From Chthoniobacteraceae bacterium (lineage in GTDB: Bacteria > Verrucomicrobiota > Verrucomicrobiia > Chthoniobacterales > Chthoniobacteraceae), in assembly GCA_947448395.1 (NCBI GenBank), contig CANFNA010000009.1:1-38533 (forward strand): a stretch of 38,533 nt of DNA, read 5' to 3'. A program made the translations under genes and the position numbers. Positions 1 through 38,533 of the stretch are shown one piece after another. The stretch's first letter is position 1. The number at the start of each line of letters is the position of its first letter. Below the pieces are notes generated by a model, which did no database searches, had not been told where the DNA came from, and worked only from the letters and a program-made list of their open reading frames with translations.

Positions 1-1
1 C

Positions 2-1399
2 AGGCCCTTCATCCGAAAAAGCCTCGCCAGAATTACCAACACCTCTCAGGAACCAAATTACCGACAACCCTGGCTCTCCGGATTCACCGGCGGGGGATCT
101 GGAACAGGATGGGTCGTTGGAAAGGAGCGCCTCCTCACAAACGCTCACGTCGTCTCCAATGCCCGCTTTCTGACGGTTGAAAAAGAGAACGATCCAAAAA
201 AGTACATCGCTGAAGTCGAATTCATCGCTCACGACTGTGATCTCGCAATCTTGAAACTGAAGGACTCCACCTTTTTCAATGGCACCATCCCCTTAGAAAT
301 TGGAGGCATTCCGGAAATCGAAAGCGAGGTTTCTGTCTATGGATATCCGATCGGAGGTGACCGCCTCTCGGTCACGCGTGGCATCGTTTCTCGGATCGAT
401 TTCCGTCCTTATGCACACTCCTGGGTCGACTCGCATCTTAGCATCCAAATCGATGCCGCTATCAATCCTGGAAATAGCGGTGGACCCGTTTTGCAAAACG
501 GCAAAGTCGTCGGAGTGGCCTTTCAGGGTTTCAGCGGCGATGTCGCTCAAAATGTGGGCTACATGATTCCAACGCCGGTAGTCAGCCGCTTTCTTAAGGA
601 TATCCAAGACGGGGTTTACGATCGCTACGTTGACCTCGCCATCTCCACGTTCAACACCCTCAATCCCGCCATGCGCAAGGCACTCGGCCTTCCCGATGAC
701 GACCGCGGAATTTATGTCTCCCAAGTTTCAAAAGCAGGAGTGAGCTACGGACGTGTTCAACCGAGCGACGTTATCCTGACGGTGGACCAATTGCCCGTCG
801 CAAGCGACGGCACCGTCGAAATCGACGGGGATCGAATCATGATGACGGAAGTGGTGGAACGAAAATTCCGCGGCGACCATGTCAAACTCGGTATTTTACG
901 AAACCGACAATCCATCGAGGTCGACATCCATCTGGACCGCGCATGGCCATTCACCATGCAATCAAACGAGTTCGACACTTTACCACGATACGTGCTTTTT
1001 GGCGGGCTGCTTTTCCAACCTCTTTCCAGAAATCTACTCAGCGCCATCCAATTTCAAAATCCGCGGATCGGCTACCTATTCGAAACCTTCGTTTCGAAAG
1101 AGGTCTTTGAAAAGCATCCAGAAATTGTGATTCTTACCAGCATTCTCCCTGATCCGCTGAATACGTATTTGGACGGTTTTCGCGAAGGCATCGTCGAGGA
1201 GATTAACCAAAAACCGATCCGGACTTTGCGAGACGTCGCAGATGCCTTCTCGAAGGTCGCTGACTTTTACGTAATCCGATTCCTAGGGGACGGCCGGCCG
1301 CTCGTTTTGGAGCGCTCTGCGGTCGAGGCCGCTAGAGAGCGGATTAAAAACAGATACGGTGTCCTCCAAGAACAGTTGCTCGAGGAAACAGCTAAATAA
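2..1399 (+). CDS. DEG9/10-like (HtrA family) serine protease with PDZ domains, 5'-truncated by window edge
   Basis: The reading frame is open from base 2 to the stop at 1399, so the true start lies upstream; 465 codons are visible. A complete chymotrypsin-like triad can be read: His49 in the TNAHVV motif (codon at 146), Asp80 in DCDLAIL (codon at 239) and Ser159 in NPGNSGGP (codon at 476). A PDZ domain follows (about residues 205-310). A C-terminal module begins near YVLFGGLLFQPLS, which resembles the PDZ_3 domain of plant DEG9/DEG10-type proteases. It probably degrades or refolds envelope proteins, although the export signal is outside the window. The gene is 8 bp upstream of a catalytically dead paralogue, so the two are probably co-transcribed and may work together. 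Family assignment is secure; substrate is unknown. Confidence 0.9.
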   Translation, partial: RPFIRKSLARITNTSQEPNYRQPWLSGFTGGGSGTGWVVGKERLLTNAHVVSNARFLTVEKENDPKKYIAEVEFIAHDCDLAILKLKDSTFFNGTIPLEIGGIPEIESEVSVYGYPIGGDRLSVTRGIVSRIDFRPYAHSWVDSHLSIQIDAAINPGNSGGPVLQNGKVVGVAFQGFSGDVAQNVGYMIPTPVVSRFLKDIQDGVYDRYVDLAISTFNTLNPAMRKALGLPDDDRGIYVSQVSKAGVSYGRVQPSDVILTVDQLPVASDGTVEIDGDRIMMTEVVERKFRGDHVKLGILRNRQSIEVDIHLDRAWPFTMQSNEFDTLPRYVLFGGLLFQPLSRNLLSAIQFQNPRIGYLFETFVSKEVFEKHPEIVILTSILPDPLNTYLDGFREGIVEEINQKPIRTLRDVADAFSKVADFYVIRFLGDGRPLVLERSAVEAARERIKNRYGVLQEQLLEETAK

Positions 1400-1407
1400 C
1401 TCCGTCC

Positions 1408-2949
1408 ATGCACGCCAATCCTCTCCACCTTCTCCTGCCTCTTACTTTCGTTTCTGCCTGCATCACATCTGCTTTCGCGGCTGAGGAGCTCGTTGACGCA
1501 AAGAAAACCGCTGTGGACCTCGCACCGAAGACCGTAATCTCAGCAGAGAATCTCAAAGCCTCCAACGTCGTGCGGGTGAATGTAACTTCTCAAGCCTACG
1601 ATTTTTCGAGGCCGTGGTCGAAAAGAGCGCCCGCTTCAAAACATGCTTTAGGCGCAGTTCTCGAAGGAAAACGCGTGCTCGTCACGGCTGAGTGCGTTGC
1701 AAATGCAACGTATGTCGAACTAGAGACTCCAAATGGTGAACTCAAGCAGGCAGCCACCGTCGAGTCCGTCGACTATGAAGCTAATCTAGCCCTTCTGAAG
1801 CCGGAGACTGGCAGCGTTTTGGAGGGCTGTAGCGGCCTCCCTTTGGTCCGCGCGAAGGTCGGCGACTCACTCTCCGTTTGGCAGTTAGAAGCCAATGGAA
1901 ACCGCATGGCTTCGACTGGCCAAATGACAACGGCCGAAGTGAGTCGTTATCCCATCGATGAGTCCTCATTTCTCGTTTACCGAGTCAGCGTGCCGCTCCA
2001 AATGCGCGACGGATCAGCAACTCTTCCAGTCGTCAAAGACGGAAAACTTGCAGGCATGCTCCTTCGATATGACTCTGCGACCAATCTTCTGGACGTTATT
2101 CCATCTCCAGTCATTGAACACTTTCTCCGAGACTCCTTAAAACGACCCTATGAAGGATTCCCCCGGCTCGGACTCGCCTTTGGTCCAACAAAAGATCCCC
2201 AGCTTCGCCAATACCTCAAACTCGATCAGCACAAGGGAGGCGTACTGGTCACACAAACTTTACCAAAGGGTCCCGCAGCGGATGCTGGCATTGAAAAAGG
2301 AGACATCCTGCTCGAGATCGATGGAAATCCTCTCGATTCAAATGGGAACTATCTGGATCCAGATTACGGAAGAATTTCATTCGCCCATCTGGTCTGTACT
2401 CGCCATTTCGAGCGCGATTCACTCCCAGTAAAAATCGTAAGAAACGGGAAAGCAGAGGAACGCAAGGTGACTATTGCCCGCCGCCATCCGGAGCAGTTTC
2501 TGAGCGAACCCTACGTTTTCGACAAAGCCCCGCGGTACCATGTTTTGGGCGGTCTTGTTTTTCAGGAACTCTCTCGCACCTACCTCAAGGAATTCGGAAG
2601 TGACTGGGTTCACAAGGCCCCCATGGAATTACTCAATATCGACCGAACCCAATCCGAGATGGAAAACGACAAACGCGAACGAGTCGTGTTTATTGGCCGC
2701 GTTCTCCCCTCTCAAGTCACCATTGGATACGAAGGCGTGCGCTATCAGGTCGTCCGCTCCATCAATGGAGTGCCTCTAAAAAGCCTAGCGGACATGCCTA
2801 AGGCGCTATCAGCACTCCAAGGCGAGGATCACATCATCGAACTCGCAAGCGAACCCTTTAAGCTCTTTATCGACGCAAAAGCCGCCACGGAAATTGCGCC
2901 TTCGCTTCAACGCAGCTACCGAATTCCTGCGCTCAACAACGTGGAGTAG
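1408..2949 (+). CDS. Exported HtrA/DEG-like pseudoprotease with PDZ domains
   Basis: 513 aa with a hydrophobic signal peptide ending near AFA-AEE. The body aligns by eye with the preceding protease. Its equivalents of the triad are replaced: His becomes Glu95 (VTAECVAN versus TNAHVVSN), Asp becomes Asn126 (EANLALL versus DCDLAIL), and Ser becomes Ala204 (GSATLPVVKDGK versus GNSGGPVLQNGK). The PDZ domain (about residues 250-350, with a GGVLVTQ...AGIEKGDILLEIDG core) and the C-terminal PDZ_3-like module (YHVLGGLVFQELS, about 375 onward) are kept. A scaffold, adaptor or regulatory role for the adjacent protease is therefore likely, but this is inference. Start: ATG, 8 bp after the upstream stop, with no Shine-Dalgarno sequence. 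Proteolytic function by another mechanism cannot be excluded but is improbable. Confidence 0.85.
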   Translation: MHANPLHLLLPLTFVSACITSAFAAEELVDAKKTAVDLAPKTVISAENLKASNVVRVNVTSQAYDFSRPWSKRAPASKHALGAVLEGKRVLVTAECVANATYVELETPNGELKQAATVESVDYEANLALLKPETGSVLEGCSGLPLVRAKVGDSLSVWQLEANGNRMASTGQMTTAEVSRYPIDESSFLVYRVSVPLQMRDGSATLPVVKDGKLAGMLLRYDSATNLLDVIPSPVIEHFLRDSLKRPYEGFPRLGLAFGPTKDPQLRQYLKLDQHKGGVLVTQTLPKGPAADAGIEKGDILLEIDGNPLDSNGNYLDPDYGRISFAHLVCTRHFERDSLPVKIVRNGKAEERKVTIARRHPEQFLSEPYVFDKAPRYHVLGGLVFQELSRTYLKEFGSDWVHKAPMELLNIDRTQSEMENDKRERVVFIGRVLPSQVTIGYEGVRYQVVRSINGVPLKSLADMPKALSALQGEDHIIELASEPFKLFIDAKAATEIAPSLQRSYRIPALNNVE

Positions 2950-3014
2950 CCGCTAAAGAAACCGCAGCAACCTTTGCTACCCTCTCTTTCTTTCAACAAC
3001 GAAAGACAAAAACC

Positions 3015-4043
3015 TTAAGCGTCTTTTCGCAATTTCTCCAACGCCTGCACCCGCTCGGTTAGTTTCGAAAGACGTCGAATCAAAGCGACTTGTTCGCGAT
3101 AAACCCCGGCCGGCACAGCAGGCGTTCCCATGTAAAACTCTTTTCCTGGAACGCTCTTCGAAATGCCCGACTGCGCGCCAACCACCGCGTGGTCTCCAAT
3201 CTCAATGTGACCGACCACTCCCACTTGCCCTGCTAAAGTGACGTAATCCCCCAACCGGGTGCTCCCAGAAATTCCAACCTGCGCAACAATCAAACAGTGA
3301 CGTCCGATCACCACGTTGTGCGCAATCTGAACCAGATTATCAATCTTCGTTCCCTCCTGAATCCAAGTCCTCCCAAATCGCGCACGGTCCACCGTCGTAT
3401 TTGAACCGACCTCCACATCATCATCCACTTGAACAATTCCAACCTGAGGAATTTTAACGTGCTTACCACCGGACAACTCGAATCCGAACCCGTCACTGCC
3501 AATCACCACTCCCGAATGCAAAATCACTCGATTTGCTAAACTACACCGATCTGCAACGGTCACGCGCGAGTGGAGTAAACAATCCTCTCCAATTAGGACA
3601 TCTCGCCCCACATACGAAAGAGCCCCAACCACCGTTCTCGCTCCTATTCGTGCCCCATCCTCAATCACTGCCTGCGCTTGGATACTCACTCCTTCCCCCA
3701 ACTCGACGCCTTTTCCAATCACCGCACTCGGGTGTACTCCGGGCTCAAATGCCACCGGCTTCGGAGCAAATCTTTCCACCAGCTTTGCGAAAGCCACAGA
3801 AGGATTCTCAACTCGAATCAGTGCGGGCGGCACGGACTCGGTGAAACTGAGGGGAACCAATACAGCACCGGCGCGGCTACTGCGCAGCGCGCTCAAATAC
3901 TTTGGATTCCCTAAAAACGTGATATCCGCCGGCCCAGCCTCTGCGATCGCCGCCACTCCTTGAACGCGCAACTCTCCAACCGCATCTCCCAATTCTCCCC
4001 CAACGAGTGCAGCCAAATCGCGAAGAGGAATGCCAGTGTCCAC
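3015..4043 (-). CDS. lpxD: UDP-3-O-acylglucosamine N-acyltransferase LpxD
   Basis: 342 aa, normal for LpxD. The enzyme adds the second 3-hydroxyacyl chain to UDP-3-O-acylglucosamine in lipid A synthesis, in the cytoplasm. The N-terminal uridine-binding domain (about 1-100) is followed by many left-handed beta-helix hexapeptide repeats (about 100-310). The catalytic His242 lies in the QIAHNVVIG motif, preceded by the conserved [10 protein letters not shown] segment, and the C-terminus is a charged helix. The start is GTG at 4043, 29 bp after the ompH stop. It is the last gene of a bamA-ompH-lpxD run, the same order seen in many proteobacteria, which links lipid A synthesis with outer-membrane protein assembly. 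It converges on the pseudoprotease gene across a 65-bp gap. Confidence 0.96.
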
Positions 4044-4072
4044 AGGTGCTTTTCTCTCAGCTAATCAAAAAA

Positions 4073-4651
4073 CTACTTCTTCCCTTGGGATCCGTTGAGC
4101 TCAGCCAGAATTTCTGGAGTTAGATCGACGGAATCCGCCACAAATAAAATCTCTTCGATCCCAGAAGAAGCAGTAGCGGATTTGTTTAAGATCAAATCGT
4201 ACTTGTCTGCTCGGATCGCAATTACCTTGTTGATCTGTTCCAACAGTCGGCTGCGCTCAATCAGCACCTTTTCCGACAAGTGCTTCTCGCGAGTCTGCTG
4301 AAAACTCTGCACCTCGTTTTGAAGGCTTTGAAGTTCTCCCAGTTTTCCATTAAAGATCTGCAACTTCTCAGCCTTCTCCGACTCCGACAACTTGTCGCCC
4401 TCGATCTCAGCCTTCAAAGCTTTCGCATCAGACTCGGCTTGAGAGAAAAACGAGATTCGTTGCTCCAACTCCTTCACTGCTTGCGTCCGTGATTCATTAA
4501 TCCGCGCGTCAGCCTCCTTCGTCTTTTCGAACTGCGTGAGGATACCCTGCATATCCACGGTCGCTATTTTTAATTCATCTGCAGAACTCGAAACGACCGA
4601 ACTAAGGACTACGGATAGGCAGATGACGGGAATTAAAAAGGAGGACTTCAT
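4073..4651 (-). CDS. skp: OmpH/Skp-family periplasmic chaperone
   Basis: 192 aa with a clear signal peptide (MKSSF, hydrophobic core, cleavage near SSA-DEL). The mature part opens with the family-typical IATVDMQGILTQFEKT motif. A long Lys/Glu/Gln-rich heptad region (about residues 50-130) would form the tentacle-like coiled coil, and the C-terminal beta-strand segment contains YDLILNKSA. Skp trimers hold unfolded outer-membrane proteins in the periplasm and deliver them to BamA, which is encoded 54 bp upstream. The leader before the ATG is C-rich with no Shine-Dalgarno sequence. The gene symbol is by family and context; paralogues of OmpH are common in this phylum. Confidence 0.9.
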   Translation of the reverse strand: MKSSFLIPVICLSVVLSSVVSSSADELKIATVDMQGILTQFEKTKEADARINESRTQAVKELEQRISFFSQAESDAKALKAEIEGDKLSESEKAEKLQIFNGKLGELQSLQNEVQSFQQTREKHLSEKVLIERSRLLEQINKVIAIRADKYDLILNKSATASSGIEEILFVADSVDLTPEILAELNGSQGKK

Positions 4652-4705
4652 GTTGTTTTGGGGGGAGTTGGGAAGAGAAACTTAAATTGTCTGAGCGCTG
4701 CGGAA

Positions 4706-7021
4706 CTAGAACTGGTAGCCCATGTTGAAGTTAAATCTGCCGTGCCCAGTGTCCCCCGGTGTTTGGCGAATCGGAATCCCGTAGTCAATACGGACTGGGC
4801 CAATGGGAAGATCCAAGCGAAGCCCAAATCCAAAGTCGGAATTGTACCCCGACGTGGTGAAATCATAAGCCTTCTCGTTCACAAAACCAGTGTCGTAGAA
4901 CGTCGCAAAACGCACCTTGTCCATGACCGGCATCGTATATTCCAAGGTGACTCGTGCGAGCGACTTCCCGCCAATCGGCTCATTCTTATCATCCCTCACC
5001 TTGCCAGTGCCTCCTACGTGACGAAACCGAAAGCCTCGCAAATCATTCGATCCGCCCAGGTAAAGCCGATCGTAGATCGGCACATCCGAATCCCCTCCCC
5101 AACTATCCACAACGGCCACCTGGCCGTTCACAGTCAGAATGGTATCCCAAGCAAACTTGAAGTACTTTGCCCCTTCCGCATTCCATCCGAAAGTTTGGAT
5201 ATCACCGCTCAAAGGTCCCCCCGCAACAAAGGTCGAGACATCCACACGCTCTCCCTTTCTGGTGAGAAATAAGGAGTCCCGAGTGTCATAAGTGACCCCA
5301 GTGAAAACCTGGCTTTTCACCCGATCTCCCTCCTGACTTTTAATGAAAGTGGATGCTCCCGCATCGATTCCGTGGATTCCAATCTGCTCCACCCGATACC
5401 CCAACCGACCAAACGCGAATTCCGTGAGAGGCTTCCGCGCCACTAATTCAAACCCTATCCGCCGCTCAGAATACACATCGGAAACGTAAGAAGCGTCATG
5501 AAAAAAAGCTTCCCCTCCGAGGGACAGCTTCTGATCCATGAAATACGGCTCCGTCAACGAAAGACTCATGTCCTTACGCTTCGCTCCATACTGGATGCGC
5601 GTGCGAAATTTCTGACCTCCTCCCGTAAAGTTCGGCCAATGTGCGATGTCGAAATTGCTCTGCGTCACCTCCACAAAACCAAGAAGACTATCAATCGACG
5701 AGAACCCCGCCCCAAAGTTCAGGGAACCGGTCCGCTTTTCCTCCAGCACCACATTCAAGTCACGCGAGTCCCCCAAACCGGAGTCAGTGGGATACACATC
5801 CACCTTTGAAAAATAGTTCAGGTTATTCAACCGCTGCTTGCTGGCCTCCATCCGCACCGTGTTGAAACTGTCTCCAGGAGCCAAGGCCAACTCACGTCGC
5901 ACCACCTTGTCCTTCGTCCTCGTATTTCCCGTGATATTTACTCGACCCACATACGCCTGCGACCCTTCCTCCATTCTGAAGCTCAGGTTGGTGATATTAC
6001 CTCCCCCAGAAGAACTCTTCACTCCGGCTTGAAAATCAACATATCCCTTGGCTCCGTATAGATCCTGAAGAGCCTTGATATCAGCCTGTACCGCCGCTGG
6101 AGAAAAAACTGCTCCCGAACGAACCTTGGTCACACTCTCAATTTTATCCTGAGTGAACAACCGAGCACCTTCGTAGGAAACCTTCCCCACTTTGTACTGT
6201 TGGCCCTCGCGAATCGAATAAACCACCTCAACCTTGCCTCCCACATTGTTCACCGCAGGCTCGCTAATCTGCACGTCCGAAAACCCCTTATTGTGGTAAT
6301 AATCGCGCAGTGCCGCCACATCGTCAGAAAGTTTTTCGCTCGAGACCCTTCCCGTCTTCACCAAAGCACTCCAGACCGGAACATATTTCCGAGTTTTCAC
6401 GACTGCCTGTAACTCCTTGGAAGGAATCTGGCTGTTTCCCTGGAAACCAATGGATCGGATCGCACTCTTGCCACCCTCTTGCACCAAATACTTCACACGC
6501 GTGGTCCCCAAGCGATCATTGGAGTCGACCTTCACACGGACATCTACATCCGTAAACCCCTTGGAACGATAATATTCCAATATAGCCTGACGATCCGCCT
6601 CGAAGGCCGCCTCGCTCGCCGGATCTCCCGGCTTTGTTGAGATTTTCTCGCGCAGTCGGCTCGCCTTATATTCCTTCACCCCCTCCAGTTCGACGGCAGT
6701 CACCTTGGACTTCGCTTGCAAAACGACGATCACCCGAACCGAATCGTTCCCGACTGGTTCACCGAAAATTCGAACATTCACCACGTTACCCGTTGCGTAG
6801 AGGTTCCGAATATCCTCCTCGATGATTTGATCCGAGTAGGGCTGCCCAACCCGCGTCCGCATATTGGCAATCAGACGCTCTTTGGTGATTGTAGCCGGTC
6901 CTGCATACTGAACTTGGATTTCAGCAACCGTAAGTACCTTTCCTTGGGCAAAAGTTAGGCTCGGAACCAAGCTGATAGCCGATGCAACGCAAACAAAAGG
7001 GGTGAGGGCACTAGATTTCAT
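4706..7021 (-). CDS. bamA: Outer-membrane protein assembly factor BamA
   Basis: 771 aa from the ATG at 7021. The open frame extends to a TTG at 7135, but the ATG is directly followed by a signal peptide (MKSSALTPF to LTFAQ), so the extension is rejected. About five POTRA domains follow (about residues 26-420), each with the GxxY/F...LxxxGY/F pattern. After them comes a 16-strand beta-barrel with the loop-6 signature LRGFRFR, equivalent to the VRGF lid motif of BamA. The protein ends in an aromatic terminal residue (GYQF), as expected of a substrate of its own machine. It inserts beta-barrel proteins into the outer membrane. It sits between mqnC (123 bp upstream) and ompH/lpxD. Confidence 0.96.
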   Translation of the reverse strand: MKSSALTPFVCVASAISLVPSLTFAQGKVLTVAEIQVQYAGPATITKERLIANMRTRVGQPYSDQIIEEDIRNLYATGNVVNVRIFGEPVGNDSVRVIVVLQAKSKVTAVELEGVKEYKASRLREKISTKPGDPASEAAFEADRQAILEYYRSKGFTDVDVRVKVDSNDRLGTTRVKYLVQEGGKSAIRSIGFQGNSQIPSKELQAVVKTRKYVPVWSALVKTGRVSSEKLSDDVAALRDYYHNKGFSDVQISEPAVNNVGGKVEVVYSIREGQQYKVGKVSYEGARLFTQDKIESVTKVRSGAVFSPAAVQADIKALQDLYGAKGYVDFQAGVKSSSGGGNITNLSFRMEEGSQAYVGRVNITGNTRTKDKVVRRELALAPGDSFNTVRMEASKQRLNNLNYFSKVDVYPTDSGLGDSRDLNVVLEEKRTGSLNFGAGFSSIDSLLGFVEVTQSNFDIAHWPNFTGGGQKFRTRIQYGAKRKDMSLSLTEPYFMDQKLSLGGEAFFHDASYVSDVYSERRIGFELVARKPLTEFAFGRLGYRVEQIGIHGIDAGASTFIKSQEGDRVKSQVFTGVTYDTRDSLFLTRKGERVDVSTFVAGGPLSGDIQTFGWNAEGAKYFKFAWDTILTVNGQVAVVDSWGGDSDVPIYDRLYLGGSNDLRGFRFRHVGGTGKVRDDKNEPIGGKSLARVTLEYTMPVMDKVRFATFYDTGFVNEKAYDFTTSGYNSDFGFGLRLDLPIGPVRIDYGIPIRQTPGDTGHGRFNFNMGYQF

Positions 7022-7144
7022 GAATGTAAGGAGATCGCCCCCATAGATAAGATACGGAGCACAACCACCCGTATCAGAGAGACACCCCCTGAGAGCGTCA
7101 AGAAAGATAGAACGCAGCAAACCGAGTAACTCCAAAGAACTCGA

Positions 7145-8248
7145 CTAATTCTGAGGCAATACCAAGCGATACCAAGTGTCTCGGCGCTCCGGTTCGTAAC
7201 CGGCTTCACTAATCAACCGCTCTATCTCCTGAGCTTGGAGTCTAAAACTTGTTCCCGCCTTAGATACCACATTCTCCTCCATCATCACCGAACCGAAATC
7301 ATTGGCGCCGTACTGCAGGGCAAGTTGTCCAATCTTGGGGCCCTGCGTCACCCAACTGCTCTGAATATTCTCTATATTATCCAAGAAAATACGCGAAAGA
7401 GCCTGCATGCGCAGATACTCGGTAGAACCAACCGTTTGAGCTTTCAGCACGGTATTCTCAGGCTGAAAGGTCCAGCAGATGAACGCCGTAAATCCCCCAG
7501 TGCGATCCTGTAACTCACGCAACCGTCCCAAATGCTCCAGGCGCTCCGGCAAAGTCTCAACATGCCCAAACATCATCGTCGCGCTGGAACGCAACCCCAA
7601 CCCGTGAGCCTCTTCCATCACTCCCAACCACTCGTCGCTGTTCGCCTTGAGCGGCGATATTCGGGCTCTGACCCTATCCACCAAAATCTCGCCTCCCCCT
7701 CCTGGAATTGACCCCAAACCCGCTTCCTTAAACCGTTGCAACACCTCCCTCACTGGAAGCCCAAAGACCTTTGAAAAGTGATGAAACTCCGGAGGCGAAA
7801 ACCCATGAACATTAATTTGAGGAAAGCGCTCCCGAATAAACCCAAGCATCTCAAGATAATGATCCAGCCCAAGCTTGGGGTGATGCCCCCCCTGCAACAA
7901 CACCTGAACCCCGCCAATCGAGGCGAGTTCAGAAAGTTTCTCCTCCAACTCACTGAGGCTTAGAACGTAATGATCGGAATCCTTCTCTGTCCGATAAAAC
8001 GCACAAAACTTGCAGTATACGTTGCAGACGTTCGTGTAATTCACGTTCCGATCCACAATATACGTCACCACCCGCTCGCCCCGTCCACCGTATGCCTCGC
8101 GCTTCGCCAAATTCCTACGGTAATTCGCAAGCGCTCCCAACTCGTTCAACGGAAGACGGTAAAGCTCCAACGCTTCCTGCTCGGACACTCGCTCCCCAGC
8201 GAGGACCTTCTCCACCAAAACATCTTCAGCTGCAATCGCGCCTGACAT
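7145..8248 (-). CDS. mqnC: Cyclic dehypoxanthine futalosine synthase MqnC (radical SAM)
   Basis: 367 aa from the ATG at 8248; a longer frame to a TTG at 8302 adds 18 residues without similarity to the family start. The radical-SAM cluster ligands are Cys75, Cys79 and Cys82 in a CxxxCxxC arrangement (CNVYCKFC). The sequences INVHGFSPPE, SIPGGGGEILVDRVR and the C-terminal SVMMEENVVSKAGT are typical of MqnC rather than its paralogue MqnE. It cyclises dehypoxanthine futalosine in the alternative (futalosine) menaquinone pathway, so the organism probably respires with menaquinone. No other mqn gene is in the window. It is upstream of bamA on the same strand and divergent from lepA. Confidence 0.92.
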   Translation of the reverse strand: MSGAIAAEDVLVEKVLAGERVSEQEALELYRLPLNELGALANYRRNLAKREAYGGRGERVVTYIVDRNVNYTNVCNVYCKFCAFYRTEKDSDHYVLSLSELEEKLSELASIGGVQVLLQGGHHPKLGLDHYLEMLGFIRERFPQINVHGFSPPEFHHFSKVFGLPVREVLQRFKEAGLGSIPGGGGEILVDRVRARISPLKANSDEWLGVMEEAHGLGLRSSATMMFGHVETLPERLEHLGRLRELQDRTGGFTAFICWTFQPENTVLKAQTVGSTEYLRMQALSRIFLDNIENIQSSWVTQGPKIGQLALQYGANDFGSVMMEENVVSKAGTSFRLQAQEIERLISEAGYEPERRDTWYRLVLPQN

Positions 8249-8343
8249 GAAAGAAGTGTCTAGCGCTTCCCCCGTGGGGAGTCCAATCACTCCGTAAACC
8301 AAGAAGAGCCCTCAAGACACCCGACCAATTTCCACGAGTCCGG

Positions 8344-8372
8344 TTGACCCTGTTTCGACTCGACCGCATAGT
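8344..8372 (+). promoter_or_regulatory. Putative sigma-70-type promoter for lepA
   Basis: TTGACC (8344-8349) and CATAGT (8367-8372) are separated by exactly 17 bp, matching the -35 consensus at 5 of 6 and the -10 at 4 of 6 positions. Transcription would start near 8379, leaving a leader of about 27 nt before the lepA ATG at 8406. The position in the divergent mqnC-lepA spacer fits, but this rests on pattern matching alone. Confidence 0.35.
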
Positions 8373-8405
8373 CTTTGACTGCCCTTTTTTTGCCAACCGC
8401 TTGCT

Positions 8406-10211
8406 ATGTCGAACTCCAACACCCGTAATTTTTGCATTATCGCCCACATCGACCACGGGAAAACCACCCTTTCCGACCGGTTGCTAGAGTTCACTGGAAC
8501 TGTTGAAAAACGGGAGTCCCAAGAGCAACTGCTCGATGCCATGGATCTGGAGCGCGAACGAGGCATCACCATCAAGTCCCACCCAGTAGCCCTGACCTAC
8601 AAAGCCAAGGACGGACACCAATATAAGTTAAACCTCATGGACACGCCCGGTCACGTGGACTTCGCATATGAAGTCTCTCGTTCTCTGGCAGCTTGCGAGG
8701 GCGCCATCCTCGTGGTCGACGCCGCTCAAGGCGTCGAAGCGCAAACGGTCGCGAACGTCCATCTTGCAATGAAGCAGGGCCTCACCCTCGTGCCCGTCAT
8801 CAACAAGATCGACCTTCCAAACTCAGACCTCCCAAGCGTTCGTAAGCAACTCGAGGAAATTTTGGCCATTCCTGCCGACGAGGCTGTTCTTGCCAGCGCA
8901 AAGGCTGGAATCGGAATTGAGGAAATTTTGGAGGCAGTCATCGCGCGTATCCCCTCGCCAAAAGGCGATCCCGAAGGCCGTTTGCGGGCTCTGGTTTTTG
9001 ACTCCACTTTCGACACTTATCGCGGCGTGGTTGTTTACGTTCGAGTCGTTGATGGCAGCATTAAGGCTGGGGATCCCGTCAAACTGATGGCGACCAACCA
9101 ACAATACGAAGTCAAGGAAGTGGGCATCTTTCGCCCCACCCATCCCAAGTTTGTTGCCCAAACCTCTTTGGAATGCGGAGATGTCGGGTACGTCATTGCA
9201 AACATCAAAGCCAGCGGCGAAGTCAAGGTAGGCGATACCCTCACCGCAGGCCGCCAACCAGCAGCGTCTCCTCTTCCTGGATTTCAAGAAATCCAGCCCA
9301 TGGTGTTCAGCGGAATTTACCCCATCAACACAGCCGACTTCGAGCATCTCAAAACAGCCATGGGCAAGCTGCAACTCAACGATGCCGCTTTCATCTTCCA
9401 AGCAGAAAGCTCGGTCGCATTGGGGTTTGGATTCCGCTGCGGATTTCTCGGACTCCTCCACATGGAAATCATCCAAGAACGTCTGCGTCGCGAATTCAAT
9501 ATGGACATCATCGCGACATATCCGTCGGTGATTTACCAAATCCACAAAACCAATGGAGAAGTCCTCCTAGTGGACAATCCCGAGTACATGCCAGATCCAA
9601 GCGTCATCGAGGAAATTCGAGAGCCGATGGTTCGTTGTTTTCTGATGATTCCAAATGAAAACATCTCGGCTCTGATGCAGCTCATCATGGAGAAGCGCGG
9701 TGAAGTCAAACACACCGAATCTCTCGATACACGCCGCGTGATGCTCACTACCGAAATCCCGCTGAATGAGATCCTCGTCGACTTCGTCGACAAGATTAAG
9801 TCCATCACCCGAGGTTATGGCTCGATGGATTATGAACACGCAGACCATCGCGCTTCAAAACTGGTTAAACTCGATATCTTGGTAAATGGGGAACCCGTCG
9901 ACGCATTTTCCAGCATCGTTCACCGCGATAAAGCTGAAAGCAGAGGCAGAATTCTCGCAGCAAAATTGAAGGAAGTGATTCCATCGCAGATGTTTCAAGT
10001 CGCCATTCAGGCGGCCATTGGCGGAAAGATCGTCGCTCGTGAAAGCGTTTCCGCTCAGCGAAAGAATGTGACCGCAAAATGCTATGGCGGCGACATCACC
10101 CGTAAGCGCAAACTTCTCGAAAAACAGAAGGAAGGCAAAAAGCGGATGAAAGCCATTGGCAGGGTAAATATCCCCCAAGAAGCCTTCATTCAGGTCCTGA
10201 AGACCAACTAA
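8406..10211 (+). CDS. lepA: Elongation factor 4 (LepA), ribosome-associated GTPase
   Basis: 601 aa, full length for LepA. GTPase motifs in order: G1 AHIDHGKT (13-20), the switch I region with ERGITIK, G3 DTPGHVDF and G4 NKID. Domain II, the EF-G-like domains and the LepA-specific C-terminal domain follow, the last with YGGDITRKRKLLEKQKEGKK. It acts on ribosomes during initiation or stalled elongation. The ERGITIK motif is followed by SHPV rather than the AQ-type continuation of proteobacterial LepA, which I take as a lineage trait. The ATG at 8406 has no Shine-Dalgarno sequence. The 118-bp gap to the next gene holds a T-run near 10268 but only a weak possible stem. Confidence 0.97.
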   Translation: MSNSNTRNFCIIAHIDHGKTTLSDRLLEFTGTVEKRESQEQLLDAMDLERERGITIKSHPVALTYKAKDGHQYKLNLMDTPGHVDFAYEVSRSLAACEGAILVVDAAQGVEAQTVANVHLAMKQGLTLVPVINKIDLPNSDLPSVRKQLEEILAIPADEAVLASAKAGIGIEEILEAVIARIPSPKGDPEGRLRALVFDSTFDTYRGVVVYVRVVDGSIKAGDPVKLMATNQQYEVKEVGIFRPTHPKFVAQTSLECGDVGYVIANIKASGEVKVGDTLTAGRQPAASPLPGFQEIQPMVFSGIYPINTADFEHLKTAMGKLQLNDAAFIFQAESSVALGFGFRCGFLGLLHMEIIQERLRREFNMDIIATYPSVIYQIHKTNGEVLLVDNPEYMPDPSVIEEIREPMVRCFLMIPNENISALMQLIMEKRGEVKHTESLDTRRVMLTTEIPLNEILVDFVDKIKSITRGYGSMDYEHADHRASKLVKLDILVNGEPVDAFSSIVHRDKAESRGRILAAKLKEVIPSQMFQVAIQAAIGGKIVARESVSAQRKNVTAKCYGGDITRKRKLLEKQKEGKKRMKAIGRVNIPQEAFIQVLKTN

Positions 10212-10329
10212 CAAACGCGCTCAGTCGCAACCCGCTTCCAAAGCCCTTGATCGCAGGAAGAGCCTCTTTTTTAGCAGATGCTCATTTCCTCCGCTTGCAC
10301 TGTGGATCCGGATTCTGCCTTCTAGGGGT

Positions 10330-10821
10330 ATGACAACTCCAACCCCTGCTCCCGTTTCTCCAGAGGCCGTTCCGCAGTTGGCTCTGGAAGTCATGCACCG
10401 TGCAAAGTTCCCAATGCTCGCGACCACGGATGGCGATCAGCCTCACCTCCGACCTGTTTCCCCCGTTCACACAGACGGGTTCATCGTCTATGTCGCGAAC
10501 CTTCGGAGCTATGGCAAAACGAATCAAATCGCCAATAACCCAAAGGTCGAACTGTGTTACTTGGACGAGGCCCACGACCAAGTCCGCATCACAGGAGTTG
10601 CGGAAATATTAGCGGACCCTGAACTCCTGGAGTTCATCTGGAAGAACACACCGCTGCTTCGGCGCTACCTCGGGCAAAGCAACAATCCCGCACTCATTAT
10701 CTACCGAATCCGCCCCACACGGATCCGTTTTATGAGGGAGTGGGCTATGGAGTATCACGAAGTTCCTCCTCCGCAGTTGCAGCACGCGAATCCAAAATCG
10801 CAGTCGCATCCATCTCTCTAA
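10330..10821 (+). CDS. Pyridoxamine 5'-phosphate oxidase-like FMN-binding split-barrel protein
   Basis: 163 aa. The sequence has the split-barrel pattern of the PNPOx-like superfamily: FPMLATTDGDQPHLRPVSPVHTDGFIVYVAN, read in pieces as two strands around residues 27-57, then YGKTNQIANNPKVELCYLD and VRITGVAEILADPE. Proteins of this kind bind FMN, F420 or haem and often act as small oxidoreductases or stress proteins. The short length and lack of PNPOx C-terminal residues argue against true PdxH activity. A MarR-type regulator begins 8 bp downstream, so the two probably form a bicistron in which the regulator controls the flavoprotein. Exact substrate cannot be told. Confidence 0.75.
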   Translation: MTTPTPAPVSPEAVPQLALEVMHRAKFPMLATTDGDQPHLRPVSPVHTDGFIVYVANLRSYGKTNQIANNPKVELCYLDEAHDQVRITGVAEILADPELLEFIWKNTPLLRRYLGQSNNPALIIYRIRPTRIRFMREWAMEYHEVPPPQLQHANPKSQSHPSL

Positions 10822-10829
10822 ACTGCTCG

Positions 10830-11285
10830 ATGCCGACGATGCGACGTCTTCCTCCGCTGCTTCGCCGTGCTTGGTACAGTCTGAATCAAGAATTCAGACA
10901 ACGCATCGCTCCACTCGGAATCACTCCAGATCAGTTCTCCATCTTACGCTGGCTTTCGGAAGGAACCCCCTCGGGCCTCACCCAAACCGAACTCACCCAG
11001 CAAATGGCCAGCGATCCCAATACAATCGCAGCAACAGTCCGTCGGATGGAATCAGCAGGCCTCGTCACACGTCCTAGGCATGAGACGGATAAACGCGCCA
11101 GACGCGTCAAGTTAACCGAAGACGGAGAACAAGCGTTTCGAAGCGCTCAATCCATCGCTGAAAACCTTCAAGTCAGCGTCCTCGCAGAACTACCCCAACC
11201 GGATGCCGATCACTTTCTTGAACTGCTTGAAAAAGTCGCAGATGCCTGCGCTAGACAATCCAACGTCCTCCCGAGTGACTCCTGA
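10830..11285 (+). CDS. MarR-family transcriptional regulator
   Basis: 151 aa from the ATG at 10830, 8 bp after the upstream stop. The frame can be extended to a GTG at 10740, but those 30 residues are low-complexity, overlap the preceding gene and are not MarR-like. The winged helix-turn-helix is clear: ITPDQFSILRWLSEG, TQTELTQQMASDPNTIAATVRRMESAGLV as the recognition region (about 45-80), then the wing RHETDKRARRVKLTEDG. Dimerisation helices are at both ends. MarR proteins usually repress their own operon and respond to phenolic or oxidative signals. The likely target is the promoter upstream of the PNPOx-like gene (inference). Alternative internal ATG at 10839. Confidence 0.85.
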   Translation: MPTMRRLPPLLRRAWYSLNQEFRQRIAPLGITPDQFSILRWLSEGTPSGLTQTELTQQMASDPNTIAATVRRMESAGLVTRPRHETDKRARRVKLTEDGEQAFRSAQSIAENLQVSVLAELPQPDADHFLELLEKVADACARQSNVLPSDS

Positions 11286-11323
11286 AAAGCAAAAGCCGGC
11301 GCTCCCTGAGAAAACACCGGCTT
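11284..11323 (-). terminator. Rho-independent terminator of the PQQ-repeat gene
   Basis: On the minus strand, arms at 11323-11317 and 11299-11293 (AAGCCGG / CCGGCTT) form a GC-rich 7-bp stem, followed at once by TTTTGCTTTT. It lies in the 72-bp gap between two convergent genes, just past the stop at 11358. The plus-strand version has no T-tract, so it works best for the minus-strand gene. Confidence 0.65.
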
Positions 11324-11357
11324 AAACAAACTTCGAAGACAAGTATCTACCTGTTGC

Positions 11358-12626
11358 TTACTGAAAACAGGCTGCCTCGACCGTACTCCGAAGGAAAAGT
11401 TTTCCGCCGGAAACCGCTGGAGTCGTCCAGCACTTTCCAGACAGAACATGCTGACGGCTGATTTCCTTGTAGGCGTCTGGCTTCGCTGCAAAGCGGACTA
11501 GGTCCCCGGCATCCGAGAGCGCCACCACCTCGTTCCCCATCAAAATAACATGCCCTGGACCGAATCCCTCTTGGGTCCACTTCACCGTACCCGTGGCGAG
11601 CTCCACACACTTCACAGGGCCTTTTCCATACTCTTTGAATTGGAACATCCCATACAGGTGGCCGTCCTTGAGCACTGGGGTACTCCAATGGTTCGCCAGC
11701 GGCGTATTCCCAGGAACGCGGTAGATCTCCGTCGCAGTCCAGGTCGCCCCTTCTTTTTTGACGCGCACCGCTCCCGCGCCCACACCGTATCCCGCCGAAC
11801 AATACACAATGTCTCCTCCCACAACCGGCGAGGCCGCAGTGGAAATCTTGTAAGGAAACGAATAGCGCCACAACTCCTTGCCCGTTTTCGGTTCCACTGA
11901 AAGAAGTCCAGACTGCAAAAAGAATAGCACCTGTCGCTCACCGCCAATGGTCGCGGCAACTGGAGTCGCGTGTGTCATCTTCTCGTCAAACGCCTTCCAA
12001 ACCACATTCCCGTTCTGCGGGTCCACCGCCATCAACGACTGACCAGGCCCGCCTCCCGCAACAAAGAGAAGCCCTCCCTCCAACAATGGCGATGCAGCAT
12101 TCTGCCACTGAATGTTGCGCCCCTCGTGCTCAGCCTTCAAATCGCGAGTCCACAGAACCTTCCCAGAGGCCGCTTCAAATGCTCGAAGCGCCAATTGCGA
12201 AGACATCACCACAACCCGGTCTCCCACGATCGTTGGAGTCGAACGCGGCCCGTCACCACCATCGTTATTTTTGGAGGGATCGTTTTTATCCTTCACCCCA
12301 TCGTTTCCGCCCTTGTCATAATTAGCCACGTTCAACGGCGCACTCCACAGCGTCTTCCCGTTAGAGGCATCCTGCGCCACCACCACCTCCTGATTAGCGC
12401 CCTCCAATTCTTGAGTGATCAAAGTAAAGGCACGACCACCTCCCACCGAAAACGAACTAAAACCAGTATTACTAGGCACCTTCCAAACCGCTCTTAAACC
12501 GGCGGAGTTCCATTGCATCGTTTCCGATGAAACTCCATCTCCAGCACCTCCGCGGTACTGAGGCCAGTCGGCCGCTTCAGAAAACAATGGGGTCAGAGCG
12601 AGTAAAATCAGGGGGGCTTTTTTCAT
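11358..12626 (-). CDS. Exported PQQ-like beta-propeller repeat protein
   Basis: 422 aa from the ATG at 12626. An upstream ATG-less extension to 12677 would put 17 residues before an obvious signal peptide (MKKAPLILLALTPLFSEA) and is rejected. The mature start WPQYRGGAGDGVS is the typical opening of secreted PQQ-repeat proteins in this phylum. Repeated tryptophan-docking blades follow, for example NGKTLWSAPL, SGKVLWTRDL, NGNVVWKAF, TGKELWRY and TGTVKWTQ. The fold is a BamB/quinoprotein-type propeller. There is no sign of the catalytic residues of methanol dehydrogenases, so enzymatic activity is doubtful. It lies 77 bp downstream of another secreted gene on the same strand. Confidence 0.82.
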   Translation of the reverse strand: MKKAPLILLALTPLFSEAADWPQYRGGAGDGVSSETMQWNSAGLRAVWKVPSNTGFSSFSVGGGRAFTLITQELEGANQEVVVAQDASNGKTLWSAPLNVANYDKGGNDGVKDKNDPSKNNDGGDGPRSTPTIVGDRVVVMSSQLALRAFEAASGKVLWTRDLKAEHEGRNIQWQNAASPLLEGGLLFVAGGGPGQSLMAVDPQNGNVVWKAFDEKMTHATPVAATIGGERQVLFFLQSGLLSVEPKTGKELWRYSFPYKISTAASPVVGGDIVYCSAGYGVGAGAVRVKKEGATWTATEIYRVPGNTPLANHWSTPVLKDGHLYGMFQFKEYGKGPVKCVELATGTVKWTQEGFGPGHVILMGNEVVALSDAGDLVRFAAKPDAYKEISRQHVLSGKCWTTPAVSGGKLFLRSTVEAACFQ

Positions 12627-12703
12627 GGGGTATCTTGGGTTTGGCAAACAGACGGAATAGTTAAAGCGAAAAAACACGAACTTCCTCGATCAACGCCGAA
12701 AAA

Positions 12704-13339
12704 CTAAGGCGCCGTCCAGCGCAGATCGTCGAAGGAAATCGGGGTCCCTGAAAAAGGACTTCCCCAAATGGCTGCACGCCCAGCGCTGGGCTCACCGACC
12801 ACCTCCCAGCGAATCTGAGGTTCTGGCGAAGCGGTCGTTCCATCCTTCCAGGCCCACCCCTCAGCCACCCACCCTGCCGTCCCTTTCTTCACCGCCAATC
12901 GGAGTCGAGTCCAACTCCCACTCTCCCACGCAAATGCCACCCCAGCTAAAGGCTCGTCTCCCTTATAAATCTCAAGCTGCCCTTTCCCCGGACTCACCTG
13001 CAACCGATATCCCCCGGCCCCCCGCAAACTCAGGCCAAACGTCGGAAATTTACGTCCCTGTTTCGTCCCTTGGAATCGCGCTTCGACAAGACTCGATTCG
13101 GCATGACTCGGACCAAAAAGAGCGCCGAAAGTATCCAAGGGCGATCCAGGAAGTCGCAGAAAATGAGCTCCATCCTCCACTACGACCGCAAAATCACCAG
13201 CCAGAGCCAGAAACTCCTTAGGCATTGAGCCGGCTGAAACTCGCTCGAAATCCTGCTCAAACAGAACCGTTTCGGCCTTCGTTTGCTGCACTAAAAAGGC
13301 CGCACCCAAGGCAACGGCTAGGAGGAAACATTTTTTCAT
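12704..13339 (-). CDS. Secreted protein, probable concanavalin-like (LamG/DUF1080-type) fold
   Basis: 211 aa from the ATG at 13339, chosen because a signal peptide follows directly (MKKCFLLAVALGAAFLVQQTKA). The frame stays open to 13402 with no plausible start function. The mature protein has the pattern of a jelly-roll module: an opening FEQDFE strand, FLRLPGSP, a VEARFQG strand, GYRLQVSPGKGQLEIYKGDE, WTRLRLAVKKG and a closing ISFDDLRW. I do not recognise a specific family, and no catalytic residues can be assigned. It is the first gene of a two-gene unit with the PQQ-repeat protein, suggesting joint surface or periplasmic function. It is divergent from cdsA. Confidence 0.65.
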   Translation of the reverse strand: MKKCFLLAVALGAAFLVQQTKAETVLFEQDFERVSAGSMPKEFLALAGDFAVVVEDGAHFLRLPGSPLDTFGALFGPSHAESSLVEARFQGTKQGRKFPTFGLSLRGAGGYRLQVSPGKGQLEIYKGDEPLAGVAFAWESGSWTRLRLAVKKGTAGWVAEGWAWKDGTTASPEPQIRWEVVGEPSAGRAAIWGSPFSGTPISFDDLRWTAP

Positions 13340-13616
13340 CTTCAAAATGGTCTGGAGAGTCTGTCTGGAGGCGTCTTCGCATCCCGTGGAGTCAATACCC
13401 AATGGGCGCGCCGAACCTCACTTGAGAAACGGGAGTAGAGAAAGTCAAATGACAGCCAAAACAACGCTACCCCTGTTGAATCCACCACGGACCCATTTCT
13501 TGGAAGCCAAATTAGTCATCCGTGCCATTCACCCACACCTATTTTCAGATCAAAGCGCTCTTCCGCCGAGCGTTCTTGCATTCACCAAACGCCTTGTGAA
13601 GCCTCCAATCCATCCC

Positions 13617-14495
13617 ATGGGCCCCGCCTCAAAAGTTTTTCTGTCCAGATTCTCCAGCACCCTCATCCTCTGGGGACTCTGTTGGGCCACCATGAATTGG
13701 GTCTACGAACCCGGTTTCTGGATCCTCCTGGTCCCCCTTATCCTTCGAAGCCTTTGGGAATTCTACGGAATGCTCCACTCCGCAGAACTGCCGCATTTTC
13801 GCAAAACCGGGATGCTTCTCGGCGCCCTCATCTGCCTCGGCTCTCTCGCCATTTCCCGCCAATGGGGCTGCGATTTATCAGTCCAGTTCGAATCCGCATC
13901 GCTCGCACTCAGCGTCCTCTGGATCTTTGTTCGGCAGATTTTCCGAAAATCTGCGCAACCGCTCCCAATCACCACGATCGCCTACACCTTACTCGGCGTC
14001 GCTTACATCCCTTTCCTCGCCACCTTCACTACCAAGCTCCTTTACCTGACTCCACGCGCGGCAGACGGATCACTCACTGGCCACTATTACGTCCTCTTTC
14101 TCGCTGTCGTCACCAAATTCTCTGACTGCGGTGCCTACGTCACTGGGTCTCTCATCGGAAAGCATCCCATGATCCCGCATGTCTCTCCCAAAAAAACATG
14201 GGAGGGATTCGCCGGTGCGCTCCTTTTCTCTCTTCTCGGATCCCTTGCGCTACTTCGCATTTTCCCCACTCAACTCAGCCTCATCACCCCCGTTGCAGCC
14301 ATCATTCTTGGCCTCGGATTCAGTATCATCGCCGTCCTCGGCGACCTCGCTGAATCGGTAATTAAAAGATCCACCGGAACGAAAGATTCCGGCCATTTTA
14401 TTCCCGGAATCGGCGGAGCCATGGACCTCATTGATTCCCTTCTCTTCACCGGGCCGGTCCTCTACTTCTACCTCAGAATTGCTCTTGGCGCCTAA
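13617..14495 (+). CDS. cdsA: Phosphatidate cytidylyltransferase (CDP-diacylglycerol synthase)
   Basis: 292 aa from the ATG at 13617, where the hydrophobic protein begins. The frame is open back to 13347, but that stretch is Pro-rich, unlike the family, and runs into the divergent gene's promoter zone. About eight membrane helices can be seen. The C-terminal signature SVIKRSTGTKDSGHFIPGIGGAMDLIDS matches the CDS family overall (S-x2-KR-x4-KD and the final D), but the usual HGG and DR are IGG and DL. It makes CDP-diacylglycerol for phospholipid synthesis. The stop overlaps the dxr start (TAATG), so the two genes are translationally coupled, as in the common uppS-cdsA-dxr arrangement; uppS is not here. 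Confidence 0.9.
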   Translation: MGPASKVFLSRFSSTLILWGLCWATMNWVYEPGFWILLVPLILRSLWEFYGMLHSAELPHFRKTGMLLGALICLGSLAISRQWGCDLSVQFESASLALSVLWIFVRQIFRKSAQPLPITTIAYTLLGVAYIPFLATFTTKLLYLTPRAADGSLTGHYYVLFLAVVTKFSDCGAYVTGSLIGKHPMIPHVSPKKTWEGFAGALLFSLLGSLALLRIFPTQLSLITPVAAIILGLGFSIIAVLGDLAESVIKRSTGTKDSGHFIPGIGGAMDLIDSLLFTGPVLYFYLRIALGA

Positions 14496-15697
14496 TGCAC
14501 TCGCAGCACCCCCTCCCCACTCCAACCCATTCTAACACCCGAAGCCGACGACGCGTCGTCATTCTTGGGTGTACAGGCTCCATCGGTCAGTCCGCACTCA
14601 AAGTGGCTGAAGACATCCCCAATCGCATGGAAGTGGTCGGCCTCGCCGCTGATCGCAGCGTGGACACCTTTGTTTCTCAAGTGCGTCATTGGAAACCAAA
14701 GGCCTGCACGCTCTTCAATCCTTCTGCAGCGGCCGAAGCTCGACTTCAACTCGGATCAAAACACCCTCAAGTCTGGGAAGGCGAGGCAGGACTTTGCGAA
14801 CTGGCCACTCTTCCCGAGGCAGATTTAGTCCTCATTGCCATCGTTGGAACCTCCGGACTGCGACCCGCTCTCGCTGCAATAGAAGCGGGGAAAGATATCG
14901 CCATCGCTTCCAAAGAAATCTTGGTCATGGCAGGGTCCGTTGTCATGGAAGCCGCCCGTAGAAAGGGCGTCCGTGTCCTCCCGGTTGACAGTGAGCACAA
15001 TGCCATTTTCCAGTGCCTCGAGGGACGCGATCCCCGCTCCGTATCCCGAATCATTTTGACCGCAAGCGGCGGCCCTTTCCGAAAACTGCCCGCGGATAAA
15101 CTCCTCAATGTCACTCCCGCAGAAGCCCTGAAACATCCAACTTGGGACATGGGCAAAAAAATCTCCATCGACTCCGCAACCCTCTTCAATAAGGGCTTGG
15201 AAATGATCGAGGCACGCTGGCTCTTTGACGTACCGATGCCTCAGGTCGATGTGGTTATCCATCCGCAGAGCATCATTCATTCGATGGTCGAATTCGTCGA
15301 CAGCTCCATCCTAGCCCAGCTTTCCGCTACGGACATGTGCTTCCCCATTCAATACGCGGTCACTTGGCCCGAACGCGTCCCAAATCGGCTTCCTCCGCTA
15401 AATTTTTCCGAGTTGAGCAAACTAGAATTCGAAGCTCCACGCGCCGAAGATTTTCCCGCCCTCAATTTGGCTCGCTGGGCAGGCACCACCGGGGGAACCC
15501 TTCCCGCCGTTCTGAATGCCGCTAACGAAGTCGCGGTCGAAGCATTCCTTGCCGGACGCTGTCGCTTTCCCAGCATCTGGAAAACCGTCGAAACCACCAT
15601 GCAGGCCCATCAAGTCGACTCCGCTCCAGACTTAGTCTCCATTCTCGCAGCAGATCGTTGGGCTCGGACATTCACCGAAAACAACATCGCCCACTAG
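14495..15697 (+). CDS. dxr: 1-deoxy-D-xylulose 5-phosphate reductoisomerase
   Basis: 400 aa, normal length plus a short polar N-terminal tail. NADPH-binding motif GCTGSIG is at residues 25-31. The metal ligands Asp165 and Glu167 are in LPVDSEHNAIFQ and Glu236 is in NKGLEMIEARWLF. The substrate loop ASGGPFR and the PTWDMGKKISIDSAT segment are present. It converts DXP to MEP, the committed step of non-mevalonate isoprenoid synthesis in the cytoplasm. Its ATG overlaps the cdsA stop by one base. The rseP-type protease gene that often follows dxr is absent; instead the next gene converges 8 bp away. Confidence 0.97.
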   Translation: MHSQHPLPTPTHSNTRSRRRVVILGCTGSIGQSALKVAEDIPNRMEVVGLAADRSVDTFVSQVRHWKPKACTLFNPSAAAEARLQLGSKHPQVWEGEAGLCELATLPEADLVLIAIVGTSGLRPALAAIEAGKDIAIASKEILVMAGSVVMEAARRKGVRVLPVDSEHNAIFQCLEGRDPRSVSRIILTASGGPFRKLPADKLLNVTPAEALKHPTWDMGKKISIDSATLFNKGLEMIEARWLFDVPMPQVDVVIHPQSIIHSMVEFVDSSILAQLSATDMCFPIQYAVTWPERVPNRLPPLNFSELSKLEFEAPRAEDFPALNLARWAGTTGGTLPAVLNAANEVAVEAFLAGRCRFPSIWKTVETTMQAHQVDSAPDLVSILAADRWARTFTENNIAH

Positions 15698-15705
15698 AAA
15701 CAGGA

Positions 15706-16458
15706 TCAGCGGCGAATCCAAATAGACCCTTCCGCAACGCTCCACTGGTACTTCCTCGCGTGCTCGCGAATCAGGAACGGCAAATCGATCGTCCTCACTA
15801 TCTCAAAGCCTCCGCCCAGCACCTCCTTCAGTCCATCGAGCGTCGAACACTTCTCTCCTTCCCGCTCAAATCCACCCAACCAAGACTGCCTCGGCGTGTA
15901 TTCCTCCATCCAAGTGTACGGGGATGTGATCACCAACTGACCCCCAGGACGCAACAGATCGAAAAGCGCGGAAAGGCACTTGCGCGGATCCACAAGCCGA
16001 TCGATCAGGTTAGCCATCAATACCACATCAAAAACCCCTAAATCACTCCTCAGATTCATCGCATCTCCCTGCTCAAAACGTATCCGATCCGGCAAAACTC
16101 CTTCCGGAAGCCTCGCCACTAGCGGGGTCTGTAAATCCCCCTCGTCTCGCCGCCAGTACGAAACCTGGCCCTGAGACCGAATCCTCTCCGCCGCTTCCAC
16201 AAAGCGATGCGAGTAATCGATCCCGATCACCTCTCCACAGTGCCTCGCCAGCTCAAAAGACGAACGTCCAACCGCACACCCTAAATCCAACGCCCTCCCG
16301 CCAAACGCCTTCCCTAAATCCACCCCCTCACTCACACAGCGCTCCGGATAACCCAGCGCCTCCCGCGGGCCTCCCCCATGCGTCAACACCTCAGAATCCG
16401 CCCCAAAGTGAAACAGCAAATACTCGTTGAGCAGACGGTCGCTTTCATACGGATTCAT
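15706..16458 (-). CDS. SAM-dependent methyltransferase resembling the OvoA C-terminal (4-mercaptohistidine N-methyltransferase) domain
   Basis: 250 aa from the ATG at 16458; an in-frame ATG at 16512 would add 18 residues. The inner start is preferred because GGAG lies 5 bp upstream and NPYESDRLLNEYLLFHFG is where the family begins. SAM motif I is ALDLGCAVGRSSFELA, then GIDYSHRFVEAAERI, FEQGDAMNL and DVVLMANLIDRLVDP. The YESDRLLNEYLLFHFG opening and the TSPYTWMEEYTPRQSWLGG segment are what I recognise from the stand-alone 4-mercaptohistidine N1-methyltransferase family, the last step of ovothiol synthesis. No sulfoxide synthase is in the window. The methyltransferase fold is certain; the ovothiol role is a family-based inference. 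Confidence 0.78.
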   Translation of the reverse strand: MNPYESDRLLNEYLLFHFGADSEVLTHGGGPREALGYPERCVSEGVDLGKAFGGRALDLGCAVGRSSFELARHCGEVIGIDYSHRFVEAAERIRSQGQVSYWRRDEGDLQTPLVARLPEGVLPDRIRFEQGDAMNLRSDLGVFDVVLMANLIDRLVDPRKCLSALFDLLRPGGQLVITSPYTWMEEYTPRQSWLGGFEREGEKCSTLDGLKEVLGGGFEIVRTIDLPFLIREHARKYQWSVAEGSIWIRR

Positions 16459-16463
16459 AGACG

Positions 16464-16467
16464 CTCC
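16464..16467 (-). promoter_or_regulatory. Shine-Dalgarno (GGAG) deciding the methyltransferase start
   Basis: GGAG on the minus strand lies 5 nt before the ATG at 16458. It is one of only two convincing Shine-Dalgarno sites seen in the window and favours the shorter start over the ATG at 16512. Confidence 0.5.
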
Positions 16468-16593
16468 ATTAGAATTTTTCGGAATAAGCCCCCGAGAGGT
16501 TGCGGATTGCATCCCTAATCAGATAGACCCCTCGTGACGTTCGGGCAACGCCATGCCGCCCAGCCCCCATTTCTCGCTCGATTTTCAACCCCC

Positions 16594-17433
16594 ATGCTTT
16601 GGAACCTCCGAAACTTTTCTCTGGATCTGAGATCACAGACCGCCCTCATGGGCGTTCTCAATCTCACCCCAGACTCTTTTTCTGACGGAGGCTCTTGGAC
16701 CAAATTCGACGACGCAGTCTCTCACGGCCTCCAAATGGCCACTGAAGGCGCCTTAATTCTGGACATCGGCGGAGAATCCACGCGTCCCGGCGCAGAGCCC
16801 GTTTCCGAGGATCAGGAACTGCAGCGGGTCATTCCTGTCATCAAGGCCCTCGCGAAGAGGACCTCCGCATGGATTTCCATCGACACTCGAAAACCCACGG
16901 TCGCAGCCAAAGCATTGGAAGCAGGAGCCTCCATCATCAATGATGTCGGCGGCTTACAGGATCCTGCCATGCGCTCTCTCGTCGCACAAACCGGTGCCGG
17001 GGCAATCGTCATGCACATGCAAGGAACTCCAGAGACCATGCAGCAATCCCCCCGCTATGAAGATGTCGTCAGCGAGGTCCGTTCTTTTTTTTGTCGAACC
17101 CTCGCACTCTGCTCCGCAGACGCGATCCAGCCCGAACAACTCGTTTTTGATCCCGGCATCGGGTTTGGAAAAACCGTCCCCCATAATCTGGAGTTACTGC
17201 GAAACCTACAAGAACTGCGGGTATCAAATCGCCCTCTCGCGCTCGGTGTCTCACGCAAAAGCTTCCTCAGTAAAATCACAGGCAACGAAGCGATTAAAGA
17301 CCGATTCTGGCCAACGGTGGCATTGAGCAGTTACGCCAGAGCACGAGGGGTCTCTTTGCTACGCGTTCACGACGTTCTACCAAATTTCCAGTCAGTCAGG
17401 ATGACGGAAGCCATTTTGGAGGGCGCCGCATGA
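16594..17433 (+). CDS. folP: Dihydropteroate synthase
   Basis: 279 aa from the ATG at 16594. A GTG at 16534 would add 20 residues that lack family similarity. The TIM-barrel signatures are all present: MGVLNLTPDSFSDGG (pterin/pyrophosphate loop 1), DIGGESTRPGA (loop 2), SIDTRKPTVAAKAL, INDVGG, VMHMQGTPETMQ, DPGIGFGKT and GVSRKSFL. The enzyme joins p-aminobenzoate to dihydropterin pyrophosphate in folate synthesis. The last codons overlap the cdaA start (ATGA), so folP and cdaA are translationally coupled, an arrangement known from several diderm phyla. It is divergent from the methyltransferase. Confidence 0.96.
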   Translation: MLWNLRNFSLDLRSQTALMGVLNLTPDSFSDGGSWTKFDDAVSHGLQMATEGALILDIGGESTRPGAEPVSEDQELQRVIPVIKALAKRTSAWISIDTRKPTVAAKALEAGASIINDVGGLQDPAMRSLVAQTGAGAIVMHMQGTPETMQQSPRYEDVVSEVRSFFCRTLALCSADAIQPEQLVFDPGIGFGKTVPHNLELLRNLQELRVSNRPLALGVSRKSFLSKITGNEAIKDRFWPTVALSSYARARGVSLLRVHDVLPNFQSVRMTEAILEGAA

Positions 17434-18215
17434 CCCCTTCAAATCCTCTCGATTATCTAACCTCCCATTGGCGTGACGCCATCGAAATAGCCTTGTTGTG
17501 GGCTATCATTTTTTATCTTTGGAAATGGCTTCGTGAAACTCGTGGGATCCGGGTCCTGATCGGTCTCGCTCTCGGCGCTCTTGGCATCCTCTTGCTTTCA
17601 GACTTCCTCCATTTGCGAGTCCTCGATTGGGTGTTGGGAAAGACAGCTGCGCTCATCACCTTTGCGATGGTCGTCATCTTTCAACCCGAGCTTCGCCGAG
17701 CTGCCGTGATGATTGGAAACAACCGCCTTTTCACACTGGGCGAGCATAACAAAGAAACAGTCGAGGTCCTCGGTGAGGTCACCTTCGAACTGGCCAACCG
17801 CGGACTCGGGGCTCTCATCGCCATCGAACGCGATATTCCGCTCGATTCTTCGGCGGAAGGAGGCGTGGCCCTCGATTCTCGTCTCAGCGTTGAACTCGTC
17901 GTCACGATCTTCCATGACAAAACCCCTCTCCATGACGGCGGCCTCATCCTCCGATCCAACCGACTCCTCGCGGGCGCCTGTATTTTCCCAATCACCCAAC
18001 GCACCGACCTTGACCGAAGCCTCGGCCTGAGACACCGCGCCGCCCTCGGTCTAAGCGAAGAAACCGATGCCGTCATTATCGTAGTCAGCGAAGAAAACAG
18101 CATGGTGTCCATCTGCTACGATGGCGAAATCGAACGAAACTTTGCTCCCGCCACCTTCAAGGAACGTCTCGCAGAACTACTCTCCCTTTCCGGCAATGAA
18201 GAGTCCGACGAATAA
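17430..18215 (+). CDS. cdaA: Membrane diadenylate cyclase CdaA (DacA)
   Basis: 261 aa, normal for CdaA. Three membrane helices occupy about residues 18-34, 39-58 and 70-86, followed by the DisA_N/DAC domain. The catalytic RHR motif is at 201-203 (GLRHRAALGLSEETDA) with VVSEENSMVS after it. The DGA motif appears as Asp169-Gly170-Gly171 (LHDGGLIL), an Ala to Gly change. The enzyme condenses two ATP into c-di-AMP at the membrane, a messenger for cell-wall and osmotic control. It overlaps folP by 4 bp upstream and a 47-codon reading frame by 20 bp downstream. In Firmicutes the following gene is cdaR; see the next entry. Confidence 0.94.
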   Translation: MTPSNPLDYLTSHWRDAIEIALLWAIIFYLWKWLRETRGIRVLIGLALGALGILLLSDFLHLRVLDWVLGKTAALITFAMVVIFQPELRRAAVMIGNNRLFTLGEHNKETVEVLGEVTFELANRGLGALIAIERDIPLDSSAEGGVALDSRLSVELVVTIFHDKTPLHDGGLILRSNRLLAGACIFPITQRTDLDRSLGLRHRAALGLSEETDAVIIVVSEENSMVSICYDGEIERNFAPATFKERLAELLSLSGNEESDE

Positions 18216-18339
18216 CGCCTGGCTTCCCAAAGTCATCACCCTCCTGATTGCCGTCGCTGTCTGGTACGTGATCCGTCAACACGTATCCAAACCCGCCAAC
18301 TCGCGCCTTTATAAAAGCGCGAGCTCCGAAAGTCGCTAG
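18196..18339 (+). CDS. Small single-span membrane protein resembling the N-terminal anchor of CdaR (YbbR)
   Basis: 47 aa, ATG at 18196 inside the last 20 bp of cdaA, stop at 18339. It reads MKSPTNNAWLPKVITLLIAV, then AVWYVIRQHVSKPANSRL and a Ser-rich tail: a short polar start, one hydrophobic helix (about 11-25) and a basic exit. This is the pattern of the membrane anchor of YbbR/CdaR proteins (a K/N-rich start, LK.-.SLLLA-.-LW), and CdaR is the known regulator encoded next to cdaA. No YbbR domain follows, since only 50 bp remain before the convergent purN stop. Candidate minimal CdaR or a truncated remnant. Overlap and position argue for translational coupling; expression is not shown. Confidence 0.6.
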   Translation: MKSPTNNAWLPKVITLLIAVAVWYVIRQHVSKPANSRLYKSASSESR

Positions 18340-18345
18340 AGCTCG
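18300..18345. repeat. Overlapping inverted repeats at the 3' end of the cdaA operon
   Basis: CTCGCGC (18300-18306) pairs with GCGCGAG (18317-18323), with a TTT/AAA extension in the loop. CGAGCTC (18320-18326) pairs with GAGCTCG (18339-18345). The two hairpins are mutually exclusive and lie across the microprotein stop, between convergent genes. There is no T-tract. They could aid transcript ending or mRNA stability. Confidence 0.35.
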
Positions 18346-18389
18346 AACATCCATCGCACCAAACTTCGCGAGACCTCTAGCGCAGCTCG

Positions 18390-18968
18390 TCATTCCGCCG
18401 CCAAACCCGCTAAAACCTCGGGATACAGCGTGTGTTCAGCCACCTGAATTCTCGCGTGCAGCGACTCCGGCGTGTCCCCCGGAAATACAGCGACCTCCCT
18501 CTGTGCGATAATTCGGCCGGTATCCATCCCTGCATCCACCCAATGCACTGTACATCCAGTCACAGGAACCCCCGCCTCCAGCGCCTGCTTCCACGCATGC
18601 AAACCAGGAAACTGAGGCAGCAGCGAGGGATGAATATTCAAAATCCTTTCGGAAAAAGCCTCTAAAAGCGGCTCCTTGATCATCCGCATGTAACCCGCAA
18701 GAACCACAAATTCAACCTGCGCCTCCCTCAATATCCGAACTAACTCCGCCTCAACCTCAGGCTCCAATTTTGTTCGAAACCGTGAAGCCGGAAGCGCATG
18801 ACTCAAAATCCCTCGATCTTGCGCTAATTTCAAAATGCCTGCATCCGCAACGTCCGAAATAACCACGCACACCTCTGCAGCAAGTCGCCCTTCGTCAATG
18901 GCCGCCGCTATCGCTCCAAAATTCGAGCCCTTGCCAGATCCCAAAACGCCAATCCGAATCTTTCTCAT
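18390..18968 (-). CDS. purN: Phosphoribosylglycinamide formyltransferase
   Basis: 192 aa, typical of the folate-dependent GAR transformylase. GSGKGSN phosphate-binding motif at 10-16. The catalytic residues are Asn111 and His113 in ILNIHPSLLPQFPG, with Asp149 in VDAGMDTGRIIAQ. The enzyme formylates GAR using 10-formyl-tetrahydrofolate in purine synthesis. It is the last of four minus-strand genes after an L,D-transpeptidase, a Prc protease and a heptose adenylyltransferase, 35 bp behind the latter. The purine gene is out of pathway in this run, so the operon is probably one of convenience or growth-linked control. Confidence 0.95.
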   Translation of the reverse strand: MRKIRIGVLGSGKGSNFGAIAAAIDEGRLAAEVCVVISDVADAGILKLAQDRGILSHALPASRFRTKLEPEVEAELVRILREAQVEFVVLAGYMRMIKEPLLEAFSERILNIHPSLLPQFPGLHAWKQALEAGVPVTGCTVHWVDAGMDTGRIIAQREVAVFPGDTPESLHARIQVAEHTLYPEVLAGLAAE

Positions 18969-19003
18969 AAAACAAAACCTTTCATCCTAAACATCCCGCC
19001 CAA

Positions 19004-19492
19004 CTACAACGCGCTCGCGCCAAGTTTGTGAATCACAGCAGTCGTACTTTTTCCGGGAACCAAAGCCAAAATCTCCACCTGCGAACCAACCTCGCGTAAA
19101 GCCTCACGCTCCTCTGGATCTAGCGAGTCCACCGTGTAATCGCCCCCCTTCACATACACCGCAGGGCGGACTACGCGAATCAGTTCGGTGACGCGCGGCG
19201 TATAAAACAACGTCACGTAATCCACACACCCAAGCGCTGCAAGCACCTCGGCCCGGTCGGCCTCGCCGTTGATCGGCCTGCTCGGCCCCTTCAATGCCCT
19301 GACCGACACATCCCCGTTCACTGCCACCAACAAGGCATCTCCTCGCTCACGAGCGGCCTGCAGATAACGCACATGGCCCACATGCAGCAGATCAAAACAA
19401 CCATTGGTAAAAACAAGCCTCCGCCCCGAACCTCTCAAACGCTCCACTTCCTCGGCCGCCTGTTGCACAGAAATAATCTTCGAAACGGACAT
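19004..19492 (-). CDS. rfaE2: D-glycero-beta-D-manno-heptose 1-phosphate adenylyltransferase (RfaE domain II)
   Basis: 162 aa from the ATG at 19492; a GTG at 19564 would extend it into the 3' end of the upstream prc gene and is rejected. It is a stand-alone cytidylyltransferase-like domain: FTNGCFDLLHVGHVRYL carries the nucleotide-binding HxGH motif. NGDVSVRALKGPSRPI, VKGGDYTVDSLDPEE and LVPGKSTTAVIHKL follow, as in HldE domain II. It activates heptose 1-phosphate with ATP to ADP-heptose for LPS inner core. The kinase half (domain I) is not attached and not in the window. Together with lpxD it indicates a heptose-containing LPS. Confidence 0.9.
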   Translation of the reverse strand: MSVSKIISVQQAAEEVERLRGSGRRLVFTNGCFDLLHVGHVRYLQAARERGDALLVAVNGDVSVRALKGPSRPINGEADRAEVLAALGCVDYVTLFYTPRVTELIRVVRPAVYVKGGDYTVDSLDPEEREALREVGSQVEILALVPGKSTTAVIHKLGASAL

Positions 19493-19547
19493 TCCAAACT
19501 CTACCTCCTCCACCCTCAAAACCGCAATCCGCCGAAACGCCAAACAC

Positions 19548-21719
19548 TCACTTACCGCCCGCACTGAACGCCAAATCCTCTAACACTCGATAAACCTCCG
19601 CCTCCCAGGCAAGGGACTCCGGATCAAGACTGGCAAGCGGATCCTTTTCGCAAGCCTTCAGGCTTTTGAGCCGGCAATCCCCGAGCTGCATTCGATAAAA
19701 AATCCCTTTGGGCGCCAACTCTTCCATTCGTGCCTCCCGCTCCGTGTAACGCCTCGCAATGGTTTCATTTTGCTCCCGCCGAACCATTAACGAGATGCTG
19801 GCCCGGTTCTCCTCCCACTCACGAGACACACCCTCACTCTCCTGAGCCAAGGCTCTAAATTCCAAATTTTCAGCGACCCGTTTCGCAGACGCCTCCTGAA
19901 GCCTCGCAATCGTGTCGGCGCTTACCTTTGATCCATTCGGCATCGAAGCCGACTGGATCGCATCATGTGCGAGAGGATCCTTCATCGCATTCTCACCCTC
20001 GCTCGGAATATCGAGGGACGAGGGAAGAACAATGTCCGGATGCACACCAATCAACTGCGTGGCTTGACCATTCACCCGGTAAAACTTGGCCACCGTCAGC
20101 GTCAATCCTCCAACAGGCCGGCGACTCGATCCCTTCAGGTAATCCTGCAAAGGCAAGGTAACCTGTACCGATCCCTTTCCAAAAGTCTTGTCCCCTCCCA
20201 CCAAAATAGCGCGCCGATAATCCTGCAGAGCGCCTGACACCAATTCACTCGCTGAAGCACTTTGCCGGTTGGTCACCACCACCAGCGGCCCGTCATAAAG
20301 CGCTCGATTCAACCTCACCGGAGAAAGCACATCCACCTGACCATCAAAAGACTTCACCAATGCAATAGGCACCTTCCCCAAAAATAGTCCTCCAAGCTCG
20401 ATTGCCTCCTCCAAAAGCCCTCCCAAGTTCCCTCGGAAATCCAAAACCACCCCCTGCACATGCTCTTGATTCATTCGCGCCAACAACGTCGCCACATCCT
20501 TCGCCACGCTCGCGCGGTGAGCGCCGTTTTTCCCAGCATCATCCCCATAAAAACCAGGCACCGAAATCCAACCCGCCCGAAACAATCCTCTCTCGGTTTG
20601 TTTCTCTAAAATTTTTCCGTACGCCTCCCCCTCCACCGAACGCATCTCCTGTCGCTTCAGCGACAATGTTACCCGCCGCCCAACTTCTTCCGAGCGCGGA
20701 GACACAAATTGAATCCTCACCGTCGTTCCCTTTTTCCCGCGCAGCAACGAGATCGCATTCCGAAGCGAAAGCCCGGAAAGTTCTTTAAAAGGCCCTTCCC
20801 CCTCAGCCACCGCAACAATCCGATCGTTCACCCGAAGCTTGCCAGAGGAGTGCGCAGGGCCTCCCGGAAGAATCCCAACCACCCGAATCCCAGAAGGATC
20901 GCTGTCTACAGTCACTCCAATCCCAATCCGGCTAAGTCGAATTTCGCTTTCCGTGTCCTCGAAGTCCTCTTGCGTCAGATACTCACTGTGAGCGTCACAA
21001 GCCTTCGCAAGAGCACTCAAAGGGGCCAACCACCGCTCCTTCTCTCCCGAACCCAGCGCAACCTCAAAAGCCTCCTCATGCCGCTTGCGAGCCCGCGCCA
21101 CCGCGTCCCTCAAACCCGTCCCGTCCAAAATCTCACCGATCAACTCAAGGGACAACTCCTGCTTCCACAAACGCCACGCGTCCGTCGCATCCATCGGCCA
21201 AGGCGAACGATCGCGATCAACCTGCACCATCTCCGCATCTTTAAACTCCCACTCTCCGGCCAATAATTCCTCGATGTCCTTCGCGCGCGCTGCCACGCGC
21301 TCCGCAAATCGCGTGTGAATGACTCGGAGAATCCGCCCGTTCCCTTGCTTCAATTCAATCGCAACAATCGCTCCGTACTCCTGCCGAAACTCCTCCACGT
21401 CTCCTTGGTAAAAATACAATCGCAACGGATCCAACTCCTCCAAGTACCGCTCTAAAACCCGCCGCGAAAACCCCTCATCCATCGGTCTCTGTAAATAGTG
21501 GTACCGCTCAATCAACTGCCCCATCACCCGCGCCACCTCAGGCCATAACGGAGCCGGCGTTTCTGACTTGGCCCCAGTGGGCTTCGGAGGAACCTTCGCC
21601 AGAGTCTCCTTCTTCGCAACCGTTTGAGGCAGCCCGGCCTCCATCTGGCATGGCGACACAAGGACGCAAGAGCATGCCCACACGAGCTGCCATGGCCGGA
21701 AGAATCGGGGAAACCTCAT
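19548..21719 (-). CDS. prc: Carboxy-terminal processing (tail-specific) protease Prc, S41 family
   Basis: 723 aa from the ATG at 21719, chosen because GGGGGAG sits 6 nt upstream and a signal sequence (MRFPRFFRPWQLVW...) follows; ATG 21734 and GTG 21746 are alternatives. The order is that of Tsp: N-terminal helical domain (YHYLQRPMDEGFSRRVLERY, about 80-230), PDZ domain (about 255-345, GIGVTVD...GGPAHSSGKLRVND), S41 catalytic core, and a C-terminal helical domain with conserved HDAIQ. The catalytic dyad is Ser489 in SASASE and Lys515 in TFGKGSVQ. Prc trims or degrades periplasmic proteins, including peptidoglycan hydrolases. The gene follows an L,D-transpeptidase by 62 bp, which fits a cell-wall role. 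Confidence 0.93.
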   Translation of the reverse strand: MRFPRFFRPWQLVWACSCVLVSPCQMEAGLPQTVAKKETLAKVPPKPTGAKSETPAPLWPEVARVMGQLIERYHYLQRPMDEGFSRRVLERYLEELDPLRLYFYQGDVEEFRQEYGAIVAIELKQGNGRILRVIHTRFAERVAARAKDIEELLAGEWEFKDAEMVQVDRDRSPWPMDATDAWRLWKQELSLELIGEILDGTGLRDAVARARKRHEEAFEVALGSGEKERWLAPLSALAKACDAHSEYLTQEDFEDTESEIRLSRIGIGVTVDSDPSGIRVVGILPGGPAHSSGKLRVNDRIVAVAEGEGPFKELSGLSLRNAISLLRGKKGTTVRIQFVSPRSEEVGRRVTLSLKRQEMRSVEGEAYGKILEKQTERGLFRAGWISVPGFYGDDAGKNGAHRASVAKDVATLLARMNQEHVQGVVLDFRGNLGGLLEEAIELGGLFLGKVPIALVKSFDGQVDVLSPVRLNRALYDGPLVVVTNRQSASASELVSGALQDYRRAILVGGDKTFGKGSVQVTLPLQDYLKGSSRRPVGGLTLTVAKFYRVNGQATQLIGVHPDIVLPSSLDIPSEGENAMKDPLAHDAIQSASMPNGSKVSADTIARLQEASAKRVAENLEFRALAQESEGVSREWEENRASISLMVRREQNETIARRYTEREARMEELAPKGIFYRMQLGDCRLKSLKACEKDPLASLDPESLAWEAEVYRVLEDLAFSAGGK

Positions 21720-21725
21720 CGCGAA

Positions 21726-21732
21726 CTCCCCC
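21726..21732 (-). promoter_or_regulatory. Shine-Dalgarno (GGGGGAG) deciding the prc start
   Basis: GGGGGAG on the minus strand ends 6 nt before the ATG at 21719. The competing ATG at 21734 overlaps this element and has no site of its own, which supports the shorter protein with a directly N-terminal signal peptide. Confidence 0.55.
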
Positions 21733-21781
21733 ATAAACAACCTCACCCCACTCTCACGTCAACCGCGTTCGAAAACCCTCC

Positions 21782-22384
21782 TCAATCCTCCCGGCGACTC
21801 CCCAAGGCCAACCGCGTCTCCTGCCCTAACTCGCGAACCGCCTTCCGAATCGATTTTGCGGAAATCTCCACCCGCGTTCCCACCCCGATTCGCTCAAAGA
21901 GGGTCACCACATCCTTCGAGGCCATTCGAATGCACCCCCAGCTTACAGGCTGCCCCAACAATCGCTCCTCGGGAGTCCCGTGAATATATATACAACGTCG
22001 ATAAGAATTCTGATTTTGTGGCTCCATTCCCTTCAACCATAGAATCCGAGTCACAATCGGATCCCGCCCCTGAGCATTCACGGGCAAAACCTCCCCCGTT
22101 GCTCGCCTCTCCTTAAAAACAGCTCCCTCCTTAGCCTCCCCTCCAATCTTTTCTGCCACCTTTAACCACCCCGTTGGAGTGGCATAACTCCCATAATTAT
22201 CGCCCAATCCAAAACGGGATGTAGAAACGGAAAACTTACCTCGAACCACCCCATCTTCTACCAAAGCCATCTTCTGATCTGCTGCACTGACCACTACTAC
22301 TGTCTCAGCCTTCGCATAGGTCCATCCACCTAAAATCAGCCAAAGCAACACTCTCAAACTTTTCTTAAAAAGAATAAAACCCAT
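21782..22384 (-). CDS. L,D-transpeptidase (YkuD domain), exported
   Basis: 200 aa from the ATG at 22384; ATG 22417 and TTG 22426 are in-frame alternatives. The signal peptide is MGFILFKKSLRVLLWLILGG with cleavage near AKA-ET. The YkuD domain spans about residues 28-180: VVVSAADQKMALVEDG, FSVSTSRFG, then the active-site block YIHGTPEERLLGQPVSWGCIRM with catalytic Cys151 and its His partner. Such enzymes make 3-3 peptidoglycan cross-links or attach proteins to the wall in the periplasm. The GLGDNYGSYATPTGWLKV segment is typical of the ErfK/YbiS/YcfS/YnhG-type relatives. It heads a four-gene minus-strand run with prc, rfaE2 and purN. Confidence 0.9.
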   Translation of the reverse strand: MGFILFKKSLRVLLWLILGGWTYAKAETVVVVSAADQKMALVEDGVVRGKFSVSTSRFGLGDNYGSYATPTGWLKVAEKIGGEAKEGAVFKERRATGEVLPVNAQGRDPIVTRILWLKGMEPQNQNSYRRCIYIHGTPEERLLGQPVSWGCIRMASKDVVTLFERIGVGTRVEISAKSIRKAVRELGQETRLALGSRRED

Positions 22385-22429
22385 TTGTAAGCGCGTACCC
22401 CTAACCAAACCACCCATTTGATTCAAGCA

Positions 22430-22447
22430 ATCGATTGATTAATCGAT
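22430..22447. repeat. Perfect inverted repeat upstream of the L,D-transpeptidase gene (candidate operator)
   Basis: ATCGATT (22430-22436) and AATCGAT (22441-22447) are perfect inverted arms around GATT. They sit 46 bp upstream of the ATG at 22384 in a 262-bp divergent spacer that holds no gene. The AT-rich palindrome contrasts with the GC-rich surroundings and could bind a dimeric regulator; no regulator is identified. Confidence 0.35.
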
Positions 22448-22646
22448 AAAAACACAACCCAAAGTGCATCCTATTTGAAAGCCCTGCCATTTTTACCTCG
22501 AATAAGATGCTCCCGTAACAATTCTGTAACCTCACAGCAAAAAATAGCGGCCTTACTCCAAACCCTCCCTCTCCCCCGTTACCCAGCGCATTCCGCTTAC
22601 CTTATTTTTAATCTAACAAAAGCCCCCCTCACCTCTTGTCCTCTGT

Positions 22647-23618
22647 ATGGCCCTTCCCCCTCCCCCCGCCACCCCACTCCCCAGAGAGTTCTCCCGCCGA
22701 CAATTCCTCGCCAACAGCGTGGCCTCCTCGGCAAGCCTCGCGCTCCTCGGCAACCTTGCCCCTTCCTCCGAAGCAGCGGCGACGCCCAACCCACCCCAGT
22801 CACAGGCCAAGTCCTATAAAATCATCGCCTTCACAAAGCCCTTCTCGAACCTGTCCTTCGACGACACCGCAGATCTCGTCGCTGACATTGGTTGGGACGG
22901 AGTCGAATGCGGAGTGCGAGCCAAGTCCACTCATGTTCAACCAGAGCGCGTCGAAGAAGACCTCCCCAAGATGGTGGAGGCTCTCAAAAAACGGGGAAAA
23001 GAACTCACCCTCGTCACCAGCGACATCACCAAAGTCACCCCGACAGCGGAAAAGGTGCTGCGAACCATGGCCGCTCTCGGGATCCGTAAATATCGCCTCG
23101 GATTTGAACTCTATCCCAAAGACGAGCATCCCGCCAAAAAGCTCGCTGAAGTCGGCGCTGCTCTCAAAGACGTCGCCGCGCTCAACAAAGAACTAGGCTT
23201 ACAAGGCGGTTACCAAAATCATTCCGGGGCCAACTATATCGGAGCACCCATCTGGGACCTTTGGACCGTGATAAAAGATCTCGATCCAAAGCACCTCGGA
23301 ATTTGTTACGACATCGGACATTCAACCCTCGAAGGAGGGCTGTCTTGGCCAATCCAAGCGCGTCTGATGCAACCCCATTTCGTGGCTGTGTTCTGCAAAG
23401 ATTTCTTCTGGGAAAAAGGAGCTAAAGGGTGGGAACCGCGTTGGTGCAACTTCGGCACAGGCTCCGTCCAGCGAGCCTTTTTCCAATGGCTCAAAACAAC
23501 CCCCTTCGACGGGCCCCTCAGCCAACACCACGAATACAAAGACCTCGGCAAAGGACCCGAGATGATCGCGAACCTCAAGAAAGACTTGGCGATGCTTCGG
23601 GAGTGGCTTGCTACCTAA
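22647..23618 (+). CDS. Tat-exported sugar phosphate isomerase/epimerase-like protein (AP endonuclease 2 TIM barrel)
   Basis: 323 aa. A twin-arginine signal SRRQFL (residues 16-21) precedes a hydrophobic stretch ending near SSEAAA. The body is a xylose-isomerase-like TIM barrel: LVADIGWDGVECGVR, LGIRKYRLGFEL, GGYQNHSGANYIG, CYDIGHSTLEGG and the late HHEYKD, giving His, Asp and Glu that could bind a metal. Members of this family act on sugars and inositols; exported versions are abundant in Verrucomicrobia and Planctomycetes with unknown substrates. The PSD1-type gene starts 63 bp downstream, so the three plus-strand genes here may be one unit. No Shine-Dalgarno sequence. Function at the substrate level is unknown. 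Confidence 0.82.
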   Translation: MALPPPPATPLPREFSRRQFLANSVASSASLALLGNLAPSSEAAATPNPPQSQAKSYKIIAFTKPFSNLSFDDTADLVADIGWDGVECGVRAKSTHVQPERVEEDLPKMVEALKKRGKELTLVTSDITKVTPTAEKVLRTMAALGIRKYRLGFELYPKDEHPAKKLAEVGAALKDVAALNKELGLQGGYQNHSGANYIGAPIWDLWTVIKDLDPKHLGICYDIGHSTLEGGLSWPIQARLMQPHFVAVFCKDFFWEKGAKGWEPRWCNFGTGSVQRAFFQWLKTTPFDGPLSQHHEYKDLGKGPEMIANLKKDLAMLREWLAT

Positions 23619-23681
23619 ACCGCATCCACGGCCACGGCCCAACTCCTCCAGCCTTTACCCATTTCTTGCCACACTTACCCG

Positions 23682-26600
23682 ATGAAGCGCTTCCAATCCC
23701 TCACTCAATGGCCTTCTTTGGCTTTTTCACTCGTCGTTCCGATCCTGCTATTTTCAATCTCGCTTCTGAGCGCTCACGCGGCGGCTCTCGAGAAAGCGAA
23801 GGTTAGCTACTTCAAAGATATCCGCCCGATCCTTCAGGCGAATTGTCAGGGCTGTCACCAACCAGCCAAGCCAAAGGGCGGCTACGTCATGACGGACTTC
23901 CAAAAGTTGCTCAAGGGAGGTGAAAAAGACGGTCCAGCCATCATTCCGGGCGAGGCAACCAAAGGTTCGCTTCTAGAACAAATCACCCCAGTCAATGGGG
24001 CGGCAGAAATGCCAAAAAATAAATCCCCGCTCCCAGAGCATGAACTTCTGCTCATCCGCACTTGGATCTCACAAGGCGCTGTTGATGACACGCCTGCTGA
24101 CGCCAAAAAACACTTCGACGATCAGCATCCTCCCGTTTACCCACAACTCCCAGTCGTCACATCCATAGACTTCTCCCCAGACGGCTCCCTCATTGCGGTC
24201 GCCGGCTTCCATGAAGTCCTCCTCCATCACTCCGACGGCTCCGGACTTTCAGCCCGTTTAATTGGTCTCTCAGAGCGCATACAATCCGTCCGCTTTTCTC
24301 CCGATGGCCGCTGGCTCGCAGCAACTGGCGGAGACCCTTCACGACTTGGCGAACTTCAAATCTGGGACGTTGCAGCGCGCAAACTCAAAACATCCATCCC
24401 CGTCACTTGGGATACTCTTTACGGCGCAAGCTGGTCCCCAGACAGCCGCCTCGTCGCCTTCGGTTGCGCCGATAACACCGTGCGTGCAATCGAGGCGTCT
24501 TCCGGAAAACAAGTGCTCCAAATGGGATCCCATAACGATTGGGTCCTCGACACCACCTTCTCGCTCAAAGGCGATCACCTCATCTCCGTCGGTCGAGACA
24601 TGACCGCCAAACTCAGTGAGGTCGAGCACCAGCGCTTCGTCGATAACATCACCTCTATCACCCCAGGTGCACTTCGTGGCGGAATGAACGCCGTAGACCG
24701 GCACCCCAGTGAGGAAGCCATTATCGTCGGCGGCGCCGACGGCGCTCCCCAGCTCTTCCGAATTTTCAGAACCACCGCGCGAAAGATCGGCGACAATGCC
24801 AATCTCATAAAAAAATATCCTGACATGACAGGGCGAATCTTCGCAGCCCGCTTTGCCGCAGACGGCTCCAAGTTTGTCGCAGGCAGTGCCCTCAACGGGA
24901 GCGGTGAAGTTGGGATATTCCAGATGGCCTCCGATCTCTCGGTTCCCGAGGACATCAAAGCCATCCGCAGCAAGCCGCCAAAAAAACGCACTTCAGAAGA
25001 AAATGAACGCCTCAAGGATTTCGAAAATCCAATCGGCGTCCGTCTATCCAAGGCCGTTTTGAAGGATTGCGCTGTGTACACCGTTGCATTCCGTCCAGAC
25101 GGCTCGCAAGTGGCCGCCGCGGGTAGCGATGGAAAAATCAAACTTTTCAACGCTGCCACTGGAACACTCGAACGAGAATTCGACTCGGCCCCACTGAACA
25201 AAGAAAAAACGGCTCCTGCGACGACCCTATCAAAGCGCGCCACCATCGTCGCAAGTCCGACAACAAACTCGGAACTCGACACCGAAAAAGCCCCAAAAAC
25301 CGAGGACCTTCTCTCCCTCGAAGTATCCCCTGCTTCCATCACCCTCTCGCGAAGGAATGATTACACACAGATCTTGGTCACCGCCCGTTACGCAGACGGT
25401 TCAGTCGCCGACGTCACTCGCGCCGCAAAGATCTCCACCCCTAATCAACTCGCCGAAATCACCCCTCGCGGACAAATCCACCCGACAACCGATGGTTCTT
25501 CAGAAATCCGCGTTTCTTTCGGCAGCAAAAATGCCGTCGTTCCAATTTCTGTCCATGGCGCCTCGGCGCCTTACGAAGCCGACTTCATTCGCGATGTGAA
25601 CCCTGTGATGACGAAACTGGGTTGCAACCAAGGCACCTGCCACGGCGCCAAGGACGGCAAAGCTGGATTCAAACTTTCCCTTCGCGGCTATGACCCCGAA
25701 TTCGACATTCGCTCCCTCACCGATGACATGGCCTCGCGGCGTGTCACCACATCCTCACCCGATGACAGCTTGATGCTACTCAAGGCCGTTGCAGAAGTCC
25801 CTCACGAAGGAGGAAGGCGAACCCGCGCAGACGAAAAGTATTATCAAATTCTCCGCGAATGGATCGCCTCTGGGGCCCGCCTTAAATCGGACTCTGCGAA
25901 GGTCGCTAAAATCGAGCTGACTCCACAGAATCCCGTCGTCCAACAAGTAGGAAGTCGCCAGCAATTCCGCGTCATGGCCTTCTACCACGATGGCTCTTCC
26001 CGCGACGTAACCAGCGAAGCATTTATTGAAAGCGGCAACACCGACATCGCCTCCGTAGACTCCACCGGACTCGTCACCACACTCCGCCGCGGCGAGGCGC
26101 CCATGCTAGCCCGTTTCGAAGGAAACTACTTCGCCACCACCGTGACCGTGATGGGCGACCGAACCGGCTTCCAGTGGAAGGAACCTGTCACTTGGACCCA
26201 CATCGACCAACTCGTCGCCGCCAAATGGAAACGCATGCAGATCGAACCATCCGACCTCGCCTCGGACGGAGAATTTCTGCGTCGTGTGACCTTGGATCTT
26301 ACCGGGTTGCCTCCCTCCTCAGAAAAACTTCGCGCATTCATCGCAGACTCTACCGACAACCGGACGAAACGAGACGCAATCGTCGATGAACTCATTGGCA
26401 GCCCGGATTTTCTCGAGCACTGGACGAACAAGTGGAGCGACCTGCTTCAAGTAAACACGAAATTTCTCGCCAAAGAGGGCGCAGACAAATTCCGCGCATG
26501 GATTCGCGAGCATCTCGAGAAAAACACCCCCTACGATCAGTTCGTTCGGGCTATCCTCACAGCCTCTGGATCCAACAAAGACAATCCTGCGGCCAGCTAC

Positions 26601-28820
26601 TGGAAAATCCTTCGGCAACCCACCGAAGCCATGGAGAACACCACCCATCTCTTTCTCGCCACGCGATTCAACTGCAACAAGTGCCACGATCATCCCTTTG
26701 AACGCTGGACCCAAGACCAGTACTACCAAACCGCAGCGTATTTCGCTCAGTTCACGCTGAACCCCGACCCCGCCAGCGCCGGAAAGAGCATCGGCGGTAC
26801 AGCCGTCGAGAGCGCCAAACCACTGTTCGAAATCGTAAAGGAAAACCCTTCCGGCGAAATCAAACACGACCGCACTCAAAAAATCACCGCACCTCAATTT
26901 CCTTATCCGGCAAAGGCTGAAGCAAAGCCTAAATCCCCCCTGCGTGAACAACTCGCAGACTGGATGACCTCGCCTGATAATCGGTACTTCGCATCCAGTT
27001 ACGTAAACCGAATCTGGGGATACCTCCTCGGTCGCGGCATCATCGAGCCTCTGGATGACATCCGCGCCGGAAATCCTCCATCCAATCCGGAATTACTCGA
27101 ACACCTCACCAACGTCTTTTTGCAATCCAACTTCAACACTCGGGAAGTGTTCCGGGGAATCTGCAAATCACGGACCTATCACCTTTCCATCCGCTCAAAC
27201 CGTTGGAACGAGGATGATTCAATCAATTATTCGCATGCCGTCGCCCGCCGCCTCTCAGCGGAAACACTCTACGATGCCGTGTTCAAAGTAACCGGATCTA
27301 AATCCGAACTTCCGGGAGTGGCTTCAGGTGGCCGTGCTGCATTGATGGTTGATTCCTCCAGCCAAGGTCCTGCCGGATTTTTAGCAACCCTTGGTAAGCC
27401 CGCTCGCGAGAGCACGTGCGAGTGCGAACGCAGCAGTAACATGGGGCTGGGTTCGGTCATGGCATTCTTGAGCGGTCCTGTTGTTTCCAGCGCCATCCAA
27501 GATCCTAAAAACGAGCTCGCGAAACTCGTCGCAGCTCAACCTGACGATGCGCAACTCGTAAATGAATTGTTCCAGCGCGTTCTCTCTCGTGAGGCAACCC
27601 AAGCCGAAATCGAAGCGACTCGAAAACTCCTCACCGCGGTCGACTCCGACTCAACAAAGGTTCAGGAGACATGGGCTTCCAAAGAAAAGGAACAGGCTCC
27701 CATCATTGCAAAAATGGAAAAGGAACGTCAGACGGCCATGGCTTCGGCTAAGTCCAAACTAGACACCTATGAGAGCGAAACAAAAGGCCTCCGCGAAGAG
27801 CGAGAAAACGTTCGCAAAGAACGCGAAACCCGCTCTGCCGCCGCCCTCAAGGGCTGGGAAACCGCGCTACGCTCCCATACCGAAGGTTGGATCGCACTCC
27901 ACAAGCCAACCTCCGATCCCGTCCGCTGGACACTCCTCCAGCCGAAAACCGCGGTAGCCACTGGACAGGTCAAGCTGGTTATCGAAAAGGACGGCTCCAT
28001 CGTTTCCTCTGGGGGCACCAACGCCACCGACTACAACCTCTCTCTGGATGTCGATATGAAGGATGTCACCGCCATCCTCCTTGAAGTCTTACCCGATCCA
28101 AGCCTCCCGATGTTCGGCCCCGGACGATCAAAACCAGGAAACTTCATTCTCTCTGAATTCATCCTTCAACAAACCTCCGCGACCAAGCCGGGTGCGCCAG
28201 CACGGGTTACCTTCAAGGAAGCGTGGGCAACCCACTCCCAAGACAAATTCCCAGTCGCAGCTGCAATCGACGGAAAAGATGACGACGGACAAAACGGCTG
28301 GGCAATCGGAGGCCAACCGACTCGGCGACACCTCGCCGCCTTTGAACTGGATGCCCCCATCGAAAACGAAGGTCTCTCCAGACTGACTTTCCGCATGGTG
28401 CAAAGGGCCAACGAAAATATCATCGGAAAGTTCCGACTCTACGTCACCCGCGCCGCCGCGCCGCTAAAAGAGGGAGTTCGTGCCGATGTGGCAGACGCCG
28501 CCGCAGTGACCGACGACAAGCGCTCGGAAGCACAAAAATTGACGCTCGCGGAAGCTGTGCGCAATCAAGACGCCGAGTACTGGAGGCTCCGAAAGGAGGT
28601 CGTCGACGCCAAGATCCCCTTGGCTCCGGATCCTCGCCATACAGAACTCAAAAATGAACTCGCAAAAGTCTCAGAGCCAATTCGGATTGATCCAGCGCTC
28701 GTGCAACTCCGTGAGGATTCCAAGGCGAGCAAGCAGCAAACATCTAACAAGCGACTCACCGTGGTCCAGGATCTCACTTGGGCATTGATCAACAACCCCG
28801 CTTTTCTTTTCAACCGTTAA
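23682..28820 (+). CDS. Giant secreted PSD1-type protein: cytochrome c-like, WD40, Ig-like, DUF1549 and DUF1553 domains
   Basis: 1712 aa with a signal peptide (MKRFQSLTQ... to SAHA). Domain order: planctomycete-type cytochrome c with CQGCH (Cys55, Cys58, His59); a WD40-like propeller (about 150-510); a Big_2-type Ig domain (about 540-630); a second cytochrome-like segment with CNQGTCH (Cys648, Cys653, His654); another Big_2 domain (about 745-835). Then DUF1549 (about 845-1050), containing CNKCH (Cys998, Cys1001, His1002), and DUF1553 (about 1090-1310). A charged coiled coil (about 1330-1400) and a beta-rich tail end it. These proteins are hallmarks of Planctomycetes and Verrucomicrobia and are tied by genomic context to polysaccharide degradation. 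The DUF1501 partner lies 43 bp downstream. The enzymatic reaction is unknown. Confidence 0.92.
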
Positions 28821-28863
28821 CACCCCCTATTCAGTCCCTCCAACTCCTCACCCTCCAAAACTT

Positions 28864-30333
28864 ATGATTCATCTCCCCGGCGGAACCTGCAGCGACCTTT
28901 GCAACACAGACCTCAAACTGTCCCGACGCGATCTGCTTCGTTTGGGCGGAACGGGCCTTCTTGGGATGTCTCTAGGCTCCATGCTGAAACTCCAAGCACA
29001 GGCCAGTGACGCCGGGAAAATCGGCGGCCCCGGTTGGGGCAAAGCCAAGAGCGTGGTGATGATCTACCTGCAAGGCGGACCCAGTCACCTAGACCTCTGG
29101 GATCCCAAACTGAACGTTCCGGACAATATACGATCCGCCTTCGATACGATCCCAACCAAGATCCCCGGCATCCATTACACCGAGATCCTGCCGCGCTTGG
29201 CCAAGATCAACGACAAGTTCACACAGATCCGTTCAATGGCCTACACGCCCAACGGCCTCTTCAATCATACCGCCGCAATTTACCAAATCATGACGGGATA
29301 CACGACCGACAAGGTCAGCCCGTCCGGCCAATTGGAGCCTCCAGATGCAAAGGATTTTCCAAACTTCGGATCCAACATCGTCCGCTTGCGTCCTTCTCAG
29401 GAAGCCATGCTCCCTTTCGTGATGCTTCCTCGCCCGTTGCAGGAAAGTAACGTGGTCGGCAAAGGCGGCACCGCCGGATTCCTCGGAAAGGCCTTCGATC
29501 CATACACGCTCTACCCTCCGGGGGACGACCTCGATATGGGCAAGATGGAACGCATCACCGTCGAGGATTTGAAACTTCCTCCCGAAGTGTTTGCCCTCCG
29601 CCTCCAACGCCGCGCTGACCTGCGAAACGTCATTGAGGCTGCCATGCCAGAAGTCGAAAAGGCCGTCGAAAAGTACAACTTGGACGACTACTATCAGCGC
29701 GCCCTCAACCTCATCATCTCAGGCAAAGCCCGAAACGCGTTCGACATTTCTCAGGAATCCGACGAAATGCGCGATCGCTACGGCAGAAATACTTTCGGCC
29801 AAAGCTGCCTGCTCGCTAGACGTCTGGTCGAAGCAGGAACCCGCGTCGTTGAAGTCATCTGGCCCAAGGTCGCCAACTCAGACAACCATTCGTGGGATCA
29901 CCACGTCGGTCTGACAGACCGTATGAAAACCAAATCCGGCCCCATGCTGGATCAGGGGCTCTCCGCTTTCATCGCCGATATGGACTCCAGAGGCCTGCTT
30001 GCAGAAACACTCGTCGTGGCAATCGGCGAGTTTGGACGTTCCCCAATTAAAGGCGTCAGCACCTCAGGCAATGGTAATAGCGCCGATGGCCGCGACCATT
30101 GGCCCTACTGCTACTCCGCCATTGTCGCGGGAGCCGGAACAAAACGCGGGTTTGTCCTAGGACAGAGTGACAAAACTGGAAGCAGTCCAGCCGAGGACCC
30201 CGTCCACCCCACTGAACTCCTAGCATCCATGTACCATGCGTGCGGAATCGACCCGGAGACAATCGTTTACAATCATCTCAACCAGCCTCGCGAATTAGTG
30301 AAAGCGAAGCCCGTCTCCAAACTCTTCGCGTAG
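28864..30333 (+). CDS. DUF1501 (alkaline phosphatase/sulfatase-fold) Tat-exported protein
   Basis: 489 aa with a twin-arginine motif SRRDLL (residues 20-25) and hydrophobic stretch [10 protein letters not shown]. The DUF1501 signature is present throughout: [17 protein letters not shown] near the start, [62 protein letters not shown] and [17 protein letters not shown]. These are metal-ligand-like positions of the alkaline phosphatase superfamily, although the catalytic residue of classical sulfatases is not obvious. DUF1501 genes almost always follow a DUF1549/DUF1553 gene, as here, suggesting a joint export and a common substrate. Reaction unknown. Confidence 0.92.
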
Positions 30334-30408
30334 TCAATCCCCCTTCTGTCCCCTCACTGCGAGGTTCAGGTTCTTTGACCACAGACAAGGGACTAACCCT
30401 CAACGTCG

Positions 30409-30441
30409 CTCGATTCCGCCACAACCTGTGGTGGAATCGAG
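30409..30441. terminator. Strong hairpin between convergent genes (possible bidirectional terminator)
   Basis: A 15-bp stem (30409-30423 with 30427-30441) has only one G-U pair, in an ACC loop. It sits mid-way in the 166-bp gap between the DUF1501 stop at 30333 and the tlpA-like stop at 30500. No T-tract follows on either strand, so it is not a standard intrinsic terminator. It may be a roadblock, mRNA stabiliser or protein-binding palindrome. Confidence 0.55.
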
Positions 30442-30499
30442 GACACCGGAAGGCGTTACGAAACCCTTGGCACACTCACTCGGATCAAACGAACGGCGC

Positions 30500-31009
30500 C
30501 TACTGCGCCAACAGTTTCGCGACCTTTTCCTCTAAACCCTGACGCGCCGACAAATCCGCAATCTTGCCATTCTTATCCACCAACCACATCGTCGGAATGC
30601 TTTGGATTCCAAATTTTGAACTCAGTTCATTGTCCCAGCCCTTGCCATCAAAGTACTGCGGCCAAGGCATCCCCTTCTCGCTCACAAACGACGTCAGCCG
30701 CCCTTTGTCCTTATCCAAGCTGATTCCCACAATCTCGAATCCTTTGCTGTGAAATTTTTCGTAAGTTGCTCTCACGTGGGGGATCTCCGCAACGCAAGGC
30801 CCGCACCAAGTCGCCCAAAAATCCACCAAAACCACCTTGCCCTTCAATTCGGCAACATCGACAGACTTTCCGTCCACTGCCGTAAACTTAAGATTAAGCG
30901 GGGTGCCAACAACCGGTTCAGACGCAACCACCTGAGCAGCTGTTCCAACAACGGCAGCAGCCATAACTGCAGCCGGAATTCCGAAATAAGAGGAGGACAG
31001 GAGTTTCAT
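30500..31009 (-). CDS. TlpA/ResA-like thioredoxin-fold protein, exported or membrane-anchored
   Basis: 169 aa. The N-terminal hydrophobic segment (about 8-30) is a signal peptide or anchor. The thioredoxin domain starts near VVGTPLNLKFTAVDGKSVD and holds the redox pair Cys69-Cys72 in FWATWCGPC. The cis-Pro loop follows as SIPTMWLVDKNGKI, and the AhpC/TSA-type insertion VGISLDKDKGRL is present. Proteins of this kind reduce disulfides in periplasmic substrates, including apocytochromes before haem attachment. That would fit with the neighbouring multi-haem-motif PSD1 protein, but the link is inference. The ATG follows a C/T-rich leader; the gene is divergent from hppA. Confidence 0.9.
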   Translation of the reverse strand: MKLLSSSYFGIPAAVMAAAVVGTAAQVVASEPVVGTPLNLKFTAVDGKSVDVAELKGKVVLVDFWATWCGPCVAEIPHVRATYEKFHSKGFEIVGISLDKDKGRLTSFVSEKGMPWPQYFDGKGWDNELSSKFGIQSIPTMWLVDKNGKIADLSARQGLEEKVAKLLAQ

Positions 31010-31187
31010 CGTAAGGAGGGAGTTTGGAAAACGGCCTTACTGGGGCCGCTCCCATTATCATCCACTTCTCTTTTCGATGGCAAACCCGCCTTTACGTTTG
31101 CCCACAAACGATCCTTCCTCTGTCCCCCCCTGACGATCCCTATCCATCCACCGAAGCTCTGACCCTCTTTTACACGCTAGTGTTGCG

Positions 31188-31203
31188 GTTTTCTGCGGAA
31201 AAC
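31188..31203. repeat. Inverted repeat upstream of hppA
   Basis: GTTTTC (31188-31193) and GAAAAC (31198-31203) flank TGCG, 42 bp before the hppA ATG at 31246. It lies in the 236-bp divergent spacer to the thioredoxin gene. A small operator or mRNA hairpin is possible; chance cannot be excluded. Confidence 0.25.
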
Positions 31204-31245
31204 GGCATCACCCATGGCCCCGTTTTCGTTTCCTGTATACCAACC

Positions 31246-33339
31246 ATGACTCCCAACCTCTCCCTAGCCACCTCTTTTCTCGAAACCTCAGGCATGACCG
31301 TCACCGTCGCCTGCGCTGTCCTTGGACTCCTCGTCGCCGTGGGACTCATCCGTTCGATCTTGAGTGTACGCATCGAAAACGAACGCATGCGGCAAATTGC
31401 GGCCGCAATTGAAGAAGGCGCCAAAGCCTATCTCAACCGCCAACTGTTCTCGATCGGCTCCATCGCTGCCGTTCTGTTCGGCCTCCTCTACTGGAAACTC
31501 GGAGGACCACTCGCTCTCGGGTTCCTCCTAGGCGCCGTTTGCTCCCTCGCAGCCGGATTCATTGGAATGCGCGTCGCCGTTCTCGCCAATGTCCGCACAG
31601 CTCAAGGCGCCACTCTCAACCGCCATGCGGCCCTCGCAGTCGCCTTTAACGGAGGCGCCGTCACCGGTCTCCTTGTGGTCGGATTAGCCCTCCTTTCCAC
31701 CGCTCTCTTCTACTTGTTCATCAAGGGAAAATTCGACGAAGCCACCGCCCTCCGCAGCCTCGTCGGAGTCGCTCTCGGATCCAGTCTCATCAGCGTCTTC
31801 GCCCGTCTCGGCGGCGGGATTTATACAAAAGCCGCTGACGTTGGCGCCGATCTCGTCGGCAAAATCGAAAGCAAACTCGACGAAGATGATCCCCGCAATC
31901 CAGCTACCATCGCAGACAACGTGGGGGACAACGTCGGAGACTGCGCAGGCATGGCCGCCGATGTCTTTGAAACCTATGCAGTCAGCCTCATAGGCGCCGT
32001 TCTCATTGCAGGACTCACCCTAAAGGCCTTCCCCAATGCCGTCCTCTTTCCATTTCTCCTCGGCGGAGTTTCCATCCTCGGAGCCATCATCGGGATTCTC
32101 TTCGTCAATGTCTCTCGGCTCGCTCCGTCCACAGCGCTAATGTCCGGCGTCGGAGTCTCAGGAATTATCTCCGCCGTCGCGCTCTGGCCCATCACTCAAG
32201 CGCTCTTTAGCGCAGGCGTTCAATCCGGTGAGGCTGTCTACAGCGCTGAACGCATCTTCGGAGCCTCGCTCATCGGAATCGTGATGACAGGACTCGTCGT
32301 GGCTATCACCAACTTCTACACCTCCACGCACTATTCCCCCGTACACAAAATCGCCCGAGCCTCAGAAACCGGCCACGCCACCAACATCATCGCGGGCCTC
32401 GCCATCGGCCAACACGCCACAGCATTGCCTGTTCTGTGCATCGGCGCTGCCATCCTCGGTTCTTACAGCCTCGCCGGCCTCTACGGCATCGCCGTCGCCG
32501 TCATGGCCATGCTCTCCATGGCGGGAATTATCATCTCACTCGATGCCTTCGGTCCCATCACCGACAATGCCGGCGGGATCGCTGTCATGAGCGGATTGCC
32601 CCCGGAGGTGCGCGGCATTACCGACGAACTCGATGCTGTCGGTAACACCATGAAAGCCGTCACCAAGGGATACGCCATCGCTTCCGCCGGCCTCGCAGCG
32701 GTCGTCCTCTTCGGCACGTATGTCGAAGAACTTCGCGCACATCTCCAATCCGTCGGCCGCCTTGTCGCAGGAGCTCTGGATTTTTCGTTAAACGACCCAA
32801 AAGTCATCATCGGCCTCTTCCTCGGAGGCCTCCTTCCCTACCTCTTCTCGGCCTTCAGCATGGACGCCGTAGGGCGCGCCGCAGGCGCTGTCGTCGAAGA
32901 AGTCCGCCGCCAACTCAAAGCTCACCCAGGGATCATGCAAGGCACCGAGACTCCTGAATACGGCCGTTGCGTTGACATCGTTACCAAGGCAGCCCTTCAC
33001 GAGATGATTATCCCAGCTTTGTTACCCGTTGTGTTCGTCGTCGCCATCGCCGCCATCCCAGCCCTCGGCAAAACCGTCCTAGGAGGAATGCTCGTCGGAA
33101 CCATCGTGACGGGCCTTTTTATTGGCCTTTCCATGACCTCAAGCGGCGGCGCTTGGGATAACGCCAAAAAATACATCGAGGAAGGTAACCACGGCGGTAA
33201 AAACTCGCCTGCCCATGCCGCTGCAGTCACCGGCGACACGGTGGGCGATCCTTATAAAGACACCTCAGGGCCAGCCATTAACCCGATGATCAAGGTGGCT
33301 AACATCGTGGCCATTCTGGTGATTCCCATCTTTTTCTAG
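31246..33339 (+). CDS. hppA: Membrane-bound proton-translocating pyrophosphatase (K+-independent type)
   Basis: 697 aa from the ATG at 31246. A frame open back to a TTG at 31024 adds a non-membrane, non-family stretch and is rejected. About 16 membrane helices are visible. The pyrophosphate site includes [11 protein letters not shown] (198-208) and [19 protein letters not shown] (224-242), plus a C-terminal [13 protein letters not shown] and [20 protein letters not shown]. The cation determinant is GNTMKA with Lys470 and Thr473, marking the K+-independent subclass, which pumps protons; sodium pumps are K+-dependent. The Met in GNTMKA is usually Thr. It couples PPi hydrolysis to ion transport across the cytoplasmic membrane. 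A clear terminator follows. Confidence 0.95.
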
Positions 33340-33362
33340 CCTCGAATCGAAACTCGGCATTC

Positions 33363-33399
33363 AAAAAGCCCCTGAACCAATGCGGTTCGGGGGCTTTTT
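33363..33399 (+). terminator. Rho-independent terminator of hppA
   Basis: A 16-bp stem (33363-33378 with 33384-33399) with one G-U pair and a five-base AATGC loop, GC-rich in its middle and ending in TTTTT, lies 24 bp after the hppA stop. The A-tract on the other arm would let it also act on the minus strand. Confidence 0.85.
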
Positions 33400-33445
33400 C
33401 GTTTCCAGACACTCCCCGCCACTGCCCCCGGCGAACTTCGCCAAG

Positions 33446-33478
33446 CGATTGTTTCAAAAAATAATTCTGCTTCAATCG
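33446..33478. repeat. Short inverted repeat in the GH3 leader (possible operator)
   Basis: CGATTG (33446-33451) and CAATCG (33473-33478) are inverted arms around an AT-rich 21-bp spacer, ending 11 bp before the GH3 ATG. A half-site spacing of about three helical turns suggests a regulator site over the promoter, but the arms are short. Confidence 0.25.
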
Positions 33479-33489
33479 ACCTCCCCACC

Positions 33490-35973
33490 ATGAACGCAAA
33501 AAACCTCCCCCTCTTCCTCGTCCTAGCCGCCTCCGGACCACTGGCCACGGTCTGCTCGACTCCCATTCAAGCGGCGCAACCCAGCGCGTTCCTTCACCCC
33601 TCAAAAATCGGCCTCGCCTCCCAAAAGGACATCTACCACGACCAGTGGATTGACTTTAATAAGAACGGGAAAAAAGACCTCTTCGAAGATCCCTCCCAGC
33701 CCATCGAAAAACGGGTCGACGATCTGCTCTCGCAGATGAATACGGACGAGAAAACCTGCCAACTCGCAACCCTCTACGGCTATCGTCGAGTTCTCAAAGA
33801 CGCCCTTCCAACACCCGACTGGAAAAACCAAATCTGGAAGGATGGCATCGCCAATATCGATGAGATGCACAATGGCGTCGGTAAATCGGGCTCATCCGAC
33901 AACCCGCACATCGCCTCACCCGCAGCCACCGTCCGCGCCCTCAACGAGGTCCAACGCTGGTTCATCGAAGAAACCCGTCTCGGAATCCCCGTCGAATACA
34001 CCAACGAAGGCGTCCGCGGGGCCAACTACCGAAAAACCGTCAATTTCCCGGCCGATATCGGTCTAGGAGCCACCTGGAACCCTGATCTCCTCACCGAAAT
34101 CGGAAAAGTCGTCGCTCGCGAATCGAAGGCAATCGGTTATCGCAACGTCTATGCTCCCCTCCTCGACCTCGCTCGCGATCCACGCTGGGGACGCGTCGTC
34201 GAATGCTATGGCGAAGATCCCTTCCACGTTTCCACGCTCGCTCTCCGCATGACCAAAGCCATCCGTGCCGCCGGTCTCGTCTCCACTTCCAAACACTTCG
34301 CCGTCTATAGCGAACCCAAGGGCGGCCGCGATGGAAACGCCAGAACCGACCCACACGTCTCCCCACGCGAGATGGAAATGCTCCACCTCAAACCGTGGGA
34401 ACGAGCCGTACGAGAAGGCGGCCTTCTCGGTGTCATGAGCTCCTACAACGACTACGATGGCGTCCCCATCTCTGGCAGCTCCGACTTCCTCATCGAACGC
34501 CTTCGCAAACAATGGGGCTTCAAAGGCTACGTCGTTTCCGACAGCGAAGCCGTAGAATTCCTCTACACCAAACACCACGTTGCCGCGAATCCAGACGAGG
34601 CCGCCGCCATGTTCCTGCGCGAGGGCGGCAACGTCCGCACCACCTTCAAATCGCCAGATACCTTCATTCTGCCAGTCCGCCGCGAAATCGAAGCCGGACG
34701 CCTATCCCTCGACATCATTAACGAGCGCGTTCGCGATGTTCTCCGCGTCAAAATGATCGAAGGCCTCTTCGACTCCCCCTTCGTCGATCCGGAAGCCGCT
34801 GGAAAAGAAATCGGCGCGCCAGAATCCAAAGCCCTCGCCCTGCGAGCCGCACAAGAATCTCTCGTCCTCCTCAAAAACGAAAAGAACGTTCTGCCACTAA
34901 GTAAGTCTCTCAAAAAAATCCTCGTCTGTGGTCCCACGGCAAAGATGACCGAAACATCCTTCGACCGTTACGGATCCAACGGAGGCGAAGTCATCTCCGC
35001 CTACGAAGGCATCGAAGCACTCGTGAAGAAATCCGGCGCTCAAGTCGTCTACGCCCTCGGCTGCAACGTCACCGACAAACGCTGGCCCCAATCTGAACTT
35101 TTCCCTGAACCCCCAACCTCCGAAGAATCCGCACAAATTCAAGAAGCCGTCGATCTCGCGCAGAGCGCCGATGCCGTTATCGTCTGCCTCGGTGATTCAA
35201 ACGCCACCATCGGTGAATCCAAAAGCCGCACAAGCCTTGATCTTCCAGGCCACCAGACCGCTCTTGCCCACGCACTCATCAAAACAGGAAAGCCAGTCGT
35301 CGCCGTGCTGCTCCATGGAAAACCCGCCTCCATCAACTGGCTCCAACGGTACGTGCCCGGGATCCTCCAGGCTTGGAACCCCGGCGAAGCCGGTGGCACC
35401 GCGATCGCAAGCGCACTCTTCGGTGATTACAACCCCGGCGGACGCCTCCCCGTGACCTTCCCAAAGACCGTCGGACAGCTTCCCCTCAACTTCCCCTTCA
35501 AACCCGGCAGCCACGCATCCCAAGCCAAGAAACTCGATCCAAACGGCTTCGGCGATAGCATGGCAGAAGGCGCGCTCTATCCGTTCGGTTTCGGCTTAAG
35601 CTACACCACCTTCCAATACTCCGACCTCAAGGTGACTCCCGCACAAATTCCTCAGAACGGCGAAGTCACCGTCTCCTGCACCCTCAAAAATACCGGCTCC
35701 CGCGCTGGCGATGAAGTCGTGCAGATGTATTTCCACCAAGAGGTGAGCAGCGTCACCACCTACGAACTAAACCTCTGCGGCTTTGACCGCATCCACCTCG
35801 GCCCCGGCGAAACCAAAACCGTCTCCTTCAAACTGCCCGCCCGCGAACTCGAACTCATCAATCGTCAAGGCCATCGCGTCGTCGAGCCGGGCACCTTCAA
35901 AGTGATGTTCGGCAGCAGCTCCGAAGACCTACGCCTCAATGGCGAATTCCAAGTCGCACCGTCCAACAAGTAG
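33490..35973 (+). CDS. Glycoside hydrolase family 3 (beta-glucosidase/beta-xylosidase type), exported
   Basis: 827 aa with a signal peptide (MNAKNLPLFLVLAASG to IQA). A complete EF-hand-like loop (Asp55-Glu66, DFNKNGKKDLFE) precedes the TIM barrel. The barrel contains YTNEGVRGA, NVYAPLLDLARDPRWGRVVECYGEDP and STSKHFAVYSEPKGGRD. The nucleophile is Asp351 in GYVVSDSEAVEFLY, where family members often have SDW. The C-terminal alpha/beta sandwich and fibronectin-III-like domain (LKNTGSRAGDEVVQMYFHQ) are present. It removes terminal sugars from plant-type oligosaccharides in the periplasm or at the surface. Which sugar cannot be told; the ribulokinase gene nearby makes arabinose or xylose plausible. 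Confidence 0.93.
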   Translation: MNAKNLPLFLVLAASGPLATVCSTPIQAAQPSAFLHPSKIGLASQKDIYHDQWIDFNKNGKKDLFEDPSQPIEKRVDDLLSQMNTDEKTCQLATLYGYRRVLKDALPTPDWKNQIWKDGIANIDEMHNGVGKSGSSDNPHIASPAATVRALNEVQRWFIEETRLGIPVEYTNEGVRGANYRKTVNFPADIGLGATWNPDLLTEIGKVVARESKAIGYRNVYAPLLDLARDPRWGRVVECYGEDPFHVSTLALRMTKAIRAAGLVSTSKHFAVYSEPKGGRDGNARTDPHVSPREMEMLHLKPWERAVREGGLLGVMSSYNDYDGVPISGSSDFLIERLRKQWGFKGYVVSDSEAVEFLYTKHHVAANPDEAAAMFLREGGNVRTTFKSPDTFILPVRREIEAGRLSLDIINERVRDVLRVKMIEGLFDSPFVDPEAAGKEIGAPESKALALRAAQESLVLLKNEKNVLPLSKSLKKILVCGPTAKMTETSFDRYGSNGGEVISAYEGIEALVKKSGAQVVYALGCNVTDKRWPQSELFPEPPTSEESAQIQEAVDLAQSADAVIVCLGDSNATIGESKSRTSLDLPGHQTALAHALIKTGKPVVAVLLHGKPASINWLQRYVPGILQAWNPGEAGGTAIASALFGDYNPGGRLPVTFPKTVGQLPLNFPFKPGSHASQAKKLDPNGFGDSMAEGALYPFGFGLSYTTFQYSDLKVTPAQIPQNGEVTVSCTLKNTGSRAGDEVVQMYFHQEVSSVTTYELNLCGFDRIHLGPGETKTVSFKLPARELELINRQGHRVVEPGTFKVMFGSSSEDLRLNGEFQVAPSNK

Positions 35974-36008
35974 TCACACCGCCTCATTTCAAAACGATCA
36001 TCCAAAGA

Positions 36009-36041
36009 CACCTCACTCTCGTGGCTCTCGAGATTGAGGTG
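36009..36041. terminator. Hairpin between GH3 and FG-GAP genes
   Basis: CACCTCA (36009-36015) pairs with TGAGGTG (36035-36041), and after one mismatch TCTCG (36017-36021) pairs with CGAGA (36029-36033), around a seven-base loop. It is 36 bp after the GH3 stop and 72 bp before the next ATG. No T-tract follows, so it may partly separate the two genes or stabilise the GH3 message. Confidence 0.45.
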
Positions 36042-36112
36042 CCCATCCCAGCATGCAGAAAGCTTCTGAAATGCTCCAAAAGTTCAAAGCAGTCGGCCGA
36101 ATCACCCTTCCC

Positions 36113-38059
36113 ATGAAACTCCACAAAGCCCTGCTGATACTCGCCATCGCAGCATGCGCCGCAAATGCGAGTGCCCAAAAAGCGGAGTCTCTCGAACGCC
36201 TTCAATACAATCACCCCGGCCTCTCCGTCGACCTGGGCGTCGGCCTCTGGGCCTTCCCTCTCCCCATGGATTTTAACGGCGACGGAAAACTCGATCTCGT
36301 CGTCAATTGCCCGGACGTCCCCTCCAACGGGACCTATGTATTCGAAAATCCAGGCGTCGATACCGCCTCGAACCCGCTCCCTATCTTCCTCCCAGGCCAA
36401 CGCATCAGCCGCGGCCGCCAATTCGCCAGCGTCTCCTTCGTCGAAGGAAAACCTCGGGTCCTTGCACCCGCTTCGGAATTTCCAGACTTCCTCCGCTCCG
36501 GCCTCGAAAATCCAACGCCGATCTATCCCCAGTCCAACATCCATCCCAACAAAGTCCGTGGCAACTTCTGGCGCCTCGCCGACTATGATGGCGATGGCGT
36601 CGCGGACCTCATCGTAGGAGCCGATGATTGGACGGATTATGGATGGGACAACGCCTACGACCCTCAAGGCCGATGGACGAAAGGCCCCCTGCGCGGATTT
36701 GTATACTGGCTCCGCAACACGGGATCCAACGCCCAACCTCTCTACGCAAAACCAGAACTCCTACGCGCCGGAGACCAACCCGTTGAAACCTTCGGCTGGC
36801 CCTCCCCCTGTCTCGCCGACTTCCGAGGCACCGGAAAACTCGACCTCCTATGCGGCGAATTCCTCGACGGCTTTACCTTCTTTGAAAATACCGGATCCGC
36901 CACCGCCCCCCGATACGCTCCCGGCCGTCGCCTTCTCAACTCAAAGGGACAGCCTCTCGCTATGGATCTGGAAATGATCACACCCACCGCCATCGATTGG
37001 GATCGAGATGGCAAACCCGACCTCATCGTCGGAGACGAAGACGGCAGGGTGGCCTTCCTCCGAAACACCGGAGCCATCGATCCCACCGGCTCCCCAGTTT
37101 TTGATGATCCGCTCTATTTCCAGCAAGAGGCCACCGAATTGAAATGCGGCGCGCTAGCAACCCCTGTGGGCGTCGACTGGGACGGCGACGGCTCCATCGA
37201 TCTCCTCAGCGGAAACACCGCTGGCTACATCCTCTTCTTCAAAAACCTCAGCCCGCCAGGCGTCGAAAAACCCAAATGGGCCGCGCCCAAATACCTTGAG
37301 GCCGACGGCAAACGCATCCGCATCATGGCCGGCCCAAACGGAAGCATCCAAGGCCCCGCAGAGGCGAAATGGGGCTATACCACTCTCAGCGTTGCCGATT
37401 GGGACGGAGACGGCCTTCCCGATCTCGTCGTCAATTCCATCCTCGGCAAAGTCGTTTGGTTCAAAAACGTCGGCACCAAAACCAAACCTAAACTCGCTTC
37501 CGCTCAACCCATAGAAGTCGAATGGGACGGCCCTCAACCCGAACTTGCCTACGGTTGGATGAAACCCGAGGGCAAGGCCCTGCTCACCCAGTGGCGCACC
37601 ACCCCATTCGCAATCGACTGGGACGGAGACGGACTCACCGACCTCCTGATGCTCGATCACGAAGGCGTTCTGTCCCTCTTCCAACGCGCCATCCGCAACA
37701 AAAAACGCATCCTCCTCCCACCAAAGCATGTCCTCTGCAATGAACGCGGAGAACCACTCCGCCTCGGCAAAGGAACCGCCGGAAAAAGCGGCCGCCGCAA
37801 GTTCTGCATCGTCGATTGGGATGGCGACGGCAAGGCCGACATCCTTCTCAATTCCTCAAACGCCACCTTCCTCCGCCAAGTCGACGCGCGAGATGGTAAA
37901 TGGTTCTTCAAAGACATGGGCCCCATCTCCTCGCGCAATATCGAAGGCCATGACGTTTCGCCGACCGTGGTTGATTTCAATCACGATGGTATCCCCGACT
38001 TCCTCGGCGGCGCCGAAGACGGCCGCTTTTATTACCTCAAAAATCCTCGATCCAAATGA
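36113..38059 (+). CDS. Secreted FG-GAP/VCBS repeat beta-propeller protein
   Basis: 648 aa from the ATG at 36113, placed at the signal peptide (MKLHKALLILAIAACAANAS); an ATG at 36053 would add 20 residues before it. Nine calcium-binding DxDxDGxxD-type repeats occur from Asp53 (DFNGDGKLDLVV) to Asp621 (DFNHDGIPDFLGG), many as DWDGDG, each followed by strands such as FLRNTG or WFKNVG. The fold is an integrin-alpha-like propeller, used outside the cell for carbohydrate or protein contact. No catalytic domain is visible. Its stop overlaps the ribulokinase start (ATGA), which couples a surface protein with a cytoplasmic sugar kinase. Confidence 0.88.
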   Translation: MKLHKALLILAIAACAANASAQKAESLERLQYNHPGLSVDLGVGLWAFPLPMDFNGDGKLDLVVNCPDVPSNGTYVFENPGVDTASNPLPIFLPGQRISRGRQFASVSFVEGKPRVLAPASEFPDFLRSGLENPTPIYPQSNIHPNKVRGNFWRLADYDGDGVADLIVGADDWTDYGWDNAYDPQGRWTKGPLRGFVYWLRNTGSNAQPLYAKPELLRAGDQPVETFGWPSPCLADFRGTGKLDLLCGEFLDGFTFFENTGSATAPRYAPGRRLLNSKGQPLAMDLEMITPTAIDWDRDGKPDLIVGDEDGRVAFLRNTGAIDPTGSPVFDDPLYFQQEATELKCGALATPVGVDWDGDGSIDLLSGNTAGYILFFKNLSPPGVEKPKWAAPKYLEADGKRIRIMAGPNGSIQGPAEAKWGYTTLSVADWDGDGLPDLVVNSILGKVVWFKNVGTKTKPKLASAQPIEVEWDGPQPELAYGWMKPEGKALLTQWRTTPFAIDWDGDGLTDLLMLDHEGVLSLFQRAIRNKKRILLPPKHVLCNERGEPLRLGKGTAGKSGRRKFCIVDWDGDGKADILLNSSNATFLRQVDARDGKWFFKDMGPISSRNIEGHDVSPTVVDFNHDGIPDFLGGAEDGRFYYLKNPRSK

Positions 38060-38533
38060 AAGTATCCCTCGGTCTGGACTTCGGCACCGAATCAGTACGC
38101 GCCCTGCTCGTCGATCTCAAAGGCCGCGAACTCGCCTGCAAATCCGTTCGCTATCAACACGGCCAGATCACCCAATCGCTGCCAGGCTCCTCCAAGAAAC
38201 TCCCACCTCTATTCGCCCTCCAACATCCTTCCGATTGGATGAACTCAGCTGCCAAAGCGACTCGCGCAGCGCTCGCCTCCGCAGATCTCTCGCCAGAAAA
38301 CGTCCTCGGCATCGGCGTCGACTTCACCAGCTGCACCATGCTGCCATCCACCGCAGACGGCATACCGCTTTGTCTGCTGCCGAAATTTGCCTCGCATCCG
38401 CACGCTTGGCCGAAGCTCTGGAAACACCACGCCGCTCTTCCCCAGACCGATCGCATGAACCTCGTGGCGAAGAAACGCGACGAACCCTTCCTCAAACGTT
38501 ACGGCGGAACCATTGGTCTCGAATGGTTCTTCC
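38056..38533 (+). CDS. araB: Ribulokinase-like FGGY carbohydrate kinase, 3'-truncated by window edge
   Basis: The ATG at 38056 overlaps the previous stop, and the frame is open to the window end (159 codons). The N-terminal ATPase motif LGLDFGTESVRALLVD matches FGGY kinases. HPSDWMNS, IGVDFTSCTMLPSTADGIPLC, ASHPHAWPKLWKHHAA and RYGGTIGLEWFF match the ribulokinase branch rather than xylulo- or glycerol kinases. It would phosphorylate L-ribulose to L-ribulose 5-phosphate in arabinose use. The gene symbol rests on this N-terminal third only. Other arabinose genes would be expected downstream, outside the window. Confidence 0.85.
   Translation, partial: MKVSLGLDFGTESVRALLVDLKGRELACKSVRYQHGQITQSLPGSSKKLPPLFALQHPSDWMNSAAKATRAALASADLSPENVLGIGVDFTSCTMLPSTADGIPLCLLPKFASHPHAWPKLWKHHAALPQTDRMNLVAKKRDEPFLKRYGGTIGLEWFF

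Follow-up and report, generated by a model that had tools for sequence, protein, structure and literature searches.

Mini-CdaR, a conserved single-helix CdaR anchor without YbbR domains adjoining cdaA in Chthoniobacterales

Introduction

Published work on the diadenylate cyclase CdaA and on CdaR (YbbR) places the interaction of the two proteins in their membrane domains (PMC10243994, PMC8573169), and a suppressor in a ybbR mutant was identified there as a dacA change in the third membrane helix (PMC5207132). The same work describes three or four YbbR domains in CdaR of lactic acid bacteria as well as CdaA-CdaR fusion proteins in streptococci (PMC10243994). CdaR has been reported both as an activator and as a repressor (PMC8573169, PMC5207132), higher c-di-AMP resulted from a ybbR insertion in S. 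aureus (PMC11520302), and the mode of CdaA regulation by CdaR is described as unclear or unknown (PMC8573169, PMC10243994).

The gene described here, referred to as mini-CdaR, shares with CdaR/YbbR the conserved N-terminal anchor positions and the gene place cdaA-X-glmM, however YbbR domains are present in CdaR/YbbR and mini-CdaR is without any. Short CdaR proteins with one or two YbbR domains, found in other families of the class (Verrucomicrobiia in the lineage given for this DNA), have the same anchor in the same place, but at 127-230 aa they retain the YbbR domain or domains, unlike mini-CdaR. In comparison with CdaA-CdaR fusions (streptococci, and loci L274 and L275 described below), CdaA and a CdaR-type anchor likewise form one unit here, although the anchor is encoded by a tiny gene of its own with no YbbR part. 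No account of such a mini-CdaR was found in the accessible portions of the open-licence literature. Its interest is that it isolates the part of CdaR whose role is open; an anchor kept alone is a natural hint that the anchor matters, and a helix-only natural CdaR separates membrane contact from the YbbR domains, making the question of regulation directly testable.

Results and Discussion

The mini-CdaR gene and its setting

The window, i.e., the whole stretch of 38,533 nucleotides that was analysed, comes from a metagenome-assembled genome (MAG) that is 82% complete. The features around mini-CdaR are as follows:

16534..17433, + strand: folP-like gene (presumed), directly upstream of cdaA; open reading frame
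17430..18215, + strand: cdaA, membrane diadenylate cyclase (CdaA_N + DAC); family matches
18196..18215, + strand: 20-bp overlap between the end of cdaA and the start of mini-CdaR, the latter in frame +1 relative to cdaA
18196..18339, + strand: mini-CdaR, 47-residue single-helix membrane protein, CdaR anchor without YbbR domain; sequence, conservation, dN/dS, helix face and anchor homology
18390..18968, - strand: purN-like frame, convergent and outside the unit; open reading frame, named in the original prediction without a family search

The frame at 18196-18339 (+) is intact, with the 47-residue translation MKSPTNNAWLPKVITLLIAVAVWYVIRQHVSKPANSRLYKSASSESR, and its stop lies 50 bp from the end of the convergent purN-like frame. 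The cdaA product, P0002, passes the membership test for CdaA, which asks for CdaA_N and DAC, with domain scan matches at 1.9e-8 and 4.7e-34, respectively. The upstream gene at 16534..17433 (+) is one that we take to be folP-like, from its sequence alone. The original prediction had described a 47-aa frame overlapping cdaA by 20 bp and separated from purN by 50 bp, all of which proved exact, and had proposed looking for a YbbR protein elsewhere in the genome; none was found at E<=0.001 in this 82% complete MAG. A PgpH-type phosphodiesterase was likewise not found in this incomplete genome, and glmM is located on a separate contig, C17.

Conservation at cdaA in Chthoniobacterales

Within the order Chthoniobacterales, 137 of 147 genomes gave a cdaA match. 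The analysis covered 131 of these loci, the remaining six being cut off or not fetched. A short anchor frame follows or overlaps cdaA at 127 of these loci, comprising 126 mini-CdaR genes whose start codon is close to where it was expected and one (G049) that starts further upstream; the other four loci of the 131 (G036, G084, G100, and G132) have no mini-CdaR at cdaA. Frames were chosen by profile search, with a seed profile built without G006, G036, G040, and G081; motif picking gave wrong frames or starts at some loci. The 126 proteins range in length from 44 to 86 aa, all contain Lys12 (K12) and Trp23 (W23) without exception, and 123 begin with ATG.

Relative to cdaA, the mini-CdaR frame is +1 at 116 of the 126 loci and stands in another relation at the other ten, seven of which have a gap between the genes. 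The most common overlap is 113 nt, and since most mini-CdaR genes of the order overlap cdaA, their conservation is in part also that of the cdaA frame. The predominance of the +1 relation, together with in-frame CdaA-anchor fusions in relatives (L274 and L275), is what would be expected if the frame were the C-terminal end of CdaA reached by a +1 frameshift, yielding a CdaA-anchor fusion instead of a separate protein. This is, however, very unlikely in our judgement given the ATG starts (123/126), the ten loci with a different frame relation including the seven that are gapped, and the copies with no adjoining cdaA described below (7/109). At order loci with large overlaps (e.g., L060 and L065), the 3′ end of cdaA crosses much of the mini-CdaR gene in a different frame, and owing to this overlap the WYLIKQ codons give rise to CdaA tails such as VSHQ as by-products.

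Downstream, glmM is the next gene in 86 of the 126 loci as identified by motif, an opposing purN-like frame is found in two, and neither was seen in 38. A leader frame whose translation serves only to couple cdaA to glmM would occupy just this position between the two genes, but the amino acid sequence of mini-CdaR is conserved and the gene is present without a following glmM in the window, in Akkermansia muciniphila, and in the copies away from cdaA, leaving this explanation with next to no credence.

Homology to the CdaR anchor and the conserved helix face

A profile built from at most 57 anchors of longer CdaR proteins, with one to three YbbR domains as judged by size, matched all 126 mini-CdaR proteins of the order at E<1e-3. 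The window peptide, counted once in the 126, matched at 1e-5, bearing out the proposal that it encodes a helix of the CdaR-anchor type and then stops. Shuffled cores matched the same profile in 51 of 126 cases at E<10 and in none under 1e-3, with a best value of 0.079. When the profile was applied to the 8934 stop-to-stop frames of the order loci, 128 matches were obtained at E<1, consisting of the 126 mini-CdaR proteins, that of G049 (1.4e-4), and one weak other, G005_2 (0.072).

Conservation along the helix recurs with a period near 100 degrees in mini-CdaR (permutation p 0.0009, n=156), in one/two-domain CdaR (0.0008, n=29), and in full-length CdaR (0.0022, n=28). Positions K12, L16, A19, W23, and I26 are common to all three size forms and W9 is found mainly in mini-CdaR; the entropy correlation between mini-CdaR and full-length CdaR is 0.63, and the stripe is weaker in the latter (K 0.68, W 0.68). 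Two mini-CdaR proteins of the class with no standard start codon were left out of this analysis, and two of 30 full-length loci (L146 and L152), in which the wrong frame had been called, were excluded by the length filter.

Searches of 28 mini-CdaR proteins against Pfam and NCBIfam detected no YbbR, only weak scattered matches in single members (best 0.0062 in Pfam and 0.0008 in NCBIfam). PHROGs gave no match to the window peptide at E 0.01, and among solved structures there was one weak match only (E 0.45). Membership of CdaR would require a single-helix anchor homologous to that of CdaR, at least one extracytoplasmic YbbR domain, and a gene placed immediately after cdaA, as a rule ahead of glmM. 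The 47-aa frame meets the first, by profile and shared stripe, and the last by position, with glmM next in 86 of 126 order loci but absent at the window itself, where the convergent purN-like gene is found; it does not meet the second. Mini-CdaR is thus the CdaR anchor as a free-standing gene and, strictly, no CdaR in domain terms.

A mixed alignment of CdaA, mini-CdaR, and the joined reading, assembled for structure prediction, was rejected with its mini-CdaR rows judged misplaced; these cover a mean of 8-20% of the joined chain, and the consensus of the alignment has an NW...LLLA stretch at the CdaA N-terminus.

Selection on the mini-CdaR core

Core dN/dS was calculated leaving out codons that overlap cdaA and dropping pairs with pS >0.72 or fewer than 15 codons; the pairs share sequences. 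Ten genera were tried, of which g2 yielded no usable pair. In the nine usable genera, eight values lie between 0.09 and 0.37 and one is 0: g26 0.09 (2 pairs), g13 0.10 (6), g71 0.14 (3), g24 0.25 (50), g42 0.34 (44), g1 0.37 (30), and, from single pairs, g78 0.19, g186 0.35, and g47 0, the last resting on 12 synonymous and no non-synonymous differences. Tail values were higher than core values in five of the eight genera for which they could be computed and lower in three. At the level of sequence, these ratios place mini-CdaR under purifying selection.

YbbR domains and the size series across the phylum

YbbR (PF07949) was found in none of the 147 order genomes, that of the window included. 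In a sample of the phylum, 160 of 288 genomes have YbbR, all outside the class, and in a separate sample of the class it occurs in 22 genomes out of 150, all of which belong to families without an identified mini-CdaR. The mini-CdaR profile matched 95 of the 288 phylum genomes at E<=0.01, including 43 outside the class. In at least 26 of those 43, as seen by eye among the matches listed, the match immediately precedes a YbbR match in the same orientation on the same contig. Another four of the 43 are the mini-CdaR proteins of family f41 described below, and in G342 the match is to the beginning of a 363-aa frame that follows cdaA; most of the remaining outside-class matches have no YbbR position among the matches listed. 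Two matches look like chance, a 72-aa frame in G148 on a different contig from its YbbR gene and a 789-aa frame in G308. All 30 fetched YbbR loci hold cdaA, followed in 28 by a CdaR of 315-356 aa.

Among 70 loci from the rest of the class, cdaA is followed by a mini-CdaR in 32 (31-83 aa, two with no standard start found), by a protein of 127-164 aa in 25 (one placed by eye), and by a protein of 221-230 aa in five; such a gene is absent in five, a mini-CdaR lies approximately 750 bp away in one, and two are unclear. Pfam counts one YbbR domain in two short forms (one barely above the cut-off), two in one middle form, and three and two in two full-length forms, the remaining members of the series being classed by length alone. 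Phylum-wide, the same anchor is therefore found with three, two, one, or no YbbR domains.

Families f87 and f93 have cdaA with neither mini-CdaR nor CdaR after it at five loci, and a glmM frame directly follows cdaA in four of the five class loci scored as absent. Along with the four order loci that lack mini-CdaR, this shows that the gene is dispensable in some lineages. The arrangement of cdaA then glmM, with neither CdaR nor mini-CdaR, was observed at L220, L248, L253, and L255 of these two families.

Origin and maintenance of the short form

A CdaA tree of 137 rows places 62 of 69 mini-CdaR loci in one clade (SH-aLRT 97), six in f70/f75, and one in f80; the main clade also includes five loci with neither mini-CdaR nor a YbbR-bearing CdaR. 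Outside the class, four f41 genomes encode mini-CdaR proteins of 47-55 aa with F or Y replacing W23, and YbbR matches were obtained in a further two genomes of this family, G244 and G399; the case for a separate origin in f41 depends on its position outside the class. Parsimony on the CdaA trees gives three or four changes between mini-CdaR and YbbR-bearing forms, and an AU test run on the 81 rows kept after thinning did not reject a single mini-CdaR clade (p 0.466). The trees were built without G036 and G040, the second also without G239, and the AU set does not include G490 and G451.

The original prediction had left undecided whether the frame is a minimal CdaR or a remnant. Relatives outside the mini-CdaR clade that hold one to three YbbR domains at the same place, and the loss of the gene in some lineages, are compatible with a functionless decaying remnant of a full cdaR. 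Against such a remnant, which we consider highly improbable, stand the retention of mini-CdaR at 127 of the 131 order loci and across nine more families within the class, the invariant K and W within the order, the conservation of the helix face, and the low dN/dS. The short form is kept over a clade of many families, which argues for a stable reduction and not a decayed end. Both checks proposed for relatives, the peptide downstream of cdaA and dN/dS across homologues, came out in favour of a minimal CdaR, with the anchor frame conserved in the order and ratios of 0 to 0.37 in nine genera. As for the two outcomes named in advance as refuting it, a lack of conservation of the frame was not met, and a YbbR-domain gene at this place in relatives was met in part, since other families within the class and the phylum carry such a gene. 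Mini-CdaR is, as far as comparison of these genes can tell, an old and maintained gene and not a decaying end.

Spread of the anchor and copies away from cdaA

Sequences from the order and from family f15 were used to tune a DNA anchor pattern, and searches with it are for this reason no unbiased survey. It matched 109 stretches in the genome collection, and the 80 titles listed are all Verrucomicrobiota, including Chthoniobacterales, Spartobacteria, Candidatus Udaeobacter, Terrimicrobiaceae, Akkermansia, Luteolibacter, and Prosthecobacter; in the Akkermansia, Prosthecobacter, and Luteolibacter records a short anchor frame follows or overlaps cdaA. This wide distribution suggests that mini-CdaR is old.

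No cdaA adjoins seven of the 109 matches and, in the genome of the window, glmM has moved to another contig. Both observations leave room for a CdaR-derived membrane microprotein that now serves another partner, with a merely historical linkage to cdaA. However, the other 102 matches lie directly after cdaA, the conserved face is common to mini-CdaR and longer CdaR, and no mini-CdaR was detected at E<=0.01 in 16 genomes lacking cdaA (15 from the class and one from the order), although these come from few families and shared descent weighs in. A different partner is accordingly unlikely, without being negligible.

The copies with no adjoining cdaA are L295, L304, L327, L336, L342, L353, and L380, six of them Verrucomicrobia MAGs by title (the title of L380 is not among these), and several have an additional NWR motif ahead of the anchor. 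In L304 the gene lies between aminotransferase-like and FHA-like frames and, in A. muciniphila (L362:4354-5007, -), a bioD-like frame follows mini-CdaR instead of glmM; these names were given from sequence only.

Proposed role of mini-CdaR

The reading that we hold to be likely is that mini-CdaR is a genuine protein under selection, a CdaR cut down to the N-terminal anchor, and by inference that it packs on the helices of CdaA and stabilises or sets the cyclase. It would insert N-in as a single helix whose lysine lies close to the inner face of the membrane, and the conserved face formed by W9, K12, L16, A19, W23, and I26 is inferred, in the absence of a structure of the pair, to pack against the CdaA transmembrane helices. 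Such packing would most likely stabilise the cyclase or set its activity or state, both the binding and the effect on c-di-AMP being inferred. With CdaR reported as activator and repressor, the direction of the effect is left unstated. Input from outside via YbbR domains would be absent, and membrane contact may represent the core function of CdaR, the extracytoplasmic YbbR domains being an optional input module that was dropped here. Membrane contact alone as the working mode, as suggested in the original prediction, remains an inference, with no expression, interaction, or c-di-AMP data.

A broader reading is that the regulatory core of CdaR is the transmembrane helix alone, that a microprotein of approximately 45-65 residues controls the cyclase inside the bilayer, and that YbbR was lost several times (in the main clade, f70/f75, f41, and f80). 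We rate it lower, as a possibility for which the case is nearly even, because the f41 proteins do not retain W23 and a single mini-CdaR origin was not rejected.

CdaA-anchor fusions

Thirteen loci of the class that encode a second CdaA-like protein were retrieved. A CdaR-type anchor is found right after DAC in L275 (235-1464, +) and in L274 (1318-2541, -), with E-values of 9.9e-7 and 4e-4, respectively, using the longer-CdaR profile, and Pfam sees no YbbR in either; in L278, Pfam places a YbbR domain behind DAC within one protein. Natural CdaA-anchor fusions of this kind support the cyclase and anchor as a working unit.

The fusions of L274 and L275 carry a short further part, and their genomes (G492 and G459) also hold a separate cdaA. 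The loci L270-L273 and L276-L282 encode the other second paralogs of the cyclase, in which a long segment follows DAC, and three of these were searched with Pfam, giving YbbR in L278 as above and DAC only in L280 and L282.
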